Origin: Sphingomonas sp. HF-S4 | GTDB taxonomy: Bacteria > Pseudomonadota > Alphaproteobacteria > Sphingomonadales > Sphingomonadaceae | Reading direction: 5' to 3' | DNA length: 64,000 nt | Assembly: GCF_032911445.1 (NCBI RefSeq) | Contig: NZ_JAWJEJ010000001.1 | Span: forward strand, 1,674,001-1,738,000 | Part shown: positions 1 through 64,000 of the stretch, one piece after another | How the letters are laid out: each line of letters begins with the position of its first letter | Numbering within the stretch: the stretch's first letter is position 1 | The notes under the pieces: generated by a model | Told to the model about the DNA's origin: nothing | Seen by the model: only the letters and a program-made list of their open reading frames with translations | Databases searched by the model: none | Program-made: the position numbers and the translations under genes

Positions 1-83
1 TTGAAGAAGTACCGCAAGGTCAGCCAGTGCGCCTTGATGAACTCCCACAGCGTGTAGGAACGGATTAGCTGGGCAACGCTCAT
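1..83 (-). CDS. nuoI: NADH-quinone oxidoreductase subunit I, N-terminal part
   Basis: The window cuts this gene. Only the first 27 codons are visible; the protein begins [15 protein letters not shown] and contains the hydrophobic stretch seen before the two 4Fe-4S motifs of NuoI. Those cluster motifs lie outside the window. The ATG overlaps the nuoH stop codon as ATGA, which fits the end of a nuoA-I operon. NuoI is the ferredoxin-like subunit of the peripheral arm of complex I that passes electrons from NuoG towards NuoB. The identity rests on the short N-terminus and on its position after nuoH. Confidence 0.8.
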
Positions 84-1135
84 GCGGGCACTCCAACCCG
101 GGTCAGCATGAGATACCCGGAAACAAGGAAAACGAAGATCAGCGACAGCGGCAGGAAAATCTTCCAGCCCAGCCGCATCAGCTGGTCGTAGCGGTAGCGC
201 GGGACGGTGGCCTTTACCCAGCTGAAGCAGAAGAAGAAGAACAGGATCTTGGCGAACAGCCAGAGGATGCCCGGCACGGCATAAAGCGGCGCCCAATCGA
301 CCGGGGGCAGATACCCGCCCCAGAACAGCGTGGCGTTGAGCGTGCACATCAGGATGACGTTGGCGTATTCCCCGAGCCAGTAGAGCGCGAAGCTCATCGA
401 CGAATATTCGGTCTGATAGCCCGCGACGAGCTCGGACTCTGCCTCGGTCAAGTCGAACGGCGCGCGCTGGGTCTCGGCGAGCGAGGAAATGAAGAACACC
501 ACCGCCATCGGGAACAGCAGCGGGTTGAACCCGAAGCCGTTGAGGAAGCCGAGGACATGGCCCTGCTGTTCATCGACGATCACGCCGAGGTTGAAGCTGC
601 CGGCCCAGAGGACGATCGAGATCAGCACGAAGCCGATCGAAACTTCGTACGACACCATCTGCGCCGCGGCGCGGATCGCCGAGTAAAAGGGGTATTTCGA
701 GTTGGAAGACCAGCCCGCCAGGATGATCCCGTACACGCCGAGCGAGGACGCTGCGAGCACGTAGAGCAGGCCGACATTGATGTTAGAGAGCACCACGCCG
801 GCCTGGAACGGCACCACCGCCCAGACGATCAGCGCGACCGTGAAGGTGATGATCGGCGCGATCAGGAACAGCGTCTTGTTCGCGCTCGACGGGATGATCG
901 TTTCCTGGAGGAACACCTTCAGACCGTCGGCGAAGCTCTGCAGCAGGCCGAACGGGCCGACGACGTTGGGGCCGCGGCGCAGCGCCATCGCCGCCCAGAT
1001 CTTCCGATCGGCATAGATGATCATCGCCACCGCCAGCATCAGCGGCAATGCGATCACCAGGATACCAACGATCGTCGCGAGGAACCACGCCCAGCCGAAC
1101 GGCAGGCCGATGGTGTTCTGGAAGAAGGCGGTCAT
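80..1135 (-). CDS. nuoH: NADH-quinone oxidoreductase subunit H
   Basis: A 351-residue polytopic membrane subunit of complex I that sits at the junction of the peripheral and membrane arms and forms part of the quinone-binding site. About eight hydrophobic segments are visible, with the family sequence [20 protein letters not shown] near residues 40-60 and the acidic loop [20 protein letters not shown] near the middle. The start was set at the ATG that forms an ATGA overlap with the nuoG stop; longer reading frames upstream only mirror nuoG. The stop in turn overlaps the nuoI start by four bases, so translation is coupled on both sides. Confidence 0.97.
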
Positions 1136-3147
1136 TCCGCGGCCTCCGCGAATTCCTTGCCGTGGACGAGTTCGGCCGAACAGCGCTGCATCGTCGGCGA
1201 TGCGCGGCAGATCGCGTTGGTCAGATAGAAGTCGGCGACCGGATAGTTGACCGGACCGCTTGCGACGGCGGAAAGCTTCGGCACCTTCCATTCGAAGGTC
1301 ACAAGGCCTTCCTCGGCCAGCACGGGCACGTCCGCCGCCATCGCCGCGCGCAGTTCGTCGAAGCTGTCGAACGGCAAGGTGCGGCCGAGCCTGTCGGAGA
1401 GCGCGCGAAGGATTGACCAGTCCTCGCGCGCGTCGCCCGGCGCGAACACCGCGCGGTCGGCGCGCTGGACGCGGCCTTCGAGGTTCACATAGGTGCCCGG
1501 CTTCTCGGCATAGGTCGCGCCCGGCAGGATCACGTCGGCATGGTGCGCGCCGCGATCGCCGTGATGGCCGATGAACACCTTGAAGCTGCCCTGGAACTTG
1601 GCGAAGTCGACTTCGTCGGCGCCAAGGAACAACGCGAGCTTGGGGTTGGCCGCGACGACGTCGGCGATGCCGCCCTTCTGCGCGAAGCCGAGCATCAGCG
1701 CCGCCATCCGGGCTGCGGCGATATGGACCACGCCGAAGCCGTTCCAGGCACTGCCGTCCTCGAGCGTACGGATCAGCTTCATCGGCTCGACCAAAGCGAG
1801 CGCCGCGCCGAAGCCCGCACCCAGCGCACCGGGGCCGACGATGACGAGCGGCTGCTTGGCGCCATCGAACGCCTGCACGACCTGGTCGGGCAGCTTACCG
1901 AGCAGCGCCAGATCGTTGCCCAGCCATTCGAGCTTGTAGGTGAGATCGGTCTCGGGGCCGATCGCGAAGACCTTCGCCCCCTTCTTGATCGCCTTGCGCA
2001 CGCGCGTGTTGATCAGCGGCGCTTCCCAGCGGAGGTTGCTGCCGATCAGCAGGATCGCATCGGCATCCTCGACGCCGGCGATCGTCGGGTTGAACGCGAC
2101 CGCGCCGAGGCTCGAAACGTCATAGTCCATCCCGGTCTGGCGGCTCTCGATCAGCTCCGAGCCGAGGCCCTTGAGCAGCGCCTTGGCGGCGTACATCGTC
2201 TCGGCGTCGAGCAGGTCGCCGGCGATCGCCGCGACGCTCGAACCCGCGTTGACTGCGGCGATCGCATCGAACGCCTCGTCCCAACTCGCCTCGACCAGCT
2301 TGCCCTGCTTGCGGACGAACGGACGATCGAGCCGCCGGCGGACGAGCCCGTCGACATGGTAGCGCGACTTGTCGTGCGCCCATTCCTCGTTGACGTCCTC
2401 GTTGATCCGCGGGAGCACGCGCATCACCTGGCGACCGCGGCTGTCGAGGCGAATGTTGGTGCCCACGGCATCCATCACGTCGATCGAAAGGTTCCGCTTC
2501 AATTCCCAGGGGCGATATTCGAACGCCACCGGCTTGTGCGTCAGCGCGCCCACCGGGCAGAGATCGACGGTGTTCCCCGACAACTCGCTCTTGAACGCCT
2601 TTTCCAGATAGGTCGTGATCTGCATGTTCTCGCCGCGATAGATCGCGCCGATCTCGTCGACTCCGGCGACTTCCTCGCCGAAGCGCACGCAGCGGGTGCA
2701 CTGGATGCAGCGGGTCATGATCGTCTTGATGATCGGACCCATATACTTCTCGGTCACCGCCCGCTTGTTCTCGGTGTAGCGGCTATGGCCCTTGCCATAG
2801 GCGACCGACTGATCCTGCAGGTCGCATTCGCCGCCCTGATCGCAGATCGGGCAGTCGAGCGGGTGGTTGATCAGCAGGAATTCCATCACGCCTTCGCGCG
2901 CGGCCTTGACCATCTGGCTGTCGGTGCGGATCTCCTGGCCGTCGGCAGCGGGCAGCGCGCACGAAGCCTGCGGCTTGGGCGGCCCGGGCTTCACTTCGAC
3001 CAGGCACATCCGGCAATTGCCGGCGATCGACAGCCGCTCGTGATAGCAGAAGCGCGGAATCTCCTTGCCCGCGGCCTCGCAGGCCTGGAGCACGGTGGCG
3101 CCCGCAGGTACCTCCACTTCGATTCCGTCTACTTTGACCTTTGGCAT
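1132..3147 (-). CDS. nuoG: NADH-quinone oxidoreductase subunit G
   Basis: The 671-residue iron-sulphur subunit of the peripheral arm. The N-terminal 2Fe-2S domain shows Cys34, Cys45, Cys48 and Cys63. The His/Cys-ligated cluster has His95, Cys99, Cys102 and Cys108, and the next 4Fe-4S site has Cys147, Cys150, Cys153 and Cys197. A molybdopterin-oxidoreductase-like region follows from about residue 215. The length is normal for the shorter alphaproteobacterial/mitochondrial-type subunit. It overlaps nuoF by one base (TAATG) and nuoH by four (ATGA). It carries electrons from the NuoE/F module towards NuoI. Confidence 0.97.
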
Positions 3148-4451
3148 TATTCGGCAGCCTCTTGCATCGGCTGAGCGCCGGTGCCGTTGCGTTCATTGAT
3201 CCGCCGCTCCATTTCGGGGCGGAAATGCTTGATCAGGCCCTGGATCGGCCACGCCGCGGCGTCGCCGAGCGCGCAGATCGTGTGGCCTTCGACCTGCTTG
3301 GTGACCTGATGCAGCGTGTCGATCTCGCTGATGTCGGCGTCGCCGGTGCGCATCCGCTCCATCACGCGCCACATCCAGCCGGTGCCTTCGCGGCACGGGG
3401 TGCACTGGCCGCAGCTCTCATGCTTGTAGAAGTACGAAAGCCGGCTAATCGCGCGGACGATGTCGGTCGACTTGTCCATGACGATCACCGCCGCGGTGCC
3501 GAGGCCCGAGCCGACGGCCTTGAGCCCGTCGAAGTCCATCGCGCAGTCCATGATCTGCGCCGCGGGGACAAGCGGGACCGAAGAACCGCCAGGAATCACC
3601 GCGAGCAGATTGTCCCAGCCGCCGCGGATGCCGCCGCAATGCTTCTCGATCAGCTCGCGGAACGGGATGCTCATCGCTTCCTCGACCACGCACGGCTTCT
3701 CGACATGGCCCGAGATCTGAAAGAGCTTGGTGCCCTTGTTGTTCTCGGCGCCGAAGCTCGCGAACCATTCGGGCGAGCGGCGCAGGATCGTCGGCGCGAC
3801 GGCGATCGATTCGACATTGTTGACCGTGGTCGGGCAGCCATAGAGCCCCGCGCCCGCCGGGAACGGGGGCTTGAGCCGCGGCTGGCCCTTCTTGCCCTCC
3901 AGGCTCTCGATCATCGCGGTCTCTTCGCCGCAGATGTAAGCCCCTGCCCCACGGTGCACGAACACGTCGAAGTCGTAGCCCGACTTGCACGCGTTCTTGC
4001 CGATCAGGCCGGCGTTGTACGCCTCCTTGACGGCCGCAAACAGCGTCTCGGCCTCGCGGATATATTCGCCGCGGATGTAGATATACGCCGCGCGCGCGCG
4101 CATCGCGAAGCCCGCGACCAGCGCGCCTTCGATCAGCAGATGCGGATCGTGGCGGATGATCTCGCGGTCCTTGCACGAGCCCGGCTCGGACTCGTCGGCG
4201 TTGATCACTAGGAAGCTCGGACGCTCGGACGTCGGGTTCTTGGGCATGAACGACCATTTCATGCCGGTCGGGAAGCCCGCCCCGCCGCGCCCGCGCAGGC
4301 CCGAGGCCTTGATGCGGTCGATAATGGTGTCCTGGCCGAGCTCGAGCAGCGCCTTGGTGTTGTCCCACGCGCCGCGCTTGATCGCCGCGTCGAGGTTCCA
4401 CGGCTGATAGCCGTAGAGGTTGGTGAAGATCCGGTCCTTGTCGGCGAGCAT
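3147..4451 (-). CDS. nuoF: NADH-quinone oxidoreductase subunit F
   Basis: The 434-residue NADH- and FMN-binding subunit of complex I. The glycine-rich segment [13 protein letters not shown] at about residues 51-63 marks the FMN/NADH site. The cluster motif [12 protein letters not shown] lies near residues 345-356, with a fourth cysteine in HTICALGD near 390. The ATG at 4451 overlaps the stop of the preceding 57-residue gene by one base (TGATG). The reading frame is open further upstream, but that part lies over nuoE and the small membrane gene and reads as their shadow. Electrons from NADH enter the respiratory chain here. Confidence 0.97.
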
Positions 4452-4624
4452 CAGAGACGCCCCCCCTTGTTCTTCGCGAACATCATGTAGAGCACCACCG
4501 CGACGCCGATCAGCAGCAGCGGGCCGAGCAGCGCGAAGGTGAGGCGCAGCAGCCAGCCGAGCACGACGATGCCGCCGATGATCGCCAGGATCGTGAAGAT
4601 CAGGTTCTTGTTGCTGCCGCTCAT
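4451..4624 (-). CDS. 57-residue membrane protein embedded between nuoE and nuoF
   Basis: A short gene that fills the gap between nuoE and nuoF exactly. Its ATG overlaps the nuoE stop (ATGA) and its TGA overlaps the nuoF ATG (TGATG). The product starts [10 protein letters not shown] and is mostly hydrophobic, with two likely membrane helices (about residues 8-24 and 29-48) split by a single Arg, and a basic tail ending KNKGGRL. I do not recognise a named family. The exact translational coupling and the lack of any spare sequence argue that it is a real gene. A role in complex I assembly or membrane anchoring is inference from position only. Confidence 0.8.
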
Positions 4625-5301
4625 GCCGCGCTACCCCATTCCGGGCGGTAATCGTGATTTTCGGTGACCATCGCGGCCAAATTGGTCGGCTCGCCGAGCG
4701 GCTCGACCGTGTGGCGGCCGGGCTCCTGCGTGCCGGTCTTGGGACTCTCGCCCTTTGCCAGCGCATCGAGGATGGCGACCGTCCGATCGAAGGTCAGGTC
4801 CTCGTAATTGTCGTCGTTGATCTGCACCATCGGCGCCGACGAGCAATTGCCCATGCACTCGACTTCGGTGAGCGTGAACAGCCCGTCCGCAGTGGTGTGG
4901 CCCTTCTTCATGCCGCGCGACTTGCACGCCGCCATCACGTCGTCCGACCCGCGCAGCATGCACGGCGTGGTGCCGCAGACCTGCACATGATAGCGGCCAA
5001 CGGGGACGAGATTGAACATCGTGTAGAAGGTCGCGACCTCGAACACGCGGATATACGGCATCTCGAGCTCGCGCGCGACGAACTCGATCACCGGCACAGG
5101 CAGCCAGCCCTGGGTGTTGGTCTCGGCGCCGACCTGACGCTGGGCGAGGTCGAGGAACGGGATCGTGCACGACATCTGCCGGCCCGCGGGATAGCGGCCC
5201 AGGATTTCCTTGGCCTTCTCGGCACTCTCGGGATCCCAAGCGAACGCGCCCCAGCGCGCGCGGGTCTCGGCCTCGTCGGGAAGTTGTGGGGCGTCAGCCA
5301 T
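4621..5301 (-). CDS. nuoE: NADH-quinone oxidoreductase subunit E
   Basis: The 226-residue thioredoxin-like 2Fe-2S subunit that pairs with NuoF in the NADH dehydrogenase module. The N1a ligands are visible as Cys109 and Cys114 (CGTTPC) and Cys149 and Cys153 (CMGNC). The ATG at 5301 is shared with the stop of the upstream NTF2-like gene (TGATG). About 40 residues after the thioredoxin-like fold form a polar tail with no recognisable motif, so the protein is longer than the roughly 165-residue E. coli subunit. Such a tail occurs in alphaproteobacterial homologues. Confidence 0.96.
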
Positions 5302-5639
5302 CAGCGAATGAACTCCACCCGATCGACCCTGTCGTCGGAGAACGAATAGATGGACATCACCTCGAAAGGCTCTGCCTCTGGGGAACGTGCGACCTTCTCG
5401 TGCAGGACGACCGTATCGCCGAGCGCATAAGAGGTGAGGATTTCCGCACGATTGCCGGGATATTCGGCGAACATCGCCTTGAGCCCCGAGCGCACGCCCT
5501 CGCGCCCCTCCCGCAGCACCGCGCCGCGATAGGTCGCCTCGCATGCGCGATCGGTCATCAGCGCGACGTAAGCGTCGGCGTCTTGCGCATTGTAGTGCGC
5601 GATCATCTCGTGCGCGGTGGCGATACGAGCCTCGCTCAC
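5301..5639 (-). CDS. NTF2/SnoaL-like protein inside the nuo operon
   Basis: A 112-residue protein beginning (V)[20 protein letters not shown], with the pattern of the SnoaL-like/NTF2-like cone fold: an N-terminal helix, YVALM, the segment [18 protein letters not shown], and C-terminal strands ending VDRVEFIR. The GTG start overlaps the nuoD stop as GTGA and the stop overlaps the nuoE ATG, so it is co-translated with complex I subunits. Members of this superfamily bind small hydrophobic ligands or act as isomerases or dehydratases; no catalytic residue can be named here. It is not a canonical complex I subunit. Confidence 0.88.
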
Positions 5640-6871
5640 CGATCGCACTCCCCGAACACGATGTCCATCGCACCCAGGATCGCGGTGATGTCGGCGAGCA
5701 TATGGCCCTTCGACATGAAGTCCATCGCCTGGAGGTGACTGAACGCAGTCGGGCGGACCTTGCAGCGATACGGCTTGTTGGTGCCGTCGCTTACCAGATA
5801 GACGCCGAACTCGCCCTTGGGGCTCTCGGTCGCGACATAAACCTCGCCCGCGGGGACGTGATAGCCTTCGGTGAACAGCTTGAAGTGATGGATCAGCGCT
5901 TCCATCGACTGCTTCATTTCGCCGCGGCTCGGCGGCGCCACCTTGCGGTCGAGGCTCAGCACCGGTCCTTCGGGCATTTCGCTCAGGCACTGCTTCATGA
6001 TTCGCGCCGACTGGCGGACCTCTTCGACGCGCACCATGAACCGGTCATAGCAATCGCCGCGCGTGCCGACGGGGATGTCGAACTCCATGCGGTCGTACAC
6101 ATCGTATGGCTGTTGGCGCCGGATATCCCAGGGGATGCCCGCGGCGCGGATCATCGGGCCCGAGAAGCCCCAGGCGATCGCATCCTCGCGGCTCACCGTG
6201 GCGATGTCGACATTGCGCTGCTTGAAGATACGGTTCTCGGCGACGAGGCTGATCGCGTCCTCGAACAGCCGCGGTAGACGCGTATCGAGCCAGTCGGCGA
6301 TGTCGGTGAGCAGCTTGAGCGGCACGTCCTGGCGGACGCCGCCGACGCGGAAATAGTTCGAGTGCATCCGCGCACCCGAGGCACGCTCAAAGAAGTTGAG
6401 GCAGTCCTCGCGGATCTCGAACAGCCACAGGTTCGGCGTCATCGCGCCGACGTCCATGACGTGCGAGCCCAGGTTGAGCATGTGATTGCAGATGCGCGTC
6501 AGCTCGGCGAAGAACACGCGGAGATACTGGCCCCGCAGCGGGACTTCGAGGTCGAGCAGCTTCTCGACCGCGAGCACGTACGAATGCTCCATGCCCAGCG
6601 GCGAGCAGTAATCGAAGCGATCGAAATAGGGCAGCGCCTGGGTGTAGGTCTTGTACTCGATCAGCTTCTCGGTGCCGCGATGGAGCAGGCCGACATGCGG
6701 ATCGATTCGCTCGATGATCTCGCCGTCGAGCTCGGTCACCAGACGCAACACACCGTGCGCAGCCGGGTGCTGCGGGCCGAAGTTGATCGTATAGTTGGCG
6801 ATCTCGGTATCGCCCAGTTCCGGCTTGCCGGAATCGGTGCGGCCTTCGATCTCGTCCAGATACTCAGCCAT
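5636..6871 (-). CDS. nuoD: NADH-quinone oxidoreductase subunit D
   Basis: The 411-residue 49-kDa subunit of complex I, related to the large subunit of NiFe hydrogenases, which forms the quinone site together with NuoB. Family signatures visible are [15 protein letters not shown] near residue 30, [15 protein letters not shown] near 57, and the C-terminal [12 protein letters not shown]. The length is normal. Its ATG overlaps the nuoC stop by one base (TAATG) and its stop overlaps the GTG of the following NTF2-like gene. It is separate from nuoC, unlike the fused NuoCD of E. coli. Confidence 0.97.
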
Positions 6872-7785
6872 TACGCTTCACCCTCGGGCGACTTCTTCGC
6901 GCGCGACTTGCGCGGCTTCTTGACGACGTCCGGATCGGCGGGCGCCGGGCCCGCCTCGGGACCGGACTTGCCGGCACCGCTCTCGCTGGTGTCGTCGGTG
7001 GTCTTGGGCTTCGCGACGCGCGACTTGGTCGCCTTTGCCGCGGGCGCATCGGCCTTGACGATTTCGTCGGCGGTCAGCGGCGTGGGGGCACCCTTTGCCT
7101 GGGGCTGCGCGGCTACGGGCGCCGGCGCCGGAGCGGGCGCAGGTGCCGGAGCAGGCGGCGGTGGCGGCGCAGCCGCCTTCTCGTCGCCCGGCAGCACGTA
7201 CTGCGCGCCTTCCCAAGGGCTCATGAAGTCGAAGCTGCGGAAGTCCTGCGCGAGCTTGACCGGCTCGTACACCACACGCTTGGCCTCTTCCGAATAGCGC
7301 AGCTCGACATAGCCGGTCTGCGGGAAGTCTTTCCGGAGCGGATGCCCGACGAAACCATAGTCCGTAAGGATGCGGCGCAGGTCCGTATTCCCGTCGAACA
7401 GCACGCCGTACATGTCGTACACTTCGCGCTCGAGCCAGCCGGCGACCGGCCAGATGCCCGTCACGCTCGGGACCGGCCTTTCCTCGTCGGTGGTGACGCG
7501 GACGCGAATGCGGCGGTTCTGGGTGAACGACAGCAGCTGATAGACCACGTCGAAGCGCTCGGGCCGCGCCGGATAATCGGCGCCGGCGATCTCGCTCAAT
7601 TGCTGATATTCGAGTCCCGGCGTGTCGCGGAGCGCAAGCATCGCCTCGACCAGGCGCGAGCGCACCACGGTCAGCGAGATCTCGCCCACGGCATCCTTGC
7701 TCTCGACGAGCATGTCGCCGAGCACGGCCGCGGCCGCATCGATCACGCCGTCATTGGGCATGGTACGGGGTGCAGGCGCCCTCAC
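6871..7785 (-). CDS. nuoC: NADH-quinone oxidoreductase subunit C with a long Pro/Ala-Lys tail
   Basis: The 30-kDa subunit of complex I. The catalytic-arm domain covers about residues 25-200, with the signature [22 protein letters not shown]. After the conserved [15 protein letters not shown] there is a low-complexity tail of about 100 residues: a Pro/Ala tract (about 208-225) followed by a Lys/Ala/Pro region. The tail stays in frame and ends exactly at the nuoD start, so it is not a frameshift product. The start is taken as the GTG that overlaps the nuoB stop (GTGA); an ATG at 7761 (MPNDGV) is the alternative. Confidence 0.94.
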
Positions 7786-8318
7786 CGTTCCATCGTCCCG
7801 ATCCGGCGGATCTTACGCTGGAGCTGCATCACGCCATACAGCAGCGCCTCGGCGGTCGGCGGGCAGCCGGGGACGTAGATGTCCACCGGCACGATCCGAT
7901 CGCAGCCGCGCACGACGCTGTAGCTGTAATGGTAATAGCCGCCGCCATTGGCGCACGAGCCCATCGAGATCACATATTTCGGCTCGGACATCTGATCGTA
8001 CACGCGACGCAGCGCCGGGGCCATCTTGTTGCAGAGGGTGCCCGCGACGATCATCACGTCCGACTGGCGCGGAGACGCGCGCGGCGCGGCACCGAAGCGC
8101 TCCATGTCGTAGCGCGGCATGTTGACGTGGATCATCTCGACCGCGCAGCAGGCGAGCCCGAAGGTCATCCACCACAGCGAGCCGGTACGCGCCCACTGGA
8201 ACAGCTCCTCGGTCGAGGTGACGAGGAAACCCTTATCGCCGACCTCGGCATTGATGTCGTCGAGGAACGCGACGTTCGGCAGCGTACCTGCTGGCGGAGG
8301 GCTGAGCTCTACTCCCAC
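7782..8318 (-). CDS. nuoB: NADH-quinone oxidoreductase subunit B
   Basis: The 178-residue subunit that carries cluster N2, the last iron-sulphur centre before quinone. The four ligands are visible as adjacent Cys57-Cys58, Cys122 (GSCANGGG) and Cys152 ([11 protein letters not shown]). The GTG at 8318 was chosen because it gives the usual N-terminus ([10 protein letters not shown]) and has AAAGG upstream at suitable spacing; a GTG at 8339 would add seven residues. The start lies within the last codons of nuoA, a 10-base overlap. Confidence 0.95.
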
Positions 8319-8683
8319 TCCAACGCACCTTTCTTCCACGCGTAAACAAGCCCGAGCGCAAGCTCGGCAATGAAGATCATCATCGAGATCCAGGCGGTCC
8401 AGCCGAGATCGAACACCGAAACCGCCCAGGGAAACAGGAACGCCGCCTCAAGATCGAAGATGATGAACAGGATCGCCACCAGGTAGAAGCGCACGTCGAA
8501 CTGGCTGCGCGAATCCTCGAACGCGGGGAAGCCGCATTCATATTCGGTGAGCTTCTCCGGCGTCGGCTGGTGGGTGCCGGTGAGCCGGCCTACCAGCATC
8601 GGCAGGAACACGAAGGCGCTCGAAAGCACCAGTGCCACGCCGAGGAACAGCAGGATCGGCAGATATTCAATTAGATCGACCAA
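8309..8683 (-). CDS. nuoA: NADH-quinone oxidoreductase subunit A
   Basis: A 124-residue membrane subunit with three helices, at the start of the operon. The conserved loop [33 protein letters not shown] is clear between helices 1 and 2. The best start is a TTG at 8683 (reading [10 protein letters not shown]), preceded by AGAAGG four bases upstream; no ATG or GTG gives a sensible N-terminus. The rare start codon may limit translation of the first subunit. Upstream lies about 170 bp of non-coding sequence that contains the likely operon promoter. Confidence 0.95.
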
Positions 8684-8756
8684 GGTGCCTTCTCGCGGAT
8701 GCGGAAACTTGGGGGCGCTTTAGGCCGATGGGCCATGTGCGGCAAGGGGTGGAACC

Positions 8757-8776
8757 CCTGAGAATCACTCGCAATA
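8757..8776. promoter_or_regulatory. Fur-box-like site upstream of nuoA
   Basis: Read on the minus strand, the sequence TTGCGAGTGATTCTCA lies about 75-95 bp upstream of the nuoA start. It resembles the proteobacterial Fur operator half GCGAATGATTCTC. The site sits in the only sizeable gap (8684-8855) between nuoA and the upstream gene. Iron-dependent control of an iron-sulphur-rich operon would be sensible, but this is a sequence resemblance only. Confidence 0.4.
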
Positions 8777-8855
8777 AAATCGCAGCGACGCTGTCTTTCG
8801 GGCATGCGCCGCCACCCGGCGAAGGCCGGCACCGGCAAGCGCTTGCGACCGCGGA

Positions 8856-9677
8856 TTACTTGTTGCGGAGCGAACTCGCGACGAGCTTATGCAGCTTGTT
8901 GTGCAATACGTCGTTCGCGGCGAGGAACTGGTTGCGCTCGCGCGGCAGATCCTGCCCGCGGAAGTCGGTGACGTAGCCGCCGGCCTCCTTGACGAGCAGC
9001 ATCCCCGCCGCGACGTCCCACGGCTTGAGGTTCGACTCCCAATAGCCGTCGAACCGCCCCGCGGCGACCCAGGCGAGGTCGAGCGCCGCGGCGCCGAGCC
9101 GACGAATTCCCGCCACTTCAGGCGCCACCGCGCCGAAGATCCGGCTCCATTCGACGAAATCGCCATGCCCCAGGAACGGGATGCCCGTCGCGATCAGCGC
9201 GTCCGACAGATCCCGCCGCGCGGAGACGCGCAACCGCTGGTCCTGAAGCCAGGCGCCCCGGCCCTTTTCGGCCCAGAAACCCTCGTCGGTGATCGGCTGG
9301 TAGATATAGCCGTGGGTGATCTCAGGCTTGCCCTGGCTGCCGTGCGGATCCTCGACGGCGATCGAGATGCAGAAATGCGGGATGCCGTGAAGGAAATTGC
9401 TCGTGCCGTCGAGAGGATCGATGATCCAGCGCGGCTTGTCCGGATTGCCGGCGATCTCGCCGCGCTCCTCGACCAGGAAGCCCCAGTCGGGCCGCGCCTT
9501 CTGGAGTTCCTCGATCAGCGTGTCCTCGGAACGCTGGTCGGCGATCGATACGAAGTCGGCCGGCCCCTTGCGGCTCACCTGGAGGTGCTGGACCTCGTTG
9601 AAGTCGCGCCGCAGCCGCGGCCCCGCCTTGCGGACGGCGCGCTCGATGACGGTGATGATGCCGGAGTGGGAAACCAA
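8856..9677 (-). CDS. Inositol monophosphatase family protein (SuhB-like)
   Basis: A 273-residue Mg-dependent sugar/inositol phosphatase. The metal-binding motifs are visible: EERGE near residue 71, DPLDGTSNFLHG near 88-99, and the C-terminal PWDVAAGMLLVKEAGG. Substrates in this family include inositol phosphates, fructose-1,6-bisphosphate and 3'-phosphoadenosine phosphates, so the exact substrate is open. The TTG at 9677 (MVSHSGIITV) is taken as the start, with GAGAAG upstream. A longer frame to 9737 would translate a palindromic repeat and is unlikely. The gene is transcribed in the same direction as efp upstream and nuoA downstream. Confidence 0.9.
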   Translation of the reverse strand: MVSHSGIITVIERAVRKAGPRLRRDFNEVQHLQVSRKGPADFVSIADQRSEDTLIEELQKARPDWGFLVEERGEIAGNPDKPRWIIDPLDGTSNFLHGIPHFCISIAVEDPHGSQGKPEITHGYIYQPITDEGFWAEKGRGAWLQDQRLRVSARRDLSDALIATGIPFLGHGDFVEWSRIFGAVAPEVAGIRRLGAAALDLAWVAAGRFDGYWESNLKPWDVAAGMLLVKEAGGYVTDFRGQDLPRERNQFLAANDVLHNKLHKLVASSLRNK

Positions 9678-9690
9678 TGTACTTCTCTTC

Positions 9691-9800
9691 TCCCCTCCCG
9701 CTTGCGGGAGGGGTCGGGGGAGGGCCTGCAAGTTCATCGAGGCGGAAGGCGTGAGGCTCCGTTCACGCCCTCCCCTAGCCCCTCCCGCAAGCGGAAGGGA
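9691..9800. repeat. Paired REP-like palindromes between efp and the phosphatase gene
   Basis: Two copies of a CCCCTCCCGC-TTGC-type palindrome face each other. The left arm (9691-9725) and right arm (9768-9800) are near-perfect inverted copies of about 34 bases separated by about 42 bases, and each arm also contains its own small hairpin. The right arm starts 12 bases after the efp stop, so transcripts of efp could fold here and terminate or be stabilised. Confidence 0.75.
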
Positions 9801-9811
9801 AACGAAGAAGG

Positions 9812-10375
9812 TTAGTCCGCGCGACGGACGTAGGTCTGCTCGTACACGTCGACGACGATCCGGGTTCCCGAAGCAATGTGCGGCGGGACCATGATGCGCA
9901 CGCCATTATCGAGCACCGCGGGCTTGTACGACGACGACGCCGTCTGGCCCTTCACCACCGCGTCGGCCTCGACGATCGTCGCTTCGATCGTATCGGGCAG
10001 CTGCACGCTGATCGGCTCCTCGTCATACAGCTCCATCACCACGTCCATGCCGTCCTGCAGGAAGGCGGCGGCATCGCCGAGCAGGTCGCGCGGCAGCGTG
10101 GTCTGGTCGTAGGTTTCCTTGTCCATGAAGGTCAGGATGTCGCCCTCGGCGAACAGGAACTGGAAGTCCTTGGTATCGAGCCGCACGCGCTCGACCGACT
10201 CTGCCGAGCGGAAGCGAACATTGTTCTTGCGGCCGTCGCGGAGGTTCTTGAGCTCGACCTGCATGTACGCGCCGCCCTTGCCGGGCTGGGTGTGCTGGAT
10301 CTTTACTGCGCGCCAGATGCCGCCTTCATATTCGATGATGTTGCCGGGACGGATGTCCACGCCGCTGATCTTCAT
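9812..10375 (-). CDS. efp: Elongation factor P
   Basis: A 187-residue translation factor that relieves ribosome stalling at polyproline stretches. The three beta-barrel domains are recognisable: an N-terminal KOW-like domain with the tip loop PGKGGA (Lys33 is the residue modified in many bacteria), then the middle and C-terminal OB domains, with [17 protein letters not shown] near the end. The length is normal. No EpmA/EarP-type modification gene is visible nearby. The Pro-rich tail of NuoC (a run of about six Pro) is an obvious nearby client, an inference. Confidence 0.97.
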
Positions 10376-10429
10376 GGGATCGAGACCTGTAAGCTGAGAA
10401 AGAGCGAAGGCCGGGCCTTTAGCGGCGCA

Positions 10430-10912
10430 TCACGCTTCCGGCAAGCGCGCCGCCATCGCCGCATCGATCCGGGCTTGAACCTCCACGTTCCAGATCGGCC
10501 AGTCCTCTGCCGTGGGCAGCCCGGCAAAGCTCTGCACGTCGTCTGGCACCGTGACCAGCGGATGCCGTGTCACCGTGAAGAAATGCGCGTCGGGAATCAC
10601 CCGCTCGTCAAGCGTCCCGCCGCGCACGAACAGGATCGCCTCGCCGAAATCGGGATGCGTGCCCCATAGCGCCACCGCGCAACGCGGGCAGCGCGCGCCG
10701 CGTGTCGGCGGCTGGGTGCCAGCCCGGACGGTATATCGCTCTGGCATTGTTTCGGTAAGCATTTCAATGCGATCGGCCTCGATCATCGCGTTGATAGCGA
10801 ACGCCGATCCGGTCTCGCGCTGGCACACGCGGCAGTGACAGCCGTTGACGAAGATCGGCGCCGAGGTCAACCGAAACCGTATATATCTGCAATTGCAGCC
10901 GCCCTGCATCAT
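10430..10912 (-). CDS. GFA/CENP-V family zinc protein
   Basis: A 160-residue protein of the glutathione-dependent formaldehyde-activating enzyme-like (GFA) family. The zinc ligands are visible as Cys6/Cys8 (GGCNC), Cys25/Cys27/Cys30 (GCHCRVC) and Cys75/Cys78 (CPRC). The fold is clear, but most family members have no proven activity, so the formaldehyde role should not be assumed. It stands alone, upstream of efp on the same strand. The ATG pair at the start offers two equivalent choices one codon apart. Confidence 0.88.
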   Translation of the reverse strand: MMQGGCNCRYIRFRLTSAPIFVNGCHCRVCQRETGSAFAINAMIEADRIEMLTETMPERYTVRAGTQPPTRGARCPRCAVALWGTHPDFGEAILFVRGGTLDERVIPDAHFFTVTRHPLVTVPDDVQSFAGLPTAEDWPIWNVEVQARIDAAMAARLPEA

Positions 10913-10945
10913 CCCGCCCCCTATTCCGGGAACATAATACGAACA

Positions 10946-11545
10946 TCAGCGCCGCCCGGCAAGCAGGGGAAACGGATTGACCGGTTGCCCCTGCCACCAG
11001 CGCTCCCCCGGGGCCATATGCGCCATACCGAAGTGCAAATGGTAGTTGCCCGCGCCCGAATTGCCGGTGTCGCCGACGAAACCGAGCACCTCGCCGGCCC
11101 TGACCTGCATGCCCTCGACGATGCCGGGCGCATAACGCTGGAGATGCGCATAATAATAGCTCCACTGCTTGTCCGGCGAGCGGACGTACAGCGTGATCCC
11201 GCCCCCGCCCTCGCTGTAGAACAGCTTCTCGACGGTGCCCGGCGCCGCGGCGATCACCGGGGTGCCGCCCGGTGCGAGGATATCGGTCGCCTCGTGGGTA
11301 CGGGCACCGTTGGCGCGCGACTGGCCCCAAGTATCGACGATCTGCGACCGCTCGACGCCCTGCACCGGCACCGTGAGCAGCGGATGGCTCCACGCGCCCG
11401 TCGGCGTCGCGGGCGGTGCCTGCGCCGCCTGGACGGGGGGCGCCGCAGCCGGAGCGTCTCCGGGCACGATGCGGATCATCGACGCCATGGCGGCCAACCC
11501 CAGAAGCAGTATTATCCCCACCCCCCAGGTCAGCCGCTTGCGCAT
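10946..11545 (-). CDS. M23 (LytM-type) metallopeptidase, membrane-anchored
   Basis: A 199-residue protein with an N-terminal membrane anchor or signal (residues 6-24), a Pro/Ala linker, and a LytM domain. The zinc and catalytic residues are present: His84 and Asp88 (HEATD), His134, and the HLHFG motif with His169 and His171. An intact set predicts an active endopeptidase that cuts peptidoglycan cross-bridges. It begins four bases after the stop of the L,D-transpeptidase gene, so the two cell-wall enzymes are probably co-expressed. Confidence 0.93.
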   Translation of the reverse strand: MRKRLTWGVGIILLLGLAAMASMIRIVPGDAPAAAPPVQAAQAPPATPTGAWSHPLLTVPVQGVERSQIVDTWGQSRANGARTHEATDILAPGGTPVIAAAPGTVEKLFYSEGGGGITLYVRSPDKQWSYYYAHLQRYAPGIVEGMQVRAGEVLGFVGDTGNSGAGNYHLHFGMAHMAPGERWWQGQPVNPFPLLAGRR

Positions 11546-11549
11546 CGTC

Positions 11550-12557
11550 CTACTCCTGGAAAACCGCTTCGGCGCCGGGCTTGATCATCAGCGCCAGCCG
11601 CGCGGCGTCCCAATTGGCCAGCCGGATGCAGCCGTGGCTCTGCGAGCGGCCGATATTCTGCGGCTCGGGCGTGCCGTGAATGCCGTAATGCTCCTTGGAG
11701 AGATCGAGCCATACCACGCCCACGGGCCCGTTCGGTCCCGGCGGCAGCATCGCCTTCTCATCGTCACGCTTGGCATCCCAGAACAGGTCCGGGTTATAAT
11801 GGAACTTGGGATTGGTATCTATCACGTTGATTTTCCACGTGCCGATCGGCAGCGGATCGTGCTGGCTGCCCATCGACGCGCTGAACTGCGCGACCAACTT
11901 GTCGTTGGCGTCGAACACCTTCAGCACCTTCTCGGACTTGTCGACGACGAGATGGTCGCCCGCGGGCTGGCGCGCATCGACATTGAGGTCGGTAAGCGTC
12001 TGGCGCCATTCGGGCTTGAGCTCGCCCTGATACTCGCGCGATCCCGCGACGACATTGGGAAACACGAAGGTCGCGCCCGGGGCGATTGCCGCACCGCCGG
12101 GGTTGAGCTCGACCAGCACCTCGGGCGTGGTGTGGAACATCTCGGCGAGCTTCTCGAGCGGCCGGGTATAGCCGAGCGCGGGCAACTTGGCCTGGTCCTG
12201 CGGATCCTTGGGCAGCGGATTGAAGAACGGTCCCTGGAGCATCGCGGGATCGAGCGTCACGCGCGTCACCGGCCGCCGCTCGCGATATGGGTGGAGCGCG
12301 CTCAGGGTCGCGCGGTCGAGCGTGCCCGTCGTCTTGAGCCCGCGGGTGGACTGGAACCCCTTGAGCGCCGCGGTCAACGATTGCCCCTCGCGTCCATCGA
12401 CGATCCCCGGCGAGAAGCCGAGCGAATCGAGGATCACCTGCGCATGCATCACCGTCCAGTCGACCGGCGGCTTGGCTTGCGCATTCTGTTTCTGGGCGAA
12501 AACGGGTGTGAACACGATTGCCGCGAGCCCGGCGGCGGCACAGAAAATAGTACGCAA
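11550..12557 (-). CDS. L,D-transpeptidase with peptidoglycan-binding domain
   Basis: A 335-residue exported YkuD-type enzyme. It has a signal peptide (about residues 1-21, ending VFAQ), a peptidoglycan-binding helical domain at about 35-92, a LysM-like segment near 120-170, and a C-terminal catalytic domain with a conserved His (YGIHGTPEP) and SHGCIRL (Cys near 310). Such enzymes form 3-3 cross-links or attach proteins to peptidoglycan. The TTG at 12557 is chosen because AGGAG lies five to eight bases upstream; the frame is open for six more codons. It is the first gene of a pair with the LytM peptidase. Confidence 0.93.
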   Translation of the reverse strand: MRTIFCAAAGLAAIVFTPVFAQKQNAQAKPPVDWTVMHAQVILDSLGFSPGIVDGREGQSLTAALKGFQSTRGLKTTGTLDRATLSALHPYRERRPVTRVTLDPAMLQGPFFNPLPKDPQDQAKLPALGYTRPLEKLAEMFHTTPEVLVELNPGGAAIAPGATFVFPNVVAGSREYQGELKPEWRQTLTDLNVDARQPAGDHLVVDKSEKVLKVFDANDKLVAQFSASMGSQHDPLPIGTWKINVIDTNPKFHYNPDLFWDAKRDDEKAMLPPGPNGPVGVVWLDLSKEHYGIHGTPEPQNIGRSQSHGCIRLANWDAARLALMIKPGAEAVFQE

Positions 12558-12613
12558 AGACAAACTCCTGACCAACGTGTCGGCAGGAGAACGATTGCGC
12601 GCGTGCTTGTTTC

Positions 12614-13303
12614 CTAGCTGGCGAGAACAGCCCCGAACGCCTTGATCGCCGCCGCTTCGTCACCGCCCCACACCGCGCCCGAGACCGCGAGGAAATCGGC
12701 GCCGGCCTCGATCAGCGGCCGTGCATTGGCCGGGGTGATCCCGCCGATCGCGACGCAGGGGATCTCGAACACCGTCGTCCACCAGCTGAGGATCGCCGGA
12801 TCGGGATGGTGACGCACTTCCTTGGTGGTGGTCGGGTAGAAGGCGCCGAAGGCGACATAGTCGGCCCCGCCCTCGCCGGCTTCCATCGCGAGGTGGCGGC
12901 TGTCGTGGCAGGTCACGCCGATCTGCGCATTGGGCCCGAGCACCGATCGCGCCTCGCGCGGGTCGCCGTCGCCCTGCCCCAGATGCACGCCATCGGCGCC
13001 GAGCCGTTTGGCCAGGCTGATACTGTCATTGACCAGGAACGCCACGTCGCGGTCGCTGCAGATACGCTGGAGCGGCTCGGCCAGCGCCGCCGCGGCGTGC
13101 TGGTCGACATCCTTGACGCGGAACTGGAACGCCGCGACCGGCCCGGCATCGAGCGCGCGCGCGAGCCGGTCGGCGAAGCCGCCGGTCACGTCGAGCGGCG
13201 AGATCAAATAGAGCTGGCAGGCCGGGCGCCGCTCGTCGCGCTGGAACTGGGCGGCGAATTCGGGGCCGAGCGGCGGCAGGCCGTCGTCATCATGGTCGGT
13301 CAT
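12614..13303 (-). CDS. thiE: Thiamine phosphate synthase
   Basis: A 229-residue TIM-barrel enzyme that joins the thiazole and pyrimidine phosphates to make thiamine phosphate. Family marks are the segment FLVNDSISLAKRLGADGVHLGQGDGD, the GxxYVAFGAFYPTTTK phosphate/pyrophosphate loop, and IGGITPANARPLIEAGADFLAV. About 25 extra N-terminal residues precede the barrel. No TPP riboswitch could sit directly upstream, since only nine bases separate it from the methyltransferase gene. Confidence 0.95.
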   Translation of the reverse strand: MTDHDDDGLPPLGPEFAAQFQRDERRPACQLYLISPLDVTGGFADRLARALDAGPVAAFQFRVKDVDQHAAAALAEPLQRICSDRDVAFLVNDSISLAKRLGADGVHLGQGDGDPREARSVLGPNAQIGVTCHDSRHLAMEAGEGGADYVAFGAFYPTTTKEVRHHPDPAILSWWTTVFEIPCVAIGGITPANARPLIEAGADFLAVSGAVWGGDEAAAIKAFGAVLAS

Positions 13304-13312
13304 CCGCGCCCT

Positions 13313-13987
13313 CTAGGCTGCGGCGGGGGCGCCCGCAATGGCGAGCAGGAACCCGTCCCATCCCTTGGCGCCCACCGTCTGGATCGCGGTGGCGTCGACG
13401 CGCGGCTCGGCGGCGATCGCGTCAAACAGCGCGCGCGTGCCTTGCACCCGCGGATCGGGGTTTGCCCCGTCGGTCACCGCGCCCTCGCGCACGACATTGT
13501 CGAACACCAGGGTGGCGCCTGGGCGAGCCAGTCTGAGCGCAGCGCTCAGATAGGCGACGTTGCTCGGCTTGTCGGCATCGACGAACACGAAGTCGAATGG
13601 CGCCTCGCCCGCCGCGATCAGTGCGTCGAGCGTATCGACCGCCGGCCCGACATGCGGGTCGACCCTATCGGCAAGCCCAGCCGCGGCGAGATTGGCGCGC
13701 GCGACCTCGGCATAGTGCGCGTCAAGCTCGAGCGTCACCAGCCTGCCGCCTTCGGGCAGCGCGCGTGCCAGCCAGATCGTCGAATAGCCGCCGAGCGTGC
13801 CGATCTCGAGGATCCGCTTTGCTCCCGCGATCCGCGCGAGGAGATTGAGCATCTTGCCCTGCGCCGGCGAGACGTCGATCGCCGGGAGCCCGGCCGCCTG
13901 GTTGGCTGCCAATGCCGCTGCCAGCACCGGATCGGGCCCGAGCAGCTTGGCCTCGATATAGACGTCGATTGCCTCGCCGCTCGCCAT
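13313..13987 (-). CDS. SAM-dependent O-methyltransferase (class I, COMT-like)
   Basis: A 224-residue methyltransferase of the caffeoyl-CoA/catechol O-methyltransferase group. The SAM site is shown by RILEIGTLGGYSTIWLARALP, the acidic loop LVTLELDAHYAEVAR, and the metal-binding FVFVDADKPSN followed by DNVVREG. A divalent metal-dependent transfer to a catechol-type acceptor is expected; the substrate is unknown. It overlaps the upstream ABM-domain gene by one base (TGATG), so the two are coupled. Confidence 0.92.
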   Translation of the reverse strand: MASGEAIDVYIEAKLLGPDPVLAAALAANQAAGLPAIDVSPAQGKMLNLLARIAGAKRILEIGTLGGYSTIWLARALPEGGRLVTLELDAHYAEVARANLAAAGLADRVDPHVGPAVDTLDALIAAGEAPFDFVFVDADKPSNVAYLSAALRLARPGATLVFDNVVREGAVTDGANPDPRVQGTRALFDAIAAEPRVDATAIQTVGAKGWDGFLLAIAGAPAAA

Positions 13988-14376
13988 CAGCCGTGCCGGA
14001 GGTGGCTCGAGACCGGCTTGGTCTCGACGCTGATCTCGAAACCCGCGATCAGCGGCCGCCCCTTGGCGATCGCCTCGCGCACCGTTGGGAGCTCAAGCGA
14101 CGCCTTGTGGCTCGCGGCATCATCCCAGACCTCAGTGATCCAGATCGCGTCGGTATCCTTGGCATCCTCGGCGATCAGATAGACGCGGCAGCCCGGCATC
14201 GTGCCGGTGCCGGCGGCGAGGATCGCGATCAGCTCGGCGCGCTTGCCGGGCTGCGCCTTCATCTTGCCGATCATCCCGAACGGCACCTGGTCTTCCATCG
14301 CAAACCCTCCGGCAAGCGCGGGACCGCCCAGCATCGCGAGAGCAAGCCCCGCGAGCACCGGGCGGCGCGCCGTCAT
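13987..14376 (-). CDS. Exported ABM-domain (putative monooxygenase) protein
   Basis: A 129-residue protein with a signal peptide (about residues 1-22, ending PALAGG) followed by an antibiotic-biosynthesis-monooxygenase-like ferredoxin fold. The segments IGKMKAQPGKRAELIAIL, CRVYLIAEDAKDTDAIWITEVW and HKASLE are typical. The signal peptide would place it in the periplasm, less usual for this fold. The gene sits between the aldolase and the O-methyltransferase with overlaps or one-base gaps, so it belongs to the same transcript; its substrate is unknown. Confidence 0.82.
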   Translation of the reverse strand: MTARRPVLAGLALAMLGGPALAGGFAMEDQVPFGMIGKMKAQPGKRAELIAILAAGTGTMPGCRVYLIAEDAKDTDAIWITEVWDDAASHKASLELPTVREAIAKGRPLIAGFEISVETKPVSSHLRHG

Positions 14377-14377
14377 G

Positions 14378-15277
14378 TCAGGCCGCCACCTTCTCGGTGG
14401 AGGCCGTGTAGATCGCGTCGATCGCCTCGCCGAGCGCCGCGTCGAACTCCGCGTCGCTCATCTGGTGGCGCAGGTCCTCGAGCAACGCGCGGCTGAAGCT
14501 CGCGATCATGCCCCGGTTCTTGGCGAGCTCGGCGCACGCCTCGGGGCGGGCATAGCCGCCCGACAGCGCCACGACGCGCAGCACGCGCGGGTGATCGACC
14601 AGCGGGTCGAACAGGCCAGGCGTCGCCGGGATCGAGAGCTTGAGCATCACCTTGTCGTCGCCAGGCAGTGCGTCGAGCGCCTTGCGCAATTCGTCGAGCA
14701 GCATCCGGTCGGCATCGGCGCGCTCGGCGCTCTTGATGTTCACCTCGGGCTCGAGGATCGGCATCAGCCCCGCAGCGAGCACCTGGCGGCCGATCTCGAA
14801 CTGCTGCGCGACCACTGCGGCGATGCCCGCGCGGTTGGCGAGGTTGACCACCGAGCGCTCCTTGGTGCCGAACACGCCGAGCCCGCGCGCGCGGGCCAGC
14901 AGCCCGTCGAGCCCGGGCATCGGCTTCATCAGCTGGACGCCATCGGCCTCGGCTTCGAGCCCCTTGTCGATCTTGAGGAAGGGTACGATGCCCTTGTCGA
15001 TCAGCGCCTGCGGCGCCGGCTTACCGCCAACCTGGCCGTCCATCGTCTTCTCGAACAGGATCGCGCCGATCACCTTGTCGCCCGTGAAGCTCGGTGCGCT
15101 GATGATGCGACTGCGCATTGCGTGGATCAGCCCGAACATCGCCTCGTCGCCCGAATAGGCATCTTCCGCGATGCCGTACCCCTTGAGCGCCTTGGGCGTC
15201 GATCCCCCGCTCTGGTCGAGCGCGGCAATGAAGCCTTTGCCTTGGGCGATCTTGGCGGTCATGTCGGCGGTGTTCAT
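14378..15277 (-). CDS. Class I fructose-bisphosphate aldolase
   Basis: A 299-residue Schiff-base aldolase that splits fructose-1,6-bisphosphate in glycolysis or forms it in gluconeogenesis. Visible family segments are GFIAALDQSGGSTPKALKGYG at the N-terminus, ILFEKTMDG, PFLKIDKGLE, the region MPILEPEVNI, and KLSIP with the likely Schiff-base Lys. A strong AAAGGGGG ribosome site precedes the ATG. It lies 89 bp downstream of pgk on the same strand, part of a tkt-gap-pgk-aldolase carbon-metabolism cluster. Confidence 0.95.
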   Translation of the reverse strand: MNTADMTAKIAQGKGFIAALDQSGGSTPKALKGYGIAEDAYSGDEAMFGLIHAMRSRIISAPSFTGDKVIGAILFEKTMDGQVGGKPAPQALIDKGIVPFLKIDKGLEAEADGVQLMKPMPGLDGLLARARGLGVFGTKERSVVNLANRAGIAAVVAQQFEIGRQVLAAGLMPILEPEVNIKSAERADADRMLLDELRKALDALPGDDKVMLKLSIPATPGLFDPLVDHPRVLRVVALSGGYARPEACAELAKNRGMIASFSRALLEDLRHQMSDAEFDAALGEAIDAIYTASTEKVAA

Positions 15278-15366
15278 CGTGCCCCCTTTTGTGGTTCAGC
15301 CGGCTCTATCGAGCGGCTACGGCACGGGGAACCCCTGACAGCGCTGGCACGAGCCCAAGATGCGAT

Positions 15367-16554
15367 CTATTGCTGCAGCGCGGCGACGCCCGGCAGCTCC
15401 TTGCCTTCCATCCACTCAAGAAACGCGCCGCCCGCGGTCGAGACGAAGCTGAAGTCGTCCGCCACGGCGGCTTGGTTGAGCGCCGCGACGGTATCCCCGC
15501 CCCCGGCGACCGAGACCAGCGAGCCTTCCTTGGTCAGCGCCGCCGCGGTCTTGGCGAGCGCCACCGTCGCTGCGTCGAACGGCGGCGTCTCGAACGCGCC
15601 GAGCGGGCCGTTCCACACCAAAGTGCGGCAGTTCTTGAGCACGTCGCCCAGCGCCTCGGTCGCGGCGGGGCCGACATCGAGGATCATCTCGTCCTCGGCG
15701 ACTTCATGGACGTTTACGGTCCGCGTCGCCGGATTGGCCTTGAATTCCTTCGCCACCACCACGTCGTACGGCAGATGGACGGTGCAGTTCGCCTTCTCCG
15801 CCGCGTCGAGAATCTCCTCGGCGGTGCCGGTCAGGTCATGCTCGCACAGCGACTTGCCGACGTTTACGCCCCGCGCCGCGAGGAAGGTATTGGCCATGCC
15901 GCCGCCGATGATCAAATGATCGACCTGGGCGACGAGGTGCTTAAGCACGTCGAGCTTGCTCGAGACCTTCGCGCCGCCGACTACCGCCGCGACCGGGTGC
16001 TCCGGGCTGCCGAGCGCCTTGTCGAGCGCGTCGAGTTCGGCTTCCATCTGGCGGCCGGCGAACGCCGGCAGCTTGTGCGCCAGCCCCTCAGTGGAGGCGT
16101 GCGCGCGGTGCGCGGCGGAAAAGGCGTCGTTGACGTACAGGTCACCGAGCTTGGCGAAGCGCTCGACCGTGGCGGGATCGTTCTTTTCCTCGCCGCCGAA
16201 GAAGCGGGTGTTCTCGAGCACCGCGATGTCGCCCGGCTGCAGCGTCGCGACATTCGCAGCATCACCTTCCCAGTCGACATAGCGGACGGGACGGCCCAGC
16301 ACCGCTTCGTACGGCTTGACGATCTGCGCGAGCGAGAATTCGGGCGACGGCGTCTTGGGACGACCGAAATGCGCGAGGACCAGCACGATCGCCCCGCGAT
16401 CGGCGAGCTCGGTCACCGTCTGGAGCGTGGCGCGCAGCCGCGTGTCGTCGGTGACCTGACCGTCGGCCATCGGCACGTTGAGGTCCTCGCGGACCAGCAC
16501 CCGCTTGCCGGTGACATCGCCCATATCGTCGAGCGTCTTGAAGTTGCGCGCCAT
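15367..16554 (-). CDS. pgk: Phosphoglycerate kinase
   Basis: A 395-residue glycolytic kinase, of normal length. The N-terminal substrate-binding segment [16 protein letters not shown] and the C-terminal nucleotide-binding [11 protein letters not shown] are clear, with the hinge in between. The ATG at 16554 ([12 protein letters not shown]) is chosen over an upstream extension that would translate an intergenic repeat. The long frames on the opposite strand are shadows of its codon bias. Confidence 0.97.
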
Positions 16555-16599
16555 ATCGATCCCTATCCGTCGTCCAAGGGACACACGCCCCTGCATTCT

Positions 16600-16687
16600 C
16601 GTCACCCTGAACTTGTTTCAGGGTCCAACTCTCCACCGGCGACAGGGCCCGTAGAGGCTTGGATGCTGAAACAAGTTCAGCATGACG
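16600..16687. repeat. Interspersed inverted repeat between gap and pgk
   Basis: An imperfect inverted repeat. The left half (16600-16625) holds CTGAACTTGTTTCAG and the right half (16662-16687) holds CTGAAACAAGTTCAG, with GTCA/TGAC at the outer ends. The two arms flank about 40 bases. Each arm is also nearly self-complementary. The layout fits an intergenic REP/ERIC-type element, with no coding capacity. Confidence 0.7.
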
Positions 16688-16719
16688 GCGGAGGGAAAAC
16701 CCCCTCCGCCGCGCGCCGC

Positions 16720-17723
16720 TCAGCCCAGCTTCGCCATCGCCGAGGCCGTGTCGACCATACGGTTCGAGAAGCCCCATTCATTATCGTACCAGCTGACCAC
16801 GCGGACCAGCTTGCCGTCGATCACTGCGGTCTCGAGGCTGTCGATGGTCGACGAGGCGGGCGTGTGGACGATGTCGATCGAGACCAAAGGCTCGTCCGAA
16901 TAGACGAGAACGCCCTTGAGCGGGCCTTCTTCCGACGCCTTCTTGAGCACCGCGTTGACTTCGTCGCGCGTCACGTCGCGGCTCGGGGTGAAGGTCAGGT
17001 CGACCAGCGACCCGTCCGGGACCGGCACGCGAATGGCGCTGCCGTCGAGCTTGCCCTTGAGCTCGGGCAGCACTTCGGCAACGGCGCGCGCGGCGCCGGT
17101 GGTGGTCGGGATGATGTTCATCGCCGCGGCGCGGGCGCGGCGCAGGTCCGGATGGATCTGGTCGAGGATCTTCTGGTCGTTGGTATAGGCGTGGACCGTG
17201 GTCATCAGCCCGCGCTCGATGCCGATCGCGTCGTTGAGCACCTTGGCCACCGGCGCGAGGCAGTTGGTCGTGCACGATGCGTTCGAGACGATCGTGTGCC
17301 CGCCATCGAGCTTGTCGTGGTTGACGCCGAACACGACGGTCAGGTCGACATTCTTGCCCGGCGCCGAGATCAACACCTTCTTGGCGCCGGCATCGATATG
17401 CTTCTGCGCATCGTCGCGGCTGGTGAAGAAGCCGGTGCACTCCAGCACCAGCTCGACGCCGTTGGCAGCGTGCGGAAGGTTCGCCGGATCCTTCTCCTTC
17501 GTCACCTTGATCCGCTTGCCGTCGATGACGAGGTCATCGCCCTCGGCAGTGACGGTGCCGGGATATTTGCCGTGGACGCTGTCGCGCGAGAACAGCCAGG
17601 CGTTCGACTTGGCGTCGGCGAGGTCGTTGATCGTGACCAACTCGAGCCCGCTGTCGGGGCGCTCGAGGATCGCGCGTGCCACCAGCCGGCCGATACGTCC
17701 GAAACCGTTGATCGCAACCTTCG

Positions 17724-17727
<4 letters not shown>
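16720..17727 (-). CDS. gap: Glyceraldehyde-3-phosphate dehydrogenase
   Basis: A 335-residue NAD-dependent dehydrogenase. The Rossmann start [15 protein letters not shown], the acidic residue after the second strand (TINDLAD, pointing to NAD rather than NADP), and the catalytic SNASCTTNC with Cys152 are all intact. The ATG overlaps the tkt stop by four bases (ATGA), so gap and tkt are translationally coupled. Confidence 0.97.
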
Positions 17728-19691
<1,964 letters not shown>

Positions 19692-19850
19692 GTGGACTCC
19701 CCTGCTGATCGCGGACGCCTTTGGGACGCAGGCGCCCGCGCGTCAACCGCATCGGCGCCCCGGTTTGACGAAGCCATTCGCCCGCCTCGGAAATTCGATG
19801 GGCGGTTGACCGCATCGACTCTTGCCGCGTCGCTGCATGGTGCCTAATCG

Positions 19851-20045
19851 ATGGATATGGCCGTAAGCCCGGAAGATCGTATCGAACAGGCGCTCGCAAG
19901 GATCGAGACCGCCGCCGCCGCGCGCGCTTATGCCTCCGCTCGCCTCGCCACACGCCACGCCAAGCTGCGTGCCCGCATTGAGGATGCGGTGACGTCGCTC
20001 GACGCGCTGATCGCGCGCGAAAGCGCGCCGGTGGAGGCCGACTGA
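19851..20045 (+). CDS. Small coiled-coil protein preceding zapA
   Basis: A 64-residue, Ala-rich, probably alpha-helical protein starting MDMAVSPEDRIEQAL. Its stop overlaps the zapA start by one base (TGATG), which indicates co-translation. The heptad-like spacing across residues 8-55 suggests a short coiled coil. I do not recognise a named family; a role with ZapA at the division ring is inference from coupling alone. Confidence 0.75.
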   Translation: MDMAVSPEDRIEQALARIETAAAARAYASARLATRHAKLRARIEDAVTSLDALIARESAPVEAD

Positions 20046-20347
20046 TGGCCGAGATCGACATCACCGTCGCCGGCCGCAGCTATTCGGTCGCCGCGCGCGA
20101 GGGGGACGAGCCGCATCTGCGCCACCTCGAATCGATCCTCCAGGAGCACGCCCCCGCCGCGCAGCGCGCTTCGGGTGGGCTCAATGCCGAGCGCACGCTG
20201 GTGTATCTCTCGCTGATCCTCGCCGACATGGTCGACGAAGTGCAGCGCAATCCGCCCGCAGGCGTCTCCCCCGTGCTGCTCGATCGTATTGCCGACCGGC
20301 TCGAGGCAGTTGCCGCCGCGCTCGAAGAGGATGCAGCGGAGGCGTAA
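20045..20347 (+). CDS. zapA: Cell division protein ZapA
   Basis: A 100-residue FtsZ-associated protein that bundles FtsZ filaments. The N-terminal strand-rich part EIDITVAGRSYSVAAREGDEPHLRHLESIL and the long C-terminal helix, containing YLSLILADMVDEVQR, match the family. The length is normal. Its position, followed by a 6S-like RNA and then 5-formyl-THF cyclo-ligase, is the conserved zapA-ssrS-fau order of many proteobacteria. Confidence 0.93.
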   Translation: MAEIDITVAGRSYSVAAREGDEPHLRHLESILQEHAPAAQRASGGLNAERTLVYLSLILADMVDEVQRNPPAGVSPVLLDRIADRLEAVAAALEEDAAEA

Positions 20348-20449
20348 CGTCACAAATCCTTTCCCGAGCTGCCTGGGCGAGGATTTGGAACCTACCCGTT
20401 GCGTCCCGCCCTCCACCACCCTACATGCGTCAGCGGCGGGCACTGCCCG

Positions 20450-20572
20450 GTACGAGCCTCTGCATATCCCTGAGGCTATTCATCATCCATGGGAGCTGTC
20501 CCTGTGCAGATCCAGGTCTGTCGCACATGGTTCCCACCTGACGTACCGAGCGTCAGAGGATATTCTGGCAAA
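20450..20572 (+). ncRNA. ssrS: Probable 6S RNA
   Basis: The sequence lies between zapA and the cyclo-ligase gene, the usual place for ssrS. It folds as a 6S-like rod. The closing stem pairs ATATCC-CTGA (20464-20473) with TCAG-A-GGATAT (20553-20562). A terminal hairpin pairs GGGA with TCCC, TGTGC with GCACA, and AGA with TCT around the loop TCCAGG. Between them is a large bubble that includes CTATTCATCATCC. 6S RNA binds housekeeping RNA polymerase as a promoter mimic. Ends are approximate; the 100 bases upstream (20348-20449) also contain short complementary segments and could belong to a longer form. Confidence 0.65.
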
Positions 20573-20607
20573 CGGCCATGGCGGTCCCGCCACCGCATTC
20601 TTCCCGC

Positions 20608-21162
20608 ATGATCCTCGACAAACCCGCCCTCCGCGCGAAGCTGCGCGCCACGCGCGATCTTTTCGCGGCGGAATCCTCGTCCGCGATCCTCGCGCCCGAG
20701 GCTTTTGTCGAACGGCTCCGCGCCGGCACGACGATCGCCACCTATTGCCCGGTCGCCAGCGAAGCCGATCCGACCCAGCTCGCGGCCGCGGCTGCCGCCG
20801 CCGGATGCAAGCTTGCCTTGCCCTTCGTCGTCGATCGCGCCGCGCCGATTCGTTTCCTCGCCTGGCAGCTCGGCGAGCCGCTGGTCGAAGGCCCTTTTAG
20901 CCTGCGCCAGCCCGATCCCGCGAGCCCAGAAGTCGCGCCCGACGTGATCCTGACGCCGCTCGTCGGCTTCGATCGCCGGCTCAACCGGCTCGGCCAGGGT
21001 GCGGGCCATTACGACCGCGCCTTCGCCCGCTACGAGGATGCGTGGCGCGTCGGCGTCGCCTGGTCGGTGCAGGAAATCCCCGCGATCCCGGCCGACATCT
21101 GGGACGTGCCGTTGCACGCGATCATCACCGAGAAAGGCATGCTATGGCACGCGGAGACGTGA
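20608..21162 (+). CDS. 5-formyltetrahydrofolate cyclo-ligase
   Basis: A 184-residue enzyme that converts 5-formyl-THF to methenyl-THF with ATP. The C-terminal signature LVGFDRRLNRLGQGAGHYDRAF and the N-terminal basic segment KPALRAKLRATRD are characteristic. The start is the ATG giving MILDKPALRAK, since the upstream part of the open frame falls in the 6S RNA region. It overlaps the next gene by 19 bases. Confidence 0.95.
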   Translation: MILDKPALRAKLRATRDLFAAESSSAILAPEAFVERLRAGTTIATYCPVASEADPTQLAAAAAAAGCKLALPFVVDRAAPIRFLAWQLGEPLVEGPFSLRQPDPASPEVAPDVILTPLVGFDRRLNRLGQGAGHYDRAFARYEDAWRVGVAWSVQEIPAIPADIWDVPLHAIITEKGMLWHAET

Positions 21163-21374
21163 AGGCGAGCTGGCGCAAGCCCGCCGGCGCGCTCGCGATC
21201 CTGCTGCTGATCCTCGTCTGGGTGGTGCTCGTCGCCAGCTTTTCCGGGCCGATCGGCACGCTGCCGGTCCTGGTCCAGGCATTGGTCTATGTCGTGCTCG
21301 GCATTGCCTGGATCCTGCCCTTGAAGCCGCTGCTGCGCTGGATGGAGACCGGGCAGTGGCGCCTGCCCAACTGA
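21144..21374 (+). CDS. DUF2842 membrane protein
   Basis: A 76-residue protein (MARGDVKASWRKPAG) with two membrane helices, about 14-33 and 42-61, the second holding ALVYVVLGIAWILPLKPLLRWM, a pattern of the DUF2842 family. It starts inside the cyclo-ligase gene, a 19-base overlap, so it is probably translated from the same message. Function unknown. Confidence 0.82.
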   Translation: MARGDVKASWRKPAGALAILLLILVWVVLVASFSGPIGTLPVLVQALVYVVLGIAWILPLKPLLRWMETGQWRLPN

Positions 21375-21431
21375 GCGGTCGCCAGCGCCCCAAACCCCGC
21401 TAGCCTAACCTCCGTAACGAACGGAGGAAAA

Positions 21432-21859
21432 ATGGCTTTCAGGCGCAGTCGAGGATCGGGTCTGGCAGGCTATTCGGACGCCGCGCTGCTGCTGGCGCGA
21501 CTGGTGATCGGCACCTTCCTGGTCTGGAGCGTTTGGGACAATATCCAGAACAGCCCGCGCATGGCCGAATTCGCACGCTTCCTCGCCGGCCACGGCTTTC
21601 CCTATTCCAAATGGCTCGCCCCGCTTTCGGTCTGGGCACAATTCGCCTGCGGCGTGGCCTTTGTCGCCGGCTTTCTCACCCGCTGGGCCGGGTAGTTTGC
21701 GCGGTGAACTTCGCGGTGGCGGTAGCTATGGTCGATGCCAAACTCGGCATTCGCGGCGCGTTCCCGGCGACCCGCCTGATCTTGTTCGGGCTGCTGTTCG
21801 CCACGCTTGGCGCGGGCCGTTATTCGATCGACGCGATGCTCGGCGGCTTCAGGCGTTGA
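21432..21859 (+). pseudogene. DoxX family membrane protein, frameshifted
   Basis: A good ribosome site (GGAGG) precedes the ATG. The first frame runs 87 codons (MAFRRSRGSGLAGYS...GVAFVAGFLTRWAG) and then meets TAG at 21693-21695. The DoxX-like sequence continues at once in the -1 frame (VVCAVNFAVAVAMVDAKLG...SIDAMLGGFRR) to 21859. One extra G in the GGG run at 21690-21692 would restore a protein of 142 residues with four helices. So it is a one-base deletion, a programmed shift or a sequencing error. DoxX-like proteins are small quinone- or thiosulphate-linked membrane proteins; no specific role can be given. Confidence 0.8.
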
Positions 21860-22237
21860 GGCGCCCCATCGGAACGGCATGGTTGCATCCTCCGCGGGCG
21901 GCACGACCTGCAGGCGAGGCGGCGCACCTTCGAGGACCGGCGGCGTCCGTGCCACCTCTTTGGCAGCGGCACGTCGCGAGCGGCAATATTCGTAATCGCT
22001 ATAGCTGTAGCGCCGCCGAGGCTTGGCGTTCCACAATTTGAGCAGCATCGCGGCAGGTTCGCGCAGCACTGCGTGGATCAACAGCACACAGGCCCCACAC
22101 GCCCAGAGCGGGATCGCCACCGGCGACGCCATTAGGAACAGGCGCCGGGTGCGGGTTCGCCAGTAAAGCGGATGGAAAGCGAGAAAGAGCCAGTCGGTAT
22201 GCCTGGCCTTCGATCTCTTGCTGTGGGTCTCCGTCAT
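21602..22237 (-). CDS. Hypothetical membrane protein, 3' end doubtful
   Basis: The ATG at 22237 (MTETHSKRSKARHTDW) has a strong AGGAG five bases upstream. The first 120 residues look genuine: a basic N-terminus, one or two helices around residues 30-60, then an Arg/Tyr-rich segment (RRRYSYSDYEYCRSRR). After about residue 125 the frame runs antisense through the 3' half of the DoxX gene and looks random. The natural stop may be near 21860, and a one-base indel could have removed it. I recognise no family. Confidence 0.5.
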   Translation of the reverse strand: MTETHSKRSKARHTDWLFLAFHPLYWRTRTRRLFLMASPVAIPLWACGACVLLIHAVLREPAAMLLKLWNAKPRRRYSYSDYEYCRSRRAAAKEVARTPPVLEGAPPRLQVVPPAEDATMPFRWGASTPEAAEHRVDRITARAKRGEQQPEQDQAGRRERAANAEFGIDHSYRHREVHRANYPAQRVRKPATKATPQANCAQTESGASHLE

Positions 22238-22427
22238 GCGAACTCCTGGCACGCGCGACCGCAAGCAAGCCATCTACCTGCAAACCCCGCCGCCGATCGG
22301 TTCCCGTACGCCGCGACATCTCACCGCAAGATTAGGAACGATGCCGTAGGACTACCGTAGCCCACGGACGGTCGCGTGCAGACCGAGTGCCCGCGATGAG
22401 GAGAAACGCTTTCGCGGTGAGGGGGCA

Positions 22428-22504
<77 letters not shown>

Positions 22505-22585
22505 TTGATCCAAGCGAGGCGACGCATGCCGCAATCTGGAAACCGCTGCGATTGAACCACATGGGAGCCCCAGGGGGATCCCGCG

Positions 22586-22662
<77 letters not shown>

Positions 22663-22706
22663 TCTCGAAGCGAGGAGGCGGCCACTAACCCCGGTGTTCG
22701 GGGGTG

Positions 22707-23948
22707 TCAACCGGATTGGTCGCGACTTTGTCGCCGATGCGTGCGGGTGTCGCCCGGATCGCCCACCAAGGTGCCGTGCTCGAACAGGAATCCCGCGATA
22801 TCGGGTTTGCCCGCGGCATTGAGCACGGTCTGGATGATGATCAGCAGCGGCACCGCGAGCAGCGCCCCCGGCGTGCCCCATACCCAGCCCCAGAAGCTCA
22901 GTGAGATCAGGATCAGGATCGGGCTGATCGTCAGCCGATGCCCGACGATCAGCGGGGTCACGACATTGGCCTCGATCAGGTGCGCGCCGATCATCAGCGC
23001 GGCCGGCAGCAGCGCCCACCAGATGTCGGCGAAGCTCATCAGCCCGCCCACCGCGAGCAGCAGCGCCGCCACCACGGGCCCGATATACGGGATATAGTTG
23101 AGCAGCGCGACGAGCCCGCCCCACATCAAGGGCGTCGGCATCCCGATCGCATAGAGCGCGCCCGCCACGATCAGTCCCAGCGTCACGTTGATCAGCGTGA
23201 TCGTGCCCAGATAGGCCGACGTATCGTCGACGACGTCCTGGATCACCCGCGCGGTCGCCATCGCGCCGCCGAAGCTCGCGCGCCGCGTGATCGCGTTGCG
23301 CCGCAGCCGGGTCCAGCCCGAGAGGAAGAAATAGATCACCAATATCGCGAAGAACATTTCGAGCAGCGCCGACGGCGCCGAGGTGGTGAACAGGTCGATC
23401 AGCGAACGCGGCGGCGCCACCGCGATCGTCTCGGGCTGGCGGACCGGGGTCGAGGCGAAGTTGGTCAGCGTCTTGTCGACGAAGCGCTCGAGGTTGGAAT
23501 AGAATTGGATCAGCGGCTCGAGATTGTGCTGGATCTGCGGGATGCTCTCGGGAAGCCGCTGCATCCATTGCCAGGCCGGCACGACGATCGACGCCAGCGC
23601 GATATTCGCTGCGATCAGGAACAGCAGCACGCAGATCAACGCCGCCAACGGCGCCGGCACGCGGTGCCGCTCGAGCCATTCGAGCATCGGCACCATCGCA
23701 ATCGCGATCACCAACGCGGCGGTGAGCGGCAGGAAAAACGGCGAACCCTCACGAAGGGCAAAGGGGATCGCGAAGAGCAGCCCGACGCCGATCATCAGCG
23801 CCAGCGCCGCCATCAGCCGGTCGCGTTTCTGCCCGTCGCCCAATGTCTCCGGCGGCTCGGCCGACAGGATCGGCTCGCGCGGCGCCCCCGGCGGAATCCC
23901 CCCGTCGCTCTCGCTGCCCCCGCCTGATGCCCGCGGCTGCTCGTCCAC
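22707..23948 (-). CDS. AI-2E family (PerM-like) transporter
   Basis: A 413-residue polytopic protein. After a polar 45-residue N-terminus there are two helices, an extracytoplasmic-type domain (about 115-185), and then five to six helices. The family signature PLMWGGLVALLNYIPYIGPVVAA is near residue 275. The late segment ISLSFWGWVWGTPGALLAVPLLIIIQTV is also typical. Members export diverse solutes, and autoinducer transport is proven for few. The GTG start has AAGGAG upstream. Its promoter region overlaps the 5' side of the divergent glpK. Confidence 0.9.
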   Translation of the reverse strand: MDEQPRASGGGSESDGGIPPGAPREPILSAEPPETLGDGQKRDRLMAALALMIGVGLLFAIPFALREGSPFFLPLTAALVIAIAMVPMLEWLERHRVPAPLAALICVLLFLIAANIALASIVVPAWQWMQRLPESIPQIQHNLEPLIQFYSNLERFVDKTLTNFASTPVRQPETIAVAPPRSLIDLFTTSAPSALLEMFFAILVIYFFLSGWTRLRRNAITRRASFGGAMATARVIQDVVDDTSAYLGTITLINVTLGLIVAGALYAIGMPTPLMWGGLVALLNYIPYIGPVVAALLLAVGGLMSFADIWWALLPAALMIGAHLIEANVVTPLIVGHRLTISPILILISLSFWGWVWGTPGALLAVPLLIIIQTVLNAAGKPDIAGFLFEHGTLVGDPGDTRTHRRQSRDQSG

Positions 23949-24016
23949 CCGAAGCTCTCCTTCATCTCTCTACTAGGGGGCGGTTGCGCGGCCTGCAATC
24001 CGGGCTAGGCTGGGGC

Positions 24017-25477
24017 ATGGGCGAACTCCTGCTGGTCCTCGACGAGGGCACCACCTCCATGCGCGCAATGATCTTCGAGCCGGGCGGCGCATGCGTCGCC
24101 ACCCATGCCGCCGACCTCACCCAGCATTATCCGGGACCGGGGCTTGTCGAGCATGACGCCGCCGAGATCTGGGAGCGCACCCTCGCCTGCGCCCAGCAGG
24201 CGATCGAGCGGGCCGGCGGCGCCGATCGGATCGCGGCGATCGGCATCACCAACCAGCGCGAGACGATCGTCTTCTGGGACAAGACCACCGGCGAGCCCCT
24301 CGCCCCCGCGATCGTCTGGCAGGACCGGCGCAGCGCCGCGATGTGCCGTGCGTGGCGCGAGGCCGGCGAGGAACCCGGCGTCCAGGCGCGCACCGGGCTG
24401 CTGCTCGATCCCTATTTCTCGGGCACCAAGATCGCCTGGGCGATGGCCAACTGGCCGCAGCTCAAGCAGGCGGGCGACAGGCTGGCGATCGGGACGATCG
24501 AGAGCTGGCTGGTCTGGAAACTGACCGGCGGCCTCCACATCACCGATGCCACCAACGCTTCGCGCACCCTGCTGATGGGCTTGGGCAGCGGCGGCTGGAG
24601 CGACGGGCTGCTCGACATGTTCTCCGCCCCGCGCGACGCGCTGCCCGAGATCGTCGACTGCGCCGGGCGCTTGGGCACCACCAAGGTCTTTGGCGGCGAG
24701 ATCCCGATCTGCGGCCTCGCCGGCGACCAGCAATCGGCGACGATCGGCCAGGCGTGCCTCACCAAGGGTGAGACCAAGGCGACCTTCGGCACCGGCGCGT
24801 TCATTCTTACCAATGCCGGCACCACCCCGCCCAGCTCTAAGCACCGGCTGCTTGCCACGGTGCTATGGCAATTGAACGGTCGGCGCACCTACGCAATCGA
24901 GGGCTCAGTGTTCGTCGCCGGCAGCCTGGTCCAGTGGCTGCGCGACTCGATCGGGTTGATCGGGACGGCCCCCGAGACCGAGACGCTAGCCCGATCGGTG
25001 CCCGACACTGGCGGCGTCTATCTCGTCCCTGCGCTCAGCGGCCTCGGCGCACCCTGGTGGGAACCCGAGGCGCGCGGGGCACTGTCCGGGCTCAGCTTCT
25101 CGAGCACCCGCGCGCACATCGTCCGCGCTGCGCTTGAATCGATGGCGTATCAGAGCCATGACCTGAAGACCGCCTTCGCCGCCGACGGCGCCGATTGGGC
25201 ACGGCTGCGCGTCGATGGCGGCATGGTCGCCAACGACTGGATGGCGCAGGACCTTGCCGACATCCTCGCCCTCCCCGTCGACCGCCCCGCCTTCGCCGAG
25301 ACCACTGCGCTCGGTGCCGCGATGCTTGCGGGCGTGGGTTGTGGGCTGTTCAGTGGGCTCGAGGAGGCCGCCAGCATGCGCAGCGAGGGAACGACATTCG
25401 AACCCAAGCTCGACGATGATGCGCGCCGGCAACGACTTTCAGGCTGGAAGGCAGCCGTCCGACACGTCGCCGGGTGA
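24017..25477 (+). CDS. glpK: Glycerol kinase
   Basis: A 486-residue FGGY kinase that phosphorylates glycerol. The N-terminal phosphate loop LDEGTTSMRAMIF, the ITNQRETIVFWDK segment, the glycerol-site region AIVWQDRR, and the C-terminal RVDGGMVANDWMAQDLADIL are present. The start at 24017 (MGELLLVLDEGTTS) fits the family; earlier in-frame codons overlap the divergent permease gene. No glpF or glpD is adjacent, so uptake genes must be elsewhere. Confidence 0.95.
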   Translation: MGELLLVLDEGTTSMRAMIFEPGGACVATHAADLTQHYPGPGLVEHDAAEIWERTLACAQQAIERAGGADRIAAIGITNQRETIVFWDKTTGEPLAPAIVWQDRRSAAMCRAWREAGEEPGVQARTGLLLDPYFSGTKIAWAMANWPQLKQAGDRLAIGTIESWLVWKLTGGLHITDATNASRTLLMGLGSGGWSDGLLDMFSAPRDALPEIVDCAGRLGTTKVFGGEIPICGLAGDQQSATIGQACLTKGETKATFGTGAFILTNAGTTPPSSKHRLLATVLWQLNGRRTYAIEGSVFVAGSLVQWLRDSIGLIGTAPETETLARSVPDTGGVYLVPALSGLGAPWWEPEARGALSGLSFSSTRAHIVRAALESMAYQSHDLKTAFAADGADWARLRVDGGMVANDWMAQDLADILALPVDRPAFAETTALGAAMLAGVGCGLFSGLEEAASMRSEGTTFEPKLDDDARRQRLSGWKAAVRHVAG

Positions 25478-25481
25478 GGAT

Positions 25482-25850
25482 ATGCGCCTTCACCGCGGCT
25501 ATGCGCTGCTCGCCCTAGCCCTCTTCCTAATCGAAGTCGGGATCGCCCTCTTCGTGCGCGATCGCTTCGTCCGTCCCTATCTCGGCGACACGCTCGCCGT
25601 CATCCTCGTCTATGCGACCCTGCGCGCCGGTTTTCGCATCGATGTCCTGCGAGCAGTGGCGATCGCCCTGTCCATCGCCGTCACGATCGAGCTCGCGCAA
25701 CTCATTCGCCTGCTCGATATGCTCGGGCTGGAGCACAACAGGATCGCCCGCATCGTGCTCGGCTATGGCTTCGAGCTGAAGGATCTGGCCGCCTATGCCG
25801 CGGGTGCGCTGCTCGTCGTCGCAGCCGAGCGTTGGCGCGCAGCAATGTAG
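25482..25850 (+). CDS. DUF2809 family membrane protein
   Basis: A 122-residue protein with four predicted helices, starting MRLHRGYALLALALFLIEVG. The segment ALFVRDRFVRPYLGDTLAVILVY and the later TIELAQLI match the DUF2809 pattern. It starts four bases after the glpK stop, with GAGGAT upstream, so it is likely co-transcribed. Function unknown. Its last 58 bases overlap the convergent DUF885 gene. Confidence 0.8.
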   Translation: MRLHRGYALLALALFLIEVGIALFVRDRFVRPYLGDTLAVILVYATLRAGFRIDVLRAVAIALSIAVTIELAQLIRLLDMLGLEHNRIARIVLGYGFELKDLAAYAAGALLVVAAERWRAAM

Positions 25851-27637
25851 CGGTCGACTTCCTCTTCCAGCACGTCGAGCGGCAGCGCGCCCTGTGCCAG
25901 CACCGCCTCGTGGAAGTCGCGAATGTCGAACCGCGCGCCCAGCACGCGCTCTGCCTTCTCGCGCAACCCGGCTATCCGCAATTGGCCGACCATGTAGCTG
26001 GTCGCCTGGCCCGGCCAATTGAAATAACGATCGACTTCGCGCGCGATGTCGGTCTCCGAAACCGAGCTATTCGCGCGGAAATAGGCGATCGACCGCGCCC
26101 GGTCCCAGCGCTTGGCGTGAATGCCCGTATCGAGCACCAGCCGGATCGCGCGCCACACCTGCAGCGACAGCATCCCGAACCGCGCATAGGGATCCTTGTA
26201 CGCTCCCATCTCCTGGGCCAGCCGCTCCGAATAAAGTCCCCAGCCCTCGGTATAGGCGCCATAACCGCCGAACTTGCGGAACTTGGGCAGCCCGGCGAGC
26301 TCCTGCTGGCGGGCGATCTGGAAATGATGCCCCGGCGCGCCTTCATGCGCGGCGATCCCAGCGACCTGCACCTTCTGCGTCTGGTTCATGTCGACCAGAT
26401 TGACGTAATAGATGCCGGGCCGCGTCCCGTCGGCCGAAGGCCGGTTGTAGAAGGCGGTCGAGGCGGTGCCTTCGCGCCACTTCTCCACGGCCCGGACTTC
26501 CAGCGGCGCCTTTGGCAGCACACGGAAATAGCGCGGCGCCACCTCCATCACCGACGCGATCACCGCACGGGCGTCGCTCAGATAGGCTTCACGCCCGGCA
26601 TCGGTATTGGGATATTTGAACTTCGGATCGGTGCGGATGTGATCGAAGAACTGCTCCAGCGTGCCGGCGAAGCCGACCTCGCGCTTGATCGCCTCCATCT
26701 CCGCGCGGATCGCTGCGACCTGCTTGAGTCCCAGCGTGTGGATTTCGTCGGCGCTGAGGGAGGTCGTGGTCGAGCTCTTCAGCCGATCGGCATAATAGGC
26801 CGCGCCGTCGGGCAGGCTCCACGCGCCGAAATCGCCCTTGGACTTGGGCTCGATCTCGTCGAGCGCGGCGAGCAGCGTGTCATAGCCGCGGCGGAAGGGC
26901 CCGGTCAGCGCCGCCCGCACATCGGCCAGCAATTGCTCGCGCACAGCCGCGGGCACCTCCAGCGCACCGACCTTCTTGCGGAAATCGGCCATCAGCGTCG
27001 AATCGGGCCCGCCATCGAATGGCGCGCCGGTGATCACTTTCCGGGCGTCGGCACGCGCGGGTGCGAAATTGACCTTGTTGGGCACGATGCCCGCCGCCGC
27101 CTGGCTCCGCATGTGCGCCGCGACCTCGCGCATCACGCGTTCGGTGTCGCGCAGCCGGGCAATATAGGCGCTGGCGTCCTCGGGCGTATCGATCTTGTGG
27201 TTGTTGATCAGCAGCACGGGGATCGCCCCTGCCGGGCTGCCATTGGTGGAGACCGGAAAGCGCAGCTTGCGGAAACGGAAGGCACTGCGACCACGCTCGG
27301 CCTCATATTCGAACAGGCGATAGCTCACTCGCGCGCTCGCGCCCAACTGCGCAGGCTTGAACCGCGCGCGCATCTCCTTGAGCTGGCGCTCGGCCAGGTC
27401 GCGCCGCCGGACGGGCGTCGCATCGGTATAGTCGTCGAGCCGGTCGTACTTGGTCTTGAAGCCCAGCTGGGTCTGCGCCTCGGGGCTCAGCGCGAGTTGT
27501 GCATCATAAGCCGCGTCGAGGAACGCGATCAGCGCCGCATCCTGCGTCTCCGCCGGAGCAGCCTGAACCGGCAACGGCGCGTTCGCCTGCAGCAGCGGCG
27601 CGGCGGGCAACAACATCAAGGCGTAAACGGCGCGCAT
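25793..27637 (-). CDS. DUF885 family metallopeptidase-like protein, exported
   Basis: A 614-residue protein with a signal peptide (about residues 1-18) and the DUF885 architecture. The metal-binding motif HEGAPGHHFQ lies near residue 430 and EGWGLYSERLAQEMG, which supplies a further acidic ligand, follows about 40 residues later. The family is distantly related to M2/M3/M32-type gluzincins and some members cleave dipeptides or tripeptides. The intact HExxxGH motif predicts activity in the periplasm. Convergent with and overlapping the DUF2809 gene. Confidence 0.92.
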   Translation of the reverse strand: MRAVYALMLLPAAPLLQANAPLPVQAAPAETQDAALIAFLDAAYDAQLALSPEAQTQLGFKTKYDRLDDYTDATPVRRRDLAERQLKEMRARFKPAQLGASARVSYRLFEYEAERGRSAFRFRKLRFPVSTNGSPAGAIPVLLINNHKIDTPEDASAYIARLRDTERVMREVAAHMRSQAAAGIVPNKVNFAPARADARKVITGAPFDGGPDSTLMADFRKKVGALEVPAAVREQLLADVRAALTGPFRRGYDTLLAALDEIEPKSKGDFGAWSLPDGAAYYADRLKSSTTTSLSADEIHTLGLKQVAAIRAEMEAIKREVGFAGTLEQFFDHIRTDPKFKYPNTDAGREAYLSDARAVIASVMEVAPRYFRVLPKAPLEVRAVEKWREGTASTAFYNRPSADGTRPGIYYVNLVDMNQTQKVQVAGIAAHEGAPGHHFQIARQQELAGLPKFRKFGGYGAYTEGWGLYSERLAQEMGAYKDPYARFGMLSLQVWRAIRLVLDTGIHAKRWDRARSIAYFRANSSVSETDIAREVDRYFNWPGQATSYMVGQLRIAGLREKAERVLGARFDIRDFHEAVLAQGALPLDVLEEEVDRYIAARQRSAATTSSAPAA

Positions 27638-27709
27638 CGGAATCTCCTGTCGATGCAGCGCTTGTCGCGCGCTCCCCCGAGCTACGCAATGCCGCCCTTC
27701 GATCAGAGA

Positions 27710-27726
27710 GCTGGTGGGCCCGGCAG
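27710..27726. repeat. Left attachment-like repeat of tRNA-Ile2
   Basis: GCTGGTGGGCCCGGCAG occurs here and again at 30220-30236, where it forms the CCA end and acceptor/T-stem base of tRNA-Ile2. It sits just upstream of the DUF885 gene start and corresponds to no tRNA gene by itself, so it is a tRNA 3'-end duplication. Confidence 0.65.
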
Positions 27727-27878
27727 AAGTCCATGAACCACGCCACTACAATGGCTTAGCTTGTCTAACCTGCACCTAAAGCGTGAGAAATGCCTCTGCT
27801 GGACGATAAAATTTGTCTAGCCTCTCCGGGTGATCTTCACTCTTCCCTGTGGTTGCAACGTTCCGGCAGCTTTCGCCC

Positions 27879-28047
27879 CTATTGTGTTGAAAAACTACGG
27901 ATGGGGTCCGAAAGCGCTCTAAAGCAGCAATCCGTGCACGAAATCGTATGTTCCAGCATGATTGCTGTGCGAATCATCAGAATCGTGCAGCAATGTGTCT
28001 CGGTTCAACCCAGCGAGCGGGCCCATAAGAGTTTTTCAACAGAATAG
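27879..28047. mobile_element. MITE-like element with 18-bp terminal inverted repeats
   Basis: The left end reads CTATTGTGTTGAAAAACT (27879-27896). The right end (28030-28047) is its inverted copy with one mismatch. The 169-bp interior has no substantial gene. The terminal sequence looks like the ends of bacterial transposons of the IS5/IS1182 type, so this may be an internally deleted derivative mobilised in trans. I see no clear target duplication. Confidence 0.6.
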
Positions 28048-28259
28048 TCCCAATAGCGGACATTCGCACAAGCTCGATAATGGTGAGAACGTTCAGACTG
28101 GAGCGGGCGATTCATGACGCGGCGAGATGTGCTGGGGGTAGCCCGGTGGGCGTGGCGCGGTATCATACCTCACGTGCTTCTCAACGAGACGTGTCTGTGG
28201 CCGCGCGGCGGAGGAGGCGTCTCTAAAATGAGAGCGGAGGCCAGGGGGCGTCAAGAAAA

Positions 28260-29786
28260 ATGATGTCGAAGCGATCGACCAGAATGTTGGATGAATATCG
28301 GCGGCCCGCGCGCGATGTTCGAATCGAGATCTCTTGGCTTGTTCCGGATCAGAACATGACCGAGCAATATGTGCTGCCGCCACGCAGTTTTCGCCTTATT
28401 CTAAATTATCTGAAGCGCGTCGGGCTGGTTCAGGTCGTCCGCAAGGTCCGCTCTCGCGTTTCGGAGGCGCGTCGGAACCGAAAAGTGTCGGCTATTGGCG
28501 TTGGCCTAGCGATCGAGGTGCCTGATACTATGGAAGGCGGGGTCCGCGTGGGCGACTTCGTACTTTTCTACGCGCCCAGCATCAATCCCGATGCCTCGCG
28601 CGCGGTTATCGACGTTGACCTTGCTCTGAGGATCGATGGGCTTCTATCGCCTGAAGGTGCGAGGCCGTCGGCGGCGCTGGCCGAGATGGCCGGGTGGTCG
28701 CACTATTCCGGTGCTGCATTCAATAAAGACCGTGTCCGCTCCGACCTCAGCGCATTGGCGAAGCGTTTGCGCGCGACGAACGATGGGCAGGCGGCGCAGG
28801 TGCCGTTGGCTCACATCGCAGAACAGGCCATCGACATCAGCAAAAGGCGAAGTGGCCGGTCGACCGCCGTAATTTTCGGGCTCGGACATTATGCAAAGCA
28901 CATTATCGTGCCTAACCTGCCGCGGGCCTTCGCTATCGAGGCGGTGCACGAGATTGACCCCGATCAGCTGGAGTCATGGCCGCGCGCCGTGCGTCGGCGG
29001 GACACCGCACCGTTTCCGCGGGATGACGAGCACTACGATCTTTGGCTAATCGCCGGATTCCACCACACGCACAGCGACATCGCTGTGGAGGCGATGCGGC
29101 GAGGGGGGGCTGTCGCCGTCGAGAAGCCCATCGCAACCACTCGGGAGGGGCTGAGTTCGATCGAGGCGCTAGTGAGTGAGAGTGCATCCAACCGCTTCTT
29201 TGCCTGCTTCCATAGGCGCTACGTCGCTTACAACGCCTGGATCCGTGCAGATCTCGAACTTGAGCCGGGTATGCCAGTCCACTACAATTGCATCTCTTAT
29301 GATATCCCAATCTCGCGCCATCATTGGTATTCATGGCCGAACTCGCGCAGCCGCATGATCTCTAATGGGTGTCATTGGATCGACCATTTCATGCTGCTGA
29401 ACGACTATTCGCCGGTGGTAGCGCACACTGCAGTGCGTGGTGTCGGGCAGAACTGCCTCGGCTGGCTGCGTCTCGCTAATGGGGCTGAGATGTCGCTGCA
29501 TCTTAGCGAGATCGGAGGTAGCCCCTTCGGCGTGCGCGACCATGTCGAAGTCAGCGTCGAAGGCCGTACCGCGATTGTAAGCGACAGCGCGCTCTACACT
29601 GCAGTCGACAAGCTGCGAACAATCCGCAGAATCCGCGTAAATCCGCTTTCGGCATATCGGGCGATGTATCGCGAGATCGGTAGAAAGGTCCTGCTTGGCG
29701 AGCCGGGTGACTCACTCATCACGTTGCGATCGAGCGCCGCTGCGATCGAGCTCGACCGCCTGCTCGAGCAGCAACCGCCAACTTGA
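28260..29786 (+). CDS. Gfo/Idh/MocA-type oxidoreductase, apparently a cut-down bi-domain protein
   Basis: A 508-residue protein. Residues about 200-480 form a Gfo/Idh/MocA oxidoreductase: AVIFGLGHYAKHIIVPNLP (nucleotide-binding strand), the AVEKPIAT motif with the family Lys, and HWIDHFMLLND. The first 130 residues (LKRVGLVQVVRKVRSRVSEAR...GVRVGDFVLFY) recall the N-terminal alcohol-dehydrogenase-like part of bi-domain oxidoreductases found in polysaccharide loci, but no second nucleotide-binding domain is visible. Tandem ATGs begin it and no clear ribosome site is seen. It is the only sizeable gene in the tRNA-Ile2 insertion. Confidence 0.75.
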   Translation: MMSKRSTRMLDEYRRPARDVRIEISWLVPDQNMTEQYVLPPRSFRLILNYLKRVGLVQVVRKVRSRVSEARRNRKVSAIGVGLAIEVPDTMEGGVRVGDFVLFYAPSINPDASRAVIDVDLALRIDGLLSPEGARPSAALAEMAGWSHYSGAAFNKDRVRSDLSALAKRLRATNDGQAAQVPLAHIAEQAIDISKRRSGRSTAVIFGLGHYAKHIIVPNLPRAFAIEAVHEIDPDQLESWPRAVRRRDTAPFPRDDEHYDLWLIAGFHHTHSDIAVEAMRRGGAVAVEKPIATTREGLSSIEALVSESASNRFFACFHRRYVAYNAWIRADLELEPGMPVHYNCISYDIPISRHHWYSWPNSRSRMISNGCHWIDHFMLLNDYSPVVAHTAVRGVGQNCLGWLRLANGAEMSLHLSEIGGSPFGVRDHVEVSVEGRTAIVSDSALYTAVDKLRTIRRIRVNPLSAYRAMYREIGRKVLLGEPGDSLITLRSSAAAIELDRLLEQQPPT

Positions 29787-30219
29787 CGCCTTTCGCAGCT
29801 TTCGGAAGAGCTCCTGTCAAAGCGTCAGCCGCCTTTCCGCGGGCCTCATGCGGCGCTTCCCTACCCTGTGGGCTTTTTGGAGAGTGCGGGCACCCCCTAA
29901 CCTGTCGGCGATTGCGCAATCGAGGTGGCGCGGCTGATCCGAGCGGGCCGAGGAAACAACCTGATGTGTTCTACCCATCGTATCCCTGGGAACATGGCAG
30001 CTAGCTAGCGCTCTTCTGCTGCTCTGTATTTGGCTTGCGTCAGTCTGGGTCGGCAAGCGGTGCGCTGTTCCAAACTAAGCCGGCGGCGAGGCATGACTGC
30101 TTTCCACCCAATCTCGGACGTCTAACGTGGAAGGATCACCTTGGGGAGTGGCGACCGGGAGAGCCCGAATTCGTCTAACTTCCAGGTAAAAATGGCACAA
30201 AACCGTCACCTTTTGAACC
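29787..30219. other. Non-coding stretch, right part of the tRNA-Ile2 insertion
   Basis: About 430 bases between the oxidoreductase stop and the tRNA. No frame longer than about 80 codons shows protein-like composition. GC is mixed. I see no RNA gene or clear terminator in it. Confidence 0.5.
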
Positions 30220-30221
30220 GC

Positions 30222-30297
30222 TGGTGGGCCCGGCAGGACTCGAACCCGCAACCTAGCCGTTATGAGCGGCCAGCTCTAACCATTGAGCTACAGGCCC
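30222..30297 (-). tRNA. tRNA-Ile2 (CAT), lysidine type
   Basis: The minus strand gives a full cloverleaf: acceptor GGGCCTG paired with CGGGCCC, D-arm AGCTCAATGGTTAGAGC, anticodon loop CTCATAA with anticodon CAT, T-arm GCGGGTTCGAGTCCTGC, discriminator A, and an encoded CCA. The acceptor, the D-arm and the CTCATAA loop resemble tRNA-Ile2, in which TilS converts C34 to lysidine. An elongator tRNA-Met is the alternative. The 5' end overlaps the last ten bases of the deacetylase gene. Confidence 0.9.
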
Positions 30298-31346
30298 CCA
30301 GCGCCCGTGGCACTAGCGGAGGTTGGGGCCGCGCCGCAAGCCGCGTCGATGATCTCGCCGAGCGATGCGGGTGCGACGCCCAACCGCGCCAATTCGGCGA
30401 ACACCGCGTCCCACCAGCGCCAGAAGGCGGCGAGATCGGCGGCATCGCGGACATAGGGCGTATGACCCGGCTCGATCGAAGGCGAATGGAAGCTGAAATT
30501 GAGCAACTTCACCCCCTCGCCCACCGCGACGCGCACGGCTTCGAGCGCCTCCTCGAGCGGCATGTCCTCCGGAGTGAGCGCGACGCGCGAGAGCAGCTTG
30601 AGCCGCGATGCCGCGCCGCGCCCGCGCGGCAGCTTGCCTAGCCGCCGATACAAGGCCGCGCCGCCGTTGCGCAGGTGCCCGGTGAAGACGGTGGTCAGCG
30701 GAAGCTCGACGATCGCGCGGTCGGGCCCGGTCCGGAAGGCATGGTTGGGGATCGCGGAAAAGTCAGGGCCATCCTCGCTCGAATAGTCGTAGGCCGAGCG
30801 CATCGAGGTATCGATCCGATAGCCGAGCGCGACGAGCGCTGCGAGCGTATTCGGGCCGACGCCGTAACGCCCGGCGCGATAGGCGATCGGGCGCGCGCCG
30901 AAAGCGGAGGCGATCGCGTCGGTAAGCACGGTGAGCTTGCGCAGTTCCAATTCAGCCGGAAGATTACCGGTGAAACTGTTGCGGACGCATACTTCTTCAT
31001 CGAGCGGCGGGTTGACCCAGGGATGCAGCTGGGTGCCGATCGACGAACGCCCGTCACCGATCAGCTGGCCCAGGATCCAGACAGAGCGCGGGCACGTCAC
31101 GATCGGATAGTCGATCAGCCAAAGGAGCGGTACGCCGTGATCGGCGAAGCGCGCGTGCGCCGCGGGCATCGCCGCCATATGGCCGGTGCCGCGCGCGTCG
31201 CGGCGTAGCGGCGCGCCCCAGTCGAATTCCTCCTCGGTATCGACGAAGACCGTGAAGCGCGTCCCGAAGTCTTGCGGCCAATCGACGAATGACGCGGGCG
31301 CGGGGGCTGGCGGCCGATAGCCGCTGACGGTTTTCCGTCCCCCCAC
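30288..31346 (-). CDS. Polysaccharide deacetylase-like (WalW-type) protein
   Basis: A 352-residue protein with a NodB-like barrel pattern. The first strand FTVFVDTEEEFDWG supplies acidic residues, SIGTQLHPWVNPP supplies a His, then YRAGRYGVGPNTLAALVALGY, and FSFHSPSIEPGHTPYVR near the end. This matches a family often called WalW, linked to surface polysaccharide genes. It uses GTG six bases after the histidine-kinase-like gene's stop, so the two form an operon. Its stop lies within the tRNA-Ile2 gene. No signal peptide is visible. Confidence 0.82.
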   Translation of the reverse strand: MGGRKTVSGYRPPAPAPASFVDWPQDFGTRFTVFVDTEEEFDWGAPLRRDARGTGHMAAMPAAHARFADHGVPLLWLIDYPIVTCPRSVWILGQLIGDGRSSIGTQLHPWVNPPLDEEVCVRNSFTGNLPAELELRKLTVLTDAIASAFGARPIAYRAGRYGVGPNTLAALVALGYRIDTSMRSAYDYSSEDGPDFSAIPNHAFRTGPDRAIVELPLTTVFTGHLRNGGAALYRRLGKLPRGRGAASRLKLLSRVALTPEDMPLEEALEAVRVAVGEGVKLLNFSFHSPSIEPGHTPYVRDAADLAAFWRWWDAVFAELARLGVAPASLGEIIDAACGAAPTSASATGAGGL

Positions 31347-31352
31347 GGTCAG

Positions 31353-33047
31353 TTAGATCGCCTGTCCCACGCTGCTGTTTACCGCCGCCGGCAGCCGCAA
31401 AGTCAAGCTCGCAGGCCCAATCACCAGTGCGCCGCCCAGCTCGCGAGCAAGATTGCGGGCAAGACGCAACGCGAAGCCGGTGCCGAGCAGCGTCGCATCC
31501 TCGCGCTCGTCGTCGATCCCGAGCACCGAATCGCCGGGATAATCGGCCAGTGCCTTGGGGCGATCGATCGACACCGCCACGCGCTGGTCGCTCTCCAGCG
31601 CGATGGTCACGCCGATCCGTTCGCCCGGACCGCTGGCGGAAGCCAGCGTCGCCATCAGCCGCGCCAGTAGCCGCTCTACCGCGCGGCGGTCCCCGGTGAC
31701 GACCTGGTCCTCGGCGGGCAGTGCGATCATCGACCCGCGCAACTCGAGCAGCGGCGCAAGATCCTCGGTGATCGTGGCAAGCAGCGGGCGAAGCTGCACG
31801 CGCCCGGGCGAAAGCGCCAGCGCCGCGCTGTCGATCCGCGCGGCGAGATCGAGATCGTCGATCGCACCGAGCAATTCACGCGCCTCGCTACGGATCACGC
31901 CTGCGCGCTCGCGATACACGTCCGATACCGGCCCGAGCATCTGCGTCTCGATCATCTCCGCGAAACCCGCGATGGCATTGGTCGGCGTCCGCAGCTCATG
32001 CACCAGCTGGCGCAGCGATTCGGCCGGCGATCCGCTTGGCACGCGGGCCGGTTCTGCACGCTCGTCCGTACGCGGGCGGCGCGCGGTGCCGCGATAGCCC
32101 GTGAAGCGGCCATTGGCGGGATCGAACACGGGGACGGCCGAGATCAGCCAGTCGCCCGCGGCGTCCGAGCCGCCTTCGATCATCATCCGAGCGGTCGAGA
32201 AGCCCGCGCGGCGGCGGAAGGCACCCGCGGCGACGCCGTCGACCTGCGAGCCCTCATTGGCGTTCGACAGGTCTAGCGACAGTCCGATCACCGCCGCGCG
32301 GCTGACGCCGTCGACCCAGCGGATCACACCCTTCTCGTCGGTCTCGAAGCGGAATTCATGCACCAGCCGCGGCGCAGGCGGTGCGGCCGCACCATTTTCC
32401 TCGCGATGGCGCCAGAAGGCATCGATCCGCGCGACCACCTCGGCGATCTCGAACGGACCCGTCCCGTCGCCCTCCGGCGCAGGCGCGACCGGCTGCAACG
32501 GCATCGAGGCCGCGATCCTGTCGCTCTGGTCCATATCCGGGTTGTGCGCATCCGGAGCTGCCTCCGCAACCAGTCCGGCCAATCTATCCACAGCTTCTGT
32601 CGGTGCGGCGCCCGTCGCCGCATCGGGAAGCACCAGATCGATCGATCCGAAGCTCTCCAGCGCACGCTCGACTTCGGGGCCAAGATCGCGGCGATTGCGC
32701 AGCACGCTGCGCGCCGTGGGAGAGAGATCGGGAAGCAGCTGGATCCACTCGGTCGCGGAGATCCGCGCGCTGCGCAGCACGGGGATTGCGATCCCGATAT
32801 CGTCCTGCGCGAACAGCCGGACCAAAGGCGCGGGCGGGTTGGCGAATTCGAGCGCGCGGGCGCTGGCCGCTCGGATCGGCGGCGGCACGTCGACGCGGAT
32901 CGCGCGCAGCGTTGCCATCGCGCGAGTGGCGGGCGGCACGCGACGGCGTCCGATCAGGTCGACGAGTTGCCGCCAGGCCGAATGCACCCCATAAGGAGTG
33001 CTCAGATCGGCCGCGAGCACCGTCTCCAGAGTATCGTCGAAGCGCAC
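31353..33047 (-). CDS. Histidine-kinase-like sensor with degenerate ATPase domain
   Basis: A 564-residue soluble protein. The N-terminal 170 residues are helical and HEAT-like (residues 35-130), a PAS-like region covers about 230-325, and a HisKA helix carries the phospho-acceptor box LVHELRTPTNAIAGF near residue 350. The C-terminal ATPase-like region keeps a GTGFALRLARNLARELGG segment. Where the N-box Asn should be it reads DRRAVERLLARLMATLASAS, and no DxGxG motif is found. It may be a pseudokinase or a very divergent kinase. No response regulator lies beside it; the downstream deacetylase gene is co-transcribed. Confidence 0.82.
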   Translation of the reverse strand: MRFDDTLETVLAADLSTPYGVHSAWRQLVDLIGRRRVPPATRAMATLRAIRVDVPPPIRAASARALEFANPPAPLVRLFAQDDIGIAIPVLRSARISATEWIQLLPDLSPTARSVLRNRRDLGPEVERALESFGSIDLVLPDAATGAAPTEAVDRLAGLVAEAAPDAHNPDMDQSDRIAASMPLQPVAPAPEGDGTGPFEIAEVVARIDAFWRHREENGAAAPPAPRLVHEFRFETDEKGVIRWVDGVSRAAVIGLSLDLSNANEGSQVDGVAAGAFRRRAGFSTARMMIEGGSDAAGDWLISAVPVFDPANGRFTGYRGTARRPRTDERAEPARVPSGSPAESLRQLVHELRTPTNAIAGFAEMIETQMLGPVSDVYRERAGVIRSEARELLGAIDDLDLAARIDSAALALSPGRVQLRPLLATITEDLAPLLELRGSMIALPAEDQVVTGDRRAVERLLARLMATLASASGPGERIGVTIALESDQRVAVSIDRPKALADYPGDSVLGIDDEREDATLLGTGFALRLARNLARELGGALVIGPASLTLRLPAAVNSSVGQAI

Positions 33048-33228
33048 GCGCCTTAAATTTCCCCGCGACGCGGAAGCGCGTCTTCAATAATTTATTAACG
33101 TCTTAAGAGCGGGCTCGAAACATGCCATTTCGGCACGTCGCATTGTGGGACAATTGCGTTGCTTTGTAATTATCTTATAGTCTAGCAACCCAGCCATGCA
33201 ACGAATCAATACAGAAAGAGACGAATCG

Positions 33229-33696
33229 ATGCGCTTCGACGAGATCGACGTGCGAATCCTGGGGTTGCTCCAGGATAATGGCCGGATGACCAATGTCGAA
33301 TTGGCCGAGCGCGTCGGGCTCACTGCACCGCCCTGCCTGCGCCGCGTCCGCGCACTCGAGCAGCAGGGTGCGATCAGCGGCTATCACGCCGCGCTCGATC
33401 CCGCGGCGCTCGGCTACAACCTCACCGTGTTCGCGATGGTCAGCCTCAAGAGCCAGGCCGAAAGCGACCTGCGCGCCTTTGAGCAGCTCGTAGCGGACAT
33501 TGCCGAGGTTCGCGAGTGCCACATGCTCAATGGCGAGATCGACTTTATCCTCAAGATCGTCGCGCCGGACCTGCAGAGCTTCCAGCAGATCCTGACCACC
33601 AAGCTCACCACCGCGCCCAATGTCGAGCACGTGAAGACGTCGCTGACGATCCGCACGTCGAAGGCGCTGCCCGGGGTTCCCGTTCCCGGGATGTGA
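33229..33696 (+). CDS. Lrp/AsnC family transcriptional regulator
   Basis: A 155-residue regulator with an N-terminal winged helix-turn-helix (EIDVRILGLLQDNGRMTNVELAERVGLTAPPCLRRVRALE) and a C-terminal RAM/ligand-binding domain ending in KTSLTIRTSKALPG. The ATG at 33229 gives the usual family N-terminus (MRFDEIDVRIL); an ATG at 33196 would add 11 polar residues without a ribosome site. It is divergent from the kinase-like gene across 180 bases. The regulated genes cannot be told from position. Confidence 0.92.
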   Translation: MRFDEIDVRILGLLQDNGRMTNVELAERVGLTAPPCLRRVRALEQQGAISGYHAALDPAALGYNLTVFAMVSLKSQAESDLRAFEQLVADIAEVRECHMLNGEIDFILKIVAPDLQSFQQILTTKLTTAPNVEHVKTSLTIRTSKALPGVPVPGM

Positions 33697-33698
33697 AA

Positions 33699-33727
33699 AG
33701 GGGCGGCCCGGTGCCGCCCCTCTCCTT
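33699..33727 (+). terminator. Rho-independent terminator after the Lrp gene
   Basis: AGGGGCGGC pairs with GCCGCCCCT around a five-base loop and is followed by CTCCTTTT. It begins three bases after the stop. Because the TPR gene converges from the other side (ending at 33750), the hairpin could serve both directions. Confidence 0.85.
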
Positions 33728-33749
33728 TTCCCGAAGTCTCGCGAGCGGC

Positions 33750-35006
33750 TCAGGCGAGCGGCGGGAAGTCCACCGAAGCCTGCCAGAGCAGCGCCAGATT
33801 GGCGTTCGCGCCTGTGACCGCCTGAAACGCGGTGCGGGCCTCGTCCTTGCGGCCGAGCGCGCGCAACGCGACGCCACGGTTGAGGTTGACCTCACCGGCA
33901 TCGACGCCGCCCTTTTGGAGCGACAGATCATAGAGCTCGAGTGCGCGGGCATAATTGCCCGAGGCGAGGAATGCATCGGCGGTCTGCCGCGCGGCGTTTC
34001 CGTCCTTCGCCGACGCCGCCTGCTTGGCGAGCCCGTCGAGCGAACCCTCCGACTTCACCGCGGCTTGCGACGCCGTGTAGGTGCGGCTTACCTCGGCATC
34101 GCTAGCCGGAACCTTGCCCGACTTGCGCCCCTCGTCGATCACCGACACGGCTTCCCAGGGGAGCCCGGCCTGCTGCGCGGCGAAGCCATAGTCGTTGTAA
34201 TCACTGCGATCGGCCAGCGCATTGGTGGCGCGCATCAGGCGATAGAGGTTGATCTTCTCGTTCTTGGCGGCCGCCGGGCTGCCCTGGCGGAACACCTGGA
34301 TCGCCCAGCGCCAGTTCTGCACCGTCGGATACTCGGCGATGTAGCGCTTGAGCCAGTCGGCCATCGCCGCGCGATCGCCGGTGGCATTCACGCGCGGGAT
34401 CGCAAATTTGTACCAATCGGCCGGCGGCTTGCGCCCGGCAGCCTTGCTGGCTTCGATCGCGCGGTTTACTTCGGCGATCGATTCCGTGGCTTTGCCCGTC
34501 GCGGAATAGGCGTTGGCTAGCAACACTGGCAGGTCAGCCTCGGTCGAACCGAGCTCACGTGCCTTGAGCAGCGCCGGGATCGCCTCGGCGGGCTTCTTCT
34601 GCTTGATCAGCGAATCGCCGAGCATATAGTTGTAAAGGGCGCCGTAGAGCTTCGCACGGTCGGCAGGCACCTTCGGGCTGCTGGCAAGAACGCCGAGCGC
34701 CTTAATCTGGCCTGCCTCGTTCTTGCGCTCGAGTTCGAGCTGCAGGCGAAGCTGCGCCGAGTAGAACTTTTCGTCGTCGTTCTTGGCGAGCCCTTCGGCT
34801 GCAGTGATCTGCGCATCGGCGGTGGCGAGATCCTTCGCCTTGAGCGCAACGTCCGCTGCCGCGGCGGGCTTGCGAAATTCATCGCTGACCTTGAGCTCGG
34901 GGCCGGCGGCTTCCTTGTTCTTCTGCGCGAACGCCGGCGCGGTGCCCAGCGCCGAGGTACCCAGCGTCAGCGCGGCAGCCAGCGCGAGCTTCGAAACGAA
35001 CGTCAT
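33750..35006 (-). CDS. Exported TPR-repeat protein
   Basis: A 418-residue protein with a signal peptide (about residues 1-27, ending APAFAQ) and helical repeats that fit TPRs, for example ELGSTEADLPVLLANAYSATGKATESIAEVNRAI and DAGEVNLNRGVALRALGRKDEARTAFQAV. AGGAG precedes the ATG at proper spacing. No enzymatic motif is seen. It probably acts as a periplasmic scaffold; the partner is unknown. Confidence 0.85.
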   Translation of the reverse strand: MTFVSKLALAAALTLGTSALGTAPAFAQKNKEAAGPELKVSDEFRKPAAAADVALKAKDLATADAQITAAEGLAKNDDEKFYSAQLRLQLELERKNEAGQIKALGVLASSPKVPADRAKLYGALYNYMLGDSLIKQKKPAEAIPALLKARELGSTEADLPVLLANAYSATGKATESIAEVNRAIEASKAAGRKPPADWYKFAIPRVNATGDRAAMADWLKRYIAEYPTVQNWRWAIQVFRQGSPAAAKNEKINLYRLMRATNALADRSDYNDYGFAAQQAGLPWEAVSVIDEGRKSGKVPASDAEVSRTYTASQAAVKSEGSLDGLAKQAASAKDGNAARQTADAFLASGNYARALELYDLSLQKGGVDAGEVNLNRGVALRALGRKDEARTAFQAVTGANANLALLWQASVDFPPLA

Positions 35007-35208
35007 TAACTACTCTCCTCGTGGGAACGGCAGACGATTTAGCGGTCCTCTAAATGGCCGCCGCGTGCCGTTCAAGCGGACGCGTTCGAAGACGCGATGG
35101 CAAGTGCGCCCTGAACGGCGATTGAACGTATTTTCCGCACGCAGTGACTGGCGACACGCACACAAAACCGTCTAGGCTCGAATTCTATCCTCGGGGGAGA
35201 TTAAATTG

Positions 35209-35808
35209 ATGCTCACCGTGCTCGCGCTGATGCTGCAGACGACCACGCTCGATGCCGACACCGCGAAGGCGGCGATGACCTGCGCGCAAGCGTTCACCAT
35301 CGCGCATGCGAGCACCAAGTCGCCGATGCAGTTGACCTCGCAATTCACGCATCTGATGATGCAGTCGGCCAAGGCCAAGCCGGAGGGCAGCTTCTTCGAT
35401 CAACTCAACAAGCTCTCCGCATCCGCGAGCAGCGGCGCCGCGATGGCGCCCGAGCAGGCGAAAGCGCTGGCGCCGGCGTGCCAGGCACGCTTTCCGATCG
35501 CGGCCAGCACCGCGCCTGCCAAGCTGCCGAGCGACTCGTTCCGCCGCAACGTGCTGTGCTTCGGCATGCTTTCGGTGCTGCAGGGCGCAGCGGAGGAAAT
35601 CGCCAAGAGCGGCACGGACGGGGGCCTCACCAAAATCCAGGCTGGGCTCAAGCCGCTGCTCGACAAGCTGACCGACGAGGAGCTCAAGCGGCGCGGCCTC
35701 GGTGGCGACGATGCGTTTATCAAGGTGCTGGGAGACGAGATGCTCGCCTCGCTGCCCAGCGGTAATCCGCTGACCCTGGCGGCAGCCTGTGGGGTCAGCC
35801 TGAGCTGA
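35209..35808 (+). CDS. Hypothetical exported protein
   Basis: A 199-residue protein (MLTVLALMLQTTTLDADTAK) with a short hydrophobic N-terminus that may be a signal sequence. Cysteines lie near residues 24, 88, 113 and 193, possibly forming disulphides. The body is helical and Ala-rich. The ATG follows GGGGGAGA by eight bases. I recognise no family. It stands alone between the divergent TPR gene and gyrA. Confidence 0.75.
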   Translation: MLTVLALMLQTTTLDADTAKAAMTCAQAFTIAHASTKSPMQLTSQFTHLMMQSAKAKPEGSFFDQLNKLSASASSGAAMAPEQAKALAPACQARFPIAASTAPAKLPSDSFRRNVLCFGMLSVLQGAAEEIAKSGTDGGLTKIQAGLKPLLDKLTDEELKRRGLGGDDAFIKVLGDEMLASLPSGNPLTLAAACGVSLS

Positions 35809-35916
35809 CGGCCAACCAGGCCTCTCGCGCGTACACGCGCGGGCGCGCGGGGTTGGCAGGTGGTATCGGGGGCGTTAGAGCCATCGTAACGTAACAAACT
35901 CCGAAAGCGTGATCCT

Positions 35917-38676
<2,760 letters not shown>

Positions 38677-38684
38677 TAATGCTG

Positions 38685-38706
38685 TTCCCCGGTCAAGGCC
38701 GGGGAA
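38685..38706. terminator. Stem-loop after gyrA
   Basis: TTCCCCGG and CCGGGGAA pair around a six-base loop, starting eight bases after the gyrA stop. A T-run is missing; instead an uninterrupted run of 11 G follows at 38714-38724. It may be a terminator or a dispersed palindromic repeat. Confidence 0.5.
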
Positions 38707-38761
38707 CGATGTCGGGGGGGGGGGACGGGTAATCGCCTCAGCATTCGGTGAGAGAGACATT

Positions 38762-39109
38762 ATGCCCGATCCCATTGCCTATAAAATTCTCACCGCCGAG
38801 CAGATGAAGGCGCTCGAAACCGACCGTAGCTTCGCCGGCGCGCCGGTCGATCTGCAGGACGGATACATCCACCTTTCCACCGCCGCACAGCTCCAGGAAA
38901 CGCTCGAAAGGCATTTCGCCGGTCAGGAGGGCTTGTGGCTCGCCGCAATCGATGTCGATGCGCTCGACGAAAGCGTCAAATGGGAGCCGTCGCGCGGCGG
39001 TCAGATCTTTCCGCATCTCTACGCCGCACTGCCGCTCGGGGCCGTGATCGCGTACAGCGAAGTCCATTACGAGCCCGATGGCAGCCTGCGCCTGCCGGTG
39101 GCGGGCTGA
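38762..39109 (+). CDS. DUF952 family protein
   Basis: A 115-residue protein (MPDPIAYKILTAEQMKAL) of the DUF952 family. The segment DGYIHLSTAAQLQETLERHFAG with the family His-Leu-Ser is clear, and the conserved FPHLYAALPLGAV follows. The fold is reported to resemble ADP-ribosyl-transferase-like proteins, but no activity is established. GAGAGA precedes the ATG. The G11 tract lies 37 bases upstream of its start. Confidence 0.88.
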   Translation: MPDPIAYKILTAEQMKALETDRSFAGAPVDLQDGYIHLSTAAQLQETLERHFAGQEGLWLAAIDVDALDESVKWEPSRGGQIFPHLYAALPLGAVIAYSEVHYEPDGSLRLPVAG

Positions 39110-39164
39110 GCCGGGACAAATTGTCCGCTTGCCCGTGCACCCCGCTTGGGCATAGGCCAAGCGC

Positions 39165-39578
39165 GTGACCCGCAGCGACACCTTTCACCGTACTAGCTGG
39201 AAGCGCCTTGCGCTGCTGTTCGTTGGCTGCGCGCTGCTGCTGCGCGTGGCGGTCCCCGCTGGCTGGATGCCGCAGGTTTCCGGCAGCCATGTCACCTTGT
39301 CCTGGTGCGCCGATAGCGGTTTCAGCGGCCCCAGCGCGCTCGCCGAGGCCAAGGCGCTGCTCGCAGACGCGCTAGGCCAGCCCAAGCACGACAAGACAAA
39401 GGATCAGCCCTGCGCTTTCGCGATGGCCGCGCAGCCGCTCGCGCCTGCCGATCCGGTCGCCCTGCCCCACCCGCTCCCCGCTGCCGAGCCGGTTCGCCAC
39501 GCCCGCCTCGAACCCGCGCCCGGGCGCGGCCTCGCCGCCCCACCCCCACTCGCAACCGGCCCTCCCCTCCTCGGCTGA
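39165..39578 (+). CDS. DUF2946-like exported/membrane protein
   Basis: A 137-residue protein with one N-terminal helix (about 14-34), then a periplasmic part with two cysteines (SWCADSG and DQPCAFAM), and a Pro/Ala-rich C-terminus. This layout resembles DUF2946 proteins, which often precede metal (copper) receptor genes. It starts with GTG and lies 49 bases upstream of a TonB-dependent receptor, which supports a metal-related role by context only. Confidence 0.65.
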   Translation: MTRSDTFHRTSWKRLALLFVGCALLLRVAVPAGWMPQVSGSHVTLSWCADSGFSGPSALAEAKALLADALGQPKHDKTKDQPCAFAMAAQPLAPADPVALPHPLPAAEPVRHARLEPAPGRGLAAPPPLATGPPLLG

Positions 39579-39627
39579 CGCTGACGGCGCAACGCGCGCC
39601 ATTTGCTCATCTTACCGAGGAATCCTG

Positions 39628-41601
39628 ATGTCCAAGACCGTCCGCGCGCTGTTCGGCGCGCCACTGCTATTCGCCGCCCTTCCCGCCTTTGCCCAGGCCG
39701 CCGACCCGCGTGACGAGATCATTGTCACTGCCGAGCGGCTGGTCGAAGAGGCCATCCAGCGCGTCGGCGAGACTCCCGGCGGCGCCAATGTCGTCTCTGC
39801 CGAAGAATATCAGGGCAAGCTCGCCGTCTCGCTGCGCGATGCGCTCGCCTTTTCGCCCGGCGTCTATGCCCAGCCGCGCTTCGGGCAGGAGGTGCGCCTG
39901 TCGATCCGCGGATCGGGGATCAGCCGCGGCTTCCACATGCGCGGGCTGACGCTGCTCCAGGACGGCGTGCCGATCAACCTCGCCGATGACAATGGCGACT
40001 TCCAAGAACTCGATCCCGCTTTCCTCCAGCACCTCGAAGTGTTCCGCAGTGCCAACGCGCTGCGTTTCGGTGCCTCCACGCTGGGCGGCGCGATCAACGG
40101 CGTCACGCCCACCGGCCGCTCGGCCAGCGGCGCGCGGCTGCGCATCGACGGCGGCAGCTTTGACACCATCCGCGCGCTCGCCAGTGTCGGCCATGCCGAT
40201 GCGCGCGGGGACGCCTGGCTCGGGGTGGGGTTCGACAGCTCGGACGGCGACCGCGACCATGCCCGCCGCAGGGCGCTGCGGGTCAACGGCAATGTCGGAT
40301 TGCGGCTGAGCGACGACATCGAGACCCGCTTTTACGCCAGCGCCCAGCACATCCGCCAGGAGCTGCCCGGCGCACTCACGCAGGCCGCCGCGCTGTCGCA
40401 ACCCTGGACCGGCAACTTCGTCGGCGACCAGGCACGCGACATCGACTCGATGCGCCTGCAGAACCGCACCAGCTTCGCGCTGGGCAATGGTGGGCTCGAT
40501 GTCGGCATATTCCTCAACGCCAAGCAGCTCTATCACCCGATCTTCCAGGTGGTGGACCAGAACTCGACCGATTGGGGCAGCTATGCCCGGCTCGATCAGG
40601 ATTTCGGAGCGTTCGGATTCACCGCCGGCGTGACCGCGCGTTTCGGCAGTGTCGCCTCGAAGCGCTTCGTCAACGTCAACGGCAATCGCGGCGCACGCAC
40701 CTTCGACGCCCGGCTCCAGGCGCGCACGATCGATGCCTATGCCGAAGGCCGGGTGCGTCCCCTGCCCGGCCTCACCCTGATCGCCGGCGCGATCCACAGC
40801 TCGGGGATGCGGCGGCAGGACCAGATCTTTCCGGCCGTGACTGCGGGCCGCGCGACCTTCGACCAGCTCTCCCCCAAGCTCGGCCTGCTCTACGAGCCGA
40901 TCGCAAACGTCCAGCTCTACGTCAATTACAGCCGCAGCCACGAGCTTCCCGGCTATTCGGAGCTGGCGCAGCTGGCGAGCTTCGTGCCGCTCGACGCCCA
41001 GCGCGCCTGGACTGCCGAGATCGGCGGGCGCGGCACGATCGGGCCCGTGCGCTTCGACATCAGCTACTACCGCGCCGATCTCGACGGCGAGCTTCTCCAG
41101 TACAATCTCGCACCGCCGACGATTCCCGCAGCGACCTTCAACGCCGGCCGGACGCGGCACCAGGGCATCGAAGCCGGGCTCGACCTCGACCTGGCGGGAT
41201 GGGCCCGCCTGCGGCAGGTCTATCTATGGAGCGACTTCCGCTTCCACGACGACATCCAGTTCGGCGACAATCGACTGCCGGTGGTCCCCGAGCATCTCTA
41301 TCGTGCCGAACTGCGGTTGGGCGGCGCGTCGCTCAACGTCGCGCCCAATCTCGAATGGATGCCGCGCGGCGCCTGGGCGGACTACGCCAACCGCTTCCGC
41401 GCCGACGGCTATGTGCTGTTCGGCGTTCGTGCAGAGGCCCAGATCGACAAACGCTTCACGCTGTTCGCCGATGCGCGCAACCTGGGCGGACGCAAGGCGA
41501 TCGGCGATATCTCCGCGGTGATCGCCCACACGCCGGCGAGCGCGATCTTCTATCCGGTCGAGCGGCGGAGCATTTTCGGCGGGGTCCGCGCGACGTTCTG
41601 A
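39628..41601 (+). CDS. TonB-dependent outer-membrane receptor
   Basis: A 657-residue receptor with signal peptide (ending AFAQA), TonB-box-like DEIIVTAERL, plug domain (about 45-155, with LSIRGSG and GLTLLQDGVPIN) and a 22-strand barrel ending in Phe (GGVRATF). Length and plug fit the copper/siderophore receptor group. The upstream DUF2946-like gene points to copper or another metal, but the ligand is not shown by sequence. Ribosome site GAGGAA precedes the ATG. Confidence 0.92.
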   Translation: MSKTVRALFGAPLLFAALPAFAQAADPRDEIIVTAERLVEEAIQRVGETPGGANVVSAEEYQGKLAVSLRDALAFSPGVYAQPRFGQEVRLSIRGSGISRGFHMRGLTLLQDGVPINLADDNGDFQELDPAFLQHLEVFRSANALRFGASTLGGAINGVTPTGRSASGARLRIDGGSFDTIRALASVGHADARGDAWLGVGFDSSDGDRDHARRRALRVNGNVGLRLSDDIETRFYASAQHIRQELPGALTQAAALSQPWTGNFVGDQARDIDSMRLQNRTSFALGNGGLDVGIFLNAKQLYHPIFQVVDQNSTDWGSYARLDQDFGAFGFTAGVTARFGSVASKRFVNVNGNRGARTFDARLQARTIDAYAEGRVRPLPGLTLIAGAIHSSGMRRQDQIFPAVTAGRATFDQLSPKLGLLYEPIANVQLYVNYSRSHELPGYSELAQLASFVPLDAQRAWTAEIGGRGTIGPVRFDISYYRADLDGELLQYNLAPPTIPAATFNAGRTRHQGIEAGLDLDLAGWARLRQVYLWSDFRFHDDIQFGDNRLPVVPEHLYRAELRLGGASLNVAPNLEWMPRGAWADYANRFRADGYVLFGVRAEAQIDKRFTLFADARNLGGRKAIGDISAVIAHTPASAIFYPVERRSIFGGVRATF

Positions 41602-41615
41602 AGGGGCGGCGGCCC

Positions 41616-41635
41616 CCGGGCATGCAAATGCCCGG
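41616..41635. terminator. Stem-loop after the receptor gene
   Basis: CCGGGCAT pairs with ATGCCCGG around GCAA, 14 bases after the stop. The stem is perfect but there is no T-run, so termination strength is uncertain. Confidence 0.5.
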
Positions 41636-41734
41636 AGCTGCCATCTCGACCTTCCATGGCGCGCTCGCCAACGTTTGCGCAGATACGCGCTTGACGATCC
41701 GCCAAGCGCCCCCTAATTGCGCCTTCCGCTGCAC

Positions 41735-41809
41735 GGCCCCTTCGTCTAGCGGTTAGGACGTCGCCCTCTCACGGCGAAAACACGAGTTCGATTCTCGTAG
41801 GGGTCACCA
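41735..41809 (+). tRNA. tRNA-Glu (CTC)
   Basis: A complete cloverleaf with encoded CCA: acceptor GGCCCCT with AGGGGTC, D-arm GTCTAGCGGTTAGGAC, anticodon loop CTCTCAC (anticodon CTC), T-arm ACGAGTTCGATTCTCGT. Its 3' 44 bases plus six further bases are duplicated exactly at 54166-54215, so the gene is the integration site of the island to its right. Confidence 0.95.
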
Positions 41810-41815
41810 GCGTTT
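41766..41815. repeat. Attachment repeat, left copy (in tRNA-Glu)
   Basis: 50 bases from the anticodon loop of tRNA-Glu to six bases past its CCA. They are identical to 54166-54215. This is the expected attL of a tyrosine-recombinase island. Confidence 0.9.
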
Positions 41816-41849
41816 TCAGGCACTTAGTTGCCCGATAGCTGCACGTTCA

Positions 41850-41890
41850 TGCAATTTACTGCAGATTTACTGCAAAACCGTAGCTGGAAA
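41850..41890. repeat. Arm-site-like repeat next to the left attachment repeat
   Basis: TGCA-ATTTAC-TGCA-GATTTAC-TGCA is followed by AAACCGTAGCTGGAAA. Related copies lie at 54041-54071 and 54249-54290, always close to an attachment repeat. Short TGCARATTTAC units in tandem fit integrase arm-type binding sites, though this is inference. Confidence 0.55.
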
Positions 41891-42195
41891 TCGGCGGATT
41901 TTCTCGGATTGTTCCGCACAGCAGTTGGTGCGCTGGCGCGTCGCCAATGTCTGATTCGCGCCCCAATAGCCGTTGTTCGGCGCTGGTCATGGCGATCCCA
42001 AAAGCAGACATTCGTTCAGGTCGAGTCGCCTGACCCGAACGGTGGAGAGCCGTCTGTACGCTATCGAGTGACATTGGCCGGACAATGAAGAGGCAGAATG
42101 TTGACGGGGCATCGGGACCTTGCGCGTTACCTGCTGTTGAATGCGCAAAGCCATCTGACCGTTGGAGTGGCGGTTGCCACATGGTATGGGGACAC
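41891..42195. other. Non-coding stretch at the island's left end
   Basis: About 300 bases between the arm-site-like repeat and the first cargo gene. No convincing gene is seen in any frame. It presumably holds the promoter of the deoxyribosyltransferase-like gene; I see no clear promoter hexamers. Confidence 0.45.
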
Positions 42196-42669
42196 ATGAG
42201 GATCTACCTGTCTGGACCGATCACCGGCGCATCGTGCGAGGAGATCACGGACTGGCGGGTGCAGGCCGCGGCGATGCTCCCGGCCGGCGTGGATGTCTAC
42301 GATCCGGCATCTTCGCCATACGACGCAGAACTCGCGAGCGACGCGCCGGAGACGCCTTCTGCCGCGCTCGCGCGACTTATGCACGGGCGTCTGGTCGTCG
42401 ACCGCAACAAGCACATCATCCAGTCGTCCGACGTCGTGCTGGCGAACTTGCTGCGTAGCGACCGGGCGTCGATCGGCTCGATTGGCGAACTCTTCTGGGC
42501 AAACGCCTTCCGTATCCCGATCGTGATCGTCCGTGAACAATCGGGCAACGTCCACGATCATGCGATGCTGAATGCGATCGCCAGTGTCGTAACTTCATCG
42601 CTCGAAGATGGCTGTGAGGCGGCGCTGAACATTCTAGGGACCGACGCACGCGTCGGCGGCCGCGGCTAG
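42196..42669 (+). CDS. Nucleoside 2-deoxyribosyltransferase-like protein
   Basis: A 157-residue protein starting MRIYLSGPITGASCEEI. The N-terminal IYLSGPI strand-loop, the central VDRNKHIIQSSDVVLANLL and the segment SIGSIGELFWANAFRIPIVIV match the nucleoside 2-deoxyribosyltransferase-like fold (the Glu in IGELFWA is the likely catalytic residue). Proteins of this fold cleave or exchange N-glycosidic bonds of nucleosides or nucleotides and turn up in phage-conflict loci. The ATG at 42196 is preceded by GGGGA. Convergent with the radical SAM gene, with one base between stops. Confidence 0.75.
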   Translation: MRIYLSGPITGASCEEITDWRVQAAAMLPAGVDVYDPASSPYDAELASDAPETPSAALARLMHGRLVVDRNKHIIQSSDVVLANLLRSDRASIGSIGELFWANAFRIPIVIVREQSGNVHDHAMLNAIASVVTSSLEDGCEAALNILGTDARVGGRG

Positions 42670-42670
42670 C

Positions 42671-43921
42671 TCAGGCGGCGAGTTCTTGGGCGAGTTCCGA
42701 TGACTCGTAGATCTTGAAGCCGGTCTCGTCGATCTCGCCCGTCGGCCGCACTCCATCGAAGAAGGCAGGCGAGTAAGGGCTCTTCCCACCATTCCACCGC
42801 CGGCTCATCAGCGCGAGCCAGTCGGTGCGGCCTTCGCGCTGGTCGGCGGGGATTCGGCGGCGCCAGTCCATGTAGTTGCCGACCGATTGCGCCGGAGACC
42901 AGAGCTCTTCCAGCATGTCGAAGGTCACACGCTTGTCGGTACGCTCAAGGGAAGCCCGGATGGCGCCCACGAAATTCCCCGTGAAGTGGTTGGCCCCGTC
43001 TAGGGTAAGCTCGGAAGCGCCGCAGCAGCCGTTGCCGTCGCTCCACGGGATGAACTCCGTGTCGCCGGCGCCGAACTTGACGCCAAGGGTATGGGAAAGC
43101 TGCCTTGCGCGCCGGACGAAGGGACGCTTCGCATCCCTTGACAGCGACCAGTCGGGGCCCAACCGGACAACACCGAGCCCGCGCATCCGCCCGATGATGT
43201 CGTATCCCAGCGCCCTGCTGGCGGCGGCCATCTCGGTATCCATCGATTCTCCCGGTATTTTCAGGTACTCGAACGAGAGCTGTCGCGCCCCGGCTCTGGC
43301 AGCGGCCTCCGCCATCGCGAGGGCCTCCTCCTCGTGGCCGGGGAAAATCGGCTGGATCCGTAGTCCTGTGACGATGCGGCGCGCGCTCAGCGCTAGAAGC
43401 GCCTGCTCTGTCGCTGCGAACCCTTCGGTTTTGGGCTCGATGGCGCGGCGCAGCGGCTCCGGAATGCCGGCCGCCGAGAGGCGCACCACGACGTTCATGC
43501 CTTCCAGCAGAGAGAGGTAGGGCTCGCTGACGGGGAGCGATCCCTTCGTGCTGATGAGCGTCGGATAGCCGTGGTCTCGGAGGACGCCGAGCAGTTCGCG
43601 GGTGACGCCGAGTTCCGCCTCCATCGGGGTGAACGGATCCTGCAGGCCTCCCAGCTGCAAGGGCACTCGCCGGGCTAGGAACTCATCGACTGCGGACCGC
43701 ACGTCCCCGCGCGCCACGCGTTCGAGCCTCAGCCCCAGCGCCTTGGGGTTGGCCTGATGGATGCCCTTCGACGCCCAGGCCCGCGAGCGATCGCGCGAGA
43801 AGCAGTAGGTGCAGCCGAACTGGCAGGTATCGTATGAGTCCAGCCGGATGGGCGCGGCGCAGAAGAATATCTGTCCCGTTACGCTGAGTGCGTGCTTGTA
43901 GGTTCCCTGCGCTGTGGGCAT
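42671..43921 (-). CDS. SPL-family radical SAM protein
   Basis: A 416-residue protein related to spore photoproduct lyase-like/Rv2578c-type radical SAM enzymes. The cluster motif is CQFGCTYC (Cys-x3-Cys-x2-Cys) near residues 35-42. The barrel continues with LQLGGLQDPFTPMEAELG, YPTLISTKGS and GLRIQPIFPG. The ATG at 43921 (MPTAQGTYKHAL) fits the family; the open frame upstream is non-coding. The gene lies 50 bases downstream of the membrane-protein gene on the same strand. Substrate unknown: nucleic acid repair is one option, nucleotide modification another. Confidence 0.85.
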   Translation of the reverse strand: MPTAQGTYKHALSVTGQIFFCAAPIRLDSYDTCQFGCTYCFSRDRSRAWASKGIHQANPKALGLRLERVARGDVRSAVDEFLARRVPLQLGGLQDPFTPMEAELGVTRELLGVLRDHGYPTLISTKGSLPVSEPYLSLLEGMNVVVRLSAAGIPEPLRRAIEPKTEGFAATEQALLALSARRIVTGLRIQPIFPGHEEEALAMAEAAARAGARQLSFEYLKIPGESMDTEMAAASRALGYDIIGRMRGLGVVRLGPDWSLSRDAKRPFVRRARQLSHTLGVKFGAGDTEFIPWSDGNGCCGASELTLDGANHFTGNFVGAIRASLERTDKRVTFDMLEELWSPAQSVGNYMDWRRRIPADQREGRTDWLALMSRRWNGGKSPYSPAFFDGVRPTGEIDETGFKIYESSELAQELAA

Positions 43922-43971
43922 CGTCGGCCTATCCCTCTTTCGCGCCAGTCCGCCTGGTCCGCCCGCTCCTG

Positions 43972-44811
43972 CTACACATTCTGGAAGCAGCAGGGCGAAG
44001 GCGTTTGCGGTTTCGGAGTCAGCAATACATGGCCGACCGCCAGCCCGACGGCGAGGATTAGCAGGGCGCCGGCGAGCCTCACCAAGGACCATGCGATCCA
44101 GCGCGACACCGGGTTCTCCTTCGCCGCCTCGGTGAGGACGATCCAGAAGAGTTCCTTGACTTTCAGGTCGAGCTTCTCGTCACTCTCGCGGATTGGCAGC
44201 ACGTATTTTCTCTCTATCCCGTCCGCGCTCGACTTCACGGTGAAGCCCATGATCAGGTCGCGGTCGAAGTTGACGGGCTCGTGCACGCAGAAGTCGTAGG
44301 TCGGGGTCGATCCGTCGGGCTGCGTGATCTCGACCCTCTTGGCGAGGTAACTGCCTTTGAATGAAGCGGTCAGCGGCAGCCTCGACCGCGACATGGCGGC
44401 GACGTCCTTGCTGAGTTTCTTCGCGACGGTCTCCTCCAGCAGCTTGAACACGTGCTCGAGCGATTGGATTGCATGGTAGAACTGCCAGAGCACCCAGCGG
44501 TGCGAGTGCTTCTTATCGTCGTAGGACTTGAAGTCGGGATACTCTTGGAGAATCGGTGGGGCGCGAAACTTTATGATGCCGATTGCCACCGCGTAGCAGA
44601 CGACGGCGGCGATGAAGCAACCGAGCGCATATACGCCGAGGTTCACCAAGTCGGCGAACTTGGTGACGATGGCGATGACGGAGAACAGGGTCGCCAAGGA
44701 GAGGGCGCTGCTCATGCGCGACGCCCCAATCAAGAACTGCCAGTCGGACCTGAAGCTCTTCGCGACCCCCTCGACCGAGAACGAGTGGGTTCTTCCCGGC
44801 GTCCGTGTCAC
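43972..44811 (-). CDS. Membrane protein of unknown function, island cargo
   Basis: A 279-residue protein with two N-terminal helices (about 35-53 and 57-78), a cytosolic-type domain of about 150 residues (HSHRWVLWQFYHAIQSLEHVFKLLEETVAKKLSKD...) and a C-terminal helix (about 245-265). The GTG start has AAGGGGGAAG just upstream. I recognise no family. The order membrane protein-radical SAM suggests one operon. The architecture resembles effector or sensor membrane proteins of defence loci only in a general way. Confidence 0.7.
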   Translation of the reverse strand: MTRTPGRTHSFSVEGVAKSFRSDWQFLIGASRMSSALSLATLFSVIAIVTKFADLVNLGVYALGCFIAAVVCYAVAIGIIKFRAPPILQEYPDFKSYDDKKHSHRWVLWQFYHAIQSLEHVFKLLEETVAKKLSKDVAAMSRSRLPLTASFKGSYLAKRVEITQPDGSTPTYDFCVHEPVNFDRDLIMGFTVKSSADGIERKYVLPIRESDEKLDLKVKELFWIVLTEAAKENPVSRWIAWSLVRLAGALLILAVGLAVGHVLLTPKPQTPSPCCFQNV

Positions 44812-44939
44812 GCTTCCCCCTTGAGTGCCTGATCCTGCTTACCTGTCAGCAAGTTGCTGGACAATCGCGCAAAGGACAAGATCAGCGCTGTTGCGTCCGT
44901 CGCTATGGTTTCCGGCGACACTAGACGCTACGGGGCCTG

Positions 44940-45062
44940 ATGGGCCGCAACGCGCCCCAATTGTCGCCGTTCGGCCTGAGGGAGCGCTACCACGAAACCT
45001 GTCGTTCGCGCATCTTGAACGCCATGCCGGGGAACGATGCCTATCGCGACAAGCGCAAATAG
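44940..45062 (+). CDS. Possible 40-residue protein
   Basis: A short frame (MGRNAPQLSPFGLRERYHET, ending YRDKRK) in the 310-base gap between the divergent membrane and PIN-like genes. It is basic and has protein-like composition, but no strong ribosome site. It could be a real small protein, a fragment of a lost gene, or chance. Confidence 0.3.
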   Translation: MGRNAPQLSPFGLRERYHETCRSRILNAMPGNDAYRDKRK

Positions 45063-45122
45063 TGCGTTGGTCGTACGATCAGGCGGTCTGGTTCCGCGCA
45101 GCACGCAACCTATATTCGTTAG

Positions 45123-46238
45123 ATGAACGAAACAGTTGAGCCGAATGTCTCCGCGCCACCACCGGGCAGTACGCTTTTCGTCTTCCAAGAGATCGAGAAT
45201 CCGGGAGGCGGAGAGTCACGTAGGATTGGTTTCACGGAAGTCGATATCGCACCGCGAAGCTATGAGGAACTAGCGTCTGCCAAGCTTCACCAAGCGATCT
45301 CGATCCCGCTGGAGATGTACAATGGCCGCATCCTTGAGACCAATATCGAGGGCATCGACGTCAGCAAATACGCCAACCTGAAGGCGAAGCTCGAGAGTCC
45401 GTTCACCGCAAAGGCCATCGGGCTGGTGCGCGGAGGCTGGCTACCTTCCGGCCTCGCGGCATCGCGGAGCAATTCGGTAGTCCTTCCCGATCGCAATATC
45501 GTCTCGGAGATCGTTGGACGCTTCGATGATGGCAAGAAGACCGGCCGCGATCCCGACTTCCTCGACCTATTCGAAAACAGTCAGGTACAGATCAACCCGA
45601 TGCTCTTTCCGCTAGAAGGGAACGGCCGATCATTGCCTGACGCAACGCTCGCTACGTCGCAACTGGAAGAGGCCGTAATCAAGCTAGGAAAGGCGCTGCC
45701 CACCGCGACGCTGATGGTGGGGCCTGAATCTTTGAAGGGCTTACTCGGGCTGATCGAAGACATTCGGCCGATCATGATGCGAGAGCAGGCTTTCCTGCGG
45801 CGGGTGGCTCCAATGCTGGCGAACCAGATCGCTCGAAATAAGGTCGATGCCCGGTGGGACGAGGTGCTGGAAGCGGCTCGGGAGACTGGCGTGCCGATGG
45901 ACTCGCTGGCAGTGATCGCCGCACTCAGCACGGTGGCCAATTCAGGGGCATGCCCAGCACGCAAGCTTCTTAAGTTCCACGCGGCCTACACCGACGCGGA
46001 CGCCTATAACGCCCTGTCGGACCTCAACACATTGAAAGTGCTGATCTATTGCTTCGCACTGGCTCCCGATCTCAACACGCAACTCTGTACCGGCGACCGC
46101 AACCTCGCCTTGTTCTGGGTCGGGTTGCGCGCCTCGGACATGGCTTGGGATGGGACAATGATGAGCGCGTCCTTCACGCCGAATGCGGCGATCCTGCCGG
46201 AGCCGTACAACGAGCGCTGGGTAGCGGCGCTCGGCTAA
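45123..46238 (+). CDS. Unknown island protein, possibly PIN-like
   Basis: A 371-residue protein (MNETVEPNVSAPPPGSTLFV). No family is recognised with confidence. Two segments recall PIN nucleases: NSVVLPDRNIVSEIVGRFDD near residue 125, with an early Asp, and LCTGDRNLALFWVG near residue 325, the usual strand with a late acidic residue. Acidic residues between them (EEAV) could complete the set. The rest is helical. It lies 135 bases upstream of the HEPN-like gene on the same strand, and the pair is probably co-transcribed. Confidence 0.65.
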   Translation: MNETVEPNVSAPPPGSTLFVFQEIENPGGGESRRIGFTEVDIAPRSYEELASAKLHQAISIPLEMYNGRILETNIEGIDVSKYANLKAKLESPFTAKAIGLVRGGWLPSGLAASRSNSVVLPDRNIVSEIVGRFDDGKKTGRDPDFLDLFENSQVQINPMLFPLEGNGRSLPDATLATSQLEEAVIKLGKALPTATLMVGPESLKGLLGLIEDIRPIMMREQAFLRRVAPMLANQIARNKVDARWDEVLEAARETGVPMDSLAVIAALSTVANSGACPARKLLKFHAAYTDADAYNALSDLNTLKVLIYCFALAPDLNTQLCTGDRNLALFWVGLRASDMAWDGTMMSASFTPNAAILPEPYNERWVAALG

Positions 46239-46373
46239 TAAGGCGGGGGCGGCCCCGCGGACGGACCAGGATTCCCCGCAGGGAAACAACTTCTCAACAT
46301 CAGGGCGGCCGCGCAGGGAGGCGAAATCGGTCGATCTCTTTTGGCTGTCGCTGTTACCGACTAAGATCGCGCG

Positions 46374-47159
46374 ATGAAAACACTCGCGAGCTGTATGCAA
46401 TGCTTGGCCGAAGACGGCTCCCCCAATCTCGCGTCGATGGCGGTGGTGCAGGTTCCGGAAGGCGGAATCTTCGAGCACCGGTGCAACCGCGGGCATCAGA
46501 CCTTCACAGTCGTGCAGAACACCAAGTTCGAGTTGCTGGCCGACATGGCGATAAGGGCGTTGGTCGAGGAAGACTATCGGGGGGCTATCTCAAATTTCGC
46601 AGCCTCGCTTGAGCGGCTCTATGATTTCTTCACGACCGCCACCCTTCGCAAACACGGCGTAAAAGCTGCAGCGACCGACAAGGGCAGGAAGAGCCTCCGA
46701 CTCTCCGAGCGGCAGCTCGGCGCCTTTGTCACGGCCTATATGTTTGAAGTCGGCGAGGCCCCAGATCTGCTCGATCAGAAACTGGTCAAGCTGCGCAATG
46801 ACGTGGTCCATGGCGGTAAGCTCGCGGGCCGACCGGATGCTATCAAATTTGGAAAGGCCGTATGCGCCTGCGCGGCACCGGTCCTCGCAAGACTGGATTC
46901 CGAGCCATACCAGGACATCGTTCAGGATCTCACCGCCGAGCTTATGCGCTCGCGCAGGGGCGAGGTAGCAAACTCGCAATACCCGATCGGCACAGGCGCC
47001 GTCGTGACACTATTTAGTCCACGAAGCGGGCCGCGGCAGGTCGACCTCGAAAGGGAGATCGCCGAGTATGCACGGCGCCCGGATTTGAAGCAGATGGTCG
47101 AACAGGCGCGAGCTTTTGGCGCCTTCCTCGAAAAGAACGATGGTCCGTCCGCGACCTAG
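46374..47159 (+). CDS. Zinc-ribbon plus HEPN-like protein
   Basis: A 261-residue protein. The N-terminus has CMQC (residues 8-11) followed by HRCNRGH (about 36-42), a possible zinc ribbon. From about residue 55 a helical domain follows with GAISNFAASLERLYDFFTTAT and KLRNDVVHGGKL near 138-149. The latter contains Arg-x4-His (RNDVVH), the hallmark of HEPN RNase domains, so ribonuclease activity is a reasonable prediction. The C-terminal 60 residues have no motif. With its PIN-like neighbour it could form an RNA-cleaving conflict module; this is inference. Confidence 0.72.
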   Translation: MKTLASCMQCLAEDGSPNLASMAVVQVPEGGIFEHRCNRGHQTFTVVQNTKFELLADMAIRALVEEDYRGAISNFAASLERLYDFFTTATLRKHGVKAAATDKGRKSLRLSERQLGAFVTAYMFEVGEAPDLLDQKLVKLRNDVVHGGKLAGRPDAIKFGKAVCACAAPVLARLDSEPYQDIVQDLTAELMRSRRGEVANSQYPIGTGAVVTLFSPRSGPRQVDLEREIAEYARRPDLKQMVEQARAFGAFLEKNDGPSAT

Positions 47160-47699
47160 TTTCGCGTCGAAGGGAAAGGGCAAGCCGGCACGGGCGAGCC
47201 GGGCAAATTCTAGCAGCCCGACCAGCGAAAGTTGCTGGTGGGCTACGCGCAATAGCGCGCAAGAAAGCAGCTCCGTTCTCTCACTGACGTAAGGGGGATG
47301 TCCGCTGTCGTCCTTGTTTGGTCGGAATCTGCCAGTCCGCAGCTGGCCCAATAGCCGCCTTCCCCCTCTCCTTTCACGGCTGAAACACGGGTTCGATTCC
47401 CGTGGGGGTCACCAATGATTTCAATGGGTTAGCTATCTCAGTAACCCGCGTGTCAAATATTCATCAAATATCTTTCTGCGGATGCGCGCGGCCTCGCGCG
47501 GACAAAATTGGCATTTCGCGAAGCATTGCCCTGCCTCCCTGGGGAGGCGATTCGAAGGCGCTAGGCCATGGCCGGAATTGGGCCGTCAGCGGACTGGCAG
47601 CTTCCAAACTCAAACAGCGCTAAAGCCGACAGCCAATAGGCGGTCGACTGAAACCGCGCGGTCGCCGTGTTCGCGCGGACCAGTTTCGCAACGAAAATT
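47160..47699. other. Non-coding stretch with internal tRNA-Glu fragment
   Basis: 540 bases between the HEPN-like gene and the 3' end of the helicase gene. Besides the attachment-like repeat at 47371-47414 I see only short frames with random composition. The sequence just right of the repeat, around TCAAATATTCATCAAATATC (47452-47471), is AT-rich with a small direct repeat and may be a recombinase-binding region. Confidence 0.5.
47371..47414. repeat. Diverged tRNA-Glu 3' fragment inside the island
   Basis: CTTTCACGG followed by ACACGGGTTCGATTCCCGT and GGGGGTCACCA resembles the 3' half of a tRNA-Glu but differs at several positions from the CTC tRNA at 41735-41809; it is closer to a TTC-type tRNA-Glu. 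It has no 5' half and cannot be a functional tRNA. It probably marks the junction of two inserted segments. Confidence 0.75.
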
Positions 47700-50600
47700 T
47701 CAAGCAGTCCGAAAATGGTCGCGGATATAGCCTGTCGCCTCGCTGAGCTTCAGTTCCTGGGTGGAGTTTCCCGATCGAACATAAAAGCGCTCGGCCACGC
47801 TACCAGAACGGTCTGCCACGTTGATGAACACCGGTTGCGCCGACGCGTCCATGTCAACGCGACATAGGGCCATCCCGTCGACTTCAGGAAAGGTGATCCT
47901 GATTTTCGAGGCCCGGCAGGCCTGTCCGAAATGCTTGGCGAAGAGGTTTGTGAGGTGGAGCTCGAACTTGTCACGATTTCCGCCGAGGCATGAGAAGTCG
48001 CGCTCGAGGCCCTTCGCCTCGCCTTCGTCCGAGACGCCAATCAGAAGCGTGCCGCCCACCCGGTTGGCGAAGCCGGCGAGCGTTTTCAGCACGATGTCCT
48101 CGAGCTTCCTATTCTCACCCCCCAGCCGAACATCCCAGCGGATCGTCTCCTTGAACTCGAGTCGTTCGTGTTCTCCTTCGGAGATCAGCACCTGGATCGG
48201 CGATGCGGAGCGCGGCGGTTCTGCGACCGGGGCCGACGCTCCTAGGACAAGCCGGTCGTCGCGTCGTGCCAGCCAGTCCTTAGCAATCGCCTTCGTCCAA
48301 GCGTCGGCAACGACCTTGCGCAGTTGCGCGCTGGTCGACTTGAAGCCGAGCGTGCGGCAGACGACGGTGCTGACCTCCTCCTCGGTCGCTCCGAAATTCG
48401 CGCGAACGACGTCCATCACGGCGGCTTCGATCTCGGCCGGCGGCAACATGTCCGGTTTGCGCAGCGTCGCCGACCGGACGGCACCGCGATCCCGGACCTT
48501 CAGCTTGCTGCCCGGAATCGAGAGGAAGTCGCCGTCCTCCGACAATCGACCGACCTTAACCGAGATCTCGACCGCCCGTTCGATCGCCTCCTGGATGCGA
48601 CCGCCCGCCCTCTTCAGGCCCCAAGCTTCCCGGATCCTGTTCACGATCTCGTCGATGTGGATCGGGCCTTCGACGGCCACGACTTCTTCGGCCAGCGAGG
48701 ACAGGATGCCGCGCGGCGTGCTGTGGAGTTCGGTGGTCACGTGGGCGGGTATCGTAAGCGCCGCCTCCTGATAGATGGAGACCTCCGGCTGATCGTCGTT
48801 GGCGACCAGGCCGATCTCCGTGAGCCCCTCGCGCTCTACCGATACGATCTCGATCGGGACCGCACGGGTCGAGCGCCATCCTTCGGCCTGAGCGTCGTAT
48901 TCCGCCTTAGCGCTTTCGATCCGCGCGATGACGAGGTCCAACTGCTCGTTCGGCCGCTGAAACCAGTCCGTGCTCCAGATTCGATGGATGTTCCAGCCGT
49001 GGCTCTCCAGCACCGACTGCCTGAGCCGATCGCGGTCGCGGGCGGACCGTGCTCCGTGGTAGGAGGCGCCGTCGCATTCGATGCCGAGCAGATATCGGCC
49101 CGGCCGTTCCGTGTCCGCCACGGCCAGGTCTATGAAGAAGCCTGCCAGTCCGACCTGCCGGCTCACCTGATAGCCACGAGCCTGGAGCGCCTTGGCGACC
49201 TGTTCCTCGAACACGCTGTCGTGATCCCGGCCGGTGCTCTCCGCCATCGTCATCTGCCCAGTGCGCGCGAAGTGCATGAAGAGCCTGAAGGCGAACACCC
49301 CCTTGCGGGTCTGCGCGAAGTCGGGCTCGATATCCTCGTCCGTCATCGAAGAGAAGACCTCGCAGCGCTGCTTCGCGCGGCTGATGAGCACGTTGAGGCG
49401 ACGCTCGCCCCCCTCGGTCCCGAGCGGTCCGAAGCGCATGGGCACGCGGCCGCCGGGAACCGTCGGTCCATAGCCCACCGAGATGAAGATCACGTCGCGC
49501 TCGTCGCCCTGCACGTTTTCGAGGTTCTTGACGAAGAACGGTTCGGAAGGGTGCGACTGGAAGAAGTTTTCGACCTCCGGCGGCAGGGACCGGCGCAGCA
49601 CTTCGAGCTGGTCGAGGACCGCACGGCGCTGGGACGTCGAGAAGGTTGCGACGCCGAGCGAGAGGTTCGGGTGCTCGCGCGCATGCGCGACGATCGCCTG
49701 CGCCACCATCTTGGCCTCGACCGCGTTGGTCCGCGTGCCGCCGGCGTCCCAAATACCCTGCGGAATCTGGTGAAAGCGCAGACCCATGCCGGCCTCCGCC
49801 GTGTAGGGGCTCGGCACGATGAACAACTTGTTCTCGTAGAATTGGCGATTGCTGACGGCAATCAGGGACTGGTGCTTGCTGCGGTAGTGCCAGCGCAGCA
49901 TTCGCGTCGGCAAGCCGCGAGCGGTGAACAGGCCGAGCACACTCTCGATATCGGCGACCCTGCTGCCGGCATCGTCGTCCTCGTCGTTCGCCGCGCCGGT
50001 CATCTTCGAGAAGAAGGCCGTGGGCGGCAGCTGCTTGGGGTCGCCCACCACAACGACCTGCTTGGCCCGCGCCACTGCGCCCAGTGCGTCGACCGGCTGG
50101 ATTTGGCTCGCCTCGTCCATGACGAGAAGGTCGAAGTCGAAGATTCCGGGCGCAAGGAACTGGGCGACCGAGAGCGGGCTCATCATGAAGACAGGCTTCA
50201 GTGCCTGCACCGCAGGAGCGGCCCGTTCCATGAGCTTGCGGATCGGCATGTGTCCGCGCCTGCGCGCGATCTCGGCGCGCAGAACGCCGAGCGGCCCGAC
50301 CGAGCCGCCGTCGCGCGGCGGCACTGCCTGATGGTGCGCCTTCACGACCTCGTAGCTCGCCGCGGCGATGCGCTGGCGGTCCATGTCGGCGAACTCGCGC
50401 GCGAGACGACCATGCAGCGTTCCGTCGAACGTGCCGAGCTCGGGATCGGACTGCACTTGATCGGCATAGACCGCCTCGTAATAGGCCATCTCGTAAGCGC
50501 CGATCACAGCATCCGGCGCCAAGCGCCCGTCGGCGAGCCGCCGCACCACCTCACCGCACCCTAGCGCAGCGGCTCGTCCGGTTCGGTCGCGATAGGCGAC

Positions 50601-53600
50601 CCACTGGAACAGCTTCTCGTTGGACGCCGCCCATAGGGTGAGCTTGGCCTGCAGAGCCGAGATTTCGGTCGCCTCGGGATCGGCCGAACCGAGCGCCAGC
50701 TGGCGATCAAGCTGCAGCAGATCGAAGAGGGCGGACAGGTTAGAGGATAGCGTCGCGCGCTCCTCATCGAGTTGACGTGCCCTACGCAACGGCTCGCCCC
50801 GATCTTCGATCCGGCCGACGAGCAGACGGATGTCGCCGTTCCGCCGGATCCAGTCGGCGACCTCGCGCAGAAACGTCCAGTCCGACGCCTGCCCGCTCCA
50901 GCGCTCGCCGAAAGCAGAGCGGCCGGCCGTCTCGCCTTCCTCGATCGAGGCGGCAGCCCGCTGCCCAGCGACGACCGTCTGCAGCACACGGATGCGCGCC
51001 TCGATCTCGCCCGGCTCAGCCTTCAGTAGGCTCGCAGACACCCGCCGGGCTGTTGCGATCCGGTCGGCGAACGCGAGAACTGCGGCGAGGTTTGCCCGTC
51101 TGGCGTCGTCGGCATCGCCAAAGGCAAGCCCGCGGATATCTGCCAGATCGTCCCACAGCCGCGATACGATAGCGGAAAGGCCCGCCTCGAATTCGGCGAC
51201 GCGGGCGGCGCGGTTCGCTACTTCCGGCTTCTCCGGGCGCTTCGCCGCGATCAGCCGTGGTTCGGCGCCGAGTCCCCGCAGCGAGCGCATCCACTCGACC
51301 AGCGCCAGCAGCGGAGCCGAGGCGGAGCGCTCGCCGCGCCAATCAACGCCGAACGCGCTCCGGCCGAATTCCTCGTCGGTCTCGATTGCTCGCATCGCCT
51401 TCCGCCCCGCTGCGAGCGAATCCAGAAGTGACAGGACATCGCCCAGCGGAATGTCGGACCGCGTCAGGACGGACCTCACCAAGCGGTTACAGCGCCGCCA
51501 CTCGCCGCTGAGAAATCTGAAGAGGCCGCTCCCATGCGAGGCCAGGACGGCACGCGCTTCACCGAGGTCGAGGGACCACGCGGCATCGGATAGCCGCCCG
51601 TCGATCTCCACCCGCGAACGTTCGAGGAGGGCGACCGCCTGGGCGAGATCTGCAGCGCGTTCGACGCCATTGTCCCACAGATCCGCGGCGAAGGCTTCGG
51701 GGCTGGCGTCGGGGGCCGCCGCGACCCGCTCGCCCACGCGCGCCAGCCTCCCGGCGTCGGCGAGTGTGATGGGCGCATCGCGGCCGAGCGCGCGGGCGAG
51801 TGCCGCGCTGTCCGCGATCAGACGAGGCAGGTCGGCGGCGGATGCTGCCATCCGGTCGAACGCCTCTAGCGACCAGGAACCTGGGAGCAGCGACAGCGCG
51901 TTGATGGTCTCGTCGAGGTCGGCGGCCCATGCCGCATCGTAAACCGCCGACTCTAGCTCGAGCTTCAGGCCGGCATGCCGGGCACCGACCGTGAGCAGGT
52001 CATCGATGCGGGCCGCATCCGCCTCCCAGACGGCCGCGGACAGGGCCTCGGCCGCTATCGCCGGAGCCGCGACAATTCGCGCTCCTAGGTTGGTGAGCGA
52101 CGACAGGCCGGCGAGCGTTCTGGGCTTATCGGTCTCAACCTTGGCGGCAAGATCCCCCTGCGCGGCATCGTATACGCCGATCCTCGCTACCAGGTCCGAC
52201 AGCCGCACCATGAGTCGCTCAACGTCGGTCGGCAGGATGGATGAAAGGCCGACGCCCAGCCAAGGGTGTTCGTCCGGTCGTCCCAGCGTGACAACCCTCT
52301 CGGCAAGATCCGCAAGCAGGGAATGGCGCTCTGCGAAATCGTCGGCAGTCCAATCTGCGGCGCCTTCAAGCTCCAAGTCGGAAGGCTTCTCGCCGTCGAG
52401 CCGCAGACGGCTCAGCTGACCGACGACTTGGAACGGCGTCAAACCGGAGGTGCCGTGGGCAGCGTGCATTCGCTGGACATGTGCGTTGAGACGATCGCGC
52501 GCCTCGGTGAGCCTCGCGTTCAGCGTCCCCGGAGCCTGGCCGCGCGGAGCGCCCAGTTCCCACGTCCGGCGCAGCTCCTCCAGAAGGGCGCGCTTGTTCG
52601 CCTTGTTGCTGTGGAGCTCGAGACAGGCGTCGCCGACGCCGGTCGCGTCGAGGCGCCGCTTGACCACCTCCAGCGCCGCCATCTTCTCGGCGACGAACAA
52701 GACCGTCTTGCCGTCCGCCACGGCCGAGGCGATCACATTGGCGATGGTCTGGCTCTTGCCGGTTCCGGGCGGACCCTGAATGACGAGGTTCCTGCCCCGC
52801 CGGACCTCGTGCACCGCCAGCGCCTGCGAGCTGTCGCTATCCACGATATGGAGCATTTCGCTGGGCGGGATGAACGGGTCGATGTTCGAATCTTCGGGAA
52901 TCATCGCGTCGGATCCCTCGAACCCATCCGAGATGAGGCCCCTGATCAGATCGCGGTCTACAATCCTGCGACCCTCCGGCCAGACATCCGGGTCGAGGTC
53001 GCGATACATGAGAAACTTGGCGAAGGAGAAGAAACCGAGGACAATGTTGTCGCTGATCACCTCCCAACCCGGCTTCGCGGAGATCGCTTCCGCGACCTCG
53101 TCGAAGTAAGATGTGATATCGAAGGCGTCGCTCGCTTCGAACCCCGGCAGCCGGATGCCGTGCACCTTCTCAAGGAAGGCTTCGAGAGACAGATTGGAGG
53201 CGTAGTCCTCCTGACGCGCGCGCAGCTTGAACTTCTCGCCGGCGTTTCCGCGTTCCAGCGACACAGGGACAAGTACGAGGGGAGCGTAGCGGATGTTGGC
53301 CGCGTTCTGAGGATCGATCCACTTGAGCGCGCCAAGCGTCAGATAGAGGATGTTGACGCCCTGCTCCTCTTCCAGAGTGCGTGCGTCGAAGAAAAGGTCG
53401 AGCAGGCGCTTCTGAAGTCCCTTCGGCGTCAGCCGGGTCTGCAGTCTAGTGTCGGAGTGGCGGGCAAGAACGCCGCGCTCGTCGACCTCATCATCCTCGG
53501 GCTGCGCAAGGTCGACGATCTCGTCGACTTCCTCCTGTTCCCCGTCTGCTGCCTGTTCGTCACCCGCTGACTTGCCCGCAACGAAGGTGAAGGGACGGTT

Positions 53601-53819
53601 TTCCCGCACCAGCAGCCGGAACACCTCAGCGCTGACCTCATCGATAACTTCGAGGGCGCGGACGCTCTTTGATGAGCGCGGCATGTTGAGAAGCCGATTC
53701 CTGGCGGACAGATCCAGTAGTTCGGTGCGCGCCCTATCGAGCTTCTCTCGCAGCGGCAGGTTGCTCTGGAACACGGACGGGATTTCGCCCGTCTGTTCGT
53801 CATTCAGATTCGTCGCCAC
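47700..53819 (-). CDS. Giant DUF4011-helicase-Vsr-like nuclease-DUF3320-Schlafen/AlbA protein
   Basis: A 2,039-residue protein. Order: DUF4011-type N-terminus (about 20-320, ARTELLDLSARNRLLNM), Walker A GPPGTGKS at 349-356, a long Ala/Arg-rich coiled insert (about 430-1180), Walker B DEAS at 1235-1238, GDPKQLPPT, WHYRSKHQSLI and NVLISRAKQRCEV (SF1 helicase motifs). A Vsr/DUF559-like nuclease follows with FIDLAV and IECDGASYH (ECD at 1581-1583), then DUF3320 (about 1690-1770), a winged-helix-like segment, and a C-terminal AlbA_2/Schlafen domain (RLEFKET around Glu1888, then GTLLIGVSDEGEAKGLE). The GTG at 53819 has GGGGG upstream; a TTG at 53834 is possible. Proteins with this core are listed as phage-defence candidates. 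Confidence 0.9.
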   Translation of the reverse strand: MATNLNDEQTGEIPSVFQSNLPLREKLDRARTELLDLSARNRLLNMPRSSKSVRALEVIDEVSAEVFRLLVRENRPFTFVAGKSAGDEQAADGEQEEVDEIVDLAQPEDDEVDERGVLARHSDTRLQTRLTPKGLQKRLLDLFFDARTLEEEQGVNILYLTLGALKWIDPQNAANIRYAPLVLVPVSLERGNAGEKFKLRARQEDYASNLSLEAFLEKVHGIRLPGFEASDAFDITSYFDEVAEAISAKPGWEVISDNIVLGFFSFAKFLMYRDLDPDVWPEGRRIVDRDLIRGLISDGFEGSDAMIPEDSNIDPFIPPSEMLHIVDSDSSQALAVHEVRRGRNLVIQGPPGTGKSQTIANVIASAVADGKTVLFVAEKMAALEVVKRRLDATGVGDACLELHSNKANKRALLEELRRTWELGAPRGQAPGTLNARLTEARDRLNAHVQRMHAAHGTSGLTPFQVVGQLSRLRLDGEKPSDLELEGAADWTADDFAERHSLLADLAERVVTLGRPDEHPWLGVGLSSILPTDVERLMVRLSDLVARIGVYDAAQGDLAAKVETDKPRTLAGLSSLTNLGARIVAAPAIAAEALSAAVWEADAARIDDLLTVGARHAGLKLELESAVYDAAWAADLDETINALSLLPGSWSLEAFDRMAASAADLPRLIADSAALARALGRDAPITLADAGRLARVGERVAAAPDASPEAFAADLWDNGVERAADLAQAVALLERSRVEIDGRLSDAAWSLDLGEARAVLASHGSGLFRFLSGEWRRCNRLVRSVLTRSDIPLGDVLSLLDSLAAGRKAMRAIETDEEFGRSAFGVDWRGERSASAPLLALVEWMRSLRGLGAEPRLIAAKRPEKPEVANRAARVAEFEAGLSAIVSRLWDDLADIRGLAFGDADDARRANLAAVLAFADRIATARRVSASLLKAEPGEIEARIRVLQTVVAGQRAAASIEEGETAGRSAFGERWSGQASDWTFLREVADWIRRNGDIRLLVGRIEDRGEPLRRARQLDEERATLSSNLSALFDLLQLDRQLALGSADPEATEISALQAKLTLWAASNEKLFQWVAYRDRTGRAAALGCGEVVRRLADGRLAPDAVIGAYEMAYYEAVYADQVQSDPELGTFDGTLHGRLAREFADMDRQRIAAASYEVVKAHHQAVPPRDGGSVGPLGVLRAEIARRRGHMPIRKLMERAAPAVQALKPVFMMSPLSVAQFLAPGIFDFDLLVMDEASQIQPVDALGAVARAKQVVVVGDPKQLPPTAFFSKMTGAANDEDDDAGSRVADIESVLGLFTARGLPTRMLRWHYRSKHQSLIAVSNRQFYENKLFIVPSPYTAEAGMGLRFHQIPQGIWDAGGTRTNAVEAKMVAQAIVAHAREHPNLSLGVATFSTSQRRAVLDQLEVLRRSLPPEVENFFQSHPSEPFFVKNLENVQGDERDVIFISVGYGPTVPGGRVPMRFGPLGTEGGERRLNVLISRAKQRCEVFSSMTDEDIEPDFAQTRKGVFAFRLFMHFARTGQMTMAESTGRDHDSVFEEQVAKALQARGYQVSRQVGLAGFFIDLAVADTERPGRYLLGIECDGASYHGARSARDRDRLRQSVLESHGWNIHRIWSTDWFQRPNEQLDLVIARIESAKAEYDAQAEGWRSTRAVPIEIVSVEREGLTEIGLVANDDQPEVSIYQEAALTIPAHVTTELHSTPRGILSSLAEEVVAVEGPIHIDEIVNRIREAWGLKRAGGRIQEAIERAVEISVKVGRLSEDGDFLSIPGSKLKVRDRGAVRSATLRKPDMLPPAEIEAAVMDVVRANFGATEEEVSTVVCRTLGFKSTSAQLRKVVADAWTKAIAKDWLARRDDRLVLGASAPVAEPPRSASPIQVLISEGEHERLEFKETIRWDVRLGGENRKLEDIVLKTLAGFANRVGGTLLIGVSDEGEAKGLERDFSCLGGNRDKFELHLTNLFAKHFGQACRASKIRITFPEVDGMALCRVDMDASAQPVFINVADRSGSVAERFYVRSGNSTQELKLSEATGYIRDHFRTA

Positions 53820-54040
53820 CCCAACCCCCTGCAAATCGCCCGAAGTCGATGATTCCGCGTCAGAAGTGGTAAGTCGAGTCGAATTCCATCTTTATTGGCA
53901 GTGGCGGGTAGCCAAGCGCCCTGCCCCGCGTCAGCGCGTGCCAGTAGGGAGCGTTCCGCTTCGCAAGCGGCGCTCGCGCGGTTCTGCTGTCGAGCCGTTG
54001 ATTGCGGATAATTCGCGCCATCGGGAACCTCGCGATCTCA

Positions 54041-54071
54041 CTGCAAATTCACTGCAAAACCGTAGCAGAAA
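54041..54071. repeat. Arm-site-like repeat, second copy
   Basis: CTGCAAATTCACTGCAAAAC then CGTAGCAGAAA, related to 41850-41890. It lies 95 bases left of the right attachment repeat, inside the island. Confidence 0.5.
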
Positions 54072-54165
54072 TGGTGTGGACGTGGAAGGACCGATTTTGC
54101 TAAGTGATTGATGAAACACGAATACATACACGTCCATATGGACCAGAAACCCCCTCTGAGCGGCG

Positions 54166-54215
54166 CTCTCACGGCGAAAACACGAGTTCGATTCTCGTAG
54201 GGGTCACCAGCGTTT
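54166..54215. repeat. Attachment repeat, right copy
   Basis: Identical over 50 bases to 41766-41815. It lacks the 5' half of the tRNA and so is not a gene. It marks the right end of the tRNA-Glu island. Confidence 0.9.
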
Positions 54216-54248
54216 GAGCGGCTTAGCCGGCGGTTAGCTACAAAATCG

Positions 54249-54290
54249 TGCAACTTTAGTGCAGATTTACTGGAAAACCGTAGCTGGAAA
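54249..54290. repeat. Arm-site-like repeat, third copy
   Basis: TGCA-ACTTTAG-TGCA-GATTTACTGG is followed by AAAACCGTAGCTGGAAA, matching 41850-41890. It sits 33 bases right of the right attachment repeat, at the same distance as the left pair, so the duplicated unit extends beyond the 50-bp identity. Confidence 0.55.
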
Positions 54291-54693
54291 AGAGCCGTTT
54301 CGGTCCGCCGACAGGATTTGCTTCTGATCCATGCCTCTACGCTTTCGGACCGAGGGATACGGCCTTGGTCGGTGGCTCAAGCCGCTGGCGGGAACGCAGC
54401 AAGCCATCAGTGTTGGCCGTAGGGCTTTAACCGGTGCACCGGCCAAACTTCGAGGTCGCCTCTGCTTGAGATGCTCGCCCGAATCGTTCCGGGCGATGGG
54501 CGGATCTCACGCATGGCCATAAGGACACCCGAGCCGGCACGCCGAAGCGCCGGCGGAGGATCGGAGCCAGGGATTGTTTGAAGTGAAACGGCTGCGAGTA
54601 GACCGTTTATTCTATTTGATGCCGTCCCTGTAGCTGACGTTGTTCGATTGCCAAGATACTAGTGCCGCTCTTGAAAATCGGTAGGTTGGGATC
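54291..54693. other. Non-coding stretch right of the island
   Basis: About 400 bases before the AraC gene. Only short frames are open and none looks like a protein. A GC-rich palindrome, GCCGGC-ACGCCGAAGC-GCCGGC, is at about 54534-54555. I see no RNA gene. Confidence 0.45.
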
Positions 54694-55478
54694 ATGCCAT
54701 TGGTCCTTTCCCGCTCGTTTCTTGGTGCGGTCGCTCTCGAGCGCGAAAGTCACGGCTTCAAGGCTGCGTTGCGACGCGCGACCGTGCCGCCTGAACAGGT
54801 TCCTGAGCACGTGCACGAGACTGCGCATCTAATTCTCGCGGTGGATGCCGAATATGTGAGCGGTGCGGTCGCGCGGATGCGTGGCGATCTCCGGCGATGC
54901 TGGTCTATAATCCCCCCAAGACGCAGCATCGGGATCGCTTCGCGACTACTGGGGGGCGATTCCTCTCAATCGACCTCCCTCCGGGGTCCGAGCCAGCGAC
55001 CATCGCGAACGCGGTGGTTCTAGACCGTGGAGAAGCGAGAAGCGCGGCGATGCGGGTTGCTGCGGTCATGCTGTCTGGGGCCTCGGATCTGGCGCTCCAG
55101 GATGCGTTTCTTGGTGTGTCGGCCAGCCTGGAGGGTGCTGGAGACGAAAATCGGACCTTGCCTTCCTGGCTGCGTGTCGCCGTCGAGGCGCTCGCGGATC
55201 TCGCGAACGAAGCAGAGCTAAGGGTTCACGATCTTGCCCAACTGACCGGGGTGCACCCTGTCCATCTTGCGCGTGTGTTCCGTCGGCATTTGGGCTGCTC
55301 ACCAGGTGAGGTGATCCGGCGCACGCGTGTGGAGCGAGCCGCCGCGGCGCTTTCCACGGGCCACTCGCTGGCCGGGCTTGCCGCCGAGCATGGCTTCAGC
55401 GACCACGCGCACCTCACACGATGCTTCCGCGCTGCATATGGCGTGCCGCCCGCCGCATTTCGCGCAGCCTTCGATTAG
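54694..55478 (+). pseudogene. AraC family regulator, frameshifted
   Basis: The N-terminal frame (MPLVLSRSFLGAVALERESH...EHVHETAHLILAVDAEY) has a cupin-like sensor pattern but leaves the family sequence after MRGDL. The expected continuation MLVYNPPKTQHRDRFATTGGRFLSIDLPPG is found at once in the -1 frame from 54897 and runs to 55478. It includes two helix-turn-helices (LAQLTGVHPVHLARVFRRHLG and LAAEHGFSDHAHLTRCFRAAYG). One extra C at about 54889 would restore a 261-residue protein. Either a recent mutation or a sequencing error. It lies upstream of the serine hydrolase, a likely former target. Confidence 0.82.
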
Positions 55479-55564
55479 TTCGCGGCGATGTTGCATCCGT
55501 TCAAGACAGAAGGCGCAAGGACGGTTTAGCGTGTGGTTCTCGATCGGCTGAGGAGCACGCGGCG

Positions 55565-56656
55565 ATGCGATGGCGGACTGGCTTGCGGGCGGCGGCGGTG
55601 GCCGCATTCTGGGCCACGGCGCCCGCGGGAGCACAGGAAGCACTATCACAAAAAGCCCAAACCCTGTCCTTTGCCGCGATGGACGCGGCCGTTCGGGAAG
55701 GCGCGTTCAAGCGGGTCACCAGCATATTGGTCGCGCGGCGCGGCCAGCTTCTCCATGAACGTTATTTTGACGAAGGGGGCGCCGAAGCGCGGCGTAACAC
55801 GCGTTCGGTGACGAAGACGGTCACGGCGATGCTCGTCGGTGCGGCGATCGAGCGCGGCAGGCTGAAGGGCGTCGATGCGCGCGTGATGCCGTTCTTCGCG
55901 GACATGGCACCGTTCGCGGCCGCGGATCCGCGCAAGGCGGCGATCACGATCGAAGACTTCCTGACCATGAGCTCGCTGCTGGAATGCGATGATGACAATT
56001 CCTTCTCCCGCGGCAACGAGGAGCGGATGTACCTCGTCGAGGACTGGGTGCGGTTCACCCTGGACTTGCCGATTAAAGGCTTTCCAGGCTGGGCCACCAA
56101 GCCTGCTGACGCGCCGTTCGGTCGCGCCTGGAGCTACTGCACCGCGGGCGTGACGACGCTCGGTGCCCTATTGGAGCGCGCCACCGGTAAACCTCTGGAT
56201 GCGTTCGCCCGCGAGACGTTGTTCGGCCCGCTGGGCGTGACCGGCGAGAGGTGGCAGCACGCGCCGACGGGCTTCCTTCAGGGAGGCGGCGGATTGGAGC
56301 TTCGTAGCCGCGACCTGCTGTCGCTTGGCCAGCTTCTGCTCGACCGGGGCCGCCATGGACACGCGCAGCTTCTGCCGCAGGCTTGGGTCGCCGCCATGAT
56401 CAGCCCGCATGCACAGGTCGATGACCAACGCGGCAATTATGGCTACCTCACCTGGCTGCCGACCTTCACGATCAGAGGGCAGAAGATCGACGCGGCCGCG
56501 ATGTACGGCAATGGCGGCAACAAAGTTGTCATCGCGCCCGCGCTGGACCTGGTCGTGGTGATCACCACGACCAATTACGGCGTACCGAATTCGCACGCGC
56601 TGTCGGAGCGACTGCTTACCGAATATATCCTGCCGCTCGCGCTCGACGCAAAGTAA
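55565..56656 (+). CDS. Exported serine hydrolase of the beta-lactamase class C/DD-peptidase type
   Basis: A 363-residue protein with signal peptide (about residues 1-23, ending PAGAQ) and the penicillin-binding fold. The nucleophile motif is SVTK (TRSVTKTVTAMLVG), the second motif is the Tyr-containing SYCTAGVTTLG, and a late GNGGNKVVIAP corresponds to the third strand region. The replacement of the usual YxN by YCT departs from true class C enzymes, so esterase or peptidase activity is as likely as beta-lactam hydrolysis. It lies 86 bases downstream of the frameshifted AraC gene. Confidence 0.85.
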   Translation: MRWRTGLRAAAVAAFWATAPAGAQEALSQKAQTLSFAAMDAAVREGAFKRVTSILVARRGQLLHERYFDEGGAEARRNTRSVTKTVTAMLVGAAIERGRLKGVDARVMPFFADMAPFAAADPRKAAITIEDFLTMSSLLECDDDNSFSRGNEERMYLVEDWVRFTLDLPIKGFPGWATKPADAPFGRAWSYCTAGVTTLGALLERATGKPLDAFARETLFGPLGVTGERWQHAPTGFLQGGGGLELRSRDLLSLGQLLLDRGRHGHAQLLPQAWVAAMISPHAQVDDQRGNYGYLTWLPTFTIRGQKIDAAAMYGNGGNKVVIAPALDLVVVITTTNYGVPNSHALSERLLTEYILPLALDAK

Positions 56657-56730
56657 GAGATGGTTCAGCGTGCGACGCGCGCAGGCATACTCACGGGCCA
56701 TTGGCTCTCGCGCGCTATTGGAGCGCCAGC

Positions 56731-57912
56731 CTAAGCGGCGAGATTAAACCCAGAAGCGGCATTGGTAACCCAATCGGGCTTGTGCTCCAGCGCCTCTGGT
56801 TGATCGCCGAGCCGAACGCCTCCGCCAGCCGATTTTGCCTGGTACAGGGCGATGTCGGCCTGTTGCATCAACTGCGCGAGCGATTGCTCGCCATAGCGAC
56901 CGAACGCCACCCCGACACTCCCGGCCAGGTTCACGCTCGCCCCCGCGACCAAGAATGGACGGTGCCTCAGCGCGGAGGCGATGGCGCCCGCAGCGCGGTA
57001 GGCCGCCTGGGCATCGTCAGCCGGAACCAGCGCGATGAATTCGTCGCCGCCTATACGCGAAAGCACGGCGTCGCCGTCGGCTGCGGAGCGGAGCCGATCC
57101 GCAACCTGCACCAAGAGAAAATCGCCAGCGGCGTGGCCGAGCGTATCGTTGATCGACTTGAAGCCATCAAGATCGAGATAGAGCAAGCCGAGCGAGCCTC
57201 CCGTCGCTCGTCGCTGCTCGAACGCCCTTTGCAACCCCATTCGGTTGACGAGCCCGGTCAGCCCGTCATGGCGCGCCCTGCGGTCGTTATCGCGCTCCGC
57301 CTGCATGGTGGTGATCAGTATCTGATTCAGGCGGTACGATGCCTTGGTCATCGCGATCAGATAAAAGGGGATCTGCGCCGCAACCACCAACAATATCAGC
57401 TGCCCCGACAGCAGGCTCGCAATGGCGCAGGGGCCGAGGCTAAGCGCGATCATTACCGCGACAAGACGGGGCGCTCCGAAGTTCCTGAAGCAGATCCCGC
57501 CCACCATCGCGGCGGCAGAGAGGCAAGCGAGCGTGCTCGCCACCCAGTCCGCGCTCGCGATCGTGACGCAGCAACCGTAACCGACGCTAGCAGCCCACAG
57601 CACGGCCAGGCACAGATAGAGGTCGGTCGGTGTTTTCCGTCCCGCCTTGGCTGCTTTCAAGCTGAGCACGAGCACGACCAGCCGCACCGCACACAAAGCG
57701 AGCTCGAGCCACAACCAAAACTGGAAAAGCGGTCCTGGTTGGCGAAACGAAACAAGCGCCGCGACGGCAACGGTATTGAGGACGCCGCCGGCGAAGATGG
57801 GCAGTGTGCCGAACAGCGTGCTCAGCAACGCCATCCGGATATCGTTCGGCACGGCAAGGCCAGGATTGGTGAGCCAGAGAGTCACTCTAGCGCGTGGCGC
57901 ACTGAACGCCAT
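56731..57912 (-). CDS. Membrane diguanylate cyclase (GGDEF)
   Basis: A 393-residue protein with about six N-terminal helices (residues 25-195) and a GGDEF domain. Segments RHDGLTGLVNRMGLQRAFEQR, LYLDLDGFKSINDTLGHAAGD and RIGGDEF are intact, so it should make c-di-GMP. The RxxD inhibitory site five residues before GGDEF is absent. The ATG at 57912 (MAFSAPRARVTLW) is chosen since the upstream frame lacks membrane-protein character. It is followed on the same strand by nothing close; the EAL protein lies upstream. Confidence 0.92.
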   Translation of the reverse strand: MAFSAPRARVTLWLTNPGLAVPNDIRMALLSTLFGTLPIFAGGVLNTVAVAALVSFRQPGPLFQFWLWLELALCAVRLVVLVLSLKAAKAGRKTPTDLYLCLAVLWAASVGYGCCVTIASADWVASTLACLSAAAMVGGICFRNFGAPRLVAVMIALSLGPCAIASLLSGQLILLVVAAQIPFYLIAMTKASYRLNQILITTMQAERDNDRRARHDGLTGLVNRMGLQRAFEQRRATGGSLGLLYLDLDGFKSINDTLGHAAGDFLLVQVADRLRSAADGDAVLSRIGGDEFIALVPADDAQAAYRAAGAIASALRHRPFLVAGASVNLAGSVGVAFGRYGEQSLAQLMQQADIALYQAKSAGGGVRLGDQPEALEHKPDWVTNAASGFNLAA

Positions 57913-58030
57913 ATCAGTTCTTAACAAAGTGCCCGCTCCCCTCCCGCCTCGGCGCCCCGTCAGCGGAGCAGCTGCGTTACGAAGCAAATCCTTAAGAGAG
58001 GGTTGTCAGTGAGCGTACGCGTTCCTTGCG

Positions 58031-59794
58031 CTAGTCGATTGAATGGCACTCAACCGGTTCGGCTAAGCGCCAATCTACGCTTCGACCGAAGGAAACTGCC
58101 TCGTCCGCCTCAAGCGCTGGGGCAATCAGGAAACCTTGAATGCGGTCGCATCCAAAATCCCGTAGCGCCTCGAGCTGCTCCTTGGTTTCGACGCCTTCGG
58201 CGACCACCCCCAGGCCGAGCCGATGCGCCAGGCGGATTACGCTCTCGACGATCACCCGATCCTTGCTGTCGCGGCAAACTGCATCGATGAAGCTGCGATC
58301 GATTTTCACATGGTCGATCGGAAGCGACCGCAGATGGGTAAGCGATGCGAAACCGGTGCCGAAATCGTCGAAGGCAATGCGAATTCCGGCATCGTGGAGA
58401 CGATCGACCGCGCGCTTGACGATGCCGCCATTGCGATCGAGGAGCATTCCTTCGGTGATCTCGACGCAAAGGCGTTCTGGCGCGATCCTGCGGCTATTCA
58501 CGGCCGCAAGGATGGATTCGATAAATCCGGTTGCACGAAAGTCGGCCAGCGTCGCATTGATCGCGATCGAGCCGAAGTCGATGCCGGCGGCTGTCCAACT
58601 TTCAATCTGGCCCAAAGCGCGATTGACGACAAAGCGCCCGATCTCAGACGCAGTATGCTCGTCTTCGAGCGCCTCTAGAAACGCAGCCGGCGATGCGCGC
58701 CCGCTTTTCGGGTCGTCCCAGCGCAGCAGTGCCTCGAAGTTCATCTCGCCCGGCGCCTCGGTGCTGATGATCGGTTGGTAAAGCAAGGTCATTTCACCCG
58801 CGGCAAGAGCGTGCCGGACCCTGCTTCGCAGCCCGGCGATCCGGTCCGCCTCGGTTCTATAGGCGAGCTCGAAGCGCTGCGTGCGATTCCTTCCTTTTCG
58901 CTTCGCAGCGTACAGCGCCATATCCGCGCATTTCAGCAACTCCGCCGCGCTAGATCCGTCTTCCGGGAAGCAGGCGAACCCCATGCTGGCGCTCGCCGCG
59001 AAACCCGGCACGATCTCCCGGGAGGGATCGAGTGTCTCGAGAATTTCCGCCATGCGGGAGCCGACGGAAATGCCGCTGGTTTGGACGATCAGGGCGAACT
59101 CGTCCCCGCCGAGGCGCCCGATCGCATCCCCTTCCGCCAGGGCATCGCCGAGTTGGGTCGCAACATGGACCAGCAGTGCGTCGCCTGCATCATGCCCTGC
59201 GGTGTCGTTCACCTCCTTGAAATGGTCCAGATCAAGTATCGCGATGGCGAGCGGCTCCCCCGCTTCGATGGCATGACTCATCAGCTCGAGAACCCGCCGG
59301 CGGTTGGGCAGACCCGTCAGCGGATCGACGTTCGCGAGGTTCCATAGCCTCTGCTCGGCTTCCTTCAGCGGAGTCACATCGAACCGGATGGCCGTATAAC
59401 TCGCGATGCGACCCTGCGTGTCGCGATGCGGTACGATTGTAGTGTCGACCCAATACAGCGCGCCGTTTTTGGACCGATTGCACAAGGTTCCATGCCAGAC
59501 CCTGCCGCGCGAGATCGTCCGGTACAGATCGACAAAGAAGCTGCGATCATGAAAGCCGGACCGTACGATGCGGTGATTGGCACCGATGAGCTCGGCTTCG
59601 CTGAACCCGCTCAGGTCGCAAAACTTCTGGTTGACCGAAGTGATCGTCCCGTGTGCGTCGGTCACCGCGACGATGGCGGCATGGTCCAGCGCCTCGCGGT
59701 GGAACGCCGCCAGGTTTTCGAGCTCGCTCTCGCGTGTATCGCGCCGCCGGCGCCGCGCCGCAGGGGATCCCCCAAAGTCTAGGTCGATCTTCAT
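58031..59794 (-). CDS. PAS-GGDEF-EAL bifunctional c-di-GMP protein
   Basis: A 587-residue soluble protein. A PAS/PAC domain covers about 30-150 (AIVAVTDAHGTITSVNQKFCDLSGFSEAEL), then a GGDEF domain (RLGGDEFAL), then EAL. The EAL domain has its full active site: FEALLRW, the Asn in NATLADF, EITEG, DDFGTG, KIDRSF, AEGVET. So phosphodiesterase activity is predicted; cyclase activity is possible because GGDEF is intact, though without an RxxD site. The ATG at 59794 (MKIDLDFGGSPA) is preferred over upstream codons. Confidence 0.94.
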   Translation of the reverse strand: MKIDLDFGGSPAARRRRRDTRESELENLAAFHREALDHAAIVAVTDAHGTITSVNQKFCDLSGFSEAELIGANHRIVRSGFHDRSFFVDLYRTISRGRVWHGTLCNRSKNGALYWVDTTIVPHRDTQGRIASYTAIRFDVTPLKEAEQRLWNLANVDPLTGLPNRRRVLELMSHAIEAGEPLAIAILDLDHFKEVNDTAGHDAGDALLVHVATQLGDALAEGDAIGRLGGDEFALIVQTSGISVGSRMAEILETLDPSREIVPGFAASASMGFACFPEDGSSAAELLKCADMALYAAKRKGRNRTQRFELAYRTEADRIAGLRSRVRHALAAGEMTLLYQPIISTEAPGEMNFEALLRWDDPKSGRASPAAFLEALEDEHTASEIGRFVVNRALGQIESWTAAGIDFGSIAINATLADFRATGFIESILAAVNSRRIAPERLCVEITEGMLLDRNGGIVKRAVDRLHDAGIRIAFDDFGTGFASLTHLRSLPIDHVKIDRSFIDAVCRDSKDRVIVESVIRLAHRLGLGVVAEGVETKEQLEALRDFGCDRIQGFLIAPALEADEAVSFGRSVDWRLAEPVECHSID

Positions 59795-60004
59795 GGCATC
59801 GCTCAAACAAAGGATGTGATGCCCTATCGTCCCTCCAACGGGTAAACGCCGGGCAAAGCGCCGCTCCAGCATTTGTGCCGAAGTACTAATACCGTGCTGC
59901 CCCCTAGGCCCGCGCCGGAGATATGCACCGCACGGGATGCCGAGATGCACCATGCAAAAAATGAGAACACCGCCACACCGTCACGCTTGCCGCTCGTTTT
60001 TCCG

Positions 60005-60205
60005 ATGGCGACGCTTCGAACGATGTCGTTATACGTAACATCGCATCACGGCCTGATGCTTGAAACGCGCCAGCCGCTTCGTCGGGGAGCCTATGTCGAG
60101 GTACGCCGCGGAACCGCACGCGTGGTCGCTCGCGTCATCTGTCGGCAAGCGGTCGATGCGGGCCACGCAGCCAAGACCCGCTTGATGCGCAGCCCTAGCC
60201 GTTAG
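60005..60205 (+). CDS. PilZ-like fragment
   Basis: A frame of 66 codons from MATLRTMSLYVTSHHGL. The part GLMLETRQPLRRGAYVEVRRGTARVVARVICRQ resembles the second half of a PilZ c-di-GMP-binding domain, but the RxxxR motif of a complete PilZ is not visible. An earlier ATG at 59945 is possible. It may be a small protein or a truncated copy. Being next to the GGDEF-EAL gene fits a c-di-GMP theme. Its last 11 bases overlap the convergent response regulator. Confidence 0.5.
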   Translation: MATLRTMSLYVTSHHGLMLETRQPLRRGAYVEVRRGTARVVARVICRQAVDAGHAAKTRLMRSPSR

Positions 60206-60851
60206 CGGCGCCCCGGCAGACTCGCCCGTCGGGACCGTAAGCCGCAAAGACAAGGTGGAAGGCTTGCGCCAGGGTCTTGGCAAGGAGTTTTCGCAGGATA
60301 TTGGCCCGATAGACTTCGATCGTCCGAGCGCTGATGCCCAGCCGATGGGCGATTTGCTTGTTGATCAGCCCATCGAGCAGGGCGTCCAGAACTTGCGCTT
60401 CGCGCGGGGACAGGACCGCGAGCCGCAGTTGCGCTTCTTTCCTGCCATTTTCTGCCTGACACATCAGGGCGCGCGCCTCGAAACCCCGAGCAAGGCAATC
60501 AAGAAGGAGCACGGGGTCGCAAGGCTTTTCGAGAAAGTCAAAGGCACCGGCCTTCATCGCATTGACGCTGTGACCGACTGTGCCGTGACCCGTCAGGATA
60601 ATGGGCAAATATTTATGCTGGGGCTGCACCTCGCAAAGTACGGCCATGCCGTTGTGCCCGCGCATGTTGAGGTCGAGAAGAAGCACTCCTTCCGCCAGTG
60701 CGGGTGACCGCGCAAGAAATTCGGAGCCAGACGCAAAGCACTGCACAAGGCAATCCGAAATACGGCCTAGCAACCGCGCCAGAGAGTGGCGAACCGCATC
60801 GTCGTCATCGACAATATATAGGTTCCTTTTCAGCTGTCGCGCGGTGCTCAT
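60195..60851 (-). CDS. FixJ/LuxR-type response regulator
   Basis: A 218-residue regulator. The receiver domain has acidic residues in IVDDDDAV, the phospho-acceptor Asp60 (LLLDLNM), the TGHG strand and the Lys in FLEKPCD. A LuxR-type helix-turn-helix lies at the C-terminus (SPREAQVLDALLDGLINKQIAHRLGISARTIEVYR). It has no kinase of its own strand; it is divergent from the FixL-like kinase across 240 bases, which may be its partner too. Confidence 0.93.
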   Translation of the reverse strand: MSTARQLKRNLYIVDDDDAVRHSLARLLGRISDCLVQCFASGSEFLARSPALAEGVLLLDLNMRGHNGMAVLCEVQPQHKYLPIILTGHGTVGHSVNAMKAGAFDFLEKPCDPVLLLDCLARGFEARALMCQAENGRKEAQLRLAVLSPREAQVLDALLDGLINKQIAHRLGISARTIEVYRANILRKLLAKTLAQAFHLVFAAYGPDGRVCRGAANG

Positions 60852-60900
60852 CGTGCACTCCGATACTGTCCGTCAGCTAGGTTTTGCACTATACCATCAG

Positions 60901-60926
60901 AGCGTACGATATGGCATTTATACGCT
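60901..60926. promoter_or_regulatory. Spaced inverted repeat in the divergent regulatory region
   Basis: AGCGTA and TACGCT are separated by 14 bases, about 50 bases upstream of the response-regulator start and 165 upstream of fixL. The geometry suits a dimeric regulator binding two neighbouring major grooves. No known consensus is matched. Confidence 0.35.
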
Positions 60927-61092
60927 GACCAGCATCGGGACCGGGCGGACTTTGAGCATATCTAGCACTCCGTTCGAGAACGTAGGACTACTGCATTGGC
61001 ATACCCTCCAATTCGCGTATTTTGACAGCGAGTTTGCAGGAGGGAGTCGGTGACGCGGGTGGGCAACGTGTCTCGCAGGAAGCGACGCGGGC

Positions 61093-62610
61093 GTGCCTGA
61101 TTCACCCTGCGATCCTTTTGTAGCGACCTTTGCGCTGGCCGCAGTTGGCATCGCGCATGTCGGCCTCGACGGCAGATGGCTGCGCGTCAATCGCACCTGC
61201 TGCGAGATTACCGGCTGTACCGAGGAGGAATTGCTCCAGGGCCGGTTCCAAGAGATTACCCACCCCGATGATCTAGGATCGGATCTGGAGAATATCGAAC
61301 GCCTGCTCTCAGGGAAGGGCCGGCACTACTCCATGGAGAAGCGCTACGTCCGAAGAGACGGGAGCCTGATATGGGTGAACCTGTCGGTCACCCTCGTCTC
61401 GAAGCCCGACGGCGCTCCCGACTTCTTCATTTCGCTGATCACCGACATATCCAGGGCCAAGGCGCTCGAGGCAGACCTGATCGCGAGCGAGGCCCGGTAT
61501 CGCTCGATTTTTGATGCGGCGGTAGAGGCCATGGCGGTAATCGACCATCAAGGCTCGATCCAGTCGGTCAATCCTGCGGTCGAGCGCATCTTTGGGTACC
61601 AACCCGAGGAACTTGTCGGGCGAAACATCAAGGTGCTTCTGCCACGCGCTATCGCGGCGAAGCATGACGGGTATCTCGAGCGATACAGAAGGACAGGCGT
61701 GCCAGGAATTATCGGCAAGGGCCGGGACGTCGAGGGCCGGCGCAAGGACGGTACCCTTGTCGCGCTGGACCTGAGCGTCGCCCAATGGACACATGACGAC
61801 CGTACCTATTTCACCGGCACCATGCGCGACGTATCGAAACGCCGGGCCACCGAGGCAGCACTGCTCCAGAGCCGGGATGATCTGCAATCGCTCCAGACCG
61901 AATATGCCCACCTCGCCCGGGTGACCGAGATGGGGGAAATGGCGTCCGCGATCGCTCATGAGATCAATCAACCTCTGACCGCGATCGCAAACAACCTCAA
62001 CGCGGGGCTCTATGCGATCGAGGCCTGCGACGCCATCGAAGCGTCGGCTGAGGCGCGGATCGTCATGAAGGCGGCGGCCGACCAAGCGATACGAGCGGGA
62101 CTGATCATTCGCCGCCTGCGGGAATTCGTCGGCAAGACGACTGGCGAGCGACGGCTCGAAGCAATCACGCCCCTGATCGAGGCGGCCCGCGACCTTGCGC
62201 TGATCGATGCGCCGGCGCATGGCATCGAGGTGGAGATGGCGGACGACGGGCAGGACCTTCACGCCACTATCGATGCGATTCAGCTTAAGCAGGTGCTGGT
62301 CAATCTGCTACGTAATGCAGTCGATGCGCTTCTCACCCTGCCCAAGGGGGCTCAGAGGAAGATTCGCATCGCTACCGGTTTGAGCGACATTGCAGGACAG
62401 TTTCACATCACCCTGTCCGATACCGGCCCGGGCATTCCCGACCGGCTGCGACAATCGATCTTCGAACCGTTTTTCACCTCGAAATCGCACGGGATGGGCA
62501 TGGGACTCTCGGTTTGCCAGCGGCTGGTCGAGGCACATGGCGGAACGATCATGCTCGAGCCGACAAAACTGGGAGCGAGTTTTCGAGTAAGCCTGCCCCT
62601 GGACCGATGA
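61093..62610 (+). CDS. fixL: FixL-like haem-PAS oxygen-sensor histidine kinase
   Basis: A 505-residue soluble kinase: PAS1 (about 10-120), PAS2 (about 132-255), HisKA with AIAHEINQPLTAIANN (His289), and an ATPase domain with the N-box NLLRNAVDALL, DTGPGIP and GMGMGLSV. PAS2 keeps the FixL haem pocket: His191 in KHDGYLERYRR, with Arg197 and Arg211 at the spacings (+6, +20) of the haem-ligand His200 and of Arg206 and Arg220 in Bradyrhizobium FixL. It also has RRKDGT and YFTGTMRD. So it is predicted to bind haem and sense O2. GTG start. It is followed by fixJ. Confidence 0.92.
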   Translation: MPDSPCDPFVATFALAAVGIAHVGLDGRWLRVNRTCCEITGCTEEELLQGRFQEITHPDDLGSDLENIERLLSGKGRHYSMEKRYVRRDGSLIWVNLSVTLVSKPDGAPDFFISLITDISRAKALEADLIASEARYRSIFDAAVEAMAVIDHQGSIQSVNPAVERIFGYQPEELVGRNIKVLLPRAIAAKHDGYLERYRRTGVPGIIGKGRDVEGRRKDGTLVALDLSVAQWTHDDRTYFTGTMRDVSKRRATEAALLQSRDDLQSLQTEYAHLARVTEMGEMASAIAHEINQPLTAIANNLNAGLYAIEACDAIEASAEARIVMKAAADQAIRAGLIIRRLREFVGKTTGERRLEAITPLIEAARDLALIDAPAHGIEVEMADDGQDLHATIDAIQLKQVLVNLLRNAVDALLTLPKGAQRKIRIATGLSDIAGQFHITLSDTGPGIPDRLRQSIFEPFFTSKSHGMGMGLSVCQRLVEAHGGTIMLEPTKLGASFRVSLPLDR

Positions 62611-62657
62611 ACTCCTGCACCCGCAAAGTTCCTGAGTATCTACAATAAGGATAATAC

Positions 62658-62670
62658 CGCAGTTACTGCG
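62658..62670. promoter_or_regulatory. Perfect palindrome at the fixJ translation start
   Basis: CGCAGT-T-ACTGCG ends one base before the fixJ ATG. It replaces the position of a normal ribosome site; an AAGGAT lies just upstream of the palindrome. It could be a protein operator or an RNA hairpin that limits fixJ translation. Confidence 0.4.
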
Positions 62671-62671
62671 C

Positions 62672-63307
62672 ATGTCCTCTAAGATGATCCTGATTGTCGA
62701 TGACGACGAAGCGGTTCGCGCTGCGACAGAAAGACTGCTGCTGCGTAAGGACCATTGTGTCCGCACTTTCGCAAATGGCGACGCATTGCTCGCGGCCGAC
62801 GATATGGCGGAGGCCGATTGCATCCTTCTGGACATCCGCATGCCCGGCACGGATGGCCTCGGCGTCCTGAGAGCGCTGCGCAACCGCACTGAGGTCCCGC
62901 CGGTCGTCATGATGACCGGTCATGGGGATGTTCCGATTGCCGTCGAGGCTATGCAACTGGGTGCCGCCGACTTCGTCGAGAAGCCTTACACCCCCGAGCG
63001 CTTGTTCCACGCCATCGAGGCAGCGCTTCAAATGTCACCGCTGCCACGCACGGCCGCCCCCGATGACGCCGCCGCGGCCGCCCTGCGCAGGCTGCCCTGG
63101 CGCCAACAACAGGTCCTCGCCGGGATCGCCCAAGGGCATCCGAACAAGATTATCGCGTTCAAGCTCGGGCTGAGCCCCCGGACCGTAGAGGCCTATCGCG
63201 CCAAGCTCCTCACGCGCCTCAACGTGCGCGGCACGGCGGAAGCCGTTCGGTTCGCGCTGGCGGCCGGGCTAGATACCTCGATCTTCGAGCAGGACGCGAA
63301 CCCCTAG
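62672..63307 (+). CDS. fixJ: FixJ-like response regulator
   Basis: A 211-residue regulator. Receiver domain: IVDDDEAV, phospho-acceptor Asp54 (ILLDIRMPGTDG), MTGHGDVPIAVEAMQLGA and FVEKPY, close to FixJ. The C-terminal LuxR-type domain reads QQVLAGIAQGHPNKIIAFKLGLSPRTVEAYRAKLL. It begins 61 bases after the FixL-like gene on the same strand and is its expected partner. In rhizobia FixJ activates fixK and so microaerobic respiration; the targets here are unknown. Confidence 0.93.
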   Translation: MSSKMILIVDDDEAVRAATERLLLRKDHCVRTFANGDALLAADDMAEADCILLDIRMPGTDGLGVLRALRNRTEVPPVVMMTGHGDVPIAVEAMQLGAADFVEKPYTPERLFHAIEAALQMSPLPRTAAPDDAAAAALRRLPWRQQQVLAGIAQGHPNKIIAFKLGLSPRTVEAYRAKLLTRLNVRGTAEAVRFALAAGLDTSIFEQDANP

Positions 63308-63421
63308 TCGCAGGGTTGCCGCTGGCAGTGGGATGAGCACCCGGGCGTAGGCGCGCGGCAAGGACACCTCAAAGCGATCTGGTGGACAATGCGTCGCCAC
63401 CACCTTCCGCCCGGGCTGCTT

Positions 63422-64000
63422 TCAGAAGGTCGCCCATTCCACCGATGCAACTGCCGCGGGCGGCGGGGCAGGCCCGCGCAGAGGTGCAACCGCCCGGTGG
63501 GAGCGGGCGGGCTTCTGCGCCGGTGGCGTTTCCCCAATGGCGAATTTCGCGGCTTGGTCCGCGAGGCCGGCAACTTCCGACGAAAGATTGCGGGCGGCGG
63601 CGGATGTTTCCTCGACCATCGCGGCATTTTGCTGAGTGGCCTGGTCCATATGCAGCACCGCGGCGCTGATCTCACCTATGGCGGCGGACTGAGCCTGATT
63701 GTCCGAGGCCATGTGCGCCAGCAGCCCATGGACTTCCCCGACATCTCCAGAAATGCTTCCCAGCGCCGCATCCACGCGTCCGACCATCTCGACGGCGCCG
63801 ATGATATCGCGCTGTGTCGCTGTAAGCTGATCGCGCGCGCGCCCGGCCTCTTCCTCGGCGCGCATCGCCAGGGCGGAAACCAAATCGGCGACGACGGCGA
63901 AACCGCGACCTGCTTCCCCTGCGCGGCCGGCTTCGACGGCGGCGTTCATCGCGAGAACGCGGGTCTGGAAGGCGATCTTATCGAGACCCTCTATGACGCT
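63422..64000 (-). CDS. Methyl-accepting chemotaxis protein, C-terminal part
   Basis: The window holds the last 192 codons. The sequence has the hairpin-tip signature ([33 protein letters not shown], close to the canonical receptor tip) and the descending coiled coil with [28 protein letters not shown]. The tip has Gly in place of the usual Ala in VEAGRAG. A Pro-rich tail (about 40 residues) ends the protein; no CheB/CheR pentapeptide is seen. The 5' part lies outside the window. Confidence 0.93.

Follow-up and report, generated by a model that had tools for sequence, protein, structure and literature searches.

A Schlafen/AlbA_2 tail on a ProA-type helicase-nuclease of Sphingomonas: a candidate for combined attack on DNA and RNA

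Several described protein families share parts of their architecture with the 2039-residue protein of Sphingomonas sp. HF-S4 reported here. In the sections of Anantharaman et al. (2013; PMC3710099) drawn on here, MTES_1575-type proteins combine a Vsr-like nuclease with a wHTH overlapping DUF3320, as is also the case in our protein, while HEPN and transglutaminase domains are found there and a Schlafen-type C-terminal domain is found here. Hhe, the helicase of which is assigned to SF1_Upf1 in one part of a published account (PMC10925250), has the same general chassis and is the more distant relative, since our protein gave 1055.8 bits against an NCBIfam cut-off of 2000, and thus fell below it, and 750 bits with the PADLOC Hhe model. 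The top PADLOC match, from a library without a cut-off, was the candidate system PDC-S37 with 1850 bits, and this extended to position 1543 of the 1550 in the model and to residue 1856 of the query, which places the AlbA_2 tail beyond the matched stretch. With the NCBIfam model NF058533 ("anti-phage protein ProA") the protein scored 1597 bits (1598.2 in the genome search), over the cut-off of 1500, and both share a chassis of DUF4011, helicase, Vsr-like nuclease, and DUF3320. In the literature, where the matching papers were covered in part, we found none on ProA as a defence protein and none on a fusion of DUF4011 with a Schlafen/AlbA domain.

The gene is complete and lies on the minus strand (47700..53819) of the window, i.e., the whole 64,000-nucleotide stretch of DNA that was analyzed, with a GTG start at 53819, a stop codon at 47700-47702, and homologues of the same length. 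While a preliminary description had given this frame without its strand, the frame itself stands as a real, single, and intact one, with no internal stop codons and with TTG as an alternative start five codons 5' of the GTG. A protein search with the query found 7957 homologues at E <= 0.001, and for a 2039-residue frame with thousands of homologues and the domain matches below, chance is excluded by far. Ten Pfam families, including AAA_11 and AAA_12, exceed their own cut-offs in the protein, which bears out the fusion of DUF4011, helicase, Vsr, DUF3320, and AlbA_2 that had been proposed at the outset. In order along the minus strand, these begin with DUF4011 (residues 33-216; 53172..53723; PF13195, 2e-40) and the first part of an SF1 helicase (52410..52832), placed by Pfam, motif position, and conservation, with the Walker A motif GPPGTGKS at residues 349-356. 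Between helicase motifs I and II, the alignment reveals a poorly conserved insert (residues ~471-1105; 50505..52409), where the query residue is shared by a mean fraction of 0.48 of 68 aligned proteins; an internal duplication here, suspected by eye, was not seen in a BLAST self-comparison. The second helicase part (49320..50504; Pfam and conservation) contains DEAS (1235-1238), GDPKQLPP (1259-1266), GDERD (1438-1442), and SRAK (1480-1483), and is followed by an MTES_1575 Vsr-like nuclease (residues 1537-1634; 48918..49211; Pfam, 4e-37) with D1564, E1581, D1583, and H1588. Here, the Walker A, DEAS, and ECD (1581-1583) motifs were all located at the residues given for them originally. Next come a DUF3320 winged-helix-like segment (residues 1697-1744; 48588..48731; PF11784, 4e-17, and helices in the model) and a second winged-helix-like segment (residues ~1790-1860; 48240..48452), the latter seen in the model and through winged-helix structural matches. 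In the set of 121 formed by the query and its best 120 of the 7957 homologues, no protein departs from the query in Walker A, DEAS, GDERD, SRAK, or ECDG, and D1564 is retained in 119 and H1588 in 116 of them.

Judged by the profile score, the core is already known and belongs to the named anti-phage family ProA. The preliminary description had placed it among components of conflict loci, and whereas the defence-type chassis holds, the wording needs correction, as the core matches PADLOC PDC-S37 and NCBIfam already names the family as anti-phage. Since the first 348 positions of the ProA model are unmatched by the query, with the match beginning at position 349, the protein is to be viewed as a peripheral member, and the N-terminal extension is likewise missing from a further two loci that score over the cut-off (L173 and L174). 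This extension is found in 21 of the 30 best ProA loci and measures up to 349-434 residues, an upper bound because it was counted from the preceding stop codon; one of five such sequences gave a weak transglutaminase-like match. Conversely, the AlbA_2 tail, which falls outside the ProA model, distinguishes the query, being present in none of these 30 loci, two of which have C-terminal ends that are cut short. Across the phylum, 135 of 398 genomes gave some match to the ProA model and 32 gave one over the cut-off.

The C-terminal Schlafen/AlbA_2 domain spans residues 1871-2039 (47703..48209, minus strand) and is defined by the Pfam match, conservation, and fold. SLFN_AlbA_2 (PF04326) matches residues 1883-2023 at 4.5e-12, with 47.0 bits against a gathering cut-off of 25.3, and the tail motifs noticed earlier were located as ERLEFKE from residue 1885 and GVSDEG from residue 1928. 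Modelled alone, the domain reached a pLDDT of 93.4, and its best 20 structural matches were AlbA_2/Schlafen chains, the SAMD9 tRNase domain among them. The AlbA_2 fold claimed for residues 1880-2030 was therefore recovered, and the lack of a structural match, named beforehand as the outcome that would speak against it, did not occur. Among the 68 tailed proteins in the set of query and best 120 of 7957, the ExxxxExK motif (E1883, E1888, and K1890) is present in all and D1931 in 66, so that core and tail motifs are both conserved in the compared proteins and the predicted active sites appear intact, as had been thought. By sequence and model, we regard the tail as a true domain of the Schlafen/SAMD9 type, its predicted catalytic signature being intact. 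Animal Schlafens and the SAMD9/SAMD9L tRNase domain have this fold and ExxxxExK in common with the query tail, though the query has a single lobe, which forms the C-terminal end of a helicase-nuclease from a bacterium, and its RNase role is a predicted one. Pfam gives one SLFN_AlbA_2 match in the protein; the active-site arginine of Schlafens (R133 in SLFN14) belongs to a second lobe, which a partner might supply by dimerization.

Because the AlbA_2 fold serves plain nucleic-acid binding and regulation as well, RNA cutting is a prediction, and the tail could alternatively be a non-catalytic module for nucleic-acid binding or dimerization that places the helicase-nuclease on DNA, in which case the helicase and the Vsr-like nuclease would be the only enzymes. 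This is a serious rival, as both motif and fold are common to AlbA_2 proteins of other function, and we view it as plausible, though short of an even chance. AlbA_2 is often annotated as DNA-binding, as in some protein names and in the portion of a pAgo paper drawn on here (PMC6299218), DNA-bound SAMD9 and DIP2311 match the fold equally well, and absence of the tail is tolerated among relatives. Moreover, ExxxxExK is widespread in AlbA_2 domains and therefore no proof of cutting: across 118 evenly drawn genomes of the order, seven of the 14 AlbA_2 loci could be parsed, with four ExxxxExK (query included) and three ExxxxDxK by eye, the other seven being unrecognized by the motif pattern, and ExxxxEFK occurs in 97 among 120 matches listed for the query tail alone. 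Against a binding-only role, E1883, E1888, and K1890 show no variation across the 68 tailed proteins, in which just 25 of 141 domain positions are invariant, and in active SLFN14 these residues coordinate metal and contact RNA phosphate.

A survey of how often the AlbA_2 end accompanies the core, proposed in the preliminary description, was run, and in the sampled core tree it placed the tail in one clade; tail and core co-vary. The fusion is not unusual inside its own clade, with a tail in 68 of the 121 top proteins (query and best 120 of 7957) and none in 53. Among the best 80 of 256 named loci, 79 had a core frame and six of these a tail (near-copies counted), namely four from Sphingomonas, one from a Rhodospirillales MAG, and one from a Caulobacter. 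In the 118-genome draw of the order, 14 genomes had any AlbA_2 domain, and only the genome of the window had it on a frame of ~2000 residues, the next longest being 849; in this genome, the query tail is the sole AlbA_2 domain. When 87 core sequences were placed in a quick tree, the 29 rows with a tail were all contained in one starred clade of 57 rows, and at least four changes of tail state are needed, two of them forced by starred branches; a FastTree of 200 rows requires six, and gain and loss of the tail are indistinguishable in the core and tail trees. Core and tail distances among the 68 tailed proteins correlate (Spearman 0.77, with 0 of 500 permutations as high), with 0.82 for the winged-helix region of the same proteins. 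In the AlbA_2 domain tree (100 rows kept of 309), 22 query-type tails lie within a starred set of 29, in which the remaining seven are short proteins of 160-287 residues, either fragments or free-standing. Taken together, the single clade of tailed rows, the co-variation, and the single set in the domain tree make one acquisition of the tail, with later losses or transfers, the simplest reading. Remnants of lost tails were also sought 3' of tail-less genes, but none turned up, the only matches being genuine tail ends (L016, L018, L023, and L079).

Related tails are joined to other proteins as well. The domain scan revealed GmrSD_N with AlbA_2 in a 711-residue protein of S. meliloti pSymA, near recombinase and type I methylase genes, N6_Mtase with AlbA_2 on a Pseudoalteromonas plasmid, 5' of type I restriction genes, and bPH_2 with AlbA_2, while in Leptolyngbya an SNF2/PLD protein is followed by an overlapping AlbA_2 frame. 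A search with the tail of the GmrSD protein gave 2250 proteins, and among the 120 listed, PF03235 and PF04326 both occur in 116 and ExxxxEFK in 119; 12 plasmid records match the query tail itself. The GmrSD_N and N6-methylase proteins resemble ours in that AlbA_2 is C-terminal on a restriction-type protein, but differ in their other DNA-acting chassis and in the separate branches of their tails, with a very long one for the methylase. These similar C-terminal domains, along with the position behind two winged helices and the co-variation of core and tail, would also suit a tail that acts as a sensor or brake, binding RNA, tRNA, or a phage product and so releasing the helicase-nuclease, with no effector role of its own. 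An intact catalytic motif is unnecessary for sensing, however, and we consider such a role improbable.

The anticodon nuclease PrrC guards a type I restriction enzyme. PrrC is listed as a tRNA-cutting defence in the part of PMC12851939 used here, and BREX loci contain Schlafen-family RNases, for which a role as back-up effectors is proposed in sections of PMC12839542. A wider reading, put forward tentatively and on balance unlikely, is that a portable C-terminal Schlafen-type RNase, of the AlbA_2 subtype that ends in VRSGN, was joined to several unrelated restriction chassis as a general tRNA-cutting fail-safe, which would be PrrC-like in one polypeptide and a bacterial relative of the SLFN/SAMD9 antiviral tRNases. 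The chassis meant here are the DUF4011 helicase-nuclease, GmrSD, and the N6-methylase of a type I locus, with SNF2/PLD as a neighbouring frame.

An island location, too, is supported: the gene lies within a tRNA-bordered island, as seen from tRNA-Glu, att-like copies, and comparison with Sphingomonas sp. TDK1. By tRNA and repeat comparison, the integration target is tRNA-Glu (CTC; 41735..41809, plus strand), the 53-nt far copy of whose 3' end (54163..54215, plus; 98%, 1 mismatch in 47) forms the att-like border. An internal diverged att-like copy (47368..47420, plus) has 8 mismatches in 47 and is nearer to the tRNA-Glu(TTC) of the genome, with 4 in 47. No integrase was found by Pfam and PHROGs among five other island genes. 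In TDK1, the same gene (96%) is located at a different site, adjoining an integrase and a PDC-S06-like ATPase, and DNA similarity is confined to 47573..53910 (95.7%), comprising the gene with 127 bp on its 3' side and 91 bp on its 5' side; a single gene has thus been transferred alone. Two related genomes have the receptor gene and tRNA-Glu without the island, ~1.3 kb farther apart and with a different downstream flank, and there DNA similarity stops at the tRNA or 18 bp beyond; over the 20.0 and 13.9 kb covered in these genomes, one att copy and no match to the query protein were found. A clean empty site, with both flanks together, was absent from the genus sample.

Host DNA/RNA maintenance, rather than defence, is a role that one might read from the helicase sequence, which matches chains of Smubp-2, Sen1, and Upf1 as well as RecA fusions, and from a DUF4011 gene given as core in P. 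aeruginosa in part of PMC10250203. Yet the gene is patchy, as 4 of 37 Sphingomonas genomes (own included) have a match that extends into the tail, it occupies a tRNA-Glu island and was transferred on its own, and NCBI names the family anti-phage, making maintenance a very improbable role. On other replicons, 455 plasmid records match the protein, with none among the 25 matches listed reaching the tail, and none of the five matching phage records spans more than 80% of the query; the top one, an unannotated record of a faecal phage, spans 61% with 32% identity and stops at residue 1801. Two pattern matches for the tail in viral contigs were not confirmed, in a search that sees close relatives only because its patterns came from one sequence. 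As for neighbours, the five adjacent genes tested gave PADLOC matches of E 0.022 at best, and no broadly recurrent neighbour was found among 403 roughly called ones at 80 loci, where the largest cluster covered 10 loci, mostly of Mesorhizobium. This favours a single-gene system, without guilt by association.

The explanation that we favour, and hold at about an even chance, is a mobile protein of the ProA/PDC-S37 type that acts against phage as a single gene and has gained an RNase arm. We infer that it would defend against phage by sensing DNA and cutting RNA, with the following trigger and order of events. The DUF4011/Upf1-like SF1 helicase would engage nucleic acid that is foreign or abnormal, DNA would be nicked or cut by the Vsr-like nuclease, and the winged helices may couple helicase engagement to the Schlafen-type domain. 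This domain would then cut tRNA or other RNA through the putative metal-binding E1883/E1888 together with K1890, and the resulting shutdown of translation could serve as a second or last-resort effector. A Schlafen/SAMD9-shaped tail on a helicase-nuclease suggests a single molecule that attacks both DNA and RNA, and if the tail does cut RNA, then DNA restriction and translation shut-off would reside in one polypeptide. The novelty is the AlbA_2 tail on a known chassis, though the larger interest is a possibly reusable RNase arm on restriction-type proteins: if true, its occurrence on GmrSD and methylase proteins as well would suggest a reusable fail-safe module and bacterial relatives of the human SLFN/SAMD9 antiviral tRNases. 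As the tail is dispensable in nature, tailed and tail-less relatives offer a ready-made comparison on one chassis.

A scan of the flanks found no sigma-70 promoter-like sites around the gene and one terminator-like site, against 5.1 expected. The GC content over the gene is 0.62-0.70, which is ordinary for the profiled part of the window.

The tRNA-Glu island that holds the query gene spans positions 41735-54215 and has two att-like repeats. Arm-like repeats of 36 nt lie in or at it (41855-41890, 54037-54072, and 54255-54290). Pfam and PHROGs revealed no integrase among the genes examined between 41735 and 54215. Among its other ORFs is one resembling a nucleoside 2-deoxyribosyltransferase (42085-42669, + strand; Pfam match slightly under the cut-off), a protein type encountered in defence loci. 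There is also a radical SAM protein (42671-44092, - strand; Pfam match under the cut-off), and a passage on the cDHS1 hotspot of P. aeruginosa likewise places a radical SAM gene beside the DUF4011 gene there (PMC10250203). Possibly, this shared proximity is a coincidence. Two further ORFs (43972-44811, - strand, and 45123-46238, + strand) gave no family match in Pfam, PADLOC, or PHROGs. Lastly, a 261-aa ORF (46374-47159, + strand) matches phage family phrog_19381 (3e-44, PHROGs); it has a zinc-ribbon-like N-terminal start and an RNDVVH stretch (RX4H, HEPN-like), and its HEPN match is weak (0.068).

Turning to the relatives of the query protein, loci L150-L170, which match ProA model NF058533, are extended at the N-terminus by at most 349-434 aa; this added stretch may be transglutaminase-like and is lacking in the group bearing the AlbA_2 tail. 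In a relative, genome G021, query residues 9-374 and 1114-2037 are matched in different open frames (L004/L137) with the middle absent, and this gene is a natural copy that is rearranged and probably broken. The Schlafen/AlbA_2 domain also occurs with GmrSD_N in a conserved protein family, mostly of about 711 aa, which includes the S. meliloti pSymA locus L180; both domains are present in 116 of 120 proteins among the matches listed.
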